Shown in pieces: positions 1 to 64,000 of a stretch of 64,000 nucleotides of DNA. Within the stretch, counting starts at the first letter, position 1. The number at the start of each line of letters is the position of its first letter. A program made the position numbers and the translations under genes. The stretch comes from Bacillus sp. THAF10. Lineage in GTDB: Bacteria; Bacillota; Bacilli; Bacillales; Bacillaceae_I. The notes beneath the pieces were generated by a model. That model was not told the DNA's origin. It ran no database searches and saw nothing but the letters and a program-made list of their open reading frames with translations. The stretch covers positions 2,522,001 to 2,586,000 of the forward strand of contig NZ_CP045403.1 in assembly GCF_009363695.1 (NCBI RefSeq). Direction: 5' to 3'.

Positions 1-898
1 CTTCTACGGTATCAATGAGCTGATCATACACTTTTGGGTCGACCTGGTTTCCTTCCAAGTGCGCTTCAAGTGACGATGGGTACTTTCTAGTCGAGGCAAA
101 AAAGTTATTGGCTTTTACCGTGTTGGATAGCATGGAAGCAAAGGTGTCCTGATACTTTTCGAGCGTTCCGTAGTATGTTTTAAATGCAGCCTCTCTGATA
201 TCGCGGTTTTTACCAGACATGTAGCCAGCATAAAGCGGTGCGGAGAGTTCATATTCCTTCTCATTTACCTTAAAGCTTGGCAACACCAAATCCTTTGACA
301 TCATTTTGAAGAGCTCGCTTGGCGCATTGACCATTGGCAAGGTTTTTATCAGCATTTGCTCCATATCCGGTGGCAGTGAGTGGTTTTTCTCGTCGTATGT
401 TTCTTTTAGAAAGTTTCGGTATGGTTGAAGTGTTTCACTTTGCATTAGCTCCGCCCATTTTTCTTTGTCCACTTCCTGAATTTCGTTTGAAAACCATGCC
501 GTCCGCTCTACCACATACAGCATCATGTTCTCCCCTTCTTCGGCAAGTGCTTGTGCTTTCGTATCACTAATGTTCACATCCAGGTTAATTCGAGCGTAAA
601 CAAAGATTTTCTCCATTTTTCTTGAAAGGGCAAAGTATTCTTTTAAAAGACTGTGAAGTTGGTCTTCATGGACAATCTTTTCTTCCTTCCTTTTAAATTG
701 TTCTGCCATTTTTTTTACCTGCTGGACATCCTTCTTCCAAGCGGATTCCTTCTTATAAAGAGTTTGCAGGTCCCATTTGTATTCTTGTGGGATCTCTGCT
801 CTAGTTTTATAACTCTGACCCTCTGCATGGATGAGCAGTGGCTGAAGGGACAAAACTACCCCCATAATAATGCCCACCAACATTTTCGCTACTTTCAT
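1..898 (-). CDS. Oligoendopeptidase F-like M3 peptidase, secreted, N-terminal part (runs off the left edge)
   Basis: I translated this by eye from the ATG at 898, which follows a GGGAGGA ribosome site. The frame stays open for 299 codons to the window edge. The protein begins with a signal peptide (MKVAKMLVGIIMGVVLSLQP, then LLIHAEG). After it come typical PepF N-lobe stretches: IPQEYKWDLQTLY, KNRDIREAAFKTYYGTLEKY and NTVKANNFFASTRKYPSSLE. PepF-family M3 zinc peptidases cleave short peptides and are about 600 residues long, so roughly half is present. The zinc HExxH motif would lie beyond the edge, so activity cannot be judged. The usual Bacillus PepF is cytoplasmic, so the signal peptide suggests an exported paralogue. 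The family call is fairly sure; the location is inferred. Confidence 0.85.
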   Translation of the reverse strand, partial: MKVAKMLVGIIMGVVLSLQPLLIHAEGQSYKTRAEIPQEYKWDLQTLYKKESAWKKDVQQVKKMAEQFKRKEEKIVHEDQLHSLLKEYFALSRKMEKIFVYARINLDVNISDTKAQALAEEGENMMLYVVERTAWFSNEIQEVDKEKWAELMQSETLQPYRNFLKETYDEKNHSLPPDMEQMLIKTLPMVNAPSELFKMMSKDLVLPSFKVNEKEYELSAPLYAGYMSGKNRDIREAAFKTYYGTLEKYQDTFASMLSNTVKANNFFASTRKYPSSLEAHLEGNQVDPKVYDQLIDTVE

Positions 899-1050
899 AC
901 CCATTCCTCCCTTTAGATTCTTCTAAGGAATAGTTTGCGTTTTCCAGCTTTTTCTATGCAGAGGAGGTTTGGGGGGGAGGGATGGATCTGATGGTTTTTA
1001 GGAAGTGAGAAGTTGGAGATGACTCGAGGTGGATTTTCCACATTTTAACT

Positions 1051-1190
1051 ATTGCTCATAAAATTAGATTTTCGCTCGTAAATTCATTTTTTCGCTCGCA
1101 AATGTAAATTATCGATCGCAATTTTTTATTTTCGCTCTTAAACGAGGAATTTCGCTCGCAAATCAAAATTTTCGCTCTTAAGTGATTTTG
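1051..1190. repeat. Array A: seven units with an exact 20-bp period, core TTCGCTCGCA
   Basis: Units start at 1051, 1071, 1091, 1111, 1131, 1151 and 1171. Each has a conserved 10-bp core (consensus TTCGCTCGCA, degenerate in units 1 and 4) and 10 AT-rich variable bases. The array lies in the 460-bp gap between the pepF-like start (898) and the FabH-like gene terminator (1313). The rest of the gap (899-1050 and 1191-1312) shows no gene I can support. A 75-codon open frame covers the array on the minus strand, but a 20-bp period rotates the reading frame, so I do not call it a gene. Confidence 0.85.
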
Positions 1191-1312
1191 GAGCATGCTA
1201 AGCTCCCAATAACCTTGCTGGAGCTCACCCTTGATTCCCCTGCTAACCCCACAGCTACCCAAGTTCATTATAAACAACACCAAATGTTACTGAAATCCTG
1301 TCAAAATACCAA

Positions 1313-1353
1313 AAAAGGGACGGTTCTTTCTGTTTTGCGAAAGAGTCGTCCCT
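1313..1353 (-). terminator. Rho-independent terminator of the FabH-like gene
   Basis: In minus-strand orientation, AGGGACGACTCTTTC pairs with GAAAGAACCGTCCCT around a short A-rich loop and is followed by TTTTTT. It sits just after the stop at 1359. Confidence 0.85.
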
Positions 1354-1358
1354 CTGTT

Positions 1359-2300
1359 TTATTTCCCCCACCTTAGTGTAATGCCGCCCCACCCTAGTCC
1401 TGCTCCATACCCAGCTAGAACAACAAGGTCGCCTTCTTTTATGTTGCCTGCTTTCACTTCTTCGTAAAGGCCAATTGGAATGGTTGGTGCTGAAGAGTTT
1501 CCATAGTATTGAATGGTATGGGTATGCACTTTCTCCATTGGGAATTCCATTGTTTTCAATCCTGTTTCAATGATACGAAGGTTAGATTGATGCGGGATGA
1601 TAAAATCTACTTCTTCGAGTTGATGTCCTGATACTTTCAGAACTGTTTTTACCGCTTCAGGGAATTTTTCAACGGCAAATTCAAATACGGCACGACCATC
1701 CATCTTGATGTTTTTGTTTTCATCAAGGTGAAGATACTTGCCACCGCTTCCATCCATTTGCATGTGAATCCCAAGAATGCCTTTATCCTCAGGAACACGG
1801 CCAACCACTACTGCAGCTGCTCCATCAGAAAATATAAGCGCAGTTTTTTTGTCCATTGGATTTAATAGGCTTGAACATTTATCGACAGCTACAACCAGAA
1901 CATTTTTATATAGTCCAGTTTGAACGAACTGAGCACCGGTTGCTAGAGCAGTGATAAAACTTGAACATCCTGAATGCAGGTCGAGGCCAGCACAGGTTTC
2001 CGCTCCAATTTCATGTTGTACCAATGCTGCCGTAATATGCGTATCGTGCGTATTTGTACCGATAATGACCAAATCAATTTCCTTTGGGTCAACCCCTGCA
2101 TCTTCTATTGCACGTTTTCCAGCGATTACACTCATTTCTGTTAGCGTTGTTTCAGGTTCTTCGTATCGACGTTCCATGATGCCAGTCTTTCGGATGATTT
2201 CTTCTTCCTTAATCCCAAAACGTTTCGCTATTTCCTCATTGTTTACAATTTTTTCTGGTATGTTTGCCCCGATTCCTAAGATCCCTGCATTATATTTCAT
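1359..2300 (-). CDS. Beta-ketoacyl-ACP synthase III family protein (FabH-like)
   Basis: Members of this thiolase-fold family condense an acyl-CoA with malonyl-ACP, or carry out related condensations. The 313 residues carry the complete FabH catalytic triad: Cys112 in LHSGCSSF, His237 in PHQSN and Asn268 in YYGNSSAP. The C-terminal glycine-rich GYGAGLGWGG is also present. Length matches FabH (310-330). The ATG follows GGAGG by six bases and the gene has its own promoter and terminator. It does not lie next to fabF or other fab genes, so it may be a second FabH or a specialised synthase; the sequence alone does not decide. Family assignment is very sure, physiological role is not. Confidence 0.9.
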   Translation of the reverse strand: MKYNAGILGIGANIPEKIVNNEEIAKRFGIKEEEIIRKTGIMERRYEEPETTLTEMSVIAGKRAIEDAGVDPKEIDLVIIGTNTHDTHITAALVQHEIGAETCAGLDLHSGCSSFITALATGAQFVQTGLYKNVLVVAVDKCSSLLNPMDKKTALIFSDGAAAVVVGRVPEDKGILGIHMQMDGSGGKYLHLDENKNIKMDGRAVFEFAVEKFPEAVKTVLKVSGHQLEEVDFIIPHQSNLRIIETGLKTMEFPMEKVHTHTIQYYGNSSAPTIPIGLYEEVKAGNIKEGDLVVLAGYGAGLGWGGITLRWGK

Positions 2301-2334
2301 AATAATCCTCCAAATTATGACTTTTTTCTACCTA

Positions 2335-2362
2335 ATTGTAGCATAAAATCAAAAATTGTCGG
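2335..2362 (-). promoter_or_regulatory. Candidate sigma-A extended -10 promoter for the FabH-like gene
   Basis: In minus orientation TGCTACAAT forms an extended -10 (TACAAT at 2335-2340, TG at 2342-2343). A weak -35 (CCGACA, 2357-2362) lies 16 bp upstream. Confidence 0.55.
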
Positions 2363-2409
2363 AAAATTGCGCATCTATGAATATCAAAAAAATCTTTCAG
2401 AACCCGGCT

Positions 2410-3114
2410 TTAAAACTTTTTTACAAGGAAAACAAGAAGCACTAAATGTATGCCTAGCCCAGCTATGCAGATGGGAATAAATTGGTTGGTGCTGACGGTA
2501 GTGAGTGCTGCGACTGGCCAGTAGGTTGGGATAAGCATGAAGAGAATTTTCCAAAGGCCGGGCACAAGCATGGCTATAATTGGGGTGATGATGCTGACAT
2601 TCATCACCTTAAAGAGTGCCAGCCCTTCTACTTTGTTTGCTGCGAGCATTCCTAAAAGTAAAGCAAATATTGGAGCTTCGAGTGCAAAGATGGTCGCGAT
2701 GATGAGACTCTGAAACAAAGAAATCTCTACTTTGTCAGTGATAACATGAACGGCAAAAAACAAGAAAAAGCTTAGCGTAAAACTAGCTCCCAAACGGTAC
2801 CGAATATATCCGCTTTTTTGCAATGGAGTAATAGCATAATAGTCCAATAACCCCTCATCACGATCATCTAACAGCATAAACCCTGTCATCATTCCTAGCA
2901 TCGCTGGTATCATCAAAAAGATGATTCCCATGATTAGCTCCACATAACTCGAGAGCACTAACCCACTAAATTGCTGCAGCAACTGATTAGCGTAAGGATA
3001 AAGCACGCGAACAAGTACAGCAATCAAAAGTGGAGCGAAAATTCCTACCATCAGAATTCCGTCCCTACTAATTAACCTAGCGTCATTCAACATGCGCTGA
3101 TACATCATTTTCAT
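2410..3114 (-). CDS. ABC-2 type exporter permease subunit 2
   Basis: The 234-residue protein is hydrophobic with about six membrane spans and a short cytoplasmic loop containing DDRDEGLLDYYAITPL, typical of ABC-2 permeases (compare fluoroquinolone or antibiotic exporters). It is the last gene of an operon tetR - ATPase - permease 1 - permease 2. Its ATG overlaps the previous stop by four bases (ATGA), implying coupled translation. Two different permeases with one ATPase suggest a heterodimeric channel. The substrate cannot be read from the sequence, but the TetR-family neighbour suggests induction by an exported compound. No clear terminator is visible before the next promoter at 2362. Confidence 0.8.
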   Translation of the reverse strand: MKMMYQRMLNDARLISRDGILMVGIFAPLLIAVLVRVLYPYANQLLQQFSGLVLSSYVELIMGIIFLMIPAMLGMMTGFMLLDDRDEGLLDYYAITPLQKSGYIRYRLGASFTLSFFLFFAVHVITDKVEISLFQSLIIATIFALEAPIFALLLGMLAANKVEGLALFKVMNVSIITPIIAMLVPGLWKILFMLIPTYWPVAALTTVSTNQFIPICIAGLGIHLVLLVFLVKKF

Positions 3115-3806
3115 GTCACTCCCTCCCCTTTATGAAGGACATGTACTTTGAAGCTATATGTGGCCAGATAAAACAGTCCTACACTCCATATGGAAAGTAT
3201 AGAAATTGAATATAGCCAATCCTGCCATGATAAAGTTTGAAAGGCACCTTGAATCAGCACAATTCCTCCGTAGCTTGGCAAAACTTTTAACAAGAAAGAA
3301 TCCCAGCTAACAAAGATACTCACAACTGGAAGAAAGAATACTGTTATAAGCAGTGGTGAAGAAAATAAAAACTGATTAACCGTTCGGACTCGCACGGCTA
3401 AAAGCAAGCCTAACAGCGTAAACACAATCGAAGACAGCACGACCCCCACTACAAATGGAAAAATATGAAAGGTTAATTGATGCACAAAAAGCATGATTGC
3501 TAGACTAGATAGTACGGAGATTAGGGCTAAGGAAAGAATCTTGGAAATAAGAAAGCTACCAATAGATAAGCCTGTTATAAATAATGGTCCGTACACTTTT
3601 TGGCTTTTTTCTAAAAGAATAATGCCGCCAATAAAAAAGCATCCCAAAACAGACGGATCGGTAAAGACGATAAGTACCGTCAGCTCTTGCTGGTAGCTAT
3701 TGGGTAAAAAAGCAAGTAACAGCACATACACCAAAACCATAAACAGATAGGCAAAATAAAAGCCATGCTTGTATTGAAATCGGATGTCTGTCCAGAGCAT
3801 TTTCAT
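3111..3806 (-). CDS. ABC-2 type exporter permease subunit 1
   Basis: The 231-residue membrane protein has about six predicted spans and the charged N-terminal amphipathic start (MKMLWTDIRFQYKHGF) common in ABC-2 permeases. Its start overlaps the ATPase stop by four bases (ATGA) with an upstream GGTAGGAAG ribosome site, and its stop overlaps the next permease in the same way. It probably pairs with the 2410-3114 permease. I recognise the fold class but not the substrate. Confidence 0.8.
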   Translation of the reverse strand: MKMLWTDIRFQYKHGFYFAYLFMVLVYVLLLAFLPNSYQQELTVLIVFTDPSVLGCFFIGGIILLEKSQKVYGPLFITGLSIGSFLISKILSLALISVLSSLAIMLFVHQLTFHIFPFVVGVVLSSIVFTLLGLLLAVRVRTVNQFLFSSPLLITVFFLPVVSIFVSWDSFLLKVLPSYGGIVLIQGAFQTLSWQDWLYSISILSIWSVGLFYLATYSFKVHVLHKGEGVT

Positions 3807-4663
3807 GGCGTAAGCTTCCTACCAGTCACTTCGATAAACACATCCTCCATTGTCTTTTCGTGAGTATGGATACTTAAGATGTCTTTTGTGTTTAATAGTC
3901 GGAGAAAATCGCTATTTCCTGCAATGCTGGTTAATGGAAAGCTAGCTTTTTCTTGCTGATTTTCCTTTTTCGCATATTCAACTATCACTGTTTTTTCTTT
4001 TCCTTGCCTCTTTAAGTTTGCTGGTGTATCGATTAGAGCGAGCTCCCCTTCCACCATAAAAGCAACCCTATCACAGAGCTCTTCTGCAAGATGCATATGA
4101 TGAGTGGTAAGAATAACGGTCTTACCCTCGGACTTTTTGGCAAGGATGATATCCTTTAAAAGCTTACTATTATTAGGGTCTAGACCTGATGTGGGTTCGT
4201 CTAGAAATAATATGTCCGGATCGTTTAAAAGGGCTCGACAAAAATTCAGGCGCATTTTCATGCCTTTGGAGTATTTTTCAAAGCGGAGATTAGCCGCCTC
4301 TGTTAAGCCCACCTGCGCAAACAAGCTCTCTGGTTGCACCGTTTCCTTTGTGTACAGTTTTTGAAACAAACGGAGATTCTCGAGACCTGTGAGCTTGTGA
4401 TAAAAATTAGGGAACTCAAATGCAACCCCGATTTGTTCATAAAAATTGTTCTTTTTTTGTTTCATTTCTTGCCCAAAAACTTTTACAGAACCATAGTAAT
4501 CACTCAAGAGACCAATGAGTATTTTCTGTGCGGTACTTTTCCCCGCTCCAGAAGGGCCTAGAAACCCAAAAATCTCGCCCTTTTTTACTTCAAAGCTTAT
4601 GTTTTTAAGGATAGGTGCGGCGCTCTTCTTATAACGAAAGCTTAACTCACATACCTCAATCAA
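3803..4663 (-). CDS. ABC transporter ATPase for the exporter
   Basis: This ABC ATPase energises the two permeases. Walker A is GPSGAGKST near residue 38, Walker B is ILFLDEP, the Q-loop region and the switch histidine (TTHHMH) are present, and a C-terminal extension ends the protein at about 286 residues. The signature motif is KYSKGMKMRL, not canonical LSGGQ; this variant occurs in ABC-2 exporter ATPases. I chose the TTG at 4663 because AAGGAG lies eight bases before it. A GTG at 4672 would overlap its own ribosome site and the tetR stop. Function in export is inferred from the operon. Confidence 0.85.
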   Translation of the reverse strand: MIEVCELSFRYKKSAAPILKNISFEVKKGEIFGFLGPSGAGKSTAQKILIGLLSDYYGSVKVFGQEMKQKKNNFYEQIGVAFEFPNFYHKLTGLENLRLFQKLYTKETVQPESLFAQVGLTEAANLRFEKYSKGMKMRLNFCRALLNDPDILFLDEPTSGLDPNNSKLLKDIILAKKSEGKTVILTTHHMHLAEELCDRVAFMVEGELALIDTPANLKRQGKEKTVIVEYAKKENQQEKASFPLTSIAGNSDFLRLLNTKDILSIHTHEKTMEDVFIEVTGRKLTP

Positions 4664-4668
4664 TTTTC

Positions 4669-5265
4669 TCACTCCTTAAATAATCGTTGAGCTAATCCTT
4701 CTGCCATTAGTTCAAGAGCTGGCTGAAAAAGTTCTTCTCCTACTTCCTTTTGGTGAAGGGATATTAAAACAAACGAACGAAAGGCGGCCGTAATTACATC
4801 TGGTGAAACCTTCTCCATACTTCCTTCTTCTTGCCATTTAAGGAGCAGCGGCTGAAGATCGTCAGTGTCCTTTTGAATATGCTGCTCCAATTTGTCTGCT
4901 GGTAGCTTTCGGATGATTTGTTCCATATGCTCTTGCTGAAATGAATGCTGGATAAATGGGTTGTTAAGCACCGTCGTAACGGACGTCATTAACAGGTTTT
5001 TAAATGCATTGGCATTCATCGGACTTTCAATATGCTGAAGGATTTGCCATTTGAGTTGTGCTTCCTCTTGTTCAAGGATCTCAAAATAAAGTTCCTCCTT
5101 TGATTCGTAAAAAATATAAAAGGAGCCCTGGGCAATGCCTACTGCTTTTGTCAGCTGGGACATGGTTGTCTTCTTCAATCCGTATCGCTGAAACAGTTGC
5201 TTCCCTTTTTCATGTAGCTTTGATTTGATGAGCTCTCGCTCTTTTGAGGTAAAGCCTTTTACCAT
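4669..5265 (-). CDS. TetR/AcrR family repressor of the ABC exporter operon
   Basis: The N-terminal DNA-binding domain of this 198-residue protein shows the TetR helix-turn-helix (YGLKKTTMSQLTKAVGIAQGSFYIFYESKEELYFEIL, residues about 29-65). The ligand-binding C-terminal part is variable. It is the first gene of the exporter operon. A perfect 14-bp inverted repeat in its upstream region (5291-5329) is the obvious autoregulatory operator. By family analogy it represses the operon until a ligand, possibly the exported compound, binds. The ligand is unknown. Confidence 0.9.
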   Translation of the reverse strand: MVKGFTSKERELIKSKLHEKGKQLFQRYGLKKTTMSQLTKAVGIAQGSFYIFYESKEELYFEILEQEEAQLKWQILQHIESPMNANAFKNLLMTSVTTVLNNPFIQHSFQQEHMEQIIRKLPADKLEQHIQKDTDDLQPLLLKWQEEGSMEKVSPDVITAAFRSFVLISLHQKEVGEELFQPALELMAEGLAQRLFKE

Positions 5266-5290
5266 CGGTACGCCTCCTATCTTCTTTATT

Positions 5291-5329
5291 TGAACATATG
5301 AATATTTTTAATTTTTATTCATATGTTCA
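5291..5329. promoter_or_regulatory. Perfect inverted-repeat operator, probable TetR-regulator site
   Basis: TGAACATATGAATA (5291-5304) and its exact reverse complement (5316-5329) are separated by 11 AT-only bases. The site sits 26-64 bp upstream of the tetR-family start, where it would block transcription. Confidence 0.75.
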
Positions 5330-5430
5330 GTTTACTATAGTTTGTTGTTTGTTGGAAGTAACTATGAGGAGGGGGGATGGTTCTCGTGGAAGTAAAGGGC
5401 GGTGGCGGTTCTTGTCGAATATTGATTTAT

Positions 5431-5561
5431 GGCTGATAAAGGTACCGTTTTGGCTGATAAATTGTTATTTTGGCTGATAAAATTCTGTGGCGGCTGATAA
5501 ATTGTTATTGTGGCTGATAAACCTATATTTTGGCTGATAAAACCACATTTCGGCTGATATC
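5431..5561. repeat. Array B: seven units with a 20-bp period, core GGCTGATAA
   Basis: GGCTGATAA cores begin at 5431, 5452, 5472, 5492, 5512, 5532 and 5552: one 21-bp step, then five 20-bp steps. Each core is followed by about 11 variable bases. The array fills most of the 368-bp gap between the msrA terminator and the tetR operator. A 92-codon minus-strand frame crosses it but begins inside the msrA terminator, and the 20-bp period rotates the frame, so I do not call it coding. Architecture matches array A although the core differs. Confidence 0.85.
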
Positions 5562-5605
5562 CGAGGCAGCCGCCTAGGCAGCGCCAACCACTTTCACCCT
5601 TAACA

Positions 5606-5635
5606 AACCAAAAAGCAGCCACGACAGCTGCTTTT
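5606..5635 (-). terminator. Terminator of msrA
   Basis: AAAAGCAGC pairs with GCTGCTTTT around a short loop and is followed, in minus orientation, by a T-rich run. It overlaps the msrA stop codon. Confidence 0.8.
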
Positions 5636-6260
5636 ACCACTTCAATTCACGAACGAGCCTCAAAAGCTCATCTTTTTCATGAATTTCCCACGTATTGATT
5701 TCTTCTTTTAATGATGCCAAAGTTCCATAGCCCTTCACAAAGCTATTTAAGCGAGCGACTAAAGTCGAATCTACCAAAGCCTGTTCCGTACCATAATATT
5801 GCTGCAGTAGTTCCCATGCTTTTGGGTATCTTTTGAGGTAGTATTTTTGGTGGCGCTGCTCCGCACAAGTAAAGGAAGTAAACGGTTGGAGCTCTGTACC
5901 GATGTTCCCTTCGATCTGTTCGCTTAAGCTCGCACGCACACTCAGTAATACATCCTTCTCTTCCTCATCACGGTACAAAAATAACGAAAGATACTGCCTC
6001 CCTTTATACGTGCCACGGGCGGGATTATGGGAGTTCCAAAAAAGACGAACAATGTCTTCAAAGCTGATAAGCCTAGAATCGAAATCAATTTCTAGGGTTT
6101 CCGTATGATCGCCCATCTGTTTATAGGTTGGATTGGCTGCCGTCCCTCCTGCATAGCCCACCCTTGTTCGAATGACTCCTGGTAAATACCCGAACCGGGC
6201 ATCTGTTCCCCAGAATCAACCCATCCCAAATGTGGCCGTTCTTATAACATTTTTAGCCAT
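5634..6260 (-). CDS. msrA: Peptide methionine (S)-S-oxide reductase, probable selenoprotein with UGA-encoded Sec15
   Basis: MsrA reduces the S-epimer of methionine sulfoxide. The frame starts at the ATG at 6260 (GGGAG ten bases upstream) and reads MAKNVIRTATFGMG, then TGA (6218-6216), then FWGTDARFGYLPG and on to a stop at 5634: 208 residues if the TGA is read. The TGA falls exactly on the catalytic cysteine of the GCFW motif. Both sides match MsrA (TFGMGxFWG, GYAGGTAANPTY, FWNSHNP, AEQRHQKYYL), so the frame is under coding constraint through the TGA. A SECIS-like hairpin follows directly. The only cysteine is about residue 132 (FTCAEQRHQ). Calling a shorter protein from the internal GTG at 6161 would delete the active site. 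The gene follows artR by 42 bp with no terminator between, so it may be co-transcribed. The alternative is a point-mutated pseudogene. Confidence 0.8.
6184..6218 (-). promoter_or_regulatory. Putative bacterial SECIS element: UGA plus downstream stem-loop
   Basis: After the UGA (6218-6216), 11 bases precede a 9-bp stem (AGAUGCCCG with CGGGUAUUU, two G-U pairs) closed by the loop GUU. With the top G-C pair open the loop reads GGUUC. Numbering the U of UGA as 1, GGU is at 23-25. In the Escherichia coli fdhF SECIS, GGU is at 22-24, and its G23-U24 contacts SelB. All pairings were checked by hand. Confidence 0.75.
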
Positions 6261-6302
6261 GAACATTCATCTCCCTTTATACTTTTGAAACGACCCCTTG
6301 CC

Positions 6303-7025
6303 TCAAAATATTTTATCCAAAAATTCTTTAGCACGTTGGGTTTTCGGTGCGGTGAAAAATTCGGCTGGTGTGGCTTCTTCTATTAGTTTTCCCTCATCTA
6401 AAAATAATACACGATCAGCGACTTCACGGGCAAAGCCCATTTCGTGGGTGACGATCGCCATCGTCATGCCGCTTTGAGCGAGGGCTTTCATTACTTCTAA
6501 TACCTCTTTGACCATTTCGGGATCTAAGGCAGAGGTTGGCTCATCGAAGAGCATCACTTCTGGGTCCATTGCAAGTGCCCGAGCAATCGCTACACGTTGT
6601 TTTTGCCCACCAGATAGGCGGCTTGGGTATTCGTGTGCTTTTTCAGAAAGTCCCACCTTTGAAAGAAGGTCCAGCGCCTTCGCTTCCGCTTCTTTTTTGG
6701 TTAGACCTTTTACAGAAACCGGGGCATACGTTAAGTTCTCTAGCACTGTTTTGTGTGGAAAAAGGTGAAAATGTTGAAACACCATTCCGAGGTTTTGTCG
6801 AACTTTATTGATGTTTGTTTTCTTATTGGCAACCTCTTCCTCCTTTATCCAGATTTGTCCGGAGGTAGATTCCTCCAACAAATTCATGCAGCGCAAAAAG
6901 GTGGATTTCCCTGAACCAGATGGTCCGATGATGGCAACCACTTCTCCAGCTTTAATTTCTGTTGATATCCCTTTTAGCACTTCATTTTCGCCAAAGGATT
7001 TGTGTAAGTTATCTATTTTAATCAC
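6303..7025 (-). CDS. artR: Polar amino acid ABC transporter ATPase (GlnQ/ArtR-like)
   Basis: The 240-residue ATPase has Walker [10 protein letters not shown], signature [16 protein letters not shown], Walker [14 protein letters not shown] and the switch histidine VTHEMGFA. This set is characteristic of the polar amino acid uptake subfamily. It starts with GTG at 7025 inside the permease 3' end (8-bp overlap), with AAAGGAG upstream. It drives uptake through the 7018-7686 permease. In B. subtilis the artPQR arginine transporter is at this map position next to brxB; I use the symbol on synteny and the exact substrate is inferred. Confidence 0.8.
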
Positions 7026-7686
7026 TGCGTCTCATTCTCCTTTCAATGAGCTTGCCAATAAATGTTAGGACCATCACAAGTCCGTAGTAGATGAGGCCCG
7101 CGAAGATAAATGCCTCAAGGAAAGCATATGTGTTCGATGCTGTCATAAAGGAGCGTCTCATGATGTCCATTACACCAATAACGGTGACGATGGCAGACTC
7201 TTTGGTGAGCGTGATGTATTCGTTCATGAGTGCTGGTAAAATATTTTTCAATGCTTGCGGTAGAATGATGTCCTTCATCATTTGGCGGTACGGAATGCCA
7301 AGCGCCATTGCTGCTTCTCGTTGTCCTTTGTCCACAGCCATGATGCCCGCACGAATGACCTCAGAGATGTAGGCACCAGAATTCAATCCAAACGCCAGAA
7401 TAGCGGCAGTGACAGGCTCAAGCGTGATGCCAGTTGCTTGTGGAAGCCCAAAGAAAATGAGCATGAGTTGCAGAACAAGTGGGGTTCCCCGAAAAATAGA
7501 TGTATAAATATCTGCAATGATAGCGAGTATTTTTATTCTGCCAATTTTACATAATGCCAGAAGTGTTCCAATGATAAACCCGATAATACCAGCGAGTGTT
7601 ACAACCTGTAAGGTAACTCCGATACCGCCTAAAATATAATCGGTGGAACCTGAGATGGCACTAAAATCCAAAAAGCCTATCGTCAA
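7018..7686 (-). CDS. artQ: Polar amino acid ABC transporter permease (ArtQ-like)
   Basis: This His/Glu/Gln/Arg-type permease of 222 residues has about five membrane spans and the EAA-like cytoplasmic loop ([30 protein letters not shown], about residues 132-162) that docks onto the ATPase. The start is TTG at 7686, eight bases after AAAGGAAT; no ATG fits. It lies between the binding protein gene and the ATPase gene and probably forms a homodimeric channel. Confidence 0.82.
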
Positions 7687-7715
7687 GTGTGACCATTCCT
7701 TTCTCTTATAAAAAT

Positions 7716-7752
7716 AAAATCAAAAGGGCGAAAGCTGCACCCTTTTGATTTT
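7716..7752 (-). terminator. Intercistronic hairpin between artP and artQ
   Basis: A perfect 13-bp stem (AAAATCAAAAGGG and its complement) is followed in minus orientation by ATTTTTAT. It lies between the binding protein stop and the permease start, so it probably acts as a partial terminator or 3' mRNA stabiliser giving excess binding protein. Confidence 0.75.
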
Positions 7753-7762
7753 CAACGTGTGC

Positions 7763-8554
7763 TTATTCCTCTTCTCCACCAAACCATTTGTTGATAAGTT
7801 TTTCCATCTCTCCGTTCTCTTCCATCTCCTTAAGAACCTGGTTGAACTCTTCTGTTAGTTCACTACCTTTTGGCAGAGCAATAGCGGAGCCTTTTTCATC
7901 GGACTCTAGTGTGAATCCAGTTAACTCTGGATCTTTTTCCATAAAGCCTTTCACAACGGTATCTTCAATAACAGCTGCATCAAAACGGCCAGTTTTGATA
8001 TCTTGGACTATTTGAGGAATGCGGTCGCGATTTTCAATCTTCATGTCTACTTCTTTCGCGATTTCTTCTGCTTTATCATATTGAATGGAGCCCATTTGCA
8101 CCCCAACAGTTTTTCCTTTCAAATCTTCTAAACTTGTTATATTGCTATCTTTTAAAGACACAATCATATTGTGAGCGTTATAATAAACATCCGTAAAATC
8201 CACTTGCTTTTCACGCTTTTCTGTTGGTGTCATACCGGCGAGAATCATGTCAATATTGCCTGCTTTCATTGCTGTGATCAAACTACCAAATTCCATATCG
8301 ACAATTTTCAGTTCATAGCCTAGCTCTTCTGTGATTGCTTTTGCCAAGTCCACATCAAAGCCAATAATTTCTTCGCCTTTCTCTGTATCAATATATTCAA
8401 AAGGTGGATAGTCTGCGGAGGTTCCCATTACCAGTACCTTTTTCCCATCCCCTTCCCCATTTGAAGAATTAGCACCATTGCCAGCTGTACCGCAAGCAGA
8501 TAGCATACTAATTGTTAAAATACTAATCAATGAACCTAATAACCATTTTTTCAC
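7763..8554 (-). CDS. artP: Amino acid-binding lipoprotein of the ABC transporter (ArtP-like)
   Basis: This extracellular solute-binding protein (family 3, 263 residues) begins with a lipoprotein signal ending in the lipobox LSAC (Cys21). The mature part shows the amino-acid binding fold: SADYPPFEYID, IIGFDVDLAKAI, DMILAGMTPTEKREKQVDFT and a C-terminal NQVLKEMEENGEMEKLINKWFGG. It would capture a polar amino acid for ArtQR. The start is GTG at 8554 behind AGGGGG. The gene has its own upstream region with a palindrome at 8597-8610. Arginine is the likely substrate by synteny only. Confidence 0.82.
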   Translation of the reverse strand: MKKWLLGSLISILTISMLSACGTAGNGANSSNGEGDGKKVLVMGTSADYPPFEYIDTEKGEEIIGFDVDLAKAITEELGYELKIVDMEFGSLITAMKAGNIDMILAGMTPTEKREKQVDFTDVYYNAHNMIVSLKDSNITSLEDLKGKTVGVQMGSIQYDKAEEIAKEVDMKIENRDRIPQIVQDIKTGRFDAAVIEDTVVKGFMEKDPELTGFTLESDEKGSAIALPKGSELTEEFNQVLKEMEENGEMEKLINKWFGGEEE

Positions 8555-8596
8555 GTTAATTTCCCCCTACTAATTTCTCAGTATAATAGATGTATG

Positions 8597-8610
8597 TTTA
8601 TTCGAATAAA
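8597..8610. promoter_or_regulatory. Palindrome upstream of artP, possible operator
   Basis: TTTATTCGAATAAA is a perfect 14-bp palindrome beside a plausible -10 (TATTAT, 8583-8588, minus). Its position suggests a regulator site, possibly of ArgR type, but it does not match the ARG box cleanly. The rest of 8611-8707 is AT-rich with no further signal I can support. Confidence 0.4.
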
Positions 8611-8707
8611 TGTATTTTAACACACACTAATAAATATGCAATATAATTAATAAAAATAAATGTAGTTTGTATATTTTTATTATTCTGAAATAAGACAACA
8701 AAAAAAC

Positions 8708-8736
8708 AAGGAACACTTCCGTCGTGTGTTCCTTGC
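8708..8736 (-). terminator. Terminator of the regulator-kinase-sigma operon
   Basis: CAAGGAACAC pairs with GTGTTCCTTG, followed by TTTTTTT in minus orientation, directly after the sigma factor stop at 8742. Confidence 0.9.
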
Positions 8737-8741
8737 TTCTT

Positions 8742-9251
8742 TTAGGCCACCTTTAATTCTTTTTTGAGCGTCTCCCTGAGCTTACATTTTGCGCGATAAA
8801 TTTTTGATTTCACGGTAGAAGGATTCATGTTTAAGGCGGCGGCAATTTCTTTTTCCTTCCAGCCTTTTTTTAGTTTCAATTCTAATATTTTTTTATCTTC
8901 AGGAGGGAAATGTACCATTGTTTCCATGATTAGTTCTTCTAAAAAATCAGCTTCCACTAAGGATTCTACTGAAGTGTATGATACTGTCCCAAGGTGATCA
9001 AGGATAAAATCCTCTAGCGGAATTCCGTTGAATTTGTTTACTTTTCTAAAGTAATCAATGGCCGTTCTCCTGGCAATAACAGTAAGCCATGCTCCTATCT
9101 TTTCTATCGATTCAAGGAATTCCATTTTCTTAAAAGCCTTCAAAAAGGTTTCCTGAACATTGTCCTCTGCGAGCTGTTTGTCTCGCATGATGGAAAGACT
9201 TATCGCAAATACCCGGTCATAATACGTTTCGTACATGTGCACAAAGTCCAT
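8742..9251 (-). CDS. ECF-type sigma-70 family RNA polymerase sigma factor
   Basis: The 169-residue protein has sigma region 2 (YYDRVFAISLSIMRDKQLAEDNVQETFLKAFKKM and WLTVIARRTAIDYFRK) and region 4 (FPPEDKKILELKLKKGWKEKEIAAALNMNPSTVKSKIYRAKCKLRETL), as in group 4 (ECF) factors. I chose the ATG at 9251, seven bases after GGTGG; a TTG at 9257 would overlap the kinase stop. It is the third gene after a response regulator and histidine kinase, two bases from the kinase stop. No anti-sigma gene is adjacent. It may direct an envelope response downstream of the kinase; that is inference. Confidence 0.85.
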   Translation of the reverse strand: MDFVHMYETYYDRVFAISLSIMRDKQLAEDNVQETFLKAFKKMEFLESIEKIGAWLTVIARRTAIDYFRKVNKFNGIPLEDFILDHLGTVSYTSVESLVEADFLEELIMETMVHFPPEDKKILELKLKKGWKEKEIAAALNMNPSTVKSKIYRAKCKLRETLKKELKVA

Positions 9252-9253
9252 GA

Positions 9254-11497
9254 TCAATCCACCACTTTCAATATGACGGTTACTTTAAACAAATCGCCAT
9301 CCGTATCGATGGAAAGGGAGCCTTGGTGCAGGTCGATGATGGATTTTGCGATGGCTAGCCCCAAGCCAGAGCCTTCGGTATTACGGGACGTGTCACCACG
9401 CTTGAATCTTTCGTACAGCTCTTCACTTTGATCATTTAATTCGTACTTTGATACGTTTTTAAACGTAATTTTTACGTTTCCTTCTACTTGTTGCACCTGG
9501 ATATATACTCTGGAATGTTCTAAAGAATATTTAATGATGTTTCCTATTAGGTTATCAAACACTCGCCATATTTTTTGGCCGTCCACCATGGCGAATACTT
9601 TCGTCTCTGGTGTGTGGACACGGAATTGCAAATTAGAGCTTTCTAGATTATCCCCATATTCCGCAAGTGCCTGCTGCAAGAGTTGATTGATATCTACTTT
9701 TGCTTTTATGAGTTCGATGTTTCCAGAGGCCATTTTGGACACCTCGAACAGGTCGTCGATGAGGCCTTTAAGACGCTGGGATTTGCGGTCAATAATTTCT
9801 AGGTACGCGGCCCGATCGTCGTCAGTTATATCGTTCTTTTTCAAAAGCTCCGTATAGGTGATGATGGAGGTTAATGGCGTACGAAGGTCATGACTTACGT
9901 TTGTAATGAGTTCGGTTTTCAGACGTTCACTTTTGGCTTGTTCGTTTTGAGAAACTGTCACACCTTGCTTAAGTTGATTTAGATTTGCTGCCATTTTTGC
10001 CATAACGGAGTTACCGGGCACATCTAAATTACCCCCTAACTTCCCTGCTGCCATTTCATCCATTTTAATTGAAATTTTATTTAAATACCCGATTTGTCTT
10101 AGCAATACGAGGAGTGTTGAACCTCCCACAAAAATGATTAGCAGCAGATAGAAGATAAAGGTTAATGGATTTAAGAGTAATAAAAACCAAGCAAGTCCTA
10201 AACAGAATATAATAGCAAGTAAGCTTACCGCTTGTACTCCAACAGATTTCTGCAAAAATGCTGCTTGTAAGTATTGGTATATTTTTATAGCGGATGCTTT
10301 AATCCATTTACTTACTATTGCGAGAACACTTTTCTCCCAAACCTCTTTTGCTGCTTTCCATGAAGTTATTCCTGCCAACGATACCCTCACTTGTTCGTAA
10401 AAAAGAAAGCCTAAAAAAGTTGTTAATGTAATACTAATAATCAGTTCCGTTAACCCTGCTGTATTTCTAAAGCTAATGGCATAATTAATCGTATTATTTA
10501 TCCAATAAAAGCTAATGGCAGCGAACATGAATGTGGCAAAAGCGATTGCTAAGCGAAAATCTATCGGTATTCTAAGATACAATCTCTCCATTCTTCCAAG
10601 TTCCTTAGGAAGTCTCGCAAGCTTCCATAGGGCTGGAATGGTTAGAAGCATAAGCATGATAGATCCCACTCCTAATCTCCAGAACCATACTCTATCTTGC
10701 TCGTATTTTTCCTTTGCGTGAAGAAGATCACTGTTTGGTGAAAGATTTTTTGGTACGCCTATTTCCCCTTTAGATTGACCACGAGCTTTATAGATTGCTT
10801 GATACAACCAGTCTTCATACGGCCAGTTATAAGAGTTAAAATAATCATTTCCGTTCACAATAATCTCAGTGGAATATTGAAAATCGTTTTTAGAAAAGGT
10901 TTCTTTCAAGGTTTCTGAATTTGAAAAATTCGCATTCGTATGAAGCTCTTCTCCTTCTTCGATGTAATACACAAAATCATCTTCAAATAGAGAAGCTGCA
11001 AATTGAAAGTTTTCCTCGTTTTCAAAGTAGTGGTTCACTTCTTTTTCTTTTTCTGCAACTATCTTTTCTTTGATATGGTCATCACTTTCAAAATTATTGC
11101 GAATGTCTTCTAGCTTTTGATTTAGTTCTTTCTTTAATTCGGCTTCATCCTCGAATGACTCCCCATCCTCTGCCATTCGAATTCTTTCCTCGTATTGATT
11201 ACGAATATTTGCAAGCTGATCCTCTAGTGATCCATAACGGTAACGGTGGTCTTCAATTTCCTCTTTTGTGACTTCTATTTGAGACATCACTTTTTCTACT
11301 GTTAATGGTGTGAGTTCCTCAATAGCAAGTGTATTATGAAATTTACTAAATTCTGTATTAAATTCACCTGTATAAAAATAATTTTTTTCATAGAATCTAT
11401 GCTTGTTAGCCATATAAAATAAAGCTCCACTACATGAACTTACGAAGATCAGTGCAACGAAGAATGTCACCAATCTACTTTTCCATTTTGTACCCAA
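9254..11497 (-). CDS. Multi-span membrane sensor histidine kinase
   Basis: In this 747-residue kinase, residues 8-30 form TM1, a large charged extracytoplasmic region (about 31-271) has coiled-coil stretches (about 75-160), and five further spans lie near 272-292, 315-337, 350-368, 422-440 and 445-467. A HAMP-like linker (about 470-520) follows. The HisKA site is NVSHDLRTPLTSI with phospho-acceptor His536. The HATPase has FDNLIGNIIKYS (N box) and EGSGLGLAIAKSII (G box). The start is TTG at 11497, nine bases after AAAGGTGG and inside the response regulator gene (23-bp overlap). Its partner is the adjacent regulator. The signal is unknown; the large outside domain suggests direct ligand or envelope sensing. 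Confidence 0.88.
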   Translation of the reverse strand: MGTKWKSRLVTFFVALIFVSSCSGALFYMANKHRFYEKNYFYTGEFNTEFSKFHNTLAIEELTPLTVEKVMSQIEVTKEEIEDHRYRYGSLEDQLANIRNQYEERIRMAEDGESFEDEAELKKELNQKLEDIRNNFESDDHIKEKIVAEKEKEVNHYFENEENFQFAASLFEDDFVYYIEEGEELHTNANFSNSETLKETFSKNDFQYSTEIIVNGNDYFNSYNWPYEDWLYQAIYKARGQSKGEIGVPKNLSPNSDLLHAKEKYEQDRVWFWRLGVGSIMLMLLTIPALWKLARLPKELGRMERLYLRIPIDFRLAIAFATFMFAAISFYWINNTINYAISFRNTAGLTELIISITLTTFLGFLFYEQVRVSLAGITSWKAAKEVWEKSVLAIVSKWIKASAIKIYQYLQAAFLQKSVGVQAVSLLAIIFCLGLAWFLLLLNPLTFIFYLLLIIFVGGSTLLVLLRQIGYLNKISIKMDEMAAGKLGGNLDVPGNSVMAKMAANLNQLKQGVTVSQNEQAKSERLKTELITNVSHDLRTPLTSIITYTELLKKNDITDDDRAAYLEIIDRKSQRLKGLIDDLFEVSKMASGNIELIKAKVDINQLLQQALAEYGDNLESSNLQFRVHTPETKVFAMVDGQKIWRVFDNLIGNIIKYSLEHSRVYIQVQQVEGNVKITFKNVSKYELNDQSEELYERFKRGDTSRNTEGSGLGLAIAKSIIDLHQGSLSIDTDGDLFKVTVILKVVD

Positions 11498-12167
11498 TCC
11501 CCCATACCACCTTTAAATATCTTGGATTTTTTGCGTCGATTTCGATTTTCTCTCTAATTTTTCTAATATGTACCGCTACCGTGTTTTCTGCGTTATAGCT
11601 CGGCTCTTTCCACACCCGCTCATAGATGTCGTTAATGGAAAAAACGCGCCCGGCATTTGTCATCAAAAGCTCGACAATTTTATATTCGATAGGAGTTAGC
11701 TTTACCGGTTCGCCTTGGACGGCTACCTCTTTCGCTTCTTTGTCTAGGGTGAGGCCATTTAGGTCAATGACTTTTTTCATGCCTTCAAAGGTACCAAGTG
11801 TCACGTATCTTCTAAGCTGAGATTTTACCCTGGCAACTAGTTCCATCGGGTTAAATGGCTTTGTTACATAATCATCCGCTCCTACCTGAAGTCCGAGGAT
11901 TTTATCAGTGTCTTCACTTTTTGCACTGAGAATGATGATTGGAATATTTTTTTCTTCTCTGATTCTGTGTGTTGCAGCAATTCCGTCAAGTCTTGGCATC
12001 ATCACATCCATTAAAATTAGGTGGATTTCATTTTCGTGCAAGAGTTCTAAAGCTTCGATGCCATCCTTAGCTTTCAGAACTTTGATTCCTTCGTTTTTTA
12101 AGTAAATTTCGATTGCGTCTCTAATTTCTTTTTCGTCATCCACGACAAGTACCGTATAGTTTACCAT
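11475..12167 (-). CDS. OmpR/PhoB-family response regulator
   Basis: The receiver domain (residues 1-120) has the acidic pair DDE (10-12), the phospho-acceptor Asp54 in LILMDVMMPRLDG, and KPF at the end. The C-terminal winged helix (about 130-230) contains PIEYKIVELLMTNAGRVFS and NTVAVHIRKIREKIE, typical of PhoB-type DNA binding. It is the promoter-proximal gene of the operon and overlaps the kinase gene. Tandem 11-bp repeats upstream are probably its own binding sites, giving autoregulation. Target genes outside the operon are unknown. Confidence 0.92.
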   Translation of the reverse strand: MVNYTVLVVDDEKEIRDAIEIYLKNEGIKVLKAKDGIEALELLHENEIHLILMDVMMPRLDGIAATHRIREEKNIPIIILSAKSEDTDKILGLQVGADDYVTKPFNPMELVARVKSQLRRYVTLGTFEGMKKVIDLNGLTLDKEAKEVAVQGEPVKLTPIEYKIVELLMTNAGRVFSINDIYERVWKEPSYNAENTVAVHIRKIREKIEIDAKNPRYLKVVWGIGYKMEK

Positions 12168-12215
12168 CTCTCACCATTACCTTTCTTGCTCTATGTACAC
12201 ATCATATATGGTAAA

Positions 12216-12256
12216 TCTTAAATATTATGGAGGGAATTTCTTAAGATTTTCTTAAG
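12216..12256. promoter_or_regulatory. Direct repeats TTTCTTAAG, probable response regulator box
   Basis: TTTCTTAAG occurs at 12237-12245 and 12248-12256, exactly 11 bp apart, with a partial copy (TCTTAA) at 12216. PhoB-type regulators bind tandem direct repeats with 11-bp spacing. The site is 70-90 bp upstream of the regulator start. Confidence 0.6.
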
Positions 12257-12391
12257 TTACCAATTTATTATATACCTGTTTGGATAGGGAAAACATACCA
12301 AAAACGATGTTTCCAAGATGGGAGGTGTGCTTCTATTCATCGCTCCAAGCTTTTCTTGCTGTCGAACTGATAACTAGAACGTCTCTTACAC

Positions 12392-12429
12392 AAAAAAATC
12401 GAGCACCCCAACTGGAGTGCTCGATTTTT
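12392..12429 (-). terminator. Terminator of brxB
   Basis: AAAAATCGAGCAC pairs with GTGCTCGATTTTT around a short loop. T runs on both sides make it potentially bidirectional. It lies just after the brxB stop. Confidence 0.88.
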
Positions 12430-12438
12430 ACCTATCTA

Positions 12439-12876
12439 TTAAATCTCTTCACAATGCTCTTCGAAGTAGCCTTGCAGCTTTGTGATAACGGACATTGGAT
12501 CATGTCCTTCGATTTCGTGACGTTCTACCATGGTGATGATTTGTCCGTCTTTTAAAAGGGCAAAGGACGGAGAGGATGGCGGATAGCCTTCGAAATAGTC
12601 GCGGGCTTTTTCCGTTGCGTCTTTGTCCTGTCCTGCAAATACCGTTACTAGGTGGTTTGGACGTTTATCATAATGGACGGCATGTGTTGCTGCAGGGCGG
12701 GCAATTCCACCAGCACAACCACACACGGAATTGACCATCACTAGGGTGGTTCCTTTACGTGCAAATGCTTCTTCCACGTCTTCTACCGTTTTAAGCTGCT
12801 CGTACCCTGCTCTGTCCATTTCTTCGCGGGCAGTACGGACAACATCATTCATAAACATATTAAAATCGATATTCAT
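12439..12876 (-). CDS. brxB: Bacilliredoxin of the BrxA/BrxB (YphP/YqiW) family
   Basis: Bacilliredoxins remove bacillithiol from S-bacillithiolated proteins in the cytosol. The thioredoxin-like 145-residue protein has the diagnostic CGC active site in [15 protein letters not shown] (about residue 52). The start is the ATG at 12876 behind AGGTGATC; an upstream GTG frame would include this ribosome site. Length equals that of YqiW. Position beside the art transporter and the bkd region matches B. subtilis brxB rather than brxA, so I use that symbol. It forms a single-gene unit with its own terminator. Confidence 0.9.
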
Positions 12877-13011
12877 GCTGATCACCTCAAGTTTTTAACT
12901 ACCTCTATCATACCAATTTTTTTAAAATAAAAAAACAATAAAGGTTTATGTTTTCCATATTCGGGTATAGAACAGTATATCATCCAGACCATGACCCTAT
13001 ACTCCCGATGG

Positions 13012-13039
13012 AAGGAAAGCGTCCCCCAACGCTTTCCTT
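13012..13039. terminator. Strong hairpin downstream of meaB
   Basis: AAGGAAAGCGT pairs with its perfect complement around CCCCCA. The T run lies on the plus side (13036-13045). In minus orientation only TTCC follows, so it is a weak intrinsic terminator for meaB and may mainly protect the 3' end. Confidence 0.6.
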
Positions 13040-13047
13040 TTTTTATG

Positions 13048-14049
13048 TTACGATTTTTCTAGCAGATTTTTAATGGCAAGCGATACGGAAAGCTCATTTC
13101 GTGCGATTTGCTCCTCTAGATGGGGAAGCTCCCTTTTTACGCTGTCCCTTTCGAAAAACAGCCGTTCGATGTGATCTTTTAGGGAAGAGTAAAACCATGT
13201 TTTCTTTTGGTCTTCCCGGCGTTTTTGAAACTCACCAGAATCCTTTGTCGTACGAAGAAATCTCTCCACCGTTATCCATGCTTTATCAATGTCCACATTA
13301 TGCAATGCCGAACAGGTAAATGCTTTTGTTTCCCATCCATTTGTTGCGGGCTGAAGAAAGTGGAGAATCTGCTTATATTCGTGGGCGGTTTTTTCAGCTC
13401 TTACTTTGTTTTCTCCGTCCGCTTTGTTGACAACAATTGCATCCACTAGCTCCATTATTCCTTTTTTCATGCCTTGAAGTTCATCTCCTGCTCCTGTGAG
13501 GACGAGAAGGAGGAAGAAATCGACCATATCTCGAACAAGAGCCTCGCTTTGACCTACCCCAACCGTTTCCACTAGGATGACATCAAAGCCTGCCGCTTCA
13601 CATAACAGAATGCTTTCACGTGTTTTCCGGTGCACCCCACCTAAGGTGCCGCTAGAGGGGGAGGGCCTGATAAAAGCTCTAGGGTGGCGAGCGAGCTGCT
13701 CCATCCGTGTCTTGTCTCCTAGAATACTACCACCGGTTTTGGAGCTACTAGGATCAACAGCGAGCACCGCCACCTTATGGCCCTGCTCACAGAGATAAAG
13801 GCCAAACGCTTCAATGAAGGTGCTCTTCCCAGCACCTGGCACACCACTTATCCCAATTCTAATTGACTTACCGGTTTTTGGCATGATTTGCTGGATAATC
13901 TCCTGACTTTTGTCAAAGTGCCTGTTTGCATTGCTTTCGACTAAAGTGATTGCCTGCGCAAGGTCTGTGCGAATACCTTTTCGAATACCCTTTACTATAT
14001 CATCAGCATCCCTTTCGACCTTGCGCAACACTTTTTTCTTTTTAGTCAT
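13048..14049 (-). CDS. meaB: Methylmalonyl-CoA mutase-associated GTPase MeaB (ArgK family)
   Basis: MeaB is a G3E-family GTPase that protects and reloads the B12-dependent mutase. The 333-residue protein shows Walker [16 protein letters not shown], Walker B-like [14 protein letters not shown], and the base-specificity motif [10 protein letters not shown] chose the ATG at 14049, preceded by GGAAG and overlapping the mutB stop by 8 bp. An in-frame ATG seven codons upstream has no ribosome site. Being third in mutA-mutB-meaB fits its chaperone role exactly. Older annotation as an arginine transport kinase (ArgK) is not supported by this context. Confidence 0.93.
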
Positions 14050-16219
14050 GAGCTTCTTCCACTTCCTCATAGCCGAGGCGTTCGTAAATTTCTTCCAGTA
14101 CTTTTTCTGCAGCTCTCGGAATCACTGTTCCTGGTCCAAAGATGGCTGATGCGCCTTTCTCGTATAGGAATTCGTAATCCTGGGCAGGAATGACACCACC
14201 TATTACAACGATGATGTCCTCACGGTTAAGTTTTCTTAACTCCTCAACCAGCTGTGGAAGCAGGGTTTTGTGACCTGCTGCAAGCGAGCTAATGCCAATT
14301 ACATGGACATCGTTTTCCACTGCTTGCAAGGCTGTTTCAGCTGGAGTTTGAAAAAGAGGCCCAATATCCACATCAAAACCAAGATCGGCAAAGGCAGTAG
14401 CAATTACTTTTGCTCCTCTGTCATGGCCATCCTGCCCCATTTTGGCAATCATGATTCGCGGCCTTCTTCCTTCCAGCTCTAGAAATTCTTCAATTTTGTT
14501 CTTCACTTGACTCATCTCTTCCTCATTGGAGAATTCGCTGCTATAAACACCGCTAATGGAACGGATAACCGCACGATGGCGATTTGCAACTTTTTCAATC
14601 GCATCGGAAATTTCACCAAGACTTGCTCGCGCCCTTGCTGCATCTACGGCAAGCTCGAGTAAATTTCCTTGTCCCGTTTTCGCTGCATCTGTTAGTGCTT
14701 CTAGTGCAGAAATGACTTGTGTCTCATCTCGGTTTTCCCGCAGTTCTTGAAGGCGTTGAATTTGTTTTTTTCGAACCTCGGCATTGTCTATGTCAAGAAC
14801 CTCGATAGCCATGTCTTCTTTCTCGAGGCGGAATTTATTGACGCCGATAATAGCCTCTTTTCCAGAGTCTATTTTTGCTTGACGACGAGCAGATGCTTCT
14901 TCGATTCTCATTTTCGGCAGGCCAGTTTCAATTGCTTTGGCCATTCCACCAAGCTCTTCAATTTCTTCAATATGAGCCCAGGCTTTATCAATAAGCTCTT
15001 TTGTTAGGGTTTCCACATAGTAAGAGCCAGCCCAAGGGTCGATTACTTTCGTGATATCTGTTTCTTCCTGTAGGTATAGCTGGGTGTTACGGGCAATTCG
15101 TGCAGAGAAATCTGTCGGAAGTGCAATTGCTTCATCTAGCGCGTTCGTATGCAAGGACTGTGTATGGCCATTAGCAGCTGCTAGAGCCTCTATGCATGTA
15201 CGGGTTACATTATTAAATGGATCTTGCTCGGTTAAGCTCCAGCCTGAGGTTTGCGAGTGCGTTCGCAGTGCCATCGTTTTCGGATTTTGCGGTGCAAACT
15301 CCTTCATCATTTTTGCCCAAATGAAACGAGCGGCACGCATTTTCGCGACTTCCATAAAAAAGTTCATGCCAATTGCCCAGAAGAACGACAATCGAGGGGC
15401 AAATTTATCGATGTCAATTCCCGCATCCAGTCCCGTCCGAACATATTCAAGACCGTCCGCAAGCGTATAGGCAAGCTCAATATCTGCAGGAGCCCCTGCC
15501 TCTTGCATATGATAACCAGAGATACTGATACTATTAAACTTTGGCATATGCTTGGACGTGTAGGCAAAAATATCCCCAATAATTCGCATCGACATTTCCG
15601 GTGGATAAATGTACGTATTCCGTACCATGTATTCTTTTAAAATATCATTTTGAATCGTACCTGATAGCTTTTCTTGACTAACGCCTTGCTCTTCTGCTGT
15701 TACGATATAAAAAGCCATGATTGGTAGAACTGCACCATTCATCGTCATAGAAACGGACATTTTATCTAGCGGAATGCCGTCAAAAAGAATTTTCATATCT
15801 AGGATTGAGTCGATCGCAACACCTGCTTTTCCTACGTCTCCTTCGACCCGCGGATGATCGGAATCGTACCCACGGTGTGTGGCAAGGTCAAATGCAACAG
15901 ATAACCCTTTTTGGCCCATTTCTAGGTTACGGCGGTAAAAAGCGTTACTTTCTTCTGCGGTTGAAAAACCTGCATACTGGCGAATGGTCCATGGGCGGTT
16001 CACATACATGGTTGGATATGGTCCACGCAGATACGGTGCAATACCAGGTAGAGTCCCTAAGTGTTCTGCTTGATCGATATCCTTTTCGTCATACTGTGAT
16101 TTTAATTTTATTTGCTCATTCGTTTCGTATAATAGTTCCTCTACAGCGGTTGAAGTTAGAGGAACGGCTTGGACGGTTGAATTGGTATTTAATTGTAGCT
16201 TCGAAAAATCAGGCTTCAT
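14042..16219 (-). CDS. mutB: Methylmalonyl-CoA mutase large (catalytic) subunit
   Basis: This subunit isomerises methylmalonyl-CoA to succinyl-CoA using adenosylcobalamin. The 725-residue protein has the TIM-barrel catalytic domain ([58 protein letters not shown] near residues 66-123) and a C-terminal B12 domain with the base-off motif DGHDRGAKV (His is the cobalt ligand) and later GGVIPAQDY. The start lies within the mutA 3' end (11-bp overlap), implying coupled translation and a 1:1 heterodimer. It completes the propionyl-CoA route used after valine and isoleucine breakdown by the neighbouring bkd enzymes. Confidence 0.95.
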
Positions 16220-18068
16220 GTTCGGCTAACCCCATTTCTTGGTGAATCGTGAATAATTGCTCATAGCAGTTGGACCGCATATGAATAAAATCAGAAACTC
16301 CCAATGTTTTTAATTCTTCTTGTCTCGGTGTATCCGGAAGTCCTGCTAGCATTATTTTGCGGTTTGGTGCTTGAAGAATGCTTAGCGATTCGTTTAGTAA
16401 TTCCGCATACGTGTCATCACTTCCACAAATACAAAGATGACCTGCTATTTTTTCTTTTTCTACCCAGGAAACTAATTCGTTTAGATTCTCAAAGCTGGGG
16501 CTAATTACAGGTGCGAGTCCACCAACCTGGAAGAATCCTGACGCGAAATCAGTTCTTGGCTTGTGGGTGGCAAGGGCGCCTAAATTGATGAGTGTCACAC
16601 TAGGTGTATTGCCTGTTCTCCTTTCAGCAGCTTTTGCCTGATAGCGGAGGTCTTCAAAGAATTGTGATAGCCTAACAGGTTTGATAGCCCTTATTTTTAC
16701 AGCGGGATAAACGTCACTTCTTTCTATTATTTTTGCTAACTCCGGCTCTTTGAGATCTTCTTTTATGTTTGCATACATGTTTGTGCCAATTAGGACCTTT
16801 TTTCTGCTTGCAACATCCTGTAGACGTTTTTTCTTCACCGCATCAATTTGATCCTGAAGGAAGTTTGATTCTAGTGCCTTCACCATTCCGCCGATACCAT
16901 CGATTTGTTGAAACAGCTTCCATGCCTCCTCAGCAAGCTTACTTGTAAGGTGTTCCACAAAATAAGAGCCAGCTGCAGGATCCGCTACCTTTGATAAAAA
17001 GCTTTCTTCCTTTAGGATATAGTGCGTGTTTCGGGCGATACGTCTTGAAAAAGTATCCTCTCCAAGCTGATAGCTATCGATGTTTAAACTGTCAGCGCCA
17101 CCCACAACCGAAGAAAACGCCTCTGTTGTTGTGCGGAGCATGTTCACATAAGGATCCAAATTGGATTTATTGAATTTGGATGTTGTCGCGTGAATGGTTA
17201 TGTTTTGTACATCCTTGCTTCCACCAAACGCCTCTACGATATTACTCCAAAGAATTCTTGCCGCTCTTAGTTTTGCAAGTTCCATAAAAAAGTCACTACC
17301 AATCGAAAAGGAGAAAACTATTTCACTTGCAGCCTCGTCTACGGACAGCCCTCTTTTGGTCAACGCGTGCAGATACTCCACGGCACTACTCATAACAGCA
17401 GCAAGCTCCTGCACAGCATTTGCTCCACCATGGTGATAAGGGGAAGCTTGAAGGTAGATTGTTTTTAAGGACGGTGCATGTGTGTTTTTCCACTCTACAT
17501 TCGTTTTCATGAGATCATATAGTTCATCTAGAGGTTGAATGAGCATACCTGTAACAGCAAGCTCACCAATTGGATCTACTCCTATTACACCCTTCAGCTT
17601 AGAGGATTGTAAGTTACTTTCATGTAATGCACGTAAAATGGGTGTTGCATCTTCTCCTGTATACACCTGTATATCAAGGTTATCTAGCGAGATTTCCTTT
17701 AAAAGCATTTCTAGGTCATCTTTGTTTGTGATAGAAAGCGCTAATGGGTCTGAAGCAGGAAAGGTAGAAAAGTGAATGGTATGTAATCCCTCTGCAAGCT
17801 CCTGTTTTAGCCTTGCATTTGTCTCTTCTAAGCTAGTAGCAGGATACAATTGTTGAGAAACGCTCCAGTCAGTTTTCGATTTGATTGCCTGTTGCACTGC
17901 TTTTGTATCTTTTTCCGTATAAATTGGTTTTCTCGTAATTCCTTCGTATGTATCACTATAAAGCTTGGAAACAGGCTTCCCCTTTAACGCCTTTTCTGCC
18001 TGTTCCTCCCACTCTTCTAAAGTTGCTTTTGGGAAACTATTATTCTTCATTTCTTTTATTTTACTCAT
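16209..18068 (-). CDS. mutA: Methylmalonyl-CoA mutase small subunit
   Basis: The 619-residue protein is homologous to MutB in its barrel ([37 protein letters not shown]) but its C-terminal domain lacks the DxHxxG cobalamin motif; the corresponding place reads [15 protein letters not shown]. This is normal for the structural subunit of heterodimeric mutases. ATG 18068 follows GAGGGG by seven bases. It is the first gene of the operon. A near-consensus cre site lies just upstream, suggesting carbon catabolite repression by CcpA. Confidence 0.92.
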
Positions 18069-18094
18069 GTTTCATCCCCTCGTTCCCTCAGTTG

Positions 18095-18108
18095 CGTAAT
18101 CGCTTACA
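18095..18108 (-). promoter_or_regulatory. Candidate CcpA cre site upstream of mutA
   Basis: TGTAAGCGATTACG matches the cre consensus TGWAANCGNTNWCA at 13 of 14 positions (last base differs). It lies 27 bp before the mutA start, where CcpA would repress. Confidence 0.55.
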
Positions 18109-18175
18109 AATTTAAATTTTTAAAAAGTTCTTATATTTATTTTAATATAGTTATATTAGGAGGGCAAACAAAAGA

Positions 18176-18211
18176 AAAAGCTACGCATACTTATTTGATG
18201 CTGTAACTTTT
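18176..18211 (-). terminator. Terminator of the EEP-family gene
   Basis: AAAAGTTACAGCAT pairs with ATGCGTAGCTTTT (one bulge, one G-U) followed by TTCTTTTGTTT in minus orientation, just after the stop at 18218. Confidence 0.6.
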
Positions 18212-18217
18212 GTTATT

Positions 18218-18994
18218 TTAGATTGTTACATCAATTGTTGAGATTACTGGATAATGGTCGGACGGATACCCCTGATCATAGCTGTTTTTAATAATTGCGG
18301 TTTGGGTTATCCTTGTGCCTGTACCTGCAAAAATATAATCGATTGGCTGTCCCGTTGTACCACCCTTGTAGTTATGAAAAGTCAGGCTATTTTCCATTTG
18401 TTCTTCTGTAAATGTACTGTAACAGCTTTGCATGCCATTCACCGCCTTTAAGGCAGTATTTTCAGGGGTTGCATTGAAATCTCCTGTTAACAGGGTTGGC
18501 AGTTTCGTATTCTTCATCATGTTTTGGATGAGCGCTAAACCCTTCTCTCTTGCTAATTGGCCAATATGGTCTAAGTGGGTATTGAAAATGGTCATGATGG
18601 GCTCGTTTGTTTCTTTTTTATGAAGTTCCGTCCAGTTACAAATTCGTGGGTAATGGGCATCCCATCCCATGCTGCCGATATCATTTGGTGTTTCTGATAG
18701 CATGAACGCCCCTTTTTCCCCCATTGTAAAGCTAGATTTCTTCGCAAGAATAGCAAGGAATTCCCCTTCTGAATCAGAATCTATTCTGTTCACTGGGAAA
18801 ATCTCGTAGGTTGTTTGGAATTCCGTTGTAAGCCAAGTTAGCATTGGTGGGGTGAGCTCTTGCAGACCAATTACGTCAGGCTGATACTCCACTATGGTTT
18901 CTCTAATCCAATGCTTTCTATCACGCCATGGAAAAGGATCCGATGGTACAAGTACACGAAGGTTGAAGGTCATTATTTTATAGGTACGTTCCAT
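18218..18994 (-). CDS. Endonuclease/exonuclease/phosphatase (EEP) family hydrolase
   Basis: This metal-dependent hydrolase of the DNase I/sphingomyelinase fold has no signal peptide and is probably cytoplasmic. Visible motifs: MTFNLRVLVPSDPFPWRDRKHWI, YQPDVIGLQELTPPML (catalytic Glu), IFNTHLDHIGQLAREKG, LLTGDFNATPENTAL (Asp/Asn) and the C-terminal YPSDHYPVIST (Asp-His). It has 258 residues. I chose ATG 18994, eight bases after GAGGAGG; the frame extends upstream but there it crosses the bkdB terminator. The substrate (nucleic acid, phospholipid or sugar phosphate) cannot be told. Confidence 0.85.
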   Translation of the reverse strand: MERTYKIMTFNLRVLVPSDPFPWRDRKHWIRETIVEYQPDVIGLQELTPPMLTWLTTEFQTTYEIFPVNRIDSDSEGEFLAILAKKSSFTMGEKGAFMLSETPNDIGSMGWDAHYPRICNWTELHKKETNEPIMTIFNTHLDHIGQLAREKGLALIQNMMKNTKLPTLLTGDFNATPENTALKAVNGMQSCYSTFTEEQMENSLTFHNYKGGTTGQPIDYIFAGTGTRITQTAIIKNSYDQGYPSDHYPVISTIDVTI

Positions 18995-19021
18995 TCTTTC
19001 AGCCTCCTCATTTATTTGTAA

Positions 19022-19059
19022 AAAAACCGCCGAGGTCATCAGGTGCCTCGCCGGTTTTT
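19022..19059 (-). terminator. Terminator of the bkd operon
   Basis: AAAAACCGGCGAGG pairs with CCTCGGCGGTTTTT (one mismatch), with a T run, ten bases after the bkdB stop. Confidence 0.88.
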
Positions 19060-19069
19060 AAGTGCTCTA

Positions 19070-20386
19070 TTAATAGATAGACGTATTCTCTTTGGACATT
19101 TTCTCAATGATTTCTTTTACGCGAGCTAAGAAGCGACCGCATACAAGGCCATCAAGTACTCGGTGATCAAGGGACATACATAGGTTAACCATGTCACGCA
19201 CCGCAATCATACCGTGATCCATTACCACAGGGCGTTTTACAATCGATTCAACTTGTAGAATAGCCGCTTGTGGGTAGTTGATAATTCCTTGTGACTGAAC
19301 AGAACCAAAGGAACCTGTGTTGTTAACCGTAAACGTTCCACCCTGCATTTCAGCGGAAGTCAGCTTGCCTGCACGAACTTTGTTTGCAAGCTCGGTGATT
19401 TCTCGAGCGATGCCTTTGATTGTTTTCTCGTCAGCGTTGCGGATAACTGGAACGTATAATGCGTCATCAGTTGCAACTGCGATGGAGATATTGATGTCTT
19501 TCTTTTGGACGATTTTCTCGCCAGCCCACATAGAGTTGATTTGTGGGAATTCTTTTAGTGCTTGCGCAACGGCTTTCACGAAGAACGCGAAGAAAGTAAG
19601 GTTGTAGCCTTCTTTTTTCTTAAATTCGCCTTTGATGGAATTACGGTAGTCCACAAGGTTTGTTGCGTCTACTTCGACCATAGTCCAAGCGTGTGGTGCT
19701 TCGTGTTTGCTACGTAACATGTTTGCTGCAATTGCTTTACGTACACCAGTTACAGGAATTTCAATGTCACCAGCTTCTACTGGTACGTTCACTGGTTGTG
19801 CTGCTTTTGGCGCACTTGGAGCAGACGGTGCTGCTGGAGCCACTTTTGGTGCTTCTTGTACTGGAGCTTGAGCTGCTGCAGCTGGTTTGCTGTCTGCTGT
19901 TGGAATGTTACCAGAATCAATAACAGCTTGAATATCCTTACGTGTGATACGTCCGCCAGCACCAGTGCCTTTTACTTGCTCAAGATCCACATTGTTGTCT
20001 TGTGCAAGGCGAAGAACTGCTGGAGAATAGCGACGCTTGTTTGGTGCATCTGCATCATTTTCCTCTGCTTTTGGTGCTTCTGCCTTTGCAGCTGGTGCCG
20101 CTTCTTCTTTTGGTGTGTCAGCAGTAGCTTCCGCTTCCCCGCCACCCTCTGTTTCGATATAACAGATAATTTCTCCAACTGCTAGAGTGTCTCCGTCTTC
20201 AGCTACAAGCTCTTTAATTGTTCCTGTAAAAGAAGAAGGGATTTCTGCGTTTACTTTATCTGTCATTACCTCGGCTAGAGGATCATATTTGTTTACTTTA
20301 TCGCCCACGCTTACGATCCAGCGACTAATCGTACCTTCTGTCACACTTTCACCAAGCTGTGGCATCGTTATCTTTTCAACTGCCAT
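19070..20386 (-). CDS. bkdB: Branched-chain 2-oxo acid dehydrogenase E2 (dihydrolipoyl acyltransferase)
   Basis: E2 is the core of the branched-chain keto acid dehydrogenase complex. The 438 residues show one lipoyl domain (lipoyl Lys in EVMTDKVNAEIPS, about residue 44), an Ala/Pro-rich linker, a peripheral subunit-binding domain (RYSPAVLRLAQDNNVDLEQVKGTGAGGRITRKDI), a second linker, and the catalytic domain ending in SLDHRVLDG. I chose ATG 20386, seven bases after AGGAGG. A 245-bp gap with a dispersed repeat separates it from bkdAB, unlike the tight spacing of the other bkd genes. Confidence 0.95.
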   Translation of the reverse strand: MAVEKITMPQLGESVTEGTISRWIVSVGDKVNKYDPLAEVMTDKVNAEIPSSFTGTIKELVAEDGDTLAVGEIICYIETEGGGEAEATADTPKEEAAPAAKAEAPKAEENDADAPNKRRYSPAVLRLAQDNNVDLEQVKGTGAGGRITRKDIQAVIDSGNIPTADSKPAAAAQAPVQEAPKVAPAAPSAPSAPKAAQPVNVPVEAGDIEIPVTGVRKAIAANMLRSKHEAPHAWTMVEVDATNLVDYRNSIKGEFKKKEGYNLTFFAFFVKAVAQALKEFPQINSMWAGEKIVQKKDINISIAVATDDALYVPVIRNADEKTIKGIAREITELANKVRAGKLTSAEMQGGTFTVNNTGSFGSVQSQGIINYPQAAILQVESIVKRPVVMDHGMIAVRDMVNLCMSLDHRVLDGLVCGRFLARVKEIIEKMSKENTSIY

Positions 20387-20461
20387 GATGGGACCTCCTT
20401 TGTTCATTAAGAAGAGTCATCCGAAGTTGGCCGGTCCACTCTTCCCTTTTTTGTCAAAACG

Positions 20462-20598
20462 CTCTGTTAACCGCCGCTGTTTATCTCTGCAAAAGGCTAG
20501 GCTTTCTGCGGGATGACCTTCAGCTTATTCAGCTTCGCCTGTGCTACTTTCCCACTAGAGTTCACGCCTTTTGCTCCAATCTACAGCTAGAAATTACT
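20462..20598 (-). repeat. Dispersed repeat R1, copy 1, inside the bkd operon
   Basis: In minus orientation it begins GCTGTAGATTGGAGCAAAA and ends near AAAGCCTAGCCTTTTGCAGA and ATAAACAGCGG. The start is identical to the R1 copy at 36062-36190. It occupies the bkdAB-bkdB gap. No reading frame is supported. Confidence 0.7.
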
Positions 20599-20631
20599 TT
20601 TTACCATCAAACACCTATAACCTATTAAAAA

Positions 20632-21615
20632 TTAATATTCAGCTAGCTCGCGCATTGCTTTTTCTACTTTATCCGGGTTAACCATGAAGTATTTCTCCAT
20701 CGTTGGTGCATATGGCATTGCAGGTACATCAGGACCAGCAAGGCGCATAATTGGTGCATCAAGGTCAAATAAGCAGTTTTCCGCGATAATGGCAGAAACT
20801 TCACTCATGATGCTTCCTTCTTTGTTGTCCTCTGTTAGTAACAGCACTTTACCTGTTTTAGACGCTGCTTCCATGATCGCTTCTTTGTCTAATGGATAAA
20901 CAGTACGAAGATCAAGGATGTGCGCGGAAATTCCGTCCTGTGCAAGACGCTCTGCCGCTTGAAGTGCAAAGTGTACACATAATCCGTATGTGATAACAGT
21001 GATGTCTTCTCCTTCGCGTTTTACGTCCGCTTTTCCAATTGGTAGTACATAGTCATCCGTTGGTACTTCGCCTTTGATTAAGCGGTAAGCGCGCTTATGC
21101 TCGAAAAATAGTACTGGATCCTCATCGCGAATTGCTGCTTTCAATAAACCTTTTACATCGTAAGGAGTAGAAGGCATCACGATTTTCAGACCAGGCTGGT
21201 TAGCAAAAACTGCTTCCACAGACTGAGAGTGATACAATGCACCGTGTACGCCTCCCCCATAAGGAGCACGAACAACAAGTGGACATGTCCAGTCATTGTT
21301 AGAACGATAACGGATTTTAGCTGCTTCTGAAATGATTTGGTTAACTGCAGGCATGATGAAGTCAGCAAACTGCATTTCTGCAATCGGACGCATGCCGTAC
21401 ATTGCCGCACCTATCGCTACACCTGCAATTGCAGATTCAGCAAGTGGTGTATCGATTACTTTATCTTCTCCAAATTGATCATAAAGTCCATGAGTGGCTT
21501 TAAATACTCCACCTTTACGTCCTACATCTTCCCCTAGTACGAATACTTTTGAGTCACGCTCCATCTCTTCACGGATGGCCATTGTTACTGCATCTATATA
21601 AGAAATCACTGCCAT
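20632..21615 (-). CDS. bkdAB: Branched-chain 2-oxo acid dehydrogenase E1 beta subunit
   Basis: This is the beta half of the thiamine-diphosphate E1 enzyme, which decarboxylates branched 2-oxo acids. The 327-residue protein has transketolase-like motifs: VFVLGEDVGRKGGVFKATHGLYDQFG, DTPLAESAIAGVAIGAAMYGMRPIAEMQFADF, RAPYGGGVHGALYHSQSVEA and C-terminal RLAGPDVPAMPYAPTMEKY. The ATG follows GGGGGAA, 12 bp after the bkdAA stop. The order bkdAA-bkdAB-bkdB is that of B. subtilis. Confidence 0.95.
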   Translation of the reverse strand: MAVISYIDAVTMAIREEMERDSKVFVLGEDVGRKGGVFKATHGLYDQFGEDKVIDTPLAESAIAGVAIGAAMYGMRPIAEMQFADFIMPAVNQIISEAAKIRYRSNNDWTCPLVVRAPYGGGVHGALYHSQSVEAVFANQPGLKIVMPSTPYDVKGLLKAAIRDEDPVLFFEHKRAYRLIKGEVPTDDYVLPIGKADVKREGEDITVITYGLCVHFALQAAERLAQDGISAHILDLRTVYPLDKEAIMEAASKTGKVLLLTEDNKEGSIMSEVSAIIAENCLFDLDAPIMRLAGPDVPAMPYAPTMEKYFMVNPDKVEKAMRELAEY

Positions 21616-21627
21616 GATGGTTCCCCC

Positions 21628-22620
21628 TTACTCTGCGTAAACATGCTTTAATGCGGATTCTGCATCTGCATATGGAGCATTTTCTGCGTATTCTGTTGCT
21701 TCGTTTACTTCTTTAGCAATTTTATCGTTCAATTCTTTTTCTTTCTCATCTGTCAGTATACCTACTTCTTTTAGGTATGCTGCAAAGCTGATGATTGGGT
21801 CTTTCGCTTTCGCTGCATCTACTTCGTCACGCTCACGGTAAGCACGATCATCGTCATCACTGGAGTGAGGAGTCAAACGGTAGGAGATTGCCTCGACAAG
21901 AGTTGGGCCTTCTCCACGACGTCCACGATCAGCCGCTTCTTTTACCGCTGCATACACTTCAAGTGGATCGTTTCCATCTATTGTGATTCCTGGCATCCCG
22001 TAGCCAAGAGCACGGTCGGAAATCTTTTCACATGCTACCTGCTTCTCATAAGGAACAGAAATCGCGTATTTGTTGTTTTCGCACATGAAGATTACAGGAA
22101 GCTTATGAACCGCTGCATAGTTTGCACCTTCATGGAAGTCTCCTTGGTTAGAAGAACCTTCACCGAATGTAACAAACGTACAAAGGTCTTTTCCTTCTAA
22201 ACGACCAGCAAGTGCCACACCAACTGCATGAGGTACTTGTGTTGTTACCGGAGAAGAACCTGTTACAATGCGATTTTTCTTTTGTCCAAAGTGACCTGGC
22301 ATTTGACGTCCACCAGAGTTTGGATCTTCTGCTTTCGCAAAACCAGAAAGCATTAATTCAGTAGCTGTCATTCCAAATGTTAATACCACACCCATGTCAC
22401 GGTAGTACGGTAAAACATAGTCTTTTTCACGGTCTAGTGCAAATGCTGCTCCAACCTGCGCTGCTTCTTGTCCTTGACAAGAAATAACGAAAGGAATTTT
22501 ACCAGCACGGTTTAATAGCCACATACGTTCGTCAATACGACGTGCCATTAGCATCGTTTCATACATTTCTAATACATTTTCATCTGTTAGCCCTAGAGCT
22601 TGGTGACGATTTTCTGCCAT
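21628..22620 (-). CDS. bkdAA: Branched-chain 2-oxo acid dehydrogenase E1 alpha subunit
   Basis: This 330-residue subunit binds thiamine diphosphate: the GDFHEGANYAAVHKLPVIFMCENN stretch is the TPP motif (here GEGSSNQGD...N). Other family blocks are MLMARRIDERMWLLNRAGKIPFVISCQGQEAAQVG, YYRDMGVVLTFG and the phosphorylation-loop region YRLTPHSSDDDDRAYRE. ATG 22620 follows GAGG. The product supplies isobutyryl, isovaleryl and 2-methylbutyryl groups, which can prime branched fatty acids. Confidence 0.95.
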   Translation of the reverse strand: MAENRHQALGLTDENVLEMYETMLMARRIDERMWLLNRAGKIPFVISCQGQEAAQVGAAFALDREKDYVLPYYRDMGVVLTFGMTATELMLSGFAKAEDPNSGGRQMPGHFGQKKNRIVTGSSPVTTQVPHAVGVALAGRLEGKDLCTFVTFGEGSSNQGDFHEGANYAAVHKLPVIFMCENNKYAISVPYEKQVACEKISDRALGYGMPGITIDGNDPLEVYAAVKEAADRGRRGEGPTLVEAISYRLTPHSSDDDDRAYRERDEVDAAKAKDPIISFAAYLKEVGILTDEKEKELNDKIAKEVNEATEYAENAPYADAESALKHVYAE

Positions 22621-22680
22621 TTAATAAACCTCCTATATGTAGAGAGTGAGGAGCAACACTATTGCTCCCGCTCCAAATTT

Positions 22681-24105
22681 TTATGAATGAATCGCTTTTC
22701 CATCAACCGCAAGAGCAGCTTCGCCAATTGCTTCTGATAATGATGGATGAGGGTGGATGGTGTGACCAACCTCCCATGGAGTAGCGTCAAGTACACGTGC
22801 AAGTCCTGCTTCTGAGATCATATCTGTTACATGTGGTCCGATCATGTGCACACCTAGGATGTCATCATTTTCTTTATTGACCACAAGCTTAACAAAACCG
22901 TCAGACTCACCGTAAACAAGCGCTTTTCCAATTGCGCGGAAGGAGAATTTTCCTGTTTTCACGTCGAAGCCTTTTTCCTTTGCTTCTTCTTCAGTGTAAC
23001 CAACTGATGCAACTTCAGGGCTAGAGTATACACATTTAGAAACAAGCGAGTAATCGATTGGAGTTGGATTTTCACCAGTGATGTGTTCAACCGCCACAAT
23101 TCCTTCGTGGGAAGCAACGTGTGCAAGCTGAAGGCCACCAATTACATCACCTATTGCGTAGATGTGAGATTCTTTGGTTTGGAAGAAATCATTTGTTTTA
23201 ATGAAGCCTTTTTCCACTTGGATGTCTGTGTTTTCAAGGCCAATTCCTTCAACATTTGCTTGGCGTCCAACAGATACAAGCATTTTTTCTGCTGTGAAGG
23301 ATTTTTCTGTCCCTTTGTGTTCCGCTTTAATGGTAACAGAGCCTTCTGCTTTTTCGAGTGTTTCAGAAAGTACCTTCGCTCCCGTTACAACATTGATTTT
23401 ACGTTTTTTCAATAGACGTTGCATTTCCTTGGATACTTCTTTATCCTCTGTTGGCAACACGCGGTCTGCATATTCTAAAACGGTCACTTCTACACCGAAA
23501 TCTGCAAGCATGGATGCCCACTCAATTCCAATTACCCCTCCACCAACAATAATGATGGATTTTGGAAGCTCTTCTAGTGACAATGCTTCATCTGAAGTCA
23601 TCACAAGGCTGCCGTCAATTTCAAGACCAGGAAGGGAACGTGGACGAGAGCCTGTCGCAACAATCACATTCTTGGGAATAAGCATCGTGTTTTCGTCACC
23701 ATTTTCGTATTCCACGGAAATAGTTCCAGGCATAGGGGAGAAAATGGATGGTCCTAAAATACGACCTGTTCCGTAAAACACATCAATCTTCCCTTGCTTC
23801 ATTAAGTGCTGGACGCCGTTATGAAGTCCATCAATAATTTTTTGCTTGCGCTCTTGTACCTTGAAGAAATCTAACGTCACATCACCAGAGATAACACCGA
23901 ATTCTTCACTGTTTTTCGTTTGTGCAAAAACCTCTGCACTGCGAAGTAAAGCTTTACTTGGGATACAACCTGCGTGAAGGCAAGTGCCACCAATTTTCTT
24001 TTTCTCTACAACTGCTGTTTTTAAGCCAAGTTGGGATGCACGAATCGCTGCAACATATCCGCCAGTTCCGCCACCCAGGATGACTAAATCATATTCTTCT
24101 GCCAT
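22681..24105 (-). CDS. lpdV: Dihydrolipoyl dehydrogenase E3 of the branched-chain complex
   Basis: E3 reoxidises the lipoyl groups of BkdB using FAD and NAD+. The 474-residue flavoprotein has GGGTGGYVAAIRASQLG (FAD), the redox-active disulfide GGTCLHAGCIPSKALL (Cys about 43 and 48), a second nucleotide fold IIIVGGGVIGIEWAS, the FAD motif HIYAIGDVIGG, and the interface HIHPHPSLSE carrying the active-site His-Glu pair. ATG 24105 follows GGGAG. Position between buk and bkdAA is as in B. subtilis lpdV rather than pdhD. Confidence 0.95.
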   Translation of the reverse strand: MAEEYDLVILGGGTGGYVAAIRASQLGLKTAVVEKKKIGGTCLHAGCIPSKALLRSAEVFAQTKNSEEFGVISGDVTLDFFKVQERKQKIIDGLHNGVQHLMKQGKIDVFYGTGRILGPSIFSPMPGTISVEYENGDENTMLIPKNVIVATGSRPRSLPGLEIDGSLVMTSDEALSLEELPKSIIIVGGGVIGIEWASMLADFGVEVTVLEYADRVLPTEDKEVSKEMQRLLKKRKINVVTGAKVLSETLEKAEGSVTIKAEHKGTEKSFTAEKMLVSVGRQANVEGIGLENTDIQVEKGFIKTNDFFQTKESHIYAIGDVIGGLQLAHVASHEGIVAVEHITGENPTPIDYSLVSKCVYSSPEVASVGYTEEEAKEKGFDVKTGKFSFRAIGKALVYGESDGFVKLVVNKENDDILGVHMIGPHVTDMISEAGLARVLDATPWEVGHTIHPHPSLSEAIGEAALAVDGKAIHS

Positions 24106-24121
24106 GTTCTCTAGCTCCCTT

Positions 24122-25234
24122 CTAGCTTTGTACTACTTTTGTTTCAACCTCTGTTCCAGGATAAACTTTTGCTTTTTCTTCACCGCGTAATACACGAAGT
24201 GCTCCTTCAGTAAGGGCTTGTAGCTCATTTTCTCCTGGTTGAACGATAACGTCTGCAATCCAGCTAATACGGTCAGATATTTGTTTAACAAATCCTTTTC
24301 CATAAGCGAGACCACCAGTTAAGATGATTGCGTCTACTTTCCCTGCTAGCACGGCGCTTGCAGAGCCAATTTCTTTTGCTACTTGGTAGGCCATGGCATC
24401 ATATACAAGTGCTGCTTTTTCATCACCAGCTTCAATCATTTGCTCTACTTTTACTGCATCATTTGTTCCAAGGTATCCTACAAGACCACCTTGACCGACT
24501 AGTTTTTTCATTATTTCATCACGATAGTAATCACCTGAGAAGCATAAGGAAACTAAATCTCCAGCTGGAACGGTTCCAGCACGTTCCGGTGAAAAAGGTC
24601 CATCTCCGTGAAGTCCATTATTTACATCAACCACACGACCACCGACATGCGTCCCAACGGTAATACCACCACCCATATGGGTAACGATGAGGTTAAGGTC
24701 TTCGTATTTTTTGTCAAGTTCTTTTGCTACACGGCGTGCTACTGCTTTTTGATTCAAGGCGTGGAAAATGCTTTTTCGCTGAATTAGTGAAAATCCTGAA
24801 ACGCGAGCAATGTCGGAAAGCTCGTCCACTACAACAGGGTCCACAATAAAGGATGGAATGTTTAAGCCTGTCGCAATTTCAAAAGCTATGATTCCGCCAA
24901 GGTTGGAAGCATGCTGACCTGCAAAGCCGATCTTTAAATCGTGAAGCATTTCTTTATTTACGGCATACGTACCACCTTCGATAGGACGAAGAAGTCCTCC
25001 GCGGCCACATACTGCGCTAAGTTTTGAAATATTAATGCCTTCCTGATCGAGTGTTTCCAGGATGGTGTTTTTTCTGAATTCATATTGATCGTAAATACTT
25101 GCAAAGGAATTGATCGTTTCGCTATCATGACGTAAAGTTTTTTCGAAGACAGAACGCTCGTTATCAAATACGCCGATTTTCGTTGATGTTGATCCTGGAT
25201 TGATGACAAGTATGCGATATTCCTTTTCTGACAA
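24122..25234 (-). CDS. buk: Butyrate kinase / branched-chain fatty acid kinase
   Basis: Buk makes ATP from acyl phosphate with release of the branched acid. The 370-residue ASKHA-fold protein has the N-terminal phosphate motif [19 protein letters not shown], the nucleotide motif [27 protein letters not shown], and [16 protein letters not shown] chose TTG at 25234, seven bases after GGAGG. In-frame ATGs further upstream overlap this ribosome site, and the first lies beside a perfect hairpin in the leader. With Ptb it provides substrate-level phosphorylation from the acyl-CoA made by the Bkd complex. Confidence 0.93.
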
Positions 25235-25259
25235 AGCTGAAACCTCCATTTCAGTAGTA

Positions 25260-25287
25260 TGACAAACGCAGAAAAATGCGTTTGTCA
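25260..25287. other. Perfect intercistronic hairpin upstream of buk
   Basis: TGACAAACGCA (25260-25270) and its exact complement (25277-25287) surround a six-base loop. It lies between bcd and buk with no T run after it, so it resembles an RNA processing or stability element more than a terminator. Confidence 0.65.
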
Positions 25288-25353
25288 CTTACTGCGTTAC
25301 TTTATGTTTTTTTAGTCTAACCCCTCGATATCAAGGTTGACCAAGCTTTTTAA

Positions 25354-26457
25354 TTATCTTCCGTTACGACGGCTTAGAATATGATGTCCGTTTTGCAGAA
25401 ATTGGCTACGAGAGTTTTTCATGCGCTCGATACGCTCTTCTGCTAAGCGGTCTGCAGCGCGGTATGTTGGGATACCGTCGCGCTTTGCAATTTCGATAAC
25501 TCTTTCAATGTTATCGTAAATTCCTTCTACTTTTTTCATCGCGCGCTCACGGTTGTAGCCGTACAGCTCATCTGCCACGTTGATTACTCCACCAGCATTG
25601 ATTACATAATCAGGAGCGTACACGATACCCATTTCATGGATGATATCTCCGTGTTTTGTATCAAGCAACTGGTTATTTGCGGCACCTGCAATTACTTTTG
25701 CTTTTAATTGTGGAATTGTTTCATCATTAATCGTTGCACCAAGAGCACACGGAGCATAGATGTCGCATTCCACGCTGTAAATGTCATTGATGTCCACAGC
25801 TTTTGCACCGAATTCTTCTACTGCACGATTTACTGCTTCTTTATTGATGTCTGTTACGATTAATTGTGCGCCTTCTTCATGAAGGTGGCGGCAAAGGTTG
25901 AATGCTACGTTACCTACACCTTGAACAGCTACCACTTTTCCTTCTAGAGAATCTGTGCCAAATGCTTCTTTCGCAGCTGCTTTCATCCCACGGTAAACTC
26001 CAAATGCTGTGACAGGAGATGGGTTACCAGAAGAACCGAATGCAGGAGATACTCCTGTAACATAATCTGTTTCTTCATAAATAAGGTCCATGTCCGCTAC
26101 CGTTGTTCCAACATCTTCTGCCGTAATATAGCGACCGTTTAATCCTTGAATATAACGACCGAATGCACGGAACATTTCTTCGTTTTTGTCAGTACGTGGA
26201 TCTCCAATGATAACGGTTTTCCCTCCACCAAGGTTTAACCCTGCTGCAGCATTTTTGTATGTCATTCCTTTTGCAAGTCGAAGCGCATCCTCAATTGCAG
26301 CGCCTTCGTTTGCATATGTCCACATACGTGTTCCACCTAATGCTGGACCTAACGTTGTATCGTGAATTGCGATGATTGCTTTTAAACCTGATTGTTTGTC
26401 CTGACAGATAACTAATTGCTCGTAATCGTAAGTCTCCATATATTTGAAAATTTCCAT
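25354..26457 (-). CDS. bcd: Leucine (branched-chain amino acid) dehydrogenase
   Basis: This NAD-dependent enzyme deaminates leucine, valine and isoleucine to the 2-oxo acids used by the Bkd complex. The 367-residue protein shows the Glu/Leu/Phe/Val dehydrogenase signature [14 protein letters not shown] (catalytic Lys), ALGGTRMW, the dinucleotide fold [30 protein letters not shown], and [14 protein letters not shown] 26457 follows GGGGAGGAA. It lies directly after ptb, in the same order as in B. subtilis. Confidence 0.95.
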
Positions 26458-26493
26458 TGTAAATTCCTCCCCAAGTTATAAAAAATTTTAAAA

Positions 26494-27393
26494 TTATTTT
26501 ACAGAGCATACTGCTAGAGCTAATGAGTAGAGTTTACTCTCTGCAGAATCCGCTCTGGATGTTAACACAATTGGTGCTTTTGCGCCGGCGATGATAGCGC
26601 CAACCTTTGCTTTTGCAAAATAGATTAGTGATTTATAGAGAACATTCCCAACTTCAATGGTTGGTACAAATAGAATATCAGCTTGTCCTGCTACTTCACT
26701 CTTAATTCCTTTATGTTCTGCAGCTAGGGCAGAGACTGCATTATCTAGCGCCAAAGGTCCATCTACTATACAATCCTTAATTTGACCACGGTTGTTCATC
26801 TGGGTAAGTAACGCTGCATCCACTGTCGCCTGCATGGTAGGATTCACCACTTCCACTGCAGCGAGTGGGGCAACCTTTGGCATCTCAATCCCAAGTGCAC
26901 GTGCAACCTGTACAGAGTTTTGAACAATTTGCACCTTTTGATTTAAATCAGGCGCAACATTCATGGCTGCATCCGTTACAAAAATTAATTGGTCATAGTC
27001 AGGAACTTCAAATGCAGCAACATGTGAAAGGACACTTCCAGTACGCAAGCCATATTCCTTATTTAATACTTCTTTTAATATAGTCGCAGTAGGAACATTG
27101 CCTTTCATAAGAACACCTGCTTCCCCACTAGAAACGGCCTTTACGGCTAATTCTGATGCTTTTTTCGCTCCATCTACTGAAACTATTTGTAGAGCAGTGT
27201 GCGATGAGTCGATGTTATGTTGCGTTAAAAGTGATTTTATTTTTTCCTCATTCCCAAACAATATAAATGATGCAAGTTGTTTGTTTAGGGCATGAGATAC
27301 TGCTTCAATAACCTCTTCATCCTCCGCTGCCGCAATGGCTACAACCTTCGAGGTAAGCTGGGTTGCTTTGGTGATTAATTCCTCTAGCTTCAT
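26494..27393 (-). CDS. ptb: Phosphate butyryltransferase (branched-chain acyl)
   Basis: Ptb converts acyl-CoA and phosphate to acyl phosphate, the substrate of Buk. The 299-residue protein, the same length as B. subtilis Ptb, belongs to the phosphate acetyl/butyryltransferase family (KGNVPTATILKEVLNKEYGLRTGSVLSHVAAFEVP, ADILFVPTIEVGNVLYKSLIYFAKAKVGAIIAGAKAPIVLTSRADS). I chose ATG 27393 behind AGGAAGGG rather than a GTG eight codons upstream. It is first in the operon, behind an excellent sigma-54 promoter. Confidence 0.94.
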   Translation of the reverse strand: MKLEELITKATQLTSKVVAIAAAEDEEVIEAVSHALNKQLASFILFGNEEKIKSLLTQHNIDSSHTALQIVSVDGAKKASELAVKAVSSGEAGVLMKGNVPTATILKEVLNKEYGLRTGSVLSHVAAFEVPDYDQLIFVTDAAMNVAPDLNQKVQIVQNSVQVARALGIEMPKVAPLAAVEVVNPTMQATVDAALLTQMNNRGQIKDCIVDGPLALDNAVSALAAEHKGIKSEVAGQADILFVPTIEVGNVLYKSLIYFAKAKVGAIIAGAKAPIVLTSRADSAESKLYSLALAVCSVK

Positions 27394-27430
27394 CTTCTCA
27401 ACCCTTCCTTTCTTCACTCAAGTTTCTTTA

Positions 27431-27446
27431 TGCAAGAAGTGTGCCA
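27431..27446 (-). promoter_or_regulatory. Sigma-54 promoter of the ptb-bkd operon
   Basis: In minus orientation TGGCAC-ACTTC-TTGCA matches the -24/-12 consensus with correct spacing, 38 bp before the ptb start. The upstream gene encodes the sigma-54 activator BkdR. Confidence 0.92.
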
Positions 27447-27490
27447 ACACAAAATCCAGTGAAAACGCTTTATTACAGGAGTACAACTAT

Positions 27491-27521
27491 GCAATATCTT
27501 TCATATAATGAAACATGTTGC
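27491..27521. promoter_or_regulatory. Imperfect palindrome, candidate BkdR upstream activating site
   Basis: GCAATATCTTTCAT (27491-27504) and ATGAAACATGTTGC (27508-27521) are inverted with 12 of 14 positions matching around a 3-bp centre. The site lies 45 bp upstream of the -24 element. Confidence 0.6.
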
Positions 27522-27526
27522 ACGCA

Positions 27527-29584
27527 TTATTGTTCAATCGAGAACTTTTCCATCTTGTAATATAAATTCCTGATGGATACTCCGAGTTCTTTTGCAGTTT
27601 TTGTTTTGTTTCCTTTATTCTTCTTCAATGTTTTATTAATTATTTTCGCTTCGTATCCCTCTAGCATTTCCGCAAGTGTTAACTCACTGGAAACAAACTC
27701 TGTTGATTCTTGATTTCGTCTTTCACCATTGGGTCCAGCTAAATCAGGAATATGATCCACATCAATAAAGACTTCATTAAAGTTCATGAATATTACTGCT
27801 CTTCCTAGAACATTTTCGAGCTCTCTTACATTCCCCGGCCAATCATAAGTTGCTAAATGATTGATAGCCCTAGGAGTTAATCCTTCCACATTTCTTCCGT
27901 AATCCTGATTGATTTTCCGTAAAAGATGCTCACTGATTGCCTCAATATCCTCTTTTCTTTTTCGTAAAGGGGGAATATGGATTGGCATGCGGTTTAATCG
28001 ATAGTAGAGATCTTCACGAAAAGAACCCTTTGCTATACCTTTTTCTAGATTCACATTGGTTGCAGCAATCACTCTTACATTGACCGTGATGGCTTTCGTG
28101 CCACCCACGCGGATAATTTCATGTTCCTGTAACACCCTTAGTAGTTTCGCTTGTGTGTTGGCAGATAATTCTCCTATTTCATCAAGAAAAATACTTCCGT
28201 TATTCGCCTCTTCAAAAAGCCCTTTTTTTCCGCCTCTTTTCGCTCCAGAAAACGCGCCTTCTTCATAACCAAACAACTCACTTTCAAGCAAGTTTTCAGA
28301 GAGTGCAGCACAATTCACACGAATAAATTTGTTGTATTTCCGATCACTACCATTATGGATAGCGTGAGCAAACAGTTCTTTACCTGTGCCCGATTCTCCT
28401 CTCAATAATACGGTAGCGGGCGTTTTCGCACCGAGCTTTGCTTGTTCAATCGCCAAGCTCATTTCTTCAGAGGAGCCGATGATATCTTCAAAAGAATATT
28501 TTGCTTCTAAGGTTCTAATAATCTGCCTTGCCCTGTCGAGTTCGTTCGTCAGTGTTTGTATTTCAGAAACATCATGAATGACCCCAACACTGCCCTTAAG
28601 CTTACCGTCCACAATGATTGGTGCCACATTTACGATAACCTCTTTTTTGGCTGGACCAACCTTCAAATTTACTCCCCGAACAGCTCGTCTTGTCTCCAAC
28701 ACCTTCATATGCATGCTGTCGCCCTCTGAAATATCTGTTGTAGCAGGTTTTCCAATCACTTGGTTCTCTTCTAGTCCAGTGAGTTTAGAATACGCAGGGT
28801 TTATCATCAATCCCCGACCATGCTCATCAACGACAGAAATCGCTTCCTCAGAGGACTGAATAATCGCTTGAAGCATGGTTTGAATTCCCTTTAAATTCGT
28901 TACTTCTTCAGCTAAATGCATCACCTCTGTAATATCCTTAAATATCGCAAAGGCCCCAAATACCTTACCATCTTCATCAACAAGCGGAGACCTTGTGGTG
29001 ATGATTTTCTTTCCGTTTTCAAGGAGCATTTCTTTGTTCTTTTCCACTTTCTTACTATGTATCACATCTAGTAGTCTGCTTGTTGGGACATTCTCTAAAA
29101 TGTGTTTTCCAAGCATTCGTTCTTTTTTAATACCAACAATTTTTTCTGCACTTTTGTTATAGATAATCACTTTGCCAGATTGGTCTATAACCATTAAACC
29201 ATCATGCAGTAAATTAAAAATCAAATCCCGTTTATGGGATTCATATTTCATTTTCGAAATTAACTCTTCCTTTTCTTCTACTAGCGTTGCCGTGATGTGT
29301 GCAACTGTTCCTGGAACGAGTACGGTTTTTTTAGCTTTTCTATCTCGAATTTCCCGAAATACTTCTTCTGAACCGGTTGCTTCGATAATGATATCGATTT
29401 TTTCAGATAAAAAATCCTTCCAATCTTTTCCGGTTTTTATCCCCATTCCTTGAGCCATCTCTAACCCTGGCGCACGGTCATTAATATCTACTACCGCCAA
29501 AAGGTTAAACATCCCAGAATGCGTTAACATTTTTAAAAGCGCAGAACCACCTTTACCAGCACCAACCACTAATACCGACTGCAT
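27527..29584 (-). CDS. bkdR: Sigma-54-dependent activator BkdR
   Basis: BkdR activates the bkd operon with RNA polymerase carrying SigL. The 685 residues have an N-terminal Rossmann-like domain ([18 protein letters not shown], about 1-110), two PAS domains (about 115-225 and 235-345), a AAA+ domain with Walker [29 protein letters not shown], Walker [12 protein letters not shown] and the R-finger region, then a Fis-type HTH ([27 protein letters not shown]). The sigma-54 contact loop reads GAFSGA where most activators have GAFTGA. The gene is directly upstream of and co-directional with the operon it controls. Confidence 0.95.
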
Positions 29585-29713
29585 AATAAACCCCTTTATC
29601 TTTTTTCAAGTTCATTCGAATTGAAAGAAAATTCACAGTGTTCACGTAAAGGTGTGAAATTTCTTGCACACTTTTATCTTAAATGTTTTTCCTCTGTCTT
29701 GCAAGACAATTTC

Positions 29714-29722
29714 TGCTATAAT
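29714..29722 (+). promoter_or_regulatory. Extended -10 promoter of yqzF
   Basis: TGCTATAAT is a consensus extended -10, 36 bp before the plus-strand start at 29758. The -35 is poor, as is common for this class. Confidence 0.6.
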
Positions 29723-29757
29723 GTAAGCGAACGTGTCGAAAGTGAGGATATACAGGT

Positions 29758-29991
29758 ATGCAGCGATTAATAGCGTTAATTATATTATTAATTCCAGGAA
29801 TCATTGCCGTTTACGGTATCAAGCTGATGAGAGATATGGTTTTTAATATCCCTCACCCACTCATTCCAAGTTTAACCCTCCAATTTTTGATTGGATTAAT
29901 CTTCTTCTTAGTGGGTCTTTGGTTTGTAGCTGGTTTTATCTTTTACCGTGACAAAAAACAAAGCAAAGTTCAAAAACGATTTCAAAAATAA
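29758..29991 (+). CDS. yqzF: Small membrane protein YqzF (DUF2627 family)
   Basis: The 77-residue protein has two hydrophobic spans (about 4-23 and 40-62) and a basic C-terminus (RDKKQSKVQKRFQK). It matches in size and map position the B. subtilis YqzF gene beside bkdR. It is one of few plus-strand genes here, transcribed alone between an extended -10 promoter and a strong terminator. Function is unknown. Confidence 0.85.
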   Translation: MQRLIALIILLIPGIIAVYGIKLMRDMVFNIPHPLIPSLTLQFLIGLIFFLVGLWFVAGFIFYRDKKQSKVQKRFQK

Positions 29992-30009
29992 ATGAAAAAA
30001 ACTGCAAAC

Positions 30010-30045
30010 AAAAAAGCTTGGGTGCAAAATACCCAAGCTTTTTTA
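30010..30045 (+). terminator. Terminator of yqzF
   Basis: AAAAAAGCTTGGGT pairs with ACCCAAGCTTTTTT around gcaaaat. Confidence 0.92.
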
Positions 30046-30174
30046 TATTTATCTCCTCAACTTCTTCACTCGCTAGGGGAACTACTTACACCTTGTTTAA
30101 ATATTTATCCTTGAAATTAGTTGCATATTACCCAACTGGTTCCATGTTATTTCGTTACATGAGGTAAATCCTTT

Positions 30175-30909
30175 TCAATTGATTTTTAAACTATTTTTTA
30201 GTTGAACAGCTCTTCGAGGGTAGTCAGTGAAAAAGCCCGATATTCTTTCTTGAAAAAGCCGCTTCATTGTTTTTTCATCATTCACTGTAAACGGCCGAAC
30301 CTTCACATTATTTTCTAAGGCTTGCTTTATCACATTAGAAGGTGCTGCCTTAATATGAGGATGAATCCCATTTGCTCCTACCCATTTCGTATATTCCCAT
30401 GGCTTAAAAATTCCCTCCATATATAACACTGCCTTTTCAATGGAAGGTGCAAGAGTATGTAAGCGAGCAATACTAAAATGATTAAAGCTAGAAAATATAA
30501 TAAGGTGTTCAACTTGATATTTTTCAATCAAATCCAAGACTTTTTCTTCTAGACCTGGATAAGGAACGATACCATTTTTCAATTCGATGTTGACCAATGT
30601 TTGTTTGCGAGCAGCCCATTCTAACACTTCTTCAAGAGTGGGTATTTGGGCATGTTCAAACTGTTTTTTAAACTTGTGAACGGCATTTAATGCTTGAAGC
30701 TCCTTTAAGGTGAGATCCTTTACGAAGCCTTTTCCATCTGTGGTTCGATTTACTTTTTCATCATGAATTACAACAGGTACTCCATCCTTTGAAAGCTGTA
30801 CATCTAACTCAATTCCATCAGCACCATCAATAAATGCTTGCTGAAAACTAAGCATCGTATTTTCAGGATGTGTACCAGCAGCTCCACGATGTCCAAATAT
30901 TTTTGTCAT
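30175..30909 (-). CDS. Glycerophosphodiester phosphodiesterase (YqiK/GlpQ family)
   Basis: GDPD-family enzymes hydrolyse glycerophosphodiesters to glycerol 3-phosphate and an alcohol. The 244-residue protein has the TIM-barrel motifs FGHRGAAGTHPENTMLSFQQAFIDGADGIELDVQLSKDGVPVVIHD (two catalytic His and metal-binding Glu/Asp) and VNIELKNG. No signal peptide is present, so it is probably cytoplasmic, unlike secreted GlpQ. It corresponds in position to B. subtilis yqiK. It is a single gene. Confidence 0.9.
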   Translation of the reverse strand: MTKIFGHRGAAGTHPENTMLSFQQAFIDGADGIELDVQLSKDGVPVVIHDEKVNRTTDGKGFVKDLTLKELQALNAVHKFKKQFEHAQIPTLEEVLEWAARKQTLVNIELKNGIVPYPGLEEKVLDLIEKYQVEHLIIFSSFNHFSIARLHTLAPSIEKAVLYMEGIFKPWEYTKWVGANGIHPHIKAAPSNVIKQALENNVKVRPFTVNDEKTMKRLFQERISGFFTDYPRRAVQLKNSLKIN

Positions 30910-31011
30910 TACATCACCCTCTTTTTAACCATTAAGATATAGCAAGTCAGAAAAAATTGTCAAGTTACGTATATTTTAGTAAAATCGATTATTGTAAGTG
31001 AGGTGAAAGGA

Positions 31012-31164
31012 ATGCGACCACTTCAAATCTCTGCAGAAACTGCACAAAGGCTTGCGAAAGCTCTGGATATCCCTTTAGAGCAAGTAATGCACTTACCTCA
31101 ACATATTCTTGTTCAAAAGCTAGTGGAAATAGAACGTCAAGAGGCAAAAGATAAAAATAAGTAA
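31012..31164 (+). CDS. Small YycC-like protein
   Basis: A 50-codon gene: ATG 31012 follows AGGTGAAAGGA, and the stop at 31164 is directly followed by a strong terminator. It encodes MRPLQISAETAQRLAKALDI, then PLEQVMHLPQHILVQKLVEI and a basic tail. This resembles the short YycC family of Bacillaceae, whose function is unknown. It is predicted soluble and helical. It lies between glpQ-like and spo0A, on the opposite strand to both. Confidence 0.8.
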   Translation: MRPLQISAETAQRLAKALDIPLEQVMHLPQHILVQKLVEIERQEAKDKNK

Positions 31165-31175
31165 CAGCAATAGGG

Positions 31176-31208
31176 AAACCCAACATGCGAAGAACATGTT
31201 GGGTTTTT
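31176..31208. terminator. Shared terminator between the YycC-like gene and spo0A
   Basis: AAACCCAACATG and its complement surround cgaagaa. T and A runs on either side let it serve both converging genes. Confidence 0.88.
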
Positions 31209-31232
31209 AATTCTCCTTTAATTCTTACTATC

Positions 31233-32027
31233 TCAAGAAGCTCTATGCTCTAAGCGCAGTTTATCAGCAACCATCGCAATGAATTCTGAATTTGTCGGTT
31301 TTGCCTTAGACATAGAAACCGTGTATCCAAAGAGAGAAGAAATGCTATCAATATTTCCACGTGACCAGGCTACTTCTATAGCATGTCGAATGGCACGCTC
31401 GACTCTGCTTGCAGTGGTATTGTATTTCTTCGCAATATCCGGATAAAGAACTTTCGTAATGGAACCGAGTAGCTCAATATCGTTATATACCATTGAAATG
31501 GCTTCTCGTAAGTATAGATAACCTTTAATATGAGCAGGAACTCCAATTTCATGAATAATGCTCGTGATGTTCGCGTCTAGGTTTTTCCCTTTAGACTCTG
31601 AGCCGGACGAACGGATGGATGAAGATGCACCAGTTCTCTTCAAAATAGGAGAAGACTTTCCGCTAACTTGACGGATGTTGCTCACAAGATTCTCCATATC
31701 GAAAGGCTTTAAGATAAAATAAGAAGCACCAAGATCTACTGCTTTTTTCGTAACATCTTCCTGACCGAAAGCTGTTAACATGATAACATTTGGTGACTTA
31801 TCTAAATTTAGGGAGCGCATTTTTTCCAACACACCTAATCCATCTAAATGAGGCATGATAATATCAAGCACTAATACATCAGGACTCTTATCTTGGAGCA
31901 ACTGAAGACACTCTTGACCGTTATGAGCAATCCCTACCACTTCCATGTCCTCTTGTGCTGAAATATACTCTTCTAAAAGACCTACTAATTCACGATTGTC
32001 ATCCACAATACATACTTTAATTTTCAT
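31233..32027 (-). CDS. spo0A: Sporulation master regulator Spo0A
   Basis: Spo0A receives phosphate from the phosphorelay and switches the cell into sporulation. The 264-residue protein has a receiver domain with acidic pocket DDN (9-11), phospho-acceptor Asp55 ([13 protein letters not shown]) and KPFDMEN, a linker, and the conserved DNA-binding domain ([65 protein letters not shown]). ATG 32027 follows GAGGAGGA. 0A boxes upstream indicate autoregulation. Position after spoIVB and recN matches B. subtilis. Confidence 0.98.
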
Positions 32028-32178
32028 TTACTTGTATCCTCCTCAGTCCCTATACTTTCTTTCATTTCCTAGCTATATATGCTTTGCTGACAATAAAAAC
32101 CATGTTGTTAAAAAACAAGGTTCCAGCTTTGCGAAAAATACAGCCAAATACCCCTTAAATTTTATTCTAAATGTTTAA

Positions 32179-32314
32179 TTCGACAATGCAATAACATTTC
32201 CTTTAAAAAATTGAAAAAACCTAAAAAATATTATAAAATCTTTATTTTTCTCCAGATTCCTTCGTTTTTCGACTTAATCCGCATATAATTACATATTATG
32301 GTGTTTTTGTCGAA
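32179..32314. promoter_or_regulatory. Three candidate 0A boxes between spo0A and spoIVB
   Basis: ATTGTCGAA (minus, 32179-32187), AAGTCGAAAA (minus, 32266-32275) and TTTGTCGAA (plus, 32306-32314) resemble the Spo0A box TTTGTCRAA. They lie 150-290 bp upstream of spo0A, comparable to the three boxes in B. subtilis. The rest of the 342-bp gap is AT-rich leader and the spoIVB terminator. Confidence 0.6.
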
Positions 32315-32347
32315 AAATCTTTATTAATCTATCATAACGCACTCCAC

Positions 32348-32381
32348 AAAAAAAAGCGAGCTTAGAATTTCAGCTCACTTT
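32348..32381 (-). terminator. Terminator of spoIVB
   Basis: AAAGTGAGCT pairs with AGCTCGCTTT and is followed by a T run in minus orientation. It overlaps the spoIVB stop codon. Confidence 0.85.
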
Positions 32382-33662
32382 CTTTTCTTTTTTATAAATA
32401 TCAATACCCGCTTCATTTAACATCCATTCAATATGGACACCATATCCACTTGTTGGATCGTTAACAAAAACATGGGTGACTGCTCCAATCACTTTTCCAT
32501 TTTGAATTATTGGACTTCCACTCATCCCTTGCACAATCCCACCTGTTTTATCTAAAAGTTTAGGATCGGTGATTTTAATTACCATTCCTTTTGTAGCAGG
32601 GAACTTTTGTGGAATGCTACTTACTACTTCCACATCAAATTCTTCTACTTTGTCCCCTTCCACAACGGTAAATATTTTAGCTGGACCTTCTTTTACTTCA
32701 GAAGAAAGGGCAATTGGAAGCTTTTTATCCAATATTCCATTTTGTATATCGTTATGAAGGGTACCGAATATCCCAAATGGGCTATTTCTAGAAATGTCAC
32801 CAATTGCTGTACGGTCTTTAGAGAATCTTGCAAGTTTTTCACCCGGTACACCGTTACTTCCTTTATCAATCGATGTGACAGTGGAACGAACAATTTGACC
32901 ATCCTGAACAATAATTGGTTTTTTCGTATCCATATCTGAAATTACATGGCCAAGTGCACCGTATTTCATGGTTATGGGATCATAAAACGTCATTGTTCCA
33001 ATTCCTGCAGCAGAATCCCTAATATAAAGGCCTATTCTAAAGGAACTTTCCTGCTTATCTTTTAATGGGATAAGTTTTGTCTTAATGGATTGATTTTCAC
33101 GGGTAATGACCACGTCTAACGGCTTTCCTGTTTTTCCTGATTCTTGAACAAAGGGAGCAACGTCGCTCATTTGTTCGATACTCTTACCGTTGATTTTTGT
33201 GATAATGTCACCAACTTGAATTCCTGCAATTTCGCCAGGAGATTTCTTGCCTTTTTCCGTATCCACTTGATGGTGCCCTACAACAAGAACACCTAACGTA
33301 TTAAGTTTTACACCGATGGATTGCCCACCTGGGTATACATAGTATTTTGGGATGACATCAACATTTACTTGTTTGACTGGAATTCCTGCGAGTTCTAAAA
33401 CAACGTTACCTTCACCGGCCTGTTTCCCGTTGAACCCGATTGTTTTGTCTGCTGTTTGGATACTTAGGGGTGTAACAGAAGCTTCGCTATTCATCTTTGC
33501 AGTCACCGGAATGGATGACTGGAAATGTAATCCTTGTCCTTCAAACATCGTTAAATTGTTTGGGATTTGGACATACTCTTTAAATGGTTGACTTACACAT
33601 AATACCATGACTGAAACAAGGAGAAATACACCAACAATTTTTCTAATAATATCTTCTCTCAA
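32370..33662 (-). CDS. spoIVB: SpoIVB intramembrane-signalling serine peptidase
   Basis: SpoIVB is made in the forespore, is secreted across the inner forespore membrane, and triggers SpoIVFB processing of pro-sigma-K. The 430-residue S55-family protease has an N-terminal membrane anchor ([15 protein letters not shown], about 9-24), a PDZ domain ([11 protein letters not shown] to [15 protein letters not shown], about 125-200) and the protease domain with LGHVISD (His) and [14 protein letters not shown] (catalytic Ser). The start is TTG at 33662, nine bases after GAGGAGAG; no suitable ATG exists. Confidence 0.95.
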
Positions 33663-33806
33663 ACTTTTTCACTCTCCTCGCTCCTATCCCACACCATTCA
33701 TGGCTACATTATATAATTTTGCCTTGTCAGGCCACATTTATAACACCTTGATCAATAAAAAAAGTACCCTTTATGGATAGTTATGTTAGGTATAGCGCAA
33801 AACAGT

Positions 33807-33837
33807 AAAAAACCGCTGCACTTAGGTGCAACGGTTT
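33807..33837 (-). terminator. Terminator of recN
   Basis: AAACCGTTGCACC pairs with GTGCAGCGGTTT and is followed by TTTTTAC in minus orientation, abutting the recN stop. Confidence 0.87.
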
Positions 33838-35543
33838 CAAGGCTGTTTGATGCTTCCAGCGATTTCTAGAAGCTCACGTGCATGTTCTTTTGTTAGGGAG
33901 GTAATTTCCACTCCAGATATCATGCGGCCAATTTCGCTGATTTTTTCATCTTTATTTAATTCACTAACCTTAGTTTTTGTTCTTTCACCAGATACTTCCT
34001 TGCTGATAAACAAATGTGTATCAGACATGGCAGCGACCTGCGGAAGATGGGAAATACAAAGAACTTGGGAATCCACTGAAACCTGATAAATCTTTTCTGC
34101 AATAGCTTGGGCCACACGACCACTAACCCCTGTATCCACTTCATCAAAAATAATCGAGGTAACACCCTGATGCTTGGAAAAGATGCTTTTGATCGCAAGC
34201 ATGATTCGCGATAATTCTCCACCTGAAGCCACCTTTGCCATTGGCTTTAATGGTTCCCCTGGGTTGGTTGTTAAGTAAAACTCCACGACGTCTACTCCAT
34301 TTTTTGAAAATGAAAATTCATCTGTACTTTTATTGATACGACTTTCGATATTAACATCAAAAATAGCTTTTTCTAAATACAAATCCTTAAGCTCTTTATG
34401 GATGCTTTTCATCAGTTTCTGCGCAGCTTTCCTACGAGCATCTGTTAGTGTTTTTGCTTCTAATAAAAGGTCTTCCTTTAGAGAATGTAGCGATTGTTGA
34501 AGCTGATGGATATGAGAATCTCTGTTTTGTAAGGTTTCGAGCTCTTCCTCAATTTTTGCACCATACTCCAACACTTCAGCAACGGTACTTCCATACTTTC
34601 GTTTCAGCTGTTTAATTTCGTTAAGCCTGCTCTCGATAAAGTCAAGACGGTTAGGATCATATTCAAGCTGGTCTATATCATCTCTAATTTTGTAGGAAAG
34701 CTCTTCTAATTGATAAAAGGCATTGGAAATCACCTCGTTAATATCCTTTAACTCGGAATCAATTTCCTCTAAACCCTCTGATTCAGACATAGCTTGACCG
34801 ACCCAATCCAGGCCCTTTTGCTCCCCACGAAGTGCATGGTAGCAGTTGTTTAATGACTGGTATAAGCGTTCATAGTTACTAATTTTCTTTCGTTCTGCAA
34901 GTAGTTCCTCTTCTTCATTTATATTAAGCTCCGCCTTGTTTATTTCTTCTGCTTGAAATTGCAACAGGTCAAGGCGGTGAGCCATTTTTTGCTCATTATC
35001 CGTCAGCTCAAGCAGACGTTTTTCCACATCTTTATATGTATCGTATACTTCTGAATAGGATTGAAGTTCCTTTTGGACACTTTTCCCTCCATATTGATCT
35101 AAAAGAGGCAGATGTAGATCAGCATCCATTAACTCTTGGTGCTCATGCTGCCCATGAATATCAACAAGGGTTTGTCCCACTTCTCGTAATAAAGCGATGG
35201 TAACAAGCTTTCCGTTGACTCGGCAAACGCTTTTTCCACTCGCATGAATTTCTCTTCGTAGCACAACCATGCTGTCATCTATATCAATGCCAAGTTCCCC
35301 GCAAACATGATAGGCTGGATGACTCTCATCTTCCAAAAGGAATAAACCTTCCAGTTCTGCTCTTTTTTCACCAAAGCGGACATATTCATGAGAACCTCGC
35401 CCGCCCGCAAGTAAGTGAATCGCATCAATGATAATGGATTTCCCAGCTCCTGTTTCACCCGTTAATACGGTTAAACCTTTTTCAAAGGATATAGAGAGAG
35501 ATTCTATAATAGCAAAATTTTTGATTGTCAATTCAGCAATCAT
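33837..35543 (-). CDS. recN: DNA repair SMC-like ATPase RecN
   Basis: RecN acts early in double-strand break repair. The 568-residue protein starts with MIAELTIKNFAIIESLSISFEKGLTVLTGETGAGKSIIIDAIHLL (Walker A about 30-37), has long coiled coils in the middle (about 155-365), then the ABC signature ASGGELSRIMLAIKSI and Walker B SIIFDEVDTGVSG. It is normal length. It follows argR by 21 bp on the same strand, as in B. subtilis, and a terminator abuts its stop. Confidence 0.96.
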   Translation of the reverse strand: MIAELTIKNFAIIESLSISFEKGLTVLTGETGAGKSIIIDAIHLLAGGRGSHEYVRFGEKRAELEGLFLLEDESHPAYHVCGELGIDIDDSMVVLRREIHASGKSVCRVNGKLVTIALLREVGQTLVDIHGQHEHQELMDADLHLPLLDQYGGKSVQKELQSYSEVYDTYKDVEKRLLELTDNEQKMAHRLDLLQFQAEEINKAELNINEEEELLAERKKISNYERLYQSLNNCYHALRGEQKGLDWVGQAMSESEGLEEIDSELKDINEVISNAFYQLEELSYKIRDDIDQLEYDPNRLDFIESRLNEIKQLKRKYGSTVAEVLEYGAKIEEELETLQNRDSHIHQLQQSLHSLKEDLLLEAKTLTDARRKAAQKLMKSIHKELKDLYLEKAIFDVNIESRINKSTDEFSFSKNGVDVVEFYLTTNPGEPLKPMAKVASGGELSRIMLAIKSIFSKHQGVTSIIFDEVDTGVSGRVAQAIAEKIYQVSVDSQVLCISHLPQVAAMSDTHLFISKEVSGERTKTKVSELNKDEKISEIGRMISGVEITSLTKEHARELLEIAGSIKQP

Positions 35544-35564
35544 TTCATCACGTCCTCAAGTGGT

Positions 35565-36014
35565 TTATAACATATTGATAAAACGGTCAGATAAGCCCAC
35601 TGCTTCTTCAGGTGTACGGCAAATGATCAAGCATGTGTCATCACCGCAGATGGTTCCAAGGATCTCCGGCCAATCGAGATTATCAATCAAAACTCCAATA
35701 GCATTCGCATTCCCCGGCATCGTCTTCATGACAATCATATGTCCAGCAACGTCGATTTTCACAAATGCATCCATGAGTGACCGCTTTAATTTTTGTAGGG
35801 GATTAAAGCGTTGATCTGCTGGTAGGCTATATTTATATCTTCCGTCTAATAATGGTACCTTAACAAGATGAAGCTCTTTGATGTCTCTTGATACTGTTGC
35901 CTGTGTCACATTAAATCCAAGGCTTTTAAGGCGGTCTACTAGTTCATCCTGTGTTTCAATTTCACTATTTGTTATTAGTTCTCGTATTTTAATATGTCTT
36001 TGCCCCTTGGTCAT
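35565..36014 (-). CDS. argR: Arginine repressor ArgR/AhrC
   Basis: ArgR binds arginine and represses arginine synthesis while activating its breakdown. The 149-residue protein, the same length as AhrC, has an N-terminal winged helix ([42 protein letters not shown]) and a C-terminal hexamerising, arginine-binding domain ([41 protein letters not shown] contacts arginine). I chose ATG 36014 behind AAGGGG; the frame extends 15 codons further without a ribosome site. It may also regulate the art transporter. Confidence 0.94.
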
Positions 36015-36061
36015 GTTGGCACCCCTTAACTTGTCTATTCCAAATTCAAAAAGTAACATCG

Positions 36062-36190
36062 CAGTTGATTTCGATAAAGGCTAAGCTTTCCGCGGAAAAA
36101 CTTTTAGCCTGCTCGGGTATTTGCCCTCGTTGGTCTCAGATTGCCGCTTCATTCTACGAATTTTGCTCCAATCTACAGCTAGAAACTACT
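36062..36190 (-). repeat. Dispersed repeat R1, copy 2
   Basis: In minus orientation it begins GCTGTAGATTGGAGCAAAA, identical to copy 1, and ends CCGCGGAAAGCTTAGCC then GAAATCAACTGCGATGTT. It lies just upstream of argR in the 392-bp tlyA-argR gap, which also holds an R2 copy. Confidence 0.7.
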
Positions 36191-36268
36191 CGATATCAAC
36201 ATTCTACTCACACAAACATTCCAAAATATAGTATACCATTAAAACGAATGCTGTCTTCTTTTATGTAA

Positions 36269-36345
36269 GCTCTTTTCTAAAAGATTGTTGCTAAAAACCT
36301 AAGAAAAAGCTGGCTATAAGACTTTTTCCAGTCATTAACCGAAGA
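36269..36345 (+). repeat. Dispersed repeat R2, copy 1 (partial)
   Basis: It starts GCTCTTTTCTAAAAGATTG and contains GACTTTTTCCAGTC. The segment aligns with 62326-62400. No reading frame is supported. Confidence 0.65.
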
Positions 36346-36381
36346 AAAGTTGCCACATAATAATTGTCAAGAAAACAATCG

Positions 36382-36416
36382 AAAAAAGGAACAACCATTA
36401 AAATAGTTATTCCCCT
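36382..36416 (-). terminator. Terminator of the dxs-tlyA group
   Basis: GGAATAAC pairs with GTTGTTCC, followed by TTTTTT in minus orientation, overlapping the tlyA stop. Confidence 0.75.
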
Positions 36417-37243
36417 TTTTCCGACTTAAGTTGTTGATGAGCATCTGCAATTATATCAGGGATGGACATCTTTAGATAATCTTGACCTTCTTCATGTTCT
36501 TTTGTATTCCATTGTAGGTGAAGCAAGAATTCTATATTTCCTTCTCCCCCTGTTATCGGTGAAAAAGAAGCATCCATTACATCATAACCTTGCTTTAGGC
36601 AAAATTGAATTATACCTTCCATAACAGCCTGATGTGTTTTGGGATCACGAACAATGCCCTTTTTCCCAACCTGATCTCTTCCTGCTTCAAATTGCGGTTT
36701 TACTAATGCAACTACATCACTTGTTGGAACTAGTAAGGTTTTTAATACGGGTAGAATTAATTTTAACGAGATGAACGATACATCTATTGTTGCAAACTCA
36801 GGCATGCCTTTCGTTAGGTCCACAGGAGTGACGTAACGAAAATTCGTTCGTTCCATTACTTCTACCCTTTCATCCTGCCTTAGCTTCCAAGCTAATTGGT
36901 TATAGCCAACATCCAATGCATAACTAAGTTTAGCACCATTTTGAAGGGCACAATCAGTAAAACCACCTGTGGAAGCACCGATATCAATGATAATTTTATC
37001 CTTTACATGTAAATCAAATACCTTTAAGGCTTTTTCTAGCTTTAAACCACCGCGACTTACATACGGAATAAGGTTTCCTTTTACTGTAAGAGGAGCATCC
37101 ATGGCAACTTTTTCACCAGGCTTATCTAAGCGCTGTTCATTGGAATAGACCAACCCTGCCATAATGGATCGCTTTGCTTTTTCTCTTGTTTCCACAAGTC
37201 CCCTCTCCACGAGGAGCACATCTAATCTTTCTTTTTTAGCCAT
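36407..37243 (-). CDS. TlyA-family rRNA methyltransferase (YqxC)
   Basis: TlyA-family proteins combine an S4 RNA-binding domain with an FtsJ-like 2'-O-methyltransferase that acts on rRNA. The 278-residue protein has the S4 domain at residues 1-65 (ERLDVLLVERGLVETREKAKRSIMAGLVYSNEQRLDKPGEKV) and SAM-binding motif IIDIGASTGGFTDCALQNGA, followed by DLTKGMPEFATIDVSFISLKLILPVL and VALVKPQFEAG. It starts seven bases after dxs and is probably co-transcribed. The target nucleotide in this species is not shown. Confidence 0.92.
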   Translation of the reverse strand: MAKKERLDVLLVERGLVETREKAKRSIMAGLVYSNEQRLDKPGEKVAMDAPLTVKGNLIPYVSRGGLKLEKALKVFDLHVKDKIIIDIGASTGGFTDCALQNGAKLSYALDVGYNQLAWKLRQDERVEVMERTNFRYVTPVDLTKGMPEFATIDVSFISLKLILPVLKTLLVPTSDVVALVKPQFEAGRDQVGKKGIVRDPKTHQAVMEGIIQFCLKQGYDVMDASFSPITGGEGNIEFLLHLQWNTKEHEEGQDYLKMSIPDIIADAHQQLKSEKGE

Positions 37244-37249
37244 ATTGTA

Positions 37250-39142
37250 TTAAGCCCTTTTTTGCTTTCTTCTAGTTGTTAAACTTTTGACATTTTCAAC
37301 GATTTTCTCTTTTGTTAAGTCGATTTCATTTAAAAGCTCTTTTACACTTCCATGTTCAATGAAACGATCAGGGATTCCCATTCGTACTACGCGATTGATA
37401 TAACCATGATCACTAGCAAATTCCACTACAGCACTTCCAAAGCCGCCTTGCAGCACTGCTTCTTCCACTGTAACAAAAGGAACGCCTGACTTAAACAAGT
37501 CATGAAGCATAGCCTCGTCTAATGGTTTGATAAATCGCGCATTGACTACTTTGACATTGACGTTTTCTTTTTTTAAGAGTGCAGCAGCTTCTAGAGACAT
37601 TCCAACGGTTGTTCCAAACGTTAGAATGACAGCATCTGTTCCTTCATGAAGTACTTCCCATGAGCCAATTGGTATTTCCTTCAGCTCATCATCCATCTTC
37701 ACTCCCAGTCCATTTCCTCTAGGAAAACGTAGCGCAATAGGACCCTCATTATACTTTAACGCGGTATTAACCATATGCTGTCCTTCATTTTCATCCTTAG
37801 GCATCATTAAGACCATGTTTGGAAGATGACGTAAAAAGGCAATATCAAACACTCCCTGATGTGTTTCACCATCCTCACCAACAAGACCAGAACGGTCAAT
37901 GCCGAAAAAGACATTTAGGTTCTGACGGCAAACATCATGGACAACCTGATCATATCCTCTTTGTAAAAATGTAGAGTAAATGGCTAAGAACGGCTTCATT
38001 TCTTGTGTTGCAAGACCAGCTGCCATTGTCACGGCATGCTGTTCGGCAATCCCAACATCAAACATACGATCTGGGAATTCTTTTGCAAAATCCTCAAGCT
38101 TTGAACCAACTGGCATTGCTGGTGTAATCGCAACAATTCGCTCATCTTCACGAGCAAGCTTGCGAACGGTTTCACTGATAACACTGCTCCAAGCCGGCGG
38201 GCCACCAACTGGCTTTAGGAAGTCTCCAGTTTCGATTTTATAGGGACCTGTACCATGCCAGGTGCCGATAGTGTCAAGCTCAGCTGGCTTATAGCCTTTC
38301 CCTTTTTTCGTAATAACATGAATGAGCACTGGGCCCTCGGTTTTTTTCGCATATTTCAAGTTATCAATTAATTCTTGATAATTATGCCCATCAATCGGTC
38401 CTAAATAAGTAAATCCTAGCTCCTCAAAAAACATTCCGGAGACGACAAGGTACTTTAAGCTATCCTTAATTCTTTCTGCCGTTGAGGCTAATTTTCCGCC
38501 TACAGCTGGAATTTTCTTTAGTAGCACTTCTAACTCATCTTTAACCCAATTATACTTACCGGCGGTTCGCATTCTTCCTAATGCGCTGTGCAATGCGCCA
38601 ACATTTGGAGCAATAGACATTTCATTGTCATTTAAGATGACAATCATGTCTTTCTTTTCATGGCCGATATGATTGAGCGCTTCTAGAGCCATTCCACCGG
38701 TAAGAGCACCATCACCGATAATAGGAATCACAAAGTCATCTGTTCCTTTAATATCACGTGCAGCAGCCATTCCCATTGCACCGGAAAGAGAAGTCGAGCT
38801 ATGTCCTGTTTCCCAGACATCATGCTCACTTTCGTTTCTTTTCGGAAATCCACAGAGCCCTTTATATTTACGTAAAGAATCAAACTCACAGGCTCGTCCT
38901 GTAAGGATTTTATGTACATAGGCCTGATGCCCAACATCCCATAAAAATTTATCCTTAGGGCTATCAAATACTTTATGTAGGGCAACGGTTAGTTCCACAA
39001 CACCAAGATTTGGCCCAATATGCCCACCTGAAGTGGAGAGCTGTTCAATTAAAAAACGTCGAATATCTTCACTTAAGCTTTCTAATTCAGAAATAGACAT
39101 CTTCTTTAGAAACTGCGGACTTTCAATTTTTGTTAGATCCAA
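37250..39142 (-). CDS. dxs: 1-deoxy-D-xylulose-5-phosphate synthase
   Basis: Dxs condenses pyruvate and glyceraldehyde 3-phosphate, the first step of the MEP isoprenoid pathway. The 630-residue protein has the TPP motif [70 protein letters not shown] (catalytic Glu) and the transketolase C-domain. The start is TTG at 39142 with a GGAAAGAGAG ribosome site. It lies downstream of ispA, so two isoprenoid steps are clustered. Confidence 0.97.
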
Positions 39143-39241
39143 AAGGGATCACTCTCTTTCCTTGCTAGTTTCGCTTATTTTGTAACACATATCATAACAC
39201 AAATGCTTTTCATGCTCAATTTTCGCTCGGTTTTTCGAGGG

Positions 39242-40135
39242 CTAATGATCTCTATTTCCAATTAAATCGCATAGTTGTTCAAGCAAATCCGATTCAAGCT
39301 CTACCTCTAATAGTATCCTCTTCGCCTCAGTAATGTGGAAATCGAGTTTTTCTTTGGCACCTTCTATCGTCAATAAAGATGGATAGGTTACTTTCTCATT
39401 AGCTGTATCCGATCCTATCGGTTTACCGATTTTCTCTGCATCCCCTTCTATATCTAAAATGTCATCTCGGATTTGAAAGGCTAAACCTACGTGTTCTGCA
39501 AACAGCTCCATTTTGGCAATGTCCGTTTCTGATGCATCTGCTAAAATGGCTCCAGCAACTACACTATACTTTAGCAATTCTCCTGTCTTGTTGCGGTGTA
39601 TGTACTCAAGCTCATGGAGTGATAGCTGCTTCCCTTCTCCTTCCATATCTGCTACTTGCCCACCAACCATTCCAACTGGTCCTGCTGCCTTTGCAAGCTC
39701 TCTTGATAGCGTTATAACTTTTATCACTTCTACACCTTCGTTTAATAGATCCGTTATGACGTCAAAACTGTAAGTAAGAAGCGCGTCTCCAGATAAAATA
39801 GCCATTGCCTCACCAAACACTTTGTGATTGGTTGGTTTTCCACGTCTAAAATCATCATCATCCATACTTGGCAGATCATCATGGATAAGCGAATACGTAT
39901 GAATCATTTCAATCGCACAAGCAACAGGAATTCCTAGACTCTCTCTTTTTCCAAAAGAGTGAAGCGTTGCTAAAACAAGCAGAGGACGCAATCGTTTTCC
40001 TCCTGCTTTTAAAGAATAATTCATTGCCTCAATTAACGTTTTAGGTGCGTTTATCTTTTCCATATAAGAAAACAATGCATCCTCAACGATCGTTTTTTTC
40101 TCTTTCATGAAGGTTTGAAAATCTGTCTGCAACAA
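39242..40135 (-). CDS. ispA: Farnesyl diphosphate synthase (IspA/YqiD)
   Basis: This prenyltransferase builds geranyl and farnesyl diphosphate. The 297 residues carry the first aspartate-rich motif DDLPSMDDDDFRRGKPTNHKVFG, the second DDILDIEGD, and GGKRLRPLLVLA. The start is TTG at 40135, directly after the xseB stop, with GGAGG eight bases upstream. Order xseA-xseB-ispA-dxs-tlyA is the standard Bacillus arrangement. Confidence 0.95.
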   Translation of the reverse strand: MLQTDFQTFMKEKKTIVEDALFSYMEKINAPKTLIEAMNYSLKAGGKRLRPLLVLATLHSFGKRESLGIPVACAIEMIHTYSLIHDDLPSMDDDDFRRGKPTNHKVFGEAMAILSGDALLTYSFDVITDLLNEGVEVIKVITLSRELAKAAGPVGMVGGQVADMEGEGKQLSLHELEYIHRNKTGELLKYSVVAGAILADASETDIAKMELFAEHVGLAFQIRDDILDIEGDAEKIGKPIGSDTANEKVTYPSLLTIEGAKEKLDFHITEAKRILLEVELESDLLEQLCDLIGNRDH

Positions 40136-40372
40136 CTACATTTCCTCCTCTTGCACCTGGAAGGTTTCTAGCTCACCATTTTCTTTTAAAATATGCTCCA
40201 TTTCTTTTTCAACGGTCGTTAGTTTATCATGACATAGCTTCGAAAGCTTCATGCCTTCTTTGTAATAGGAAATGGCTTCTTCTAATGGCACATCTCCTTC
40301 TTCTAATTTTTCTACGATTGTTTCAAGCTCCTGCATTGCATCTTCAAATGTTCGTTCCTTTTTCTCACTCAT
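40136..40372 (-). CDS. xseB: Exodeoxyribonuclease VII small subunit
   Basis: XseB joins XseA in the single-strand exonuclease VII. The 78-residue acidic helical protein has the family core [44 protein letters not shown]. Its start is four bases after the xseA stop and it abuts ispA, so all three are co-transcribed. The C-terminus carries the ribosome site for ispA. Confidence 0.95.
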
Positions 40373-40376
40373 TATT

Positions 40377-41720
40377 TTATCGCTCCTTTATATCCTGAAT
40401 CTCACAATGTAATTGACCGTTTTGAAGGTGAACCTGAATCGCTTCCCCTTTTTTGGCCTGTTCTACATGCTTAATGATGGTGCCATCTTCTTTATATGCC
40501 AAACTATATCCACGATTCATAATTTTAAGCGGGCTTAAGCCATCTATTTTTGTCAACTTGTTTTGAAACTGCCACTGCTTTTGCTGTAGAGCCTGCTTCA
40601 TTAGTTTTGTTAGTAACTTGGTATGCTGTTCAAGAGAAGCCTTTTCTGTTTCCCATTGCTTTTTCGGGTGGTTACGTACTAAAAGGCCAGAAATCTGATC
40701 CAATTTTACGTGCTTCTTCTCCACCATTCTCTTCATGGCAGCTTCTAAGTGATCTATTTTCCTATCAAGATCTTGCTGCTTTTGCGCATATAAATTTTTT
40801 GGATACCGAAAGGCGTAAGATTTCTGAAGTGTAGTGAGCCTATCCTTTAATTGCTGCATCAATTTATTGGATGCCCGGTGCAAACGAAACTTACGATCAG
40901 AAAGCCGCTCCATCAATTCATTTATATGTGGCACAGCTAGCTCTGCTGCTGCAGTTGGTGTTGGCGCACGCATATCAGCCACAAAATCAGCAATTGTGAA
41001 GTCTGTTTCGTGACCAACAGCGGAGATGATCGGTAACGTGGAAGCAAAAATCTCTCTTGCGACGATTTCCTCGTTAAATGCCCATAGCTCCTCGATGGAA
41101 CCACCTCCTCGCCCAACAATTAACACATCTATGTCGCTTTTGGTGTGAGCGAGCTGAATGGCTTTCACAATCGATGGTGCTGCATTCACCCCTTGAACCA
41201 AGGCAGGAATAACATATATTTTTGTGAGAGGATAACGCCGTTTTAAGGTCGTGATGATATCCCTTACCGCCGCTCCAGTTGGTGAAGTGACGATACCAAC
41301 TGCACGAGGATATTTAGGCAAAGCTTTTTTATGTTCTGGTGAAAACAACCCTTCTTGAGAGAGCTTTTTTTTGAGCTCTTCATAGGCTAGAAATAGACTT
41401 CCTACACCATCCGGCTGCATTTCTTTTATGTACATTTGATAGGATCCATTTGCTTCATATACGGTAATCTCACCACGGACAAGAACTTTCATCCCTTCCT
41501 GTGGTTTAAAAGCAAGATTTTTATTGTTGCCTGCGAACATTACCACCTGCAAACGGGCATTTTGATCCTTTAAGGTAAAATACATATGTCCGCGGCTATG
41601 CTGTTTAAAGTTGGAGATTTCTCCTTTTAGCCAAACATCCTGCAAATGTGGATCCACATCAAATTTTCTTTTTATGTATTTAGTTAATGCAGTAACAGTT
41701 AAGTATCTGCGCTCACTCAT
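40377..41720 (-). CDS. xseA: Exodeoxyribonuclease VII large subunit
   Basis: The 447-residue nuclease has an N-terminal OB fold ([46 protein letters not shown]), the catalytic region [85 protein letters not shown], and a coiled-coil C-terminus that binds XseB. ATG 41720 follows AAGGAG. Confidence 0.96.
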
Positions 41721-41765
41721 TTTTGCGGCTCCTTTTTAAGGAATTAGATCGCATTTTTGTTTATG

Positions 41766-41805
41766 CGAAAAAAGATGGAAGAACCAAATGTTCCCTCCAT
41801 CTTTA
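41766..41805 (-). terminator. Terminator of folD
   Basis: AAAGATGGAGGGAAC pairs with GTTCTTCCATCTTT, followed by TTTCGC in minus orientation. Confidence 0.85.
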
Positions 41806-41819
41806 AACATACCATATTA

Positions 41820-42692
41820 TTAAGAAAACGTCTTGCTTTCACTTGCATCCTTTTGGGCAGATTCCAACGTGTTTTGAAGGAGCATGGTGATTGTCATGGG
41901 ACCAACACCACCTGGTACTGGAGTAATATAGCTAGCCTTTTCCACAACTTGCTCAAAGTCAACATCGCCACAAAGTTTTCCAGTTTCAAGTCTGTTTACC
42001 CCAACATCAATTACAATGGCACCTGATTTTACATATTCAGGTCCGATAAATTTAGGGCGTCCAACGGCTGCAATAAGAATATCTGCTTGTTTTGTTATGG
42101 AAGCTAAGTCTTTTGTACGCGAATGACAATAAGTAACGGTTGCATCTTCTTTTAAAAGAAGTTGACCAACAGGCTTTCCAACAATATTACTACGACCGAT
42201 AACAACGACATGTTTGCTTGAAATGGAAACTTGGAGGGACTTTATCATCTCTACAATTCCATATGGAGTACAAGGTAAGAAAGCTTTTTGATCAATCATC
42301 ATTTTCCCTACATTTACGGGATGAAAACCATCTACATCCTTTAAGGGAGAGATATGCTCTATGACTGCCAGCTCATCAATGTGCTCAGGGAGAGGAAGCT
42401 GCACTAAAATTCCATGAACGGAATCGTCCTGGTTAAAATACGAAATTCTATCTAGTAATTCTTCTTGAGAAATCGAGCTAGGATGTTTTTCTAAAATGCT
42501 TCTAATACCTGCTTCCTCACAAGCTCTTTCTTTGGCTCGAACATAGGACTGCGAGGCAGGATCTTCTCCAACTAAAATTACCGCCAAGCTTGGTTGAATG
42601 CTTTTTTCAGCCTGTAGTTTTTGAACCTCGTTTTTAATCATCGTTCTTTTTTCCATTGCAAGTTCTTTTCCTGATACAATCACTGCTGACAT
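41820..42692 (-). CDS. folD: Methylenetetrahydrofolate dehydrogenase/cyclohydrolase
   Basis: FolD interconverts methylene-, methenyl- and formyl-tetrahydrofolate. The 290-residue protein has LAVILVGEDPASQSYVRAKERACEEAGI (catalytic Tyr and Lys), GILVQLPLPEHID, DVDGFHPVNVGKM, and VVVIGRSNIVGKPVGQLLLKEDATVTYCHSRT. I chose ATG 42692, six bases after GGGGAG. It lies between nusB and xseA as in B. subtilis and has its own terminator. Confidence 0.96.
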   Translation of the reverse strand: MSAVIVSGKELAMEKRTMIKNEVQKLQAEKSIQPSLAVILVGEDPASQSYVRAKERACEEAGIRSILEKHPSSISQEELLDRISYFNQDDSVHGILVQLPLPEHIDELAVIEHISPLKDVDGFHPVNVGKMMIDQKAFLPCTPYGIVEMIKSLQVSISSKHVVVIGRSNIVGKPVGQLLLKEDATVTYCHSRTKDLASITKQADILIAAVGRPKFIGPEYVKSGAIVIDVGVNRLETGKLCGDVDFEQVVEKASYITPVPGGVGPMTITMLLQNTLESAQKDASESKTFS

Positions 42693-42718
42693 ACTAAGCT
42701 CCCCCTTCATGTAAGTGA

Positions 42719-43114
42719 CTATTTTTCTAAGCGTTCCTTCACCTTCGAAAGTACTGCATTGATAAAACCACTTGATTTATCATCACCAAATGTTTTTGCT
42801 AGCTCGATTGCTTCATTCATAGTCACATTCACTGGAATTTCTTCTACATAGATCATCTCATATGTAGCCATTCGCAAAATAGTGCGATCGACCGTGCCTA
42901 AACGCTCGAGCGACCATTTTTCCAGGTGACTTTTCAATGTAGAATCAATTTCTTCTGCATGTTCTTTTGTACCGATGACAATGCTCTTTAGAAATTCATC
43001 TACTTGTTCATTCTCTTCTAGTACGTTTGCCATTGCTTCTTCTGGCGGAATATCACTAAGGTCCATTTGAAAAATTGCCTGAAGTGCTTTTTCCCTTGCT
43101 TTACTACGTTTCAT
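42719..43114 (-). CDS. nusB: Transcription antitermination factor NusB
   Basis: NusB acts with NusE on boxA RNA to promote rRNA antitermination. The 131-residue all-helical protein shows [43 protein letters not shown] and [29 protein letters not shown]. It has its own 340-bp upstream gap with a leader hairpin (43249-43283) and starts 26 bp before folD. Confidence 0.95.
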
Positions 43115-43248
43115 TTTCCGGTCTCCTTATCGTGCTATCCTAATATAAATGATAATAGCACATTTTTTTCAAAAAACACATCATTTTTCATTGTTTTTTC
43201 ATCTAAAAACAAACAAAATAATGAATTTGTATATAAACGTTCGGATTT

Positions 43249-43283
43249 AAGCGTTTTTATTTGCTATAGGGGAGCAAACGCTT
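43249..43283. other. Hairpin in the 341-bp gap upstream of nusB
   Basis: AAGCGT + TTGCT pair with AGCAA + ACGCTT, with six bulged bases on one side and a 7-base loop. It lies about 135 bp upstream of nusB. The rest of 43115-43397 is AT-rich without a supportable gene. Confidence 0.45.
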
Positions 43284-43397
43284 ATGATATAACCTCATCA
43301 TTGCCTAGAAAATTGACACTTATTCTAACACAAAGCGAATTAAATTTTACCTCTTATGAGCAAGGAAAACAAGGCTATTTCACTATTTCTTGTTGAC

Positions 43398-43434
43398 AAA
43401 AAAAAGCAGGCACCCTTTGCATAAGAGTGCCTAC
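43398..43434 (-). terminator. Terminator of the accB-accC-yqhY group
   Basis: GTAGGCACTC pairs with GGGTGCCTGC and is followed by TTTTTTTT in minus orientation. Confidence 0.87.
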
Positions 43435-43455
43435 AAAACGACAGAGATCCTGTAA

Positions 43456-43860
43456 TTAAACCTCTTGTTCAACTTCCACTTCATTTTTTTGCGTTTCAAA
43501 TTGAACGCCAACCACATGAATATTCACTTCTGCTACTTCTAAAGCAGTCATGTTCAGTAGAGCCTGACGGATATTATCCTGGACTTTTTGAGCAACAGTT
43601 GGAATGGAAATCCCAAATTGCATTACGCAGAACACATCTACTTTTATTCCTTCTTCGGAAAGGTCCACTTTTACACCTTTGCCGTGATTCTTTTTACCAA
43701 GTCTTTCTGCAACACCTGCTGCAAAGTTTCCACGCATTTGCGAGACACCATCTACTTCAGATGCAGCAATACCTGCAATTACTTCAATTACTTCTGGAGC
43801 AATTTCTACTTTTCCAAGAGAATTGTTATTTTCCATTTCTAATAAGTTTCTCTCACTCAT
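43456..43860 (-). CDS. yqhY: Asp23/Gls24-family protein YqhY
   Basis: The 134-residue protein has the Asp23 envelope stress core: LGKVEIAPEVIEVIAGIAASEVDGVSQMRGNF, GVKVDLSEEGIKVDVFCVMQFGISIPTVAQKVQDNIRQALLNMTAL and EVNIHVVGVQFE. It lies directly downstream of accC (20 bp), as in B. subtilis, where genetics link yqhY to acetyl-CoA carboxylase activity. It is probably soluble and co-transcribed with accBC. Biochemical role is not established. Confidence 0.92.
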   Translation of the reverse strand: MSERNLLEMENNNSLGKVEIAPEVIEVIAGIAASEVDGVSQMRGNFAAGVAERLGKKNHGKGVKVDLSEEGIKVDVFCVMQFGISIPTVAQKVQDNIRQALLNMTALEVAEVNIHVVGVQFETQKNEVEVEQEV

Positions 43861-43880
43861 TCAATTGTCCTCCTTTTAAT

Positions 43881-45236
43881 TTAGGAATTCATGACATCAT
43901 ATTTTTCAAGAAATTTCGTATTGAAATCTCCATCTTTAAACTTCTCGTGATCCATTAGTTTCAGATGGAAAGGAATCGTTGTATGAACTCCTTCTATAAT
44001 AAATTCACTTAATGCACGTCTCATTCGTAAAACTGCCTCTTCCCGTGTCGCTCCATACGTAATGAGCTTAGCAACCATCGAATCATAATAAGGAGGAATG
44101 CTATACCCAGGGTACACTGCTGAATCCACACGCACTCCTAGTCCACCTGGAGGAAGGTACATTTCGATTTTACCTGGTGAAGGCATAAAGTTCTTTTCCG
44201 GATTCTCTGCATTAATACGACACTCGATGGACCAGCCGTTAAAGACTACATCTTCTTGGCGAAGAGACAATCTTTCACCTGATGCTACCTTAATCTGCTC
44301 TTTAATGAGATCGACCCCTGTTACCATTTCGGTAACCGGGTGCTCCACTTGAATTCGGGTATTCATTTCCATGAAGTAGAATTTCTTATTCACATAGTCA
44401 TAAATAAATTCTATCGTACCTGCACCAGTATAGTCTACCGCCTCAGCTGCTTTTACTGCTGCATCTCCCATTTTCGCACGGGTTTCTTCATCCAGAACCG
44501 GCGATGGAGTTTCTTCTACGAGTTTTTGCAGACGTCGCTGGATGGAGCAATCACGCTCTCCAAGGTGAATCGTATTGCCGTGGCTGTCTGCTAGGACTTG
44601 AATTTCTACGTGGCGAAAATCTTCAATAAACTTCTCAAGGTACACGCCAGGATTACCGAATGCTGTGGATGCCTCCTGCTGCGTAATGGAGATGCCTTTT
44701 TTCAGTTCTGCTTCATCTCTTGCCACACGAATTCCTTTTCCGCCACCACCTGCAGTTGCTTTAATGATGACAGGATAGCCGATATCATTTGCAATGGAAA
44801 CTCCATCAGCAATATTTTCGATGATTCCTTGTGAACCAGGAACAATCGGAACATTTGCCAGACGCATCGTCTCTCTTGCTACATCTTTTGTTCCCATTTT
44901 ACTAATCGCCTCTGGGCTTGGACCAACAAACGTAATATTGCACTCTCTGCAAAGCTCTGCAAAATCGGAGTTCTCTGCTAAAAACCCATACCCAGGGTGA
45001 ATGGCATCTGAACCTGTTAATTTAGCGACACTGATTACATTGGTAAAGTTTAAGTAGCTATCCTTAGAAGCTTTTGGACCAACGCAATATGCCTCATCTG
45101 CTAGCTGGACATGAAGAGATTCTTTGTCCGCTTCTGAATAGATGGCAACTGTCTCAATATTTAATTCTTTACACGCACGAATGATTCGTACGGCGATTTC
45201 TCCTCTGTTTGCAATCAATAATTTTTTTATCATCAT
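43881..45236 (-). CDS. accC: Acetyl-CoA carboxylase biotin carboxylase subunit
   Basis: AccC carboxylates biotin on AccB using ATP and bicarbonate. The 451-residue ATP-grasp protein has [24 protein letters not shown], the ATP loop [82 protein letters not shown]. Two adjacent ATGs (45236 and 45233) follow AAGGAGGGGGAG; either may start. It lies 13 bp after accB. Confidence 0.97.
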
Positions 45237-45249
45237 TGTCTCCCCCTCC

Positions 45250-45756
45250 TTATACTGTTTTTACAAGGAATAAAGGTTGACCATATTCAACCAACTGGCC
45301 ATTTTCAGCCAATACCTCTACAATTTCACCCTTTACTTCTGCTTCAATTTCATTGAACAGCTTCATGGCTTCTACAATACACACAACGCTATTCTCAGAA
45401 ACCTTGTCCCCAGTTTTCACATAAACATCTGCATCTGGGGAAGGAGAAGAATAAAACGTACCTACCATTGGAGAGGTAATTTTATGTAAATTGGCATCAT
45501 CTTGTTTTGGTGCTTCGGCTGTTGGTTTTGCTTCCTCTTGTGGCGCTGCTTGTGGAGCAGGTGCAGCAGCCTGAGCTTGTGGCTGTGCTGCAGGTGCTGT
45601 TTGTGGCGCAACAGCAACAGGTTGAGCGTTTACAACAGTTTGCACATCATGTTTCTTTAGTTTAATTTTTGCGCCCTCGTTCTCGTAGGTGAACTCATCT
45701 ATATTGGATTGGTCAATCAACTTTATTATTTCTCTGATTTCTTGAATCTTCAACAT
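45250..45756 (-). CDS. accB: Biotin carboxyl carrier protein
   Basis: AccB carries biotin between the carboxylase half-reactions of fatty acid synthesis. The 168-residue protein has an N-terminal dimer region ([36 protein letters not shown]), an Ala/Pro/Gln-rich linker and the C-terminal biotinyl domain with the biotinylated Lys in [17 protein letters not shown] chose ATG 45756 behind GAAGGAAAG; the frame extends 39 codons further without homology. Confidence 0.96.
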
Positions 45757-45945
45757 CTTTCCTTCACTCCTCGGCTCTTTTTCATTTGTTGTCTTTCTTC
45801 CATTTGTTATGTACATTTTAACAAAATAGTTCATATTCATCATACGATACAACCTAAAGAAATTCAACTTCAAAAATAGTAATAGCTTTTATTATCTGGT
45901 GCTAAAAATACTTCTTTATAAAAAGCAATGTTAAACATCGTTGCT

Positions 45946-46058
45946 GATTTCTGCAAATCTGGCTCCGTGTCCGCGAGGAGATTTGTAAGCCTTCTCGGTC
46001 ACAAGTGGCTTCCATCCCGAGAATATTCTCCGCCACCTGCTACAATCAACAACTAGCA
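45946..46058 (-). repeat. Dispersed repeat R1, copy 3 (diverged)
   Basis: In minus orientation it begins GTTGTTGATTGTAGCAGG and ends CGCGGACACGGAGCC then GCAGAAATCAGCAACGATG. Its ends correspond to those of the copies at 20462 and 36062. It fills most of the 365-bp gap between accB and spoIIIAH; the rest shows nothing besides the spoIIIAH terminator. Confidence 0.6.
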
Positions 46059-46080
46059 ACATTCTTCATTAACAAAGTAT

Positions 46081-46110
46081 AAAAAAGCTTCCCCACTCTA
46101 GGGGAAGCTA
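46081..46110 (-). terminator. Terminator of the spoIIIA operon
   Basis: AGCTTCCCC pairs with GGGGAAGCT and is followed by TTTTTTATAC in minus orientation. Confidence 0.88.
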
Positions 46111-46121
46111 GTGTATTTTGC

Positions 46122-46751
46122 TTATTCTCCAGTATCTGCTGGATTACTAAATTCAAAGGCGATATTTTCGTTTCTAACATTGGAGAATTCCTTACGAATG
46201 AGGTGATGAATTTCATTTGCCATTTGCACCGTATGCTCACCTTTAGGTTTCACTGTTACACGGATTTTCCCATCAGTCACACGGACTAGAGCATCTTCTA
46301 CGTCCTCACGTGTACGGATTGTAGATTCCAGTATAAGCTCTTTTTCCTGAATTTGTGCAAGCTCATTGTATTGGTCCGCTGCCTTAGAAATTTCTTCTGC
46401 TGGCAAATCTGTGCTTGCCATAATATCTTTTAAGTTTTGACGATGCTCACTACGAAGGTTTTCAAGTTCATAACGCATTTCTGCAAAGGTTTCATCTGTA
46501 GAGATGTATTTTACAACAGCACTATCATCCCCATCCGTACCCTCTGCTCCTTCCTCACCCTCTTCACCAACTGCACCAGCTTGTGCATCTTCGCCGTCAC
46601 CACCATCTTGATTTTCAACAGCTTCGTTATCAGCTGGATTGGTTGCCATTTGGTCATTGGCTTTTTGATCCCCAATAAAGTAGTAGGCTGACAAAACAAA
46701 TACTAGACTCAGCATGGTTAGTAACCAAACGGTTTGTTTTTTAAGTAACAT
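46122..46751 (-). CDS. spoIIIAH: SpoIIIAH, mother-cell channel protein
   Basis: SpoIIIAH spans the outer forespore membrane and binds forespore SpoIIQ, linking the two cells. The 209-residue protein has one N-terminal membrane anchor (VWLLTMLSLVFVLSAYYFIG, about 8-27), an acidic Gly/Glu/Asp-rich linker (about 45-80), and the C-terminal YscJ/FliF-like ring domain (TDETFAEMRYELENLRSEHRQNLKDIM to VRNENIAFEFS). It is the last gene of the eight-gene operon, four bases after spoIIIAG. Confidence 0.94.
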   Translation of the reverse strand: MLLKKQTVWLLTMLSLVFVLSAYYFIGDQKANDQMATNPADNEAVENQDGGDGEDAQAGAVGEEGEEGAEGTDGDDSAVVKYISTDETFAEMRYELENLRSEHRQNLKDIMASTDLPAEEISKAADQYNELAQIQEKELILESTIRTREDVEDALVRVTDGKIRVTVKPKGEHTVQMANEIHHLIRKEFSNVRNENIAFEFSNPADTGE

Positions 46752-46754
46752 CGT

Positions 46755-47420
46755 TTATTCCCCCTCGGATTTTTTCGGAAGGATAGCCACCTTGTGCTGA
46801 GGAACATCTAGCACTCTGGTAACTGCTTCCTGGATCATTTGTTTTACATGTATATTTTCAGCGCCCTTTGCTACTATCAGAACTCCTCGGATGACTGGTT
46901 TCTTTGTTTCTGACACAACCGGGATTTCTTGTTCATTTTTTCTGATTACGAGTACTTGTTCGTTTTTAGAGGTGTCCGTGACATCCCGTTTTCCTCCGTT
47001 GGTGTCCGTTTCAGTGGTTGTTTGTTCCGTGGTTGTGGTATTTCTTTGAAACACCTTTTGTGCGGAAGCATCCACGTTAACAACTACGGAAACATCGTTA
47101 ACCCCTATGATTGCTTCAAGTGCATCTTTGAGTTGATTTTCAAAGTGCGCCTCATAATCAGAGATAGTAGTAGGTGCGTTGGCATCGTCGGTATGTCCAA
47201 ACACAGTTTCGTCATTTGTTTCCTCTTGCTTCATAGCTGGCAATATCCCATCATCTGGTGCATCTGCACGATCATCCCCAAAAAATAAAGTACTAAATAG
47301 CATTAACCCTACGCCTATGGATAGAATGACCAACATATATGGGTATTTTCCTTTTTTTACTGAAGACTGAGATAATAAGTTTTTTAACCATGTTAGAAAG
47401 TCTTGATTTTTCTTTTCCAC
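46755..47420 (-). CDS. spoIIIAG: SpoIIIAG, ring-forming channel protein
   Basis: SpoIIIAG forms a large ring in the mother-cell-to-forespore feeding tube. The 221-residue protein has one membrane span (YPYMLVILSIGVGLMLFSTLFFG, about 23-45) and an extracytoplasmic ring domain (YEAHFENQLKDALEAIIGVNDVSVVVNVDASA, later KPVIRGVLIVAKGAENIHVKQMIQEAVTRVLDVPQHKVAILPKK). A Thr-rich insert (RNTTTTEQTTTETDTNGG) interrupts the ring fold. The start is GTG at 47420. Confidence 0.93.
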   Translation of the reverse strand: MEKKNQDFLTWLKNLLSQSSVKKGKYPYMLVILSIGVGLMLFSTLFFGDDRADAPDDGILPAMKQEETNDETVFGHTDDANAPTTISDYEAHFENQLKDALEAIIGVNDVSVVVNVDASAQKVFQRNTTTTEQTTTETDTNGGKRDVTDTSKNEQVLVIRKNEQEIPVVSETKKPVIRGVLIVAKGAENIHVKQMIQEAVTRVLDVPQHKVAILPKKSEGE

Positions 47421-47426
47421 CTTGTA

Positions 47427-48050
47427 CTAATCCCCCCCTTCCACTGCTACTGAAATAGTTGTTGGTTGTAAGTGCCAGCGATCTGCTAGGAAGTTTACTA
47501 CTTTTTTTTCTTCCTTTGTGGAAGAAGCTGCTTCGTCAGGTCTGGAGGTGTCAATATGAACAGGTTTTATGACAGAAATGGCTGTCTCTTCGTCAGGCGC
47601 TCCTAGTAGAATCTCAACAGATTCTATGTTTTCTTCCAATGGCATGGTTGTTAATTGTTCTTCGTTTTTCACTACAATATTTAGGTTCTTCACACTTAAA
47701 CCATAGGTCTCCCTCAACTCCCCCTCCACATCGTCTTTCATTAGGACAGCCCACCTATCTAAAATGTATGCAGCATGTGAGGCTTGTATTTCTTTTTTCT
47801 TCATTTCTATTAAATTTTCTGTAATTTCTTCCGAGGAGTAAGAGGGCATGGTAGCCATTTTTGCAAAAAGTTCATCTATATCGGTAGAGAAAAGCTTTAA
47901 GATTGGGGATAAGACAACAACAATTAATAGTAATCCAATCACGAGCTTTGTATATTTTTGCATTGCCGAGTTTGGTAGAAGCATTTCCACTACGGTGGCA
48001 AGAAGTATAAATAGGATAATACTGGTGATCCATTCTGTTAACATATCCAA
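47427..48050 (-). CDS. spoIIIAF: SpoIIIAF, sporulation channel membrane protein
   Basis: The 207-residue protein has two N-terminal spans (about 8-25 and 36-53: TSIILFILLATVVEMLLPNS and LVIGLLLIVVVLSPILKLF) and a C-terminal ring-building-like domain ending VVNFLADRWHLQPTTISVAVEGG. It is part of the SpoIIIA channel. TTG 48050 lies seven bases after the G-rich ribosome site; the ATG two codons later is also possible. Confidence 0.92.
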   Translation of the reverse strand: MDMLTEWITSIILFILLATVVEMLLPNSAMQKYTKLVIGLLLIVVVLSPILKLFSTDIDELFAKMATMPSYSSEEITENLIEMKKKEIQASHAAYILDRWAVLMKDDVEGELRETYGLSVKNLNIVVKNEEQLTTMPLEENIESVEILLGAPDEETAISVIKPVHIDTSRPDEAASSTKEEKKVVNFLADRWHLQPTTISVAVEGGD

Positions 48051-48062
48051 TTTCGTTCCCCC

Positions 48063-49235
48063 CTACCTGACCATCATGGTAATATTACCAGCAGCAACGA
48101 TGACGGTTATTGTTAAGAAAAACATAAAAGAGACAATGGCTAGGGCTGCGAAAATGTAGATGATACTTTTTCCGATAATATCAAGGCATGAGATGACTGG
48201 TCCTCCACCTAGGGGCTGCAACAATGCTGCTGCTAGCTTATATATAATCGCTATAGCTAAAATTTTCATGGCTGGAAAGGCAGCAAGAAGAATTAAGATT
48301 GTGACCCCAAGTATCCCGACGGTGTTTTTTAATAGTAGCGAAGCCGTAATAACGGTGTCTGTAGCATCGGTAAACATCCTCCCAATGACAGGGATGAAAT
48401 TTCCGGTTACGAACTTTGCTGTTCGTATGGCGATTCCATCAGCGACTGCAGCTGTTGCTCCTTGTACAGAAATAACACCTAGAAAAATCGTCAAGTAGAT
48501 TCCTAAAATCCCGATGCTTACATTCCGTAATAGCTGAGCAAGCTTTGTTACTTTATATTGCTCGCTTAATGTACTAACAATGCTCAAGATAGCAGCGAGA
48601 AACAATAAGGGCAGGACAACATATTGAATGAGAAGTCCACATGTATTCATTAAAAAAAGAATGATTGGATGAAAGAATGCAGCTGAGACCAGACCACCAG
48701 ATGATGCAATTAGTGCAATCAAGAGCGGAACGAGAGCGATAATAAATCCAGTCATGGCCGTGATAGCATCTTGCGTGTAGGAGATGACGATATGAAAGCT
48801 GTTCAAGGCGATGATGATGAGGACCATGAAAACAACCGCATAGGCAACTTTACTAACGGTTTTTTGTTCAAATGCGTTTTGTAAGTTTTGCAGAAACATA
48901 CTGAAGATTGTTAGAAGAATAAGACTTCCTAGAAGCTTTCCATTGGCGAGAAGTTCATGAAAGATATATTTTATTAACCCTTTTGACCATTCCTTTAAAG
49001 AGAAGGACTTGTCCCCTTTTACAAATTCCATGAAGGATCCTTTTTGACTCTCAGGTAGAAACCCACCATACTCTTTCATTACTTCTTCCCAATAAAGCTT
49101 GATGTCTTGTACATCTATCTCTTCCATTTGGTCTGTAACTAGCTCTGATGGTGACGAGGGAGAGGCTTGTACCACTTCAAGTGGAAGGAAAAGTAGAAGG
49201 ATGATGGCTACAACTATTACATAAACATATTTCAT
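48063..49235 (-). CDS. spoIIIAE: SpoIIIAE, polytopic sporulation channel protein
   Basis: The roughly 390-residue protein has an N-terminal signal-like span (YVYVIVVAIILLLFLPLEVVQA) and about seven further spans in the C-terminal two thirds, as in SpoIIIAE. It probably forms part of the membrane core of the SpoIIIA complex. The ribosome site AGGAGGG lies inside the longest frame, so the true start is the TTG at 49238 or the ATG at 49235; I give the ATG. Confidence 0.92.
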   Translation of the reverse strand: MKYVYVIVVAIILLLFLPLEVVQASPSSPSELVTDQMEEIDVQDIKLYWEEVMKEYGGFLPESQKGSFMEFVKGDKSFSLKEWSKGLIKYIFHELLANGKLLGSLILLTIFSMFLQNLQNAFEQKTVSKVAYAVVFMVLIIIALNSFHIVISYTQDAITAMTGFIIALVPLLIALIASSGGLVSAAFFHPIILFLMNTCGLLIQYVVLPLLFLAAILSIVSTLSEQYKVTKLAQLLRNVSIGILGIYLTIFLGVISVQGATAAVADGIAIRTAKFVTGNFIPVIGRMFTDATDTVITASLLLKNTVGILGVTILILLAAFPAMKILAIAIIYKLAAALLQPLGGGPVISCLDIIGKSIIYIFAALAIVSFMFFLTITVIVAAGNITMMVR

Positions 49236-49263
49236 CAATTGATTGCTCCCTCCTATCATATTT

Positions 49264-49653
49264 TCATGAAGGAATTAAGTTTACGATGGTTTCAATAATG
49301 ACGGTAAGGATAGGGACCGCCATTGCTAGAATGAGAATTTTGCCCGCTAGTTCAATTTTGGAGGCAATGGCTCCTTGGCCAGCATCTTTCGTAATTTGCG
49401 CTCCAAATTCTGCAATATAGGCAATACCAATAATTTTAAGGATCGTTTCGACATAGATGAGATTGACGTTTGCCTTTAATGCAATACGCTCGAGCATCCT
49501 TATCACTTCAAACACTTGATCAACCAAAAATAAAAAAATTGCGCAGCCGACAAACACCACAAGCATAAACGCATAAGTCGGTTTTTGTTCTTTTACAATT
49601 AAGGCTAGAAAGGTTGCAATTAATCCTATACCGACTATTTGAAGGATTTCGAT
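49264..49653 (-). CDS. spoIIIAD: SpoIIIAD, with no canonical start codon visible
   Basis: The first ATG in frame (49566) would give 100 residues and lose the first membrane span. The same frame continues upstream as IEILQIVGIGLIATFLALIV then KEQKPTYAF, which is the conserved SpoIIIAD N-terminus, back to an in-frame TGA at 49659-49657. Between that stop and the homology there is no ATG, GTG or TTG. The ATC at 49653 lies seven bases after GGGGGG, so initiation at AUC is the simplest reading (129 residues, close to the 133 of B. subtilis). A sequence error near 49655 is the alternative. Confidence 0.8.
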   Translation of the reverse strand: MEILQIVGIGLIATFLALIVKEQKPTYAFMLVVFVGCAIFLFLVDQVFEVIRMLERIALKANVNLIYVETILKIIGIAYIAEFGAQITKDAGQGAIASKIELAGKILILAMAVPILTVIIETIVNLIPS

Positions 49654-49669
49654 AGGTCAACCCCCCTTA

Positions 49670-49873
49670 TCATTGGAACAGAAACACCGATTTTATCTTT
49701 TTGAAGAGATCTTCTACAATGCTAGCCACCATAAATAAGATATAAATAAAGCCAAGCAAGGTAACCCAGTGTGCATACTCTTCTTTTCCAAGCTGCTTAA
49801 GGACAGTATGCAAAAAGGCAACGACAATTCCTATTCCTGCAATTTTAAATATGACATCCACTTCAATGCCCAT
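49670..49873 (-). CDS. spoIIIAC: SpoIIIAC, small sporulation channel membrane protein
   Basis: The 67-residue protein has two membrane spans (about 8-26 and 36-54) and matches SpoIIIAC (MGIEVDVIFKIAGIGIVVAF, HWVTLLGFIYILFMVASIVEDLFKKIKSVFLFQ). ATG 49873 follows GGGGGAGC. It probably pairs with SpoIIIAD, to which its N-terminal part is related (compare IVGIGLIATFL). Confidence 0.93.
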   Translation of the reverse strand: MGIEVDVIFKIAGIGIVVAFLHTVLKQLGKEEYAHWVTLLGFIYILFMVASIVEDLFKKIKSVFLFQ

Positions 49874-49914
49874 GAACGCTCCCCCTCTTTTTCAACACAG
49901 TATTTACATCAGAC

Positions 49915-50430
49915 TTAGAATAGTAAAATAACAAGCAATAACCCTGACAGCACACCAAGGCTTTTGATCATCCGTTCGTAACGGGATTGTTTGTCTCGTG
50001 CATCCAATTCTTCCCTTTCTAAATGAGTGAGAGCAAGTTGGATATGCTTTTGTTGCGTGTACCGATCATGTTGACCGAGCGTTTCCCCGAACTGCTTCAT
50101 GATTTCAAGCTCTGCATTTTTGTATGCTGTGGATGTCCAAATATCCTCCAGGCTTTCTTGCCATGCTTCTCTAACGGTCAGGCTTGATTTGTCCAATTTA
50201 TACGAGAAACCCTCGAAAAACCATGATAGTGGTTTTTCTAACTGTTTCGATATGTTTCTAGCTGCATCGGCTAGAGGGGTATGTCCATACATGATTTCAG
50301 CCTCTAGTGATTGTAAGGCAACCTTAAGCTGCCGCAGTTGACGAGGCCTTTCCATTAGATGCCTTGCCGCTTCAAAGCCTACCCAGGTTGTGGCTGCTAG
50401 GATTAATGCTGCTCCTAAGATTTTGATCAT
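49915..50430 (-). CDS. spoIIIAB: SpoIIIAB, sporulation channel protein
   Basis: The 171-residue protein has an N-terminal anchor (ILGAALILAATTWVGFEAARHL), a helical soluble domain related to GspF of secretion systems, and a C-terminal span (SLGVLSGLLLVILLF). ATG 50430 overlaps the spoIIIAA stop by four bases. It is thought to be the membrane partner of the SpoIIIAA ATPase. Confidence 0.93.
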   Translation of the reverse strand: MIKILGAALILAATTWVGFEAARHLMERPRQLRQLKVALQSLEAEIMYGHTPLADAARNISKQLEKPLSWFFEGFSYKLDKSSLTVREAWQESLEDIWTSTAYKNAELEIMKQFGETLGQHDRYTQQKHIQLALTHLEREELDARDKQSRYERMIKSLGVLSGLLLVILLF

Positions 50431-51356
50431 ACCCTCACTCTCTCTCCTCTATAAATCTCCTCACCAAACTCATTTACAATCCTTTTGATGGAACCAGGAC
50501 CATTTTCCCTGCTTAGTTCCACAAATCTTTTCACCGTTTGTAAAGAAAGTATCCCTTTTAAGCTTGGACGATTTTTTATGTCCTCGAAAGAGAATGCATG
50601 AACGGACATTAACAGGCCCACCCCCGCATGAACTGCTTCAATCGCTGCCATGCTATCTTCTTGTCTGCCAATCTCATCTACAACAATGACCTCTGGGCTC
50701 ATGGAGCGAATCATCATCATCATGCCTTCTGCCTTTGGACACCCATCGAGAACGTCTACCCTAATGCCTAGGTCATGCTGAGGTACACCATTCACACTAC
50801 CGGCAATTTCGGAACGTTCATCCACAATGCCAACTTTGCAGGAAGTGATCCCACACTTTTCATCACCAGTACTCATATATCTCGCAAGATCTCTGAGCAT
50901 GGTAGTTTTACCGGTTTGGGGAGCACCGATAATCATGGTACTCAGCCATCTATCCGTATAAAGATGGGGGATGAGAGCGGAAGCGACACCAATTTTTTGT
51001 TTCGCTATCCTAATATTGAAAGAAGACACATCCCTAATTGCTTTTACGTTTCCATTGTTCGTTATGACCTTACCGGCCAGTCCAACTCTGTGACCTCCTG
51101 AAATCGTTATATACCCTCGCTTTAATTCTTCCTCAAGTGCATAAATGGAAAATTTCCCTATTTTGTTGAGAATGTACATGGCATCCTCAGGTGTTATGAA
51201 ATATGGTGGAAATTGCGGTTTTCCATTTGCGATTAGCTCTATTGGGCGGTTGATTCTAATTCTAATTTCTTCTAGCTGCTCAACGGTTTGTGTGGGAAGT
51301 GTAAGAATGATGTTTGCTATTTCTTCTGGAAGCACCTTGACAATACTCTCAAGCAT
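50427..51356 (-). CDS. spoIIIAA: SpoIIIAA, secretion-type ATPase
   Basis: SpoIIIAA is an ATPase related to type II/IV secretion motors and is needed for sigma-G activity in the forespore. The 309-residue protein has Walker A IIGAPQTGKTTMLRDLAR (about 143-160), the Asp box IVDERSEIAGS, Walker B VIVVDEIGRQEDSMAA and MSVHAF. It is the first gene of the operon, after a good ribosome site (AGGAG) and a sigma-E-like promoter. Confidence 0.95.
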   Translation of the reverse strand: MLESIVKVLPEEIANIILTLPTQTVEQLEEIRIRINRPIELIANGKPQFPPYFITPEDAMYILNKIGKFSIYALEEELKRGYITISGGHRVGLAGKVITNNGNVKAIRDVSSFNIRIAKQKIGVASALIPHLYTDRWLSTMIIGAPQTGKTTMLRDLARYMSTGDEKCGITSCKVGIVDERSEIAGSVNGVPQHDLGIRVDVLDGCPKAEGMMMMIRSMSPEVIVVDEIGRQEDSMAAIEAVHAGVGLLMSVHAFSFEDIKNRPSLKGILSLQTVKRFVELSRENGPGSIKRIVNEFGEEIYRGERVRV

Positions 51357-51390
51357 AAAAATCTCCTTCTTGTCCTCGTATTACTAACAA

Positions 51391-51417
51391 TGTATGCACG
51401 ACGAGATAATATATAAC
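51391..51417 (-). promoter_or_regulatory. Candidate sigma-E promoter of spoIIIA
   Basis: In minus orientation CATACATT matches the sigma-E -10 well. A weaker -35 (GTTATAT) lies 14 bp upstream. The -10 is 35 bp before the spoIIIAA start. spoIIIA is a sigma-E operon in B. subtilis. Confidence 0.55.
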
Positions 51418-51432
51418 GCTGAAAGCTATTTT

Positions 51433-51714
51433 CTATTTATAGATGCCATATAAGATAAATCCTGCACCTATACCAATATAGATTAATTTCGATAAGGATA
51501 TTTCGTTCGCCATACTAATCAAACCAATCATCATCGTAGAGATGAAAATTAACGGTCCTACCACTGCCAGCATGGAATTTACGACAATGGCCTTTTTCAC
51601 ATCATTTAGACTTAGCATAATGATGGCTGCCGTAATTTCTAACAAGCCAGAAAAAACTCTAATACCAGCCATCGATAATACGGTTTGATCAAAGTGAGCA
51701 AAGATTTTTCTCAT
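51433..51714 (-). CDS. yqhV: Membrane protein YqhV (DUF2619 family)
   Basis: The 93-residue protein has three predicted spans (about 11-36, 43-66 and 74-90), the same length as B. subtilis YqhV and the same place directly upstream of spoIIIAA. ATG 51714 follows AAAGGAG. Function is unknown. Confidence 0.88.
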   Translation of the reverse strand: MRKIFAHFDQTVLSMAGIRVFSGLLEITAAIIMLSLNDVKKAIVVNSMLAVVGPLIFISTMMIGLISMANEISLSKLIYIGIGAGFILYGIYK

Positions 51715-51869
51715 GTCTCCTTTTCCTCCCTAATGCAATAACTAGATTCACTTTGTCTTGTACAACCTATGCAGCTCCATGAAAAAGAAGAAGTGATTTT
51801 AAATGGGGAAAAAAATAAGTATTTTGGGGAAACTAGTTTAAGGAATAGAAAGGATGTGTGAGAAGGTAA

Positions 51870-53366
51870 ATGAAAAGCGTGGGTAAGGTGTTTTGGATTT
51901 CAGTTGTACTATCAGGGATATTTGTGATGATAGGTGTCCTTTTTCCGGAATCATTTAGTGAGGCGATGAACGAGGCTAATACTTTTATACTCCAAATCTT
52001 TGGATGGTTTTATCAGCTTGCTGCCACTTTCTTCTTACTGTTTGCCTTATTTTTGATTTTCAGCAAATATGGAAAAATACGGCTTGGTAAAAATGAAGAC
52101 CGTCCGGAGTATTCGACTTTAACCTGGTTTGCCATGCTTTTTAGTGCAGGTATGGGTATTGGACTTGTTTTTTATGGAGTAGCAGAGCCTATTTCTCATT
52201 TTGCAGAGCCTCCATATGGAGAAGGTGGTACAGTGGCATCTGCTAAGCTTGCACTACGATACACCTTTTTGCATTGGGGTTTCCACGCTTGGGCCATTTA
52301 TGCGACCATTGCGTTATCAATCGCCTATTTCAAATTCAGAAAAGGCGCACCAGGGCTGATGAGTGCCACACTTTCTCCGATATTTGGGGATAAAACAAAA
52401 GGGACACTTGGAAATATTGTTGATATTGTTGCCGTCTTTGCAACGGTGTTTGGGGTCTGTGCGTCTTTAGGATTAGGAGCGCAACAGATAAATGGAGGAT
52501 TAAACTTTTTGTTTGGTATTCCTAATACATTTCTCATTCAATTAAGTATTATGGCTGTTGTAACGGTGCTCTTTATCATATCTGCAGGCACGGGACTGTC
52601 AAAAGGGATACGATATTTGAGTAATGCAAATATGATTATCGCAACGATTCTTTTGTTTCTGTTTCTTTTAATTGGTCCGACTACCTTTTTACTAAACCTG
52701 TTTACCACCACATTAGGTGAATATGTTCAACATCTCCCTAGTATGGGACTTAGATTATCTCCGTTTAATAAAGAAGATGCAGAATGGATACAAGGGTGGA
52801 CCATTTTTTACTGGGCTTGGTGGATATCTTGGTCTCCATTTGTCGGCTCATTTATTGCTAGAGTTTCAAAGGGAAGAACTGTTCGCCAGTTTGTGATAGC
52901 AGTATTGCTTGTACCTTCCTTGGTTTGTGCTTTTTGGTTTTGTATTTTTGGCGGTACTGGAATTCACCTGGAGTTGTACCAAGGAGCGGAGGTTTCCTCG
53001 CAAAGCTTTGAAACGGCACTTTTTTATGTGTATAAGCTCTTACCATACGGAACCTTACTTTCCTTTATCACCATCTTGCTTATTGCTACCTTTTTTATAA
53101 CAAGTGCCGACTCTGCAACCTTTGTGTTGGGAATGCAGACAACAAATGGCAATTTAAATCCGCCTTTTTTTGTAAAATTGATTTGGGGACTGATTTTGGC
53201 AGCTTCTGCAGTGGTGTTAATGTATTCAGGTGGACTAGAGGGACTTCAAACTGCGATTATCGTCAGTGCTTTTCCATTAACCTTCGTGCTTATCTTGATG
53301 GCATTTGCAATCGTAAAAGCGTTTAGAGTAGAAATGAAAGGAAAAGTAAAAGAAAGCAGGAAGTGA
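51870..53366 (+). CDS. BCCT-family betaine/choline/carnitine transporter
   Basis: BCCT transporters import compatible solutes such as glycine betaine with sodium or protons. The 498-residue protein has about 12 membrane spans and the family signatures GMGIGLVFYGVAEPISHFAEPP, LHWGFHAWAIYA and the Trp-rich block WTIFYWAWWISWSPFVGSFIARVSKGRTVRQF. It lies on the plus strand between yqhV and efp, where B. subtilis has no such gene, so it looks like an insertion. A strong terminator overlaps its stop. Exact substrate is not readable. Confidence 0.92.
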   Translation: MKSVGKVFWISVVLSGIFVMIGVLFPESFSEAMNEANTFILQIFGWFYQLAATFFLLFALFLIFSKYGKIRLGKNEDRPEYSTLTWFAMLFSAGMGIGLVFYGVAEPISHFAEPPYGEGGTVASAKLALRYTFLHWGFHAWAIYATIALSIAYFKFRKGAPGLMSATLSPIFGDKTKGTLGNIVDIVAVFATVFGVCASLGLGAQQINGGLNFLFGIPNTFLIQLSIMAVVTVLFIISAGTGLSKGIRYLSNANMIIATILLFLFLLIGPTTFLLNLFTTTLGEYVQHLPSMGLRLSPFNKEDAEWIQGWTIFYWAWWISWSPFVGSFIARVSKGRTVRQFVIAVLLVPSLVCAFWFCIFGGTGIHLELYQGAEVSSQSFETALFYVYKLLPYGTLLSFITILLIATFFITSADSATFVLGMQTTNGNLNPPFFVKLIWGLILAASAVVLMYSGGLEGLQTAIIVSAFPLTFVLILMAFAIVKAFRVEMKGKVKESRK

Positions 53367-53395
53367 GCATCCACGCTCTTCCTGCTTTCTTTTTG
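53352..53395 (+). terminator. Terminator of the BCCT gene, probably bidirectional
   Basis: AAAGCAGGAAGTGAG pairs with CGCTCTTCCTGCTTT, followed by CTTTTT. The stop codon is inside the stem. It can also serve the converging glucosidase gene. Confidence 0.88.
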
Positions 53396-53406
53396 ATTAA
53401 CCGTTT

Positions 53407-55074
53407 TTATTTCGTTACATACACTCTTGTTTCATAAGGCTTTAATGTGAAACTTGATGTACTGTCATGGGAGATTTCCATGTAATTTTGTAAACGTAGC
53501 TCATCAGATGACACGTTTATATCACCAAGATCTACAGATACTTCTTCTTCACTCAAATTACACAGCACAACCGCTTGAGCGTTTTCTAATTTTCTTGTAT
53601 ATCCATATACACTTATATCTTCCTCTAAAATGAGATCATAAGCGCCGTACACAAAGACTTCCTCTTCTTTACGCAGGTCAATCATAGCACGATAGAAGTT
53701 TAGAACAGAATTAGGGTCATTCCATTGCTTTTCCACGTTGATTTCTGAATAATTATCATTCACACCCATCCATGGTGTTCCTGATGTAAAGCCACCGTTG
53801 GGCTCCTCATTCCATTGCATCGGAGTACGGGAGTTATCACGGCCCTTTGCCCAGATGATTTCCATCACCTTTTGAGCCGCTTCTGCTCCTTTTGCACTTT
53901 CAATATTGTAGAGGTTTTTCATTCCCACATCGTCATAATCGTGAATGCTGTCAAACTTTACATTTGTCATTCCCAGTTCTTGCCCTTGGTAAATGAAAGG
54001 AGTCCCTTGCATTAAGAAGTACAGTGCACCTAATGCCTTTGCACTTTCCACTCGATATTCTTTATCATTACCCCAAGTAGAAACGGATCTTGCCTGATCG
54101 TGGTTTTCCAAGAAAAGTGCGTTCCAGCCGTTTCCTTCCAGTCCTTTTTGCCATTTGGTTAAGGTTTTTTTCAGTTGAAGTAAATCCACTCCACCTTCTG
54201 TCCCTTTTTCCCAAAGTCCTAAATGCTCAAATTGGAAAATCATATTGAATTTCCCGTTTTCTTCGCCAACCCATTCATCCGCTTGGTTTAATTTTACACC
54301 ATTTGCTTCGCCAACCGTCATGATGTCATAACGTGCAAACGTTTGCTCTTTCAACTCTTGAAGATGCTTTTGAATACCTTCCACATTCATCATGTAGTCA
54401 AAGGATGGTACGTAATCTAATCCATCTGGATTTGGCAAATCAGGGAAACCTGGCTCTTTTTTAATATGCGAGATTGCATCTACTCGGAATCCGTCTATCC
54501 CTTTATCTAACCACCAGTTAATCATATCGTATAAGGCAAAACGTACGTCTTTGTTCTCCCAGTTTAGATCTGGTTGTTCTGTCGCAAAAATATGCATGTA
54601 ATACTGACCTGTCGTTTCGTCATATTGCCATGCCGGGCCATTGAAAATACTCTCCCAGTTGTTTGGCTCTTGGCCGTCTTTGCCATCCTTCCAAATATAC
54701 CAATCTCTTTTCGGGTTGTCTTTAGAAGAAGCAGATTCAATAAACCACTCATGCTTGTCGCTCGTATGGTTTATAACCAGGTCAATAATTAATTTCATGT
54801 CTCTTTGGTGGACCTGTTCTAACAGTTCATCAAAATCTTTCATCGTCCCGAAGTCTTCCATAATATCCTGGTAATCACTGATGTCGTACCCATTATCGAC
54901 ATTAGGTGACTTATACATTGGGCAAATCCAGATAACGTCTATTCCTAATTCTTTTAAGTAGTCTAATTTAGAAATTACACCTTGTAAGTCGCCAATACCA
55001 TCTCCATTGGAATCCATAAAACTTCGAGGATATACCTGGTATGCGACAGCTTCTTTCCACCATGTTTTTTTCAA
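53407..55074 (-). CDS. Alpha-glucosidase / oligo-1,6-glucosidase (GH13)
   Basis: GH13 enzymes of this group hydrolyse isomaltose, maltose or trehalose-like sugars in the cytoplasm. The 555-residue protein opens with KKTWWKEAVAYQVYPRSFMDSNGDGIGDLQGV and has DLVINHTSDKHEWF, GFRVDAISHI (nucleophile Asp), MTVGEANGV (acid/base Glu) and FLENHDQARSVS (third Asp). No signal peptide is present. I chose TTG 55074, where homology begins; AGGGAG lies upstream, and the upstream GTG frame runs through that ribosome site. An operator-like palindrome lies upstream. MalL is the nearest B. subtilis type. Confidence 0.92.
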   Translation of the reverse strand: MKKTWWKEAVAYQVYPRSFMDSNGDGIGDLQGVISKLDYLKELGIDVIWICPMYKSPNVDNGYDISDYQDIMEDFGTMKDFDELLEQVHQRDMKLIIDLVINHTSDKHEWFIESASSKDNPKRDWYIWKDGKDGQEPNNWESIFNGPAWQYDETTGQYYMHIFATEQPDLNWENKDVRFALYDMINWWLDKGIDGFRVDAISHIKKEPGFPDLPNPDGLDYVPSFDYMMNVEGIQKHLQELKEQTFARYDIMTVGEANGVKLNQADEWVGEENGKFNMIFQFEHLGLWEKGTEGGVDLLQLKKTLTKWQKGLEGNGWNALFLENHDQARSVSTWGNDKEYRVESAKALGALYFLMQGTPFIYQGQELGMTNVKFDSIHDYDDVGMKNLYNIESAKGAEAAQKVMEIIWAKGRDNSRTPMQWNEEPNGGFTSGTPWMGVNDNYSEINVEKQWNDPNSVLNFYRAMIDLRKEEEVFVYGAYDLILEEDISVYGYTRKLENAQAVVLCNLSEEEVSVDLGDINVSSDELRLQNYMEISHDSTSSFTLKPYETRVYVTK

Positions 55075-55131
55075 TCCTGATACACTCTCCCTTATAGACA
55101 ACACTGAACTAATCTATCTACATAAAAAATT

Positions 55132-55147
55132 TGCGTAAACGTTTGCA
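55132..55147. promoter_or_regulatory. LacI/CcpA-type operator upstream of the glucosidase
   Basis: TGCGTAAACGTTTGCA is a near-perfect palindrome around AAACGTTT, the core shared by LacI-family operators and cre sites. It lies 58 bp before the glucosidase start. No LacI-family gene is in the window. Confidence 0.6.
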
Positions 55148-55322
55148 CAAAATAAGAAAAAAAATATGCTTTAAATAAATCCACTCCTTTACTATACCAT
55201 CTTTTTTATTTATTTCAACTGCAATCTTTCCATGACGAACAATAAATGTAACCCTTTTCATTCATGAAAATCGCTTAGATGGTCACACTAATCGCAAGGA
55301 AATTTTTAGGAGGTATTTTAAA

Positions 55323-56555
55323 ATGGCGAAAAAGTTGATTCTAGTTTTAGCCCTATTGCTCGTTTATCCCTTACAAATTGGTCATACAGAGGGGGATGAT
55401 ATGTTAAGGGCAGCATTTACTAGGTTTAATTCACTATGGATACTAGAAAACAATGAAGAATTTCCTATACATGAAAATGTGAAGATAGGAAAGTTTCATT
55501 GGTCACATGATGGAAAGTGGCTTGCCTATGAAGTAACCCCACTAGATGTTCAAGATGCCCCCTCTCAGATTTGGCTTTACAATACGGAGTCTAACATCAA
55601 GAAAAAGATAAAAATTCAAGGTCATAATCCTGTTTGGAATCCGAAAAACCTTTCCTTCGCTTTTTTGTCAGACTCTATTCTTAATGTCGTAGAAGTTAGT
55701 AATGAAACCCCCGTCATCCATCAGCTTACAGGAGGTGTTTCTAGCTTTACTTGGGATGCTAAAGGAATCAACCTAATTGCTGCGGCTAAAGCAACATTGT
55801 TTCCTGACGGTTGGAGTCACCCTCGACTATATGAGGTTCATTGGGGACTTGAAAAACAAAATCAAGAGATGGACGTTAAAGTAACCCCACTGCAAACGAT
55901 CGCCTCTCCGTTGAAATATGAAGACCTTTCCATCCTAGCAATTAATGTCGATAATTTTTCATGGTCAGTGGATGGTAAAAATCTTGCCATGACCGTGACA
56001 CCAACTGCTTCCTGGTCGGCAGATAGTAATATGCTAAGTGTCTATGTGAAAGAAAATAAGTTATTTATTCCACTTGGTGAAGTATTAATGGAATCTGGGT
56101 GGGTGAAATGGGCTCCAACCAAGCCTGTACTTGCATCCATTCAAGGTGGAGGACGACTTGAAGGTGGCGTAAAGAATAAAACATTAACAACAAGCACCAT
56201 CATTCCAAACTACAAGAAAATACACACACCAAAGGGCTATGCAGACATCCATTACGACTGGATAAATGATGAAAAGCTTGTGGTGGCACGAGGAAAAGAA
56301 ACGCAAAGTGCCGAAGAGCCGTTTCTTGCTACCTTATATTTGGTGGATTTAAAAGGAAACGATGCGGTAAAGCTCCCCGCTCCCCCATCAGGTGCATCAG
56401 ATATAGAGCCATATGTCTTGGCAGCTGGTAAAAAGCTTGCATGGATAAGAGAGGATGAAAACGGGAAAAGACACGTTTGGAGTGCGAAGGTGGATGGCAG
56501 TGATGCCCAGTTAGTGCTTGAAAACGTGCTTGAGATTGTGTGGTTTAAAAAGTAG
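55323..56555 (+). CDS. Secreted TolB-like beta-propeller protein
   Basis: The 410-residue protein has a signal peptide (MAKKLILVLALLLVYPLQIG, cleavage near HTEG) and repeated propeller blades of WD40/TolB type: FHWSHDGKWLAYEV, NPVWNPKNLSFAFLSD, SSFTWDAKGINLIAAA, FSWSVDGKNLAMTV, VLAAGKKLAWIRED. ATG 55323 follows AGGAGG. It stands alone with a terminator. Such proteins usually bind rather than catalyse; ligand and role are unknown. Confidence 0.8.
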   Translation: MAKKLILVLALLLVYPLQIGHTEGDDMLRAAFTRFNSLWILENNEEFPIHENVKIGKFHWSHDGKWLAYEVTPLDVQDAPSQIWLYNTESNIKKKIKIQGHNPVWNPKNLSFAFLSDSILNVVEVSNETPVIHQLTGGVSSFTWDAKGINLIAAAKATLFPDGWSHPRLYEVHWGLEKQNQEMDVKVTPLQTIASPLKYEDLSILAINVDNFSWSVDGKNLAMTVTPTASWSADSNMLSVYVKENKLFIPLGEVLMESGWVKWAPTKPVLASIQGGGRLEGGVKNKTLTTSTIIPNYKKIHTPKGYADIHYDWINDEKLVVARGKETQSAEEPFLATLYLVDLKGNDAVKLPAPPSGASDIEPYVLAAGKKLAWIREDENGKRHVWSAKVDGSDAQLVLENVLEIVWFKK

Positions 56556-56613
56556 GCAGCATCACCTATGTATGTAAATGTACAACGATATTTAACAATA
56601 TAGTTAAAAGAAT

Positions 56614-56645
56614 AAGCCCCCAGATTTAAGCTGGGGGCTTTTCTT
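56614..56645 (+). terminator. Terminator of the TolB-like gene
   Basis: AAGCCCCCAG and CTGGGGGCTT form a perfect 10-bp stem with a T-rich tail. Confidence 0.92.
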
Positions 56646-56701
56646 ATTGTTTAGGAAATTATAAAAAATATGTCTGTGGATATCTGGAACAAAAGTAGCA
56701 A

Positions 56702-56846
56702 CGTCCAGCTCCATGCGCCAGCGACTAGGAAACTTCCCTCGCCTCCTTACGATAAGGCAACATCGAATCGCAGGCTCTTCGTGTTTTCTTTATCTCATAC
56801 GGCTCAGTCCAGTTTGTACGTCGCAAAACGGGCGCATTGCGCTTTT
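56702..56846. repeat. Dispersed repeat R3, abutting the efp stop
   Basis: The segment starts CGTCCAGCTCCATGCGCCAG, contains CTAGGAAACTTCCCTCGCCT, and ends near GGGCGCATTGCGCTTTT. It is GC-richer than its surroundings and noncoding. From memory it resembles a short repeat widespread in Bacillaceae; only one copy is in the window. Confidence 0.6.
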
Positions 56847-56850
56847 GTTC

Positions 56851-57408
56851 TTAAGCACGAGAAACGTACGTGCTATCTGTTGTATTAATAATCAGCACAT
56901 CGCCTTCGTTAACGAAGAACGGTACGTTAACAATCACACCTGTCTCCATAACAGCTGGCTTAGATCCACCAGAAGCAGTGTCGCCTTTGATACCTGGCTC
57001 TGTTTCTGCTACTTTAAGTTCAACTGTGTTTGGAAGCTCTACACCAAGTGTTTCGCTTTGATACATCATGATTGCAACTTCCATGTTTTCTTTCAAAAAC
57101 TTTAGCTCATATTCAATCTGAGCTGCTGGAAGCTCCAACTGATCGTAGCTTTCTGTATCCATAAATACGTGCATATCGCCATTAGCATATAGATACTGCA
57201 TCTTACGATTGTCAATTTGGGCTTTTGCAACTTTTTCACCAGCACGGAAGGTTTTTTCTTGAATCGCACCGTTACGAAGGTTGCGTAGTTTGGAACGAAC
57301 AAATGCCGCGCCTTTTCCTGGTTTTACGTGTTGGAAATCAAGCACACGCCAGATACCATTGTCTACTTCGATTGTTAAACCTGTGCGAAAATCATTTACT
57401 GAAATCAT
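56851..57408 (-). CDS. efp: Translation elongation factor P
   Basis: EF-P rescues ribosomes stalled at polyproline. The 185-residue protein has the N-terminal KOW-like domain with the modified lysine in [12 protein letters not shown] (Lys32), then two OB domains and the C-terminal signature [40 protein letters not shown] 57408 follows AGGAGGAA. It lies 96 bp downstream of papA, in the conserved aroQ-papA-efp order. Confidence 0.97.
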
Positions 57409-57504
57409 TAATTAGTTCCTCCTAAAGCTATGTAAATAGGGATATCCTACTCGTATTGTATCCTTGAGATTGTCACTCTAGTCTACAAGATGAGCGTTTC
57501 CCTT

Positions 57505-58566
57505 TTACAGGATAATAAGTTCTTTTGTAGAGAAGGAAAGTGTTTCGTTACCTGTTTCTGTAACGACTGTATCATCTTCAATACGCACTCCGCCTAATCC
57601 AGCTACATAAATTCCTGGTTCCACTGTTACAACCATTCCTGGTTCTAGTACGGTGTCAGATTTCGTTGATAAAGAAGGACCTTCGTGCACTTCCATACCC
57701 AGTCCATGACCAGTTGAATGACCGAAGTACTCACCGTAGCCTTTTTCTGTGATATAATCACGTGTTAATGCGTCTGCTTCACGCCCAGTGATTCCGGCTT
57801 TAATGCCTTTCATCCCTCTTAGCTGTGCTTCTAGGACGATATTATAAATAGTACGAAGCTCATCTGTTGGTTCTCCAACTGCAATCGTTCTCGTAATATC
57901 AGAATTCAAGCCTTTATAATGAGCTCCAAAGTCCATTGTCACAAACTCGCCCTTCTCAATCACTTTGTCAGAGGCTACCCCATGAGGAAGCGCTGAGCGA
58001 TAACCTGAAGCGACAATGATATCAAAGGAAGAACATTTTGCTCCTTGTTTACGCATGAAAAATTCTAACTCATTGGAAACTTCCAATTCTGTCAGACCAG
58101 GCTTAATGTATGTAAGAATATGCTCGAAAGCTGCGTCTGCAATCTGTGTAGCTTCCTTTAATATCTTAATCTCTTGTTCGCTCTTAATCAAGCGTAACTT
58201 TTCAATCACACCGGAAACAGGCACAAGGTCTGCTTGAATTCCAGTTTTATAACTTAAGTAAGTGGAGAAAGTAACGTGATCTTGTTCAAATCCCAGCTTC
58301 GAAATACCAAGGTCCTTCACAACATTTGCAATTTCTTCCACAAGCCCACCTTTGTGTTGGACAATTTCAAAGCCTTCGCACTGCTTAGCTGCCTGTTCTG
58401 TATAACGGAAGTCTGTAATAAATACTGCTCTGTCTTCTGAAATAATGGCTAAACCTGCACTTCCTGTAAAACCTGTAAGGTATTGGCGGTTTTTTGCGCT
58501 TGTAACTAATAAAGCATCTACCCCTGCAGATTGAAAGCTTTCTCTTAATTTTGTTAGTTTTATCAT
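57505..58566 (-). CDS. papA: Xaa-Pro aminopeptidase (PapA/YqhT)
   Basis: This M24 metallopeptidase removes N-terminal residues before proline. The 353-residue pita-bread protein has metal ligands in TMDFGAHYKGLNSDITRT (two Asp), FGHSTGHGLGMEVHEGP (His), TVEPGIYVAGLGGVRIEDDTV (two Glu). Its start overlaps the aroQ stop by four bases (ATGA). Confidence 0.95.
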   Translation of the reverse strand: MIKLTKLRESFQSAGVDALLVTSAKNRQYLTGFTGSAGLAIISEDRAVFITDFRYTEQAAKQCEGFEIVQHKGGLVEEIANVVKDLGISKLGFEQDHVTFSTYLSYKTGIQADLVPVSGVIEKLRLIKSEQEIKILKEATQIADAAFEHILTYIKPGLTELEVSNELEFFMRKQGAKCSSFDIIVASGYRSALPHGVASDKVIEKGEFVTMDFGAHYKGLNSDITRTIAVGEPTDELRTIYNIVLEAQLRGMKGIKAGITGREADALTRDYITEKGYGEYFGHSTGHGLGMEVHEGPSLSTKSDTVLEPGMVVTVEPGIYVAGLGGVRIEDDTVVTETGNETLSFSTKELIIL

Positions 58567-59006
58567 GAATCTTCCCCCTCTTTCATTTTCTTTAATGCCT
58601 GTATTGCTAGCTCATAACCATGAAACCCAAGCCCAATAATTTGCCCTGCTGTAACAGGTGCTGTAACAGAAGTATGCCGGAACTCTTCCCGTTTATGTAT
58701 ATTGGAAATGTGCACTTCTAATACAGGAATGCTAATACTCGCAATAGCATCACGTATCGCATAGCTATAATGAGTAAAGGCCCCAGGGTTCATAACGATC
58801 CCATCATACTTACCTTCAGCACTATGCAACCTATCAATTATTTCCCCTTCATGATTACTTTGAAAGCAATCAATTTCCACATCTAGGGTCTCTCCACACT
58901 TCATTAGTTGTTGTTCTAGGTCCTGTATGGTTTGATGGCCGTATATGGCGGGCTCTCTTAAGCCGAGTCTGTTAAGGTTGGGTCCATTGAGAATTAGTAC
59001 ATGCAT
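58563..59006 (-). CDS. aroQ: Type II 3-dehydroquinate dehydratase
   Basis: AroQ catalyses the third shikimate pathway step. The 147-residue protein has the family start MHVLILNGPNLNRLGLREPA and the catalytic Tyr in AIYG, NPGAFTHYSYAIRDA, and EVHISNIHKREEFRHTSVTAPV (catalytic His). I chose ATG 59006; the frame runs 22 codons further but passes through the yqhR terminator. Confidence 0.95.
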   Translation of the reverse strand: MHVLILNGPNLNRLGLREPAIYGHQTIQDLEQQLMKCGETLDVEIDCFQSNHEGEIIDRLHSAEGKYDGIVMNPGAFTHYSYAIRDAIASISIPVLEVHISNIHKREEFRHTSVTAPVTAGQIIGLGFHGYELAIQALKKMKEGEDS

Positions 59007-59044
59007 ACTCGTAACTCTCCCTATTCTAAGGCTGTTTGGAGCAT

Positions 59045-59076
59045 AAAAAAAGAATGTCCAATTACTGAACATTCTA
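59045..59076 (-). terminator. Terminator of yqhR
   Basis: AGAATGTTCA pairs with TGGACATTCT, followed by TTTTTTT in minus orientation, after the yqhR stop at 59097. Confidence 0.8.
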
Positions 59077-59096
59077 TCATATTACTCGTTTGTCTA

Positions 59097-59627
59097 CTAC
59101 TCATTTGAAGAGGATTGACCCTGGGTATCATATTGTTGTTGCTTCTGATTTTTCATTTCGTTAAATTCAAAGGAAATAGAATAACCAACAAAGACACCAA
59201 AAAGAATATAGAGACAAATATTTGTGACATTTGTATTCAAGGTCAATTCCCGTACTGTTTTTATGGATGGAAACATGGGATTTAGGATAAAAAACACCAC
59301 TGCCCACAGTGCTATTCCATATACTATTCCTACCCAAAATTGCGTTAATTTTTTCAATACCGCCATGTATATTAAGGCTGCCCCAATACCGAATAGACCG
59401 AGAAGAATGAAGCTAATAATATACCCAAGCCAGCCTTTTTTCCACTCTCCTAGTGCCCAAGGCTGAAGAACGACATTCGGACTTATTTCGGTGAAACTAA
59501 ATATGTAGGCAATATAACCAATCAAGCTCCAAAATACCCCACCAATAAATCCGGTGATAATCACTTTGGTCATAAAACTCATTGGTTCTTCACGCTGATT
59601 TTGTTCTAATTTCTCCTGGTTACTCAT
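59097..59627 (-). CDS. yqhR: Membrane protein YqhR
   Basis: The 176-residue protein has four predicted membrane spans and polar ends, matching B. subtilis YqhR in place between aroQ and yqhQ. I chose ATG 59627 behind GGAAGGAC. It is transcribed divergently from yqhQ and ends at its own terminator. Function is unknown. Confidence 0.88.
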   Translation of the reverse strand: MSNQEKLEQNQREEPMSFMTKVIITGFIGGVFWSLIGYIAYIFSFTEISPNVVLQPWALGEWKKGWLGYIISFILLGLFGIGAALIYMAVLKKLTQFWVGIVYGIALWAVVFFILNPMFPSIKTVRELTLNTNVTNICLYILFGVFVGYSISFEFNEMKNQKQQQYDTQGQSSSNE

Positions 59628-59807
59628 GTTTTGTCCTTCCTTTCCTACAACATCTACCATTATCTTTCCAAACCTTTGCCCTAACCATTCATTACAATCC
59701 TCCGAAAAGAAAAGAAGTACTTAGAATGTAGAGGTTTTTTTTCATTTCGGGTAGAATAGTAATATATAGAATTTTTTCTTCTTTAGAAAAGTTAGGTTGG
59801 TGCTATT

Positions 59808-60755
59808 ATGTCAAATGATTCAAAACCTGTTTATGGCGGACAGGCTGTCGTGGAGGGAGTTATGTTCGGTGGAAAGCGCCATTACGTTACAGCCATTCGC
59901 AGAAAAGATAACTCTATTGAATACCTTCATGTTCCCAGAAAAACAAATCCCACTCTACAAAAACTAAAAAAAATCCCTTTTTTACGAGGAATAGTCGCAA
60001 TTGTGGAAGCAGCTGGAAATGGCTCAAAGCATCTTAATTTCTCAACCGAGCGTTATGATGTAGACCCGAGTCAGGACGAAGACGAGATTTATAATAAAAA
60101 AGAGCCTAGTAAGCTTGAAATGGTACTAAGTGTTGCATTAGTTGGGATTTTATCTTTTATTTTCGGAAAATTCATTTTTACCCTTGTCCCTGTTTTCCTA
60201 GCCGAATTGACAAGACCTGTATTTACCACTGATTTTGCGCAAATTGTAATAGAAACCATCTTTAAACTTCTCTTACTCTTTGCCTATATCTATTTCATTT
60301 CCTTCACCCCAATTATCAAAAGGGTGTTTCAATATCATGGTGCAGAACATAAAGTGATTAACGCATTTGAAAACGGGAAAGAATTAACTATAAGCAATAT
60401 TCAGGCAGAGTCTAGACTACATTATCGTTGCGGTAGCAGCTTCATCCTATTTACCGTCATTGTTGGATTTTTCGTCTATCTACTCGTCCCGACAGATCCA
60501 TTATGGGCCCGTGTGTTAAACCGCTTAGCACTGATTCCTGTTGTTCTGGGAATTTCCTTTGAAGTGTTACAGCTTACCAATAAAGTACGAGACATTCCCG
60601 TACTAAAATTTTTAGGGTACCCTGGCCTTTGGCTGCAGCTTTTAACGACAAAGGAGCCTACGGATGACCAGGTAGAGGTGGCCATTCATTCTTTTAACAA
60701 GCTTTTAGACCTAGATCAAGATTCAGAGAAAAAGATTACAGAAGAAATAGTATAA
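59808..60755 (+). CDS. yqhQ: YqhQ, DUF1385-family membrane protein
   Basis: The 315-residue protein begins KPVYGGQAVVEGVMFGGKRHYVTAIRRKDNSI, typical of DUF1385, has membrane spans in the C-terminal half (about 100-125, 140-165, 205-225, 232-250), and the conserved FQYHGAEHKVINAFE and RCGSSFILFTVI. The HGAEHK histidines suggest metal binding. Function is not established. It is probably co-transcribed with yqhP. Confidence 0.92.
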   Translation: MSNDSKPVYGGQAVVEGVMFGGKRHYVTAIRRKDNSIEYLHVPRKTNPTLQKLKKIPFLRGIVAIVEAAGNGSKHLNFSTERYDVDPSQDEDEIYNKKEPSKLEMVLSVALVGILSFIFGKFIFTLVPVFLAELTRPVFTTDFAQIVIETIFKLLLLFAYIYFISFTPIIKRVFQYHGAEHKVINAFENGKELTISNIQAESRLHYRCGSSFILFTVIVGFFVYLLVPTDPLWARVLNRLALIPVVLGISFEVLQLTNKVRDIPVLKFLGYPGLWLQLLTTKEPTDDQVEVAIHSFNKLLDLDQDSEKKITEEIV

Positions 60756-60840
60756 AAATCCGCAACAAGCCTTATCCTAGAAAATATACTATAAAACAAT
60801 CAGTGTTGGTAACTTGCCTGTTACCTGGGAGGTGGCACAG

Positions 60841-61227
60841 TTGAAGAGAAGCCTATCAAAATCTATTTTTTATGTTTTAGCTTCTTTGGCAGCTTTCGCT
60901 TTAATCATACAATTGATCAAAAATCCAGGCGATTTGTTTACAAGTCTCCTGTTAATCATTGGTGGTGTAACGGTTTTTTACCTGATTTTCAGGTATTTCA
61001 TTCAAGGTCGATTAACCGGTGGCGGCGATGCCCGTTATAGCAAAGCAGTAAAACAATCAAAAAAACGTTATGGAACAAATACTACTTCTGCAGCACAAAG
61101 ACAAAGTGTCAGTCCTATAAAGGAAAGAGTTGGCTCTAAGCCTGCCACCCAAAAAAGAAAAGCCCCATCCCACTTAACGGTCATTGAAGGGAAAAAGGGC
61201 AAAAAGAAAAACCGAGCTTTCTTCTAA
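60841..61227 (+). CDS. yqhP: YqhP-like membrane protein
   Basis: The 128-residue protein has two N-terminal spans (about 8-25 and 32-50), then a basic, low-complexity tail (KKGKKKNRAFF). I chose TTG 60841, six bases after GGGAGGTG; an upstream ATG frame includes that ribosome site. It follows yqhQ as in B. subtilis. Function is unknown; the basic tail could bind nucleic acid or phospholipid. Confidence 0.85.
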   Translation: MKRSLSKSIFYVLASLAAFALIIQLIKNPGDLFTSLLLIIGGVTVFYLIFRYFIQGRLTGGGDARYSKAVKQSKKRYGTNTTSAAQRQSVSPIKERVGSKPATQKRKAPSHLTVIEGKKGKKKNRAFF

Positions 61228-61247
61228 TGGAAAGTTCGTTTTTTTTA
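61213..61247 (+). terminator. Terminator of yqhQ-yqhP
   Basis: CGAGCTTTC pairs with GAAAGTTCG (one G-U) followed by eight T. The yqhP stop lies in the loop. Confidence 0.85.
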
Positions 61248-61260
61248 TTTATAGTCTGTG

Positions 61261-61372
61261 TTGAAGAATTTTATTTCTACTGCGAATAGAAATGACAGCC
61301 GTAATCAACGTTGCTGTCGTGCTCTTTTCGTGGAGGAAGATTTAAACATGTAGCAATCTTTTAGAAAAGAGC
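61261..61372 (-). repeat. Dispersed repeat R2, copy 2, inverted
   Basis: In minus orientation it begins GCTCTTTTCTAAAAGATTG and continues CTACATGTTTAAATC, then AGCACGACAGCAACGTTGAT. It ends four bases from the yqhO stop and mirrors the copy at 62326. Confidence 0.7.
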
Positions 61373-61375
61373 CTC

Positions 61376-62260
61376 TTAGTAACACCACCTCAGCAAAAAT
61401 GCTTCCGCTCGCTTTTTCCCAATCTCCATAAGTCCTCTCTTCCGCTCCTCTGTTAGTGCGAATTCTGTTATGGAAATATGATCCATCGGAATAAAAATGA
61501 TATCCTTTTCATGACGGCTGGAAATGTGCTTGGCGTCATGGGCATCTTTCATCGTTTCAAATAACGCTCCAAACATCGTAATCGCATTGTTTATTTTGTT
61601 TACCGGTCGGTCCTCTTGTTTGGCACTCAGCTTCACCCCAAGAACCGGTCGGACTTTAGGGATACGGTCGTTATCAAAAAGCCATATTGGAAAATTGCTT
61701 AACACCCCTCCATCCACAAATAAATAGTTAACACCTTTTCCCTTTATTTTGACGGGCTCAAAAAAGTAAGGAATACTACAGCTCATTCTCACTGCTTTTG
61801 CTACAGAGAATTTTTTTGGGTCGATTTGATATTTAGGAAGATCATCTGGTAAAACCGCAATTCTTCCACCCGTTAAGTCCGACGCGATAATTCTTAAATG
61901 ATCCTTCGGGAGGTCACCAAACGTATAAACTCCTTTGGCAGCAAGCTTTTCTGTTAACCAATTTTCTAGTGCATCCCCTTTATAAAGTCCAAGCTTCCAA
62001 TAAAGTAGCAACCATTTTGTGATAGGCGATGGCAATAAGGTAGTTCGCTGATCCAAAAAATTCATTATATCTGTTTCTTCCATCAGATGATAAATTTCAT
62101 TTGCTGTATAACCTGCAGCTGAAAATGCAGCTATAATAGATCCTGCACTTGTGCCTGCAAGCCTCTCAAATGATAATCCCCTTTCCTCTACTGCCATCAA
62201 TGCACCTATCAGGGCAAACCCTTTAATACCTCCACCAGAGAACACCCCATCTATTTTCAT
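61376..62260 (-). CDS. yqhO: Patatin-like phospholipase family protein YqhO
   Basis: Patatin-like proteins are Ser-Asp dyad acyl hydrolases. The 294-residue protein has the oxyanion GGGIKG (residues 9-14), the nucleophile elbow GTSAGS (Ser about 39) and the catalytic Asp in FVDGGVLSNFP. No signal peptide is seen, so it is intracellular. It lies between yqhP and mntR as in B. subtilis and is bracketed by inverted copies of repeat R2. Substrate is unknown. Confidence 0.92.
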   Translation of the reverse strand: MKIDGVFSGGGIKGFALIGALMAVEERGLSFERLAGTSAGSIIAAFSAAGYTANEIYHLMEETDIMNFLDQRTTLLPSPITKWLLLYWKLGLYKGDALENWLTEKLAAKGVYTFGDLPKDHLRIIASDLTGGRIAVLPDDLPKYQIDPKKFSVAKAVRMSCSIPYFFEPVKIKGKGVNYLFVDGGVLSNFPIWLFDNDRIPKVRPVLGVKLSAKQEDRPVNKINNAITMFGALFETMKDAHDAKHISSRHEKDIIFIPMDHISITEFALTEERKRGLMEIGKKRAEAFLLRWCY

Positions 62261-62325
62261 AGACCCTCCCCCTTCCCCTTTTACATCTTAATAAGGAGAG
62301 AAAGGGATTATACCGACAAATATGA

Positions 62326-62490
62326 AGCTCTTTTCTAAAAGCTTGTTGCTATTAACCTTGAAAATGTCGGCTTTGAGACTTTTTCCAATCTTTATGGGAA
62401 GAAGAAATTTCTACATGTTAAAATCCTTCTCCATGATAAGAGCATGACAGCAACAGTGATTAAAGGTTTGTTCTCTACACGCAATAGCAA
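62326..62490 (+). repeat. Dispersed repeat R2, copy 3, longest
   Basis: It begins GCTCTTTTCTAAAAGCTTG, contains GACTTTTTCCAATC, and continues CTACATGTTAAAATCC, then AGCATGACAGCAACAGTGAT. It is the only copy with both halves seen singly in the other two. It fills the 301-bp gap upstream of yqhO. Confidence 0.7.
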
Positions 62491-62512
62491 CAAAGTTTAC
62501 GAAAATAGCCAT

Positions 62513-62559
62513 AAAAAAAGAGATGGACCCTTTTGCCATAAAGGCAATGATCCATCTCG
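62513..62559 (-). terminator. Terminator of mntR
   Basis: GAGATGGATC pairs with GGTCCATCTC, with an inner GCC/GGC extension, followed by TTTTTTT in minus orientation. Confidence 0.9.
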
Positions 62560-62561
62560 TA

Positions 62562-62987
62562 TTAATTGTTTTCTTCATTTTGTTTTTGTATGGTTTGAAG
62601 TGCTTCGACACGCTCTTTATTTTCTTCAAAGAATTGAACTAAATCACCAATTCGATCAATCGCATTCCAACTTAGGTGATGCTCAATTCCTTCCACATCC
62701 TCATAGATGTTTTCTTCATTCACACCTATCACTCTTAAGAATTGTTCTAACAATTCATGTCTGTAAACTAATCGTTTTCCTATTTTCTTCCCTTTAGCTG
62801 TTAAAACTAGGCCTCGGTATTTTTCATAAATTAAGTATTGGTCCTTATCTAGCTTTTGAACCATTTTTGTAACAGAAGAGGGATGTACTGCCAGAGCTTC
62901 CGCAATATCTGATACTCGTGCATATCCTTTATCTTCAATAAGCATATAAATTTGTTCTATGTAGTCTTCCATACTAGGGGTTGGCAT
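62562..62987 (-). CDS. mntR: Manganese transport regulator MntR
   Basis: MntR is a DtxR-family repressor that senses Mn2+ and shuts off manganese uptake genes. The 141-residue protein has the winged helix [40 protein letters not shown] and metal ligands in [14 protein letters not shown] (Asp8, Glu11), [10 protein letters not shown] and [12 protein letters not shown] chose ATG 62987 behind GGAGGG. It is nearly identical in length and motifs to B. subtilis MntR. Confidence 0.97.
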
Positions 62988-63073
62988 GATATCCCTCCAT
63001 TTCCAATCCACGTGCTAAAAGCCGTCCTATAAAATGATACCCTAACTAAAGAGGGATGACAAGCGAGGATGCA

Positions 63074-63349
63074 CTACTTCTTAATTTCTAACTTTTCTAT
63101 TTTATGAGTCAAATTAGCAAACTCTACTACCCATTCTTTTTGGATTTTTCGCATCATATAACTTACAAGCATTAGCAAAGCTCCTGAAATATTAAAAATG
63201 TAGGCTCTTATGACGGCATGAAGATAATCAGGGTTTACTCCATACATAGATGAATAGGAATCTTTTTGAAAAAACTGCACTGTACCATAAAGAATAAAAA
63301 CAACACCTAATACTAATATGAAATAAGACATCGACTTCAAGCTCTCCAT
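63074..63349 (-). CDS. Small two-span membrane protein, unknown
   Basis: The 91-residue protein has two membrane spans (about 8-27 and 48-66) and a basic helical C-terminus (RKIQKEWVVEFANLTHKIEKLEIKK). ATG 63349 follows GGGGGAA. It lies upstream of mntR on the same strand. I do not recognise the family. Confidence 0.75.
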   Translation of the reverse strand: MESLKSMSYFILVLGVVFILYGTVQFFQKDSYSSMYGVNPDYLHAVIRAYIFNISGALLMLVSYMMRKIQKEWVVEFANLTHKIEKLEIKK

Positions 63350-63615
63350 AATTCCCCCAATTTCACTGCATTTTATTTCTTCTTGCTTATTTCTTCCCCA
63401 GAACCACTCATTTTTCCTGCTAGTACGATATATTTTGATTTAGCGCTACTCTTCCATAAAAATATATAGTTCACCTTTACTATAATTAATCCACTTTCAA
63501 CATTTTTAATCCACTTTAACTATTAATCGGTTCAACCCCCTAAGTTTGGACACATACTACTATTTACTAGGGTTATCTCATTATTTTAATCTTCTACCGC
63601 GCTTGCGCTTGGTTG

Positions 63616-63664
63616 CCCCGAGAAGAAAGGTTAAAGTGAATCGCTTTAACCTTTCTTCTCGGGG
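63616..63664. other. Perfect 21-bp inverted repeat after the transposase stop
   Basis: Arms at 63616-63636 and 63644-63664 are exact complements around a 7-base loop. The stop at 63671 is six bases away. No T run follows in minus orientation, so it is not a typical terminator. Confidence 0.8.
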
Positions 63665-63670
63665 TAAACG

Positions 63671-64000
63671 TTACATCGTTAGCTCTACTGGATCCATGGA
63701 TTTTGCCAACCATTTGGCATAATACTCACTTGGACTGTAGTCGTTTAAACTGCCGTGATACCTTCTATTATTATAAAATTCAATATAAGCATCCACAGTA
63801 TTAAACGCATGATCAAAAGTTATAAATTCGTTTTTCTGATAACATTCTCTTTCAAGCACACTATGAAAAGACTCTATATAAGCGTTCATATTTGGTGATT
63901 TTGGTGGAATTCGTTCGTGTTCGAATTTATCCTCACTAAACTGTTGGAAATGGTTGCTGATAAACTGAGGGCCATTATCTGAACGAATAATGAGTCTACT
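63671..64000 (-). CDS. IS3-family transposase OrfB, C-terminal part (cut by the right edge)
   Basis: Reading from the edge, the frame gives SRLIIRSDNGPQFISNHFQQ, HERIPPKSPNMNAYIESFHSVLERECYQ, HAFNTVDAYIEFYNNRRYHGSLNDYSPSEYYAKW. The Asp of RSDNGPQF and the Glu of YIESFHS are the second D and the E of the DDE catalytic triad of the integrase core. The frame has no internal stop. The N-terminal part and OrfA lie outside the window. An ATG at 63889 is internal, not the start. Confidence 0.92.
   Translation of the reverse strand, partial: SRLIIRSDNGPQFISNHFQQFSEDKFEHERIPPKSPNMNAYIESFHSVLERECYQKNEFITFDHAFNTVDAYIEFYNNRRYHGSLNDYSPSEYYAKWLAKSMDPVELTM

Follow-up and report, generated by a model that had tools for sequence, protein, structure and literature searches.

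An msrA gene of Bacillus sp. THAF10, encoded on the minus strand at positions 5634-6260 of the window (the whole stretch of 64,000 nucleotides analysed), is almost certainly a functional selenoprotein gene in which the UGA of codon 15 specifies selenocysteine (Sec). The frame comprises 208 codons plus stop and is open except for one in-frame TGA at 6218-6216 (minus strand), situated at the place of the catalytic cysteine of the GCFW motif (surroundings TFGMG-TGA-FWGTDARFG). An earlier note on this DNA had described the gene as intact on either side of the TGA and the TGA as standing for the catalytic cysteine, and both points were borne out: the read-through translation matched Pfam PMSR (PF01625) at residues 8-144 (E 2.9e-38), and homologues carried TGC or TGT at the same codon. 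Against NCBIfam TIGR00401, the translation scored 106.5 bits, slightly below the cut-off of 108.1. The start and ribosome site claimed upstream were recovered by eye as a probable ribosome-binding site, AAGGGAG (6271-6277, minus strand), 10 nt before the ATG, and a possible intrinsic terminator (5610-5633, minus strand; by eye) adjoins the msrA stop. With translation table 11, msrA is left as a 175-aa open reading frame (ORF; 5634-6161, minus strand), which starts at a downstream GTG and is without the active-site motif, and the protein database version is 160 aa long (P0002); the truncation by automatic annotation expected in the note is therefore real, and a table-11 gene call would end this enzyme short of its active site. 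Four MsrA-like genes were found elsewhere in the genome, all with TGC or TGT at the codon 15 equivalent.

The genome containing the window consists of a single contig of 4,087,834 bases. The search proposed in the note for selA, selB, selD, and tRNA-Sec (selC), with absence of selB and selC taken as speaking against Sec, recovered four of four: in profile searches, selA scored 569.5 bits, selD 402.1 bits, and selB 377 bits (above the curated cut-off), and a tRNA-Sec with anticodon TCA scored 58.6 bits (cut-off 47 bits). All four genes are clustered within about 10 kb. SelA and SelD would provide Sec-tRNA-Sec, which SelB would carry to the ribosome while binding a hairpin just 3' of the UGA, and codon 15 would then be decoded as selenocysteine. 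The product would be an enzyme of the C. oremlandii type that reduces methionine-S-sulfoxide, with a catalytic and a C-terminal helical domain, in which Sec15 would attack methionine sulfoxide; our guess for the reductant is bacilliredoxin or thioredoxin.

The homologue comparison suggested in the note covered 122 distinct homologous loci, in which codon 15 was TGA in 47, TGC or TGT in 74, and TTG in one (L112, dropped because its N-terminus is apparently out of frame). Independent genomes thus bear the same TGA codon, and a chance nonsense mutation is unlikely, as had been argued. The additional disabling mutations that the note named as a sign against its reading were absent from 45 of the 47 distinct TGA genes. 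The two doubtful copies, L138 with an extra TAA and L168 (genome G026) with a frame change that splits it over two frames, may reflect either decay or sequencing error. TGA was present among named loci of the Sutcliffiella/Bacillus horikoshii group (L053-L059), Litchfieldia salsa, and Sediminibacillus massiliensis; the counts of co-occurrence with selB given below cover sampled genomes and are separate from these named-locus records.

Among 41 genomes (the own genome and 40 relatives), the TGA subfamily was found in 17, all of them selB-positive (including G026 with its two frames), and one genome (G029) had a subfamily member without stop and no selB. Within the genus (16 genomes), msrA and selB were both present in 13 and both absent in three. 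Across 397 genomes of the order, 52 contained the subfamily at E <= 1e-40, 44 in the TGA form and eight without stop, and selB accompanied 44/44 TGA forms versus 0/8 no-stop forms (Fisher p 1.3e-9); selB overall occurred in 178 of the 397 genomes, most of which were without a subfamily match at this threshold. The class sample of 398 genomes gave 29 matches at E <= 1e-35, 25 of them outside the order: five with TGA (selB in 5/5) and 20 without stop (selB in 7/20). Pooled over order and class, selB was present with 49/49 TGA forms, and the no-stop form occurred with selB in 7/28 and without it in 21/28 genomes, these genomes being related, with six Sec/Cys changes needed on the tree described below. 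The TGA form implies selB, and this does generalise beyond the order (49/49). The order's clean 0/8 does not generalise because 7/20 no-stop class genomes have selB, so a Cys form is not equivalent to selB loss. The seven class genomes with selB and a no-stop MsrA are G611, G690, G697, G481, G713, G579, and G705. The subfamily therefore mixes forms, with Sec only where selB exists and Cys with or without selB.

According to the available part of a 2022 review (PMC9312934), a SECIS element is a stem-loop immediately 3' of the UGA, and the window msrA carries such a stem-loop. It extends from +13 to +31 after the UGA (6185-6203, minus strand; comparison and folding), with 8 bp and the apical loop GUU at 6195-6193. 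RNAalifold on the 47 distinct TGA genes returned a single hairpin at +15 to +29, which was lengthened by two pairs to give the above boundaries, and no hairpin on the 74 Cys genes. At least seven of the eight pairs were formed in 45/47 distinct TGA genes versus 1/74 Cys genes, the hairpin having been defined on the same 47 TGA genes as were scored. Under a null of synonymous codons (1000 draws with the same amino acids), 6.7 of 47 genes would be expected to reach this number of pairs (maximum 16); the mean number of pairs in the TGA genes exceeded the null at z 13.5, and pairing of the Cys genes fell below their own synonymous null (z -3.5). In the 35 genes outside the genus, both sides of a pair had changed in 19 cells, where shuffles gave 7.6; with the partner displaced by 1 to 3 columns, pairing fell from 91.8% to 27.9-47.5%. 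For two of five measures (pairs changed on both sides and further pair types), the observed value was attained in 90 and 122 of 500 shuffles, respectively. Five TGA genes had been held out, of which three fit the register (7, 8, and 7 pairs) and two did not (L188 and L189, with 4 and 2 pairs), the latter folding into shifted hairpins; seven distinct held-out Cys genes formed 3-5 pairs. The SECIS-like hairpin mentioned in the note is real and conserved across TGA genes.

When the msrA sequence of the window was folded, the first 56 nt after the UGA adopted a different, longer structure (z -2.0), and the conserved 19-nt hairpin appeared when 28 nt were folded alone (z -3.0). Of 37 genes prepared from outside the genus, 35 served to build a covariance model of the hairpin, L188 and L189 being left out because of their differing register. 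This model gave 54.6 bits for the window element and 14.1 bits for the next candidate (150 of 1044 candidates scored), figures which are no independent proof of structure because coding sequence is included in the model. A search of the window against Rfam yielded nothing at gathering scores.

The selD gene of the same genome (L010:122-1186, minus strand) resembles msrA in having an in-frame TGA (codon 18, LSTKAG-U-GCKLGPSD) and a downstream hairpin with a GUU loop; the loop is positioned at +34 after the UGA in selD versus +21 in msrA. In 21 stretches (the own and 20 others), the TGA was kept in 16/16 selD genes, all with the GUU-loop hairpin, and 14 of these 16 come from the genus or family of the window and are hence close kin; the remaining five stretches gave no selD match. 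Folded from the single sequence, the selD hairpin was unremarkable (25 of 200 shuffles folded equally well), and the msrA covariance model did not list it. The loop GUU was present in 45/47 msrA TGA genes, where it is constrained because it codes for Arg/Gln-Phe, and the same loop in selD is the more telling pointer of the two. Formate dehydrogenase alpha was considered as a further reason for Sec retention and ruled out, as TIGR01591 had no match in the own genome (the positive control was found in 11/14 genomes); the Sec machinery is kept in this genome although that enzyme was not found. The VPGUxxT thioredoxin-like selenoprotein (NF041383) was likewise rejected, with two matches far below the cut-off, one of them the window msrA itself.

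UGA read-through occurs in bacilli, and selenium-free decoding of codon 15 by a near-cognate tRNA for Trp or Cys would be compatible with evidence drawn from sequence only; we nevertheless regard it as very improbable, given that TGA is confined to the selB-bearing genomes of the samples, the hairpin is conserved only in TGA forms, 74 other in-frame genes have Cys at codon 15, and selD combines TGA with a loop of the same kind. That msrA is a pseudogene created by a nonsense mutation, or a 175-aa remnant restarting at the downstream GTG, is less probable still and can practically be dismissed: table 11 shows only the short ORF and the four other Cys MsrA-like genes could make msrA dispensable, but the TGA recurs at the same codon in 47 distinct genes (45 otherwise open), the active site is conserved, and selB is present in 49/49 TGA genomes. 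The assignment of UGA to Sec15 made in the note is supported by selB, tRNA-Sec, the relatives' TGA codons, and the conserved hairpin, all of which are genomic observations.

A selenoprotein of this kind is known. As the note had stated for Alkaliphilus, CoMsrA of Clostridium (Alkaliphilus) oremlandii (PDB 4lwj, 4u66, and others) has its Sec at the corresponding position, which is Cys16 in the crystal form, and residues 7-207 of the window protein, with its predicted Sec15, align to residues 8-209 of CoMsrA (E 1e-51). The two share the same active-site residues and the C-terminal helical domain (5637-5828, minus strand), which in the window protein is covered up to residue 207 by the alignment to 4lwj and scores 17.7 bits against Pfam MsrA_helical (PF20939), below the cut-off of 23.7. 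They differ in host, a Bacillaceae member versus a strictly anaerobic Clostridium, and in Cys132, which is found in the window MsrA. Cys-type MsrA proteins of the same subfamily (Planococcus, Sporosarcina, Domibacillus, Paenibacillus, haloarchaea, and others) are 41-56% identical in the matched stretch and have the same active site, but their codon 15 is TGC or TGT and the conserved hairpin is missing; selB is absent from 8/8 of their genomes in the order and present in 7/20 elsewhere in the class.

Pfam includes a selenoprotein MsrA helical domain, and Sec-MsrA is listed in the available text of the 2022 review (PMC9312934) and, for Syntrophobacter, of a 2006 survey (PMC1794560), which counts three selenoproteins in Bacillales. 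The 20 commonest bacterial selenoprotein families, as given in the available part of a 2016 survey (PMC5029168), do not include MsrA. No report of Sec-MsrA in Bacillales was found in the literature searched, including the accessible portions of PMC9312934, PMC5029168, PMC1794560, PMC4479559, PMC4333827, and PMC8161402; most subscription papers lay outside this search, so such a report may be in print. The occurrence in Bacillales is wider than the survey tables, in their available parts, suggest. Judged from gene content, selenium-based methionine repair would be present in 44 of the 397 sampled genomes of the order. Bacillales are better known for aerobic Gram-positives.

The active site of CoMsrA includes Tyr47, Glu55, Gln89, Tyr90, His137, and Tyr140 (PMC4333827, accessible portion). 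Equivalents of these six residues were each kept in at least 49/50 Sec and at least 80/81 Cys rows; in the TGA forms, Y46, E54, Q89, Y90, and H137 were kept in 50/50 and Y140 in 49/50. Cys55, adjoining the catalytic Glu54, occurred in 22/50 Sec forms versus 0/81 Cys forms. The window MsrA has Thr55 instead, and its sole other cysteine, Cys132 (5865-5867, minus strand), was found in no other of the 131 compared rows. CoMsrA is described in the available text of PMC4479559 as lacking a resolving Cys and as being reduced by glutaredoxin and not by thioredoxin. It is conceivable, though rather doubtful, that Bacillales Sec-MsrA is not simply a 1-Cys enzyme and that Cys55, or Cys132 in the window species, pairs with Sec15 as a selenenylsulfide in a resolving arrangement found only with Sec. 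The Cys55-Sec association remains a lead because only two independent pairs lie on well-supported branches.

A quick tree was computed from 131 proteins (50 Sec and 81 Cys) after merging identical rows and excluding four short rows and L112. Six changes between Sec and Cys were needed, at least two of them forced by well-supported branches; the tree is unrooted, so that it gives no direction for these changes. Cys groups were scattered among the Sec rows (Planococcaceae and kin, Domibacillus, Paenibacillus, Carnobacteriaceae, and haloarchaea with Atribacteria). Replacement of Sec by Cys can apparently precede loss of the machinery, to judge from the selB-bearing genomes with a Cys form, and the Sec/Cys series lends itself naturally to the question of why some lineages retain Sec and others give it up.

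An amino-acid ABC transporter is encoded next to msrA (6303-8554), and in most genus loci its genes recur beside msrA in closely similar form; they were not seen in the stretches of genus loci L024, L034, and L057. A distant version (33-55% identity) adjoins the msrA of one Paenibacillus locus (L116); the other loci searched, many of which have short flanks, yielded no complete set. Across the loci searched, a general link between msrA and the transporter was rejected. A bacilliredoxin-like protein (PF06491) with a CGC motif is encoded at 12439-12885 (minus strand) and is a possible thiol partner, without evidence linking it to msrA. The segment 5431-5540, between the msrA stop and a TetR gene, contains roughly six copies of TTATCAGCC on the minus strand, noticed by eye; they sit inside a 92-aa ORF that is probably spurious.
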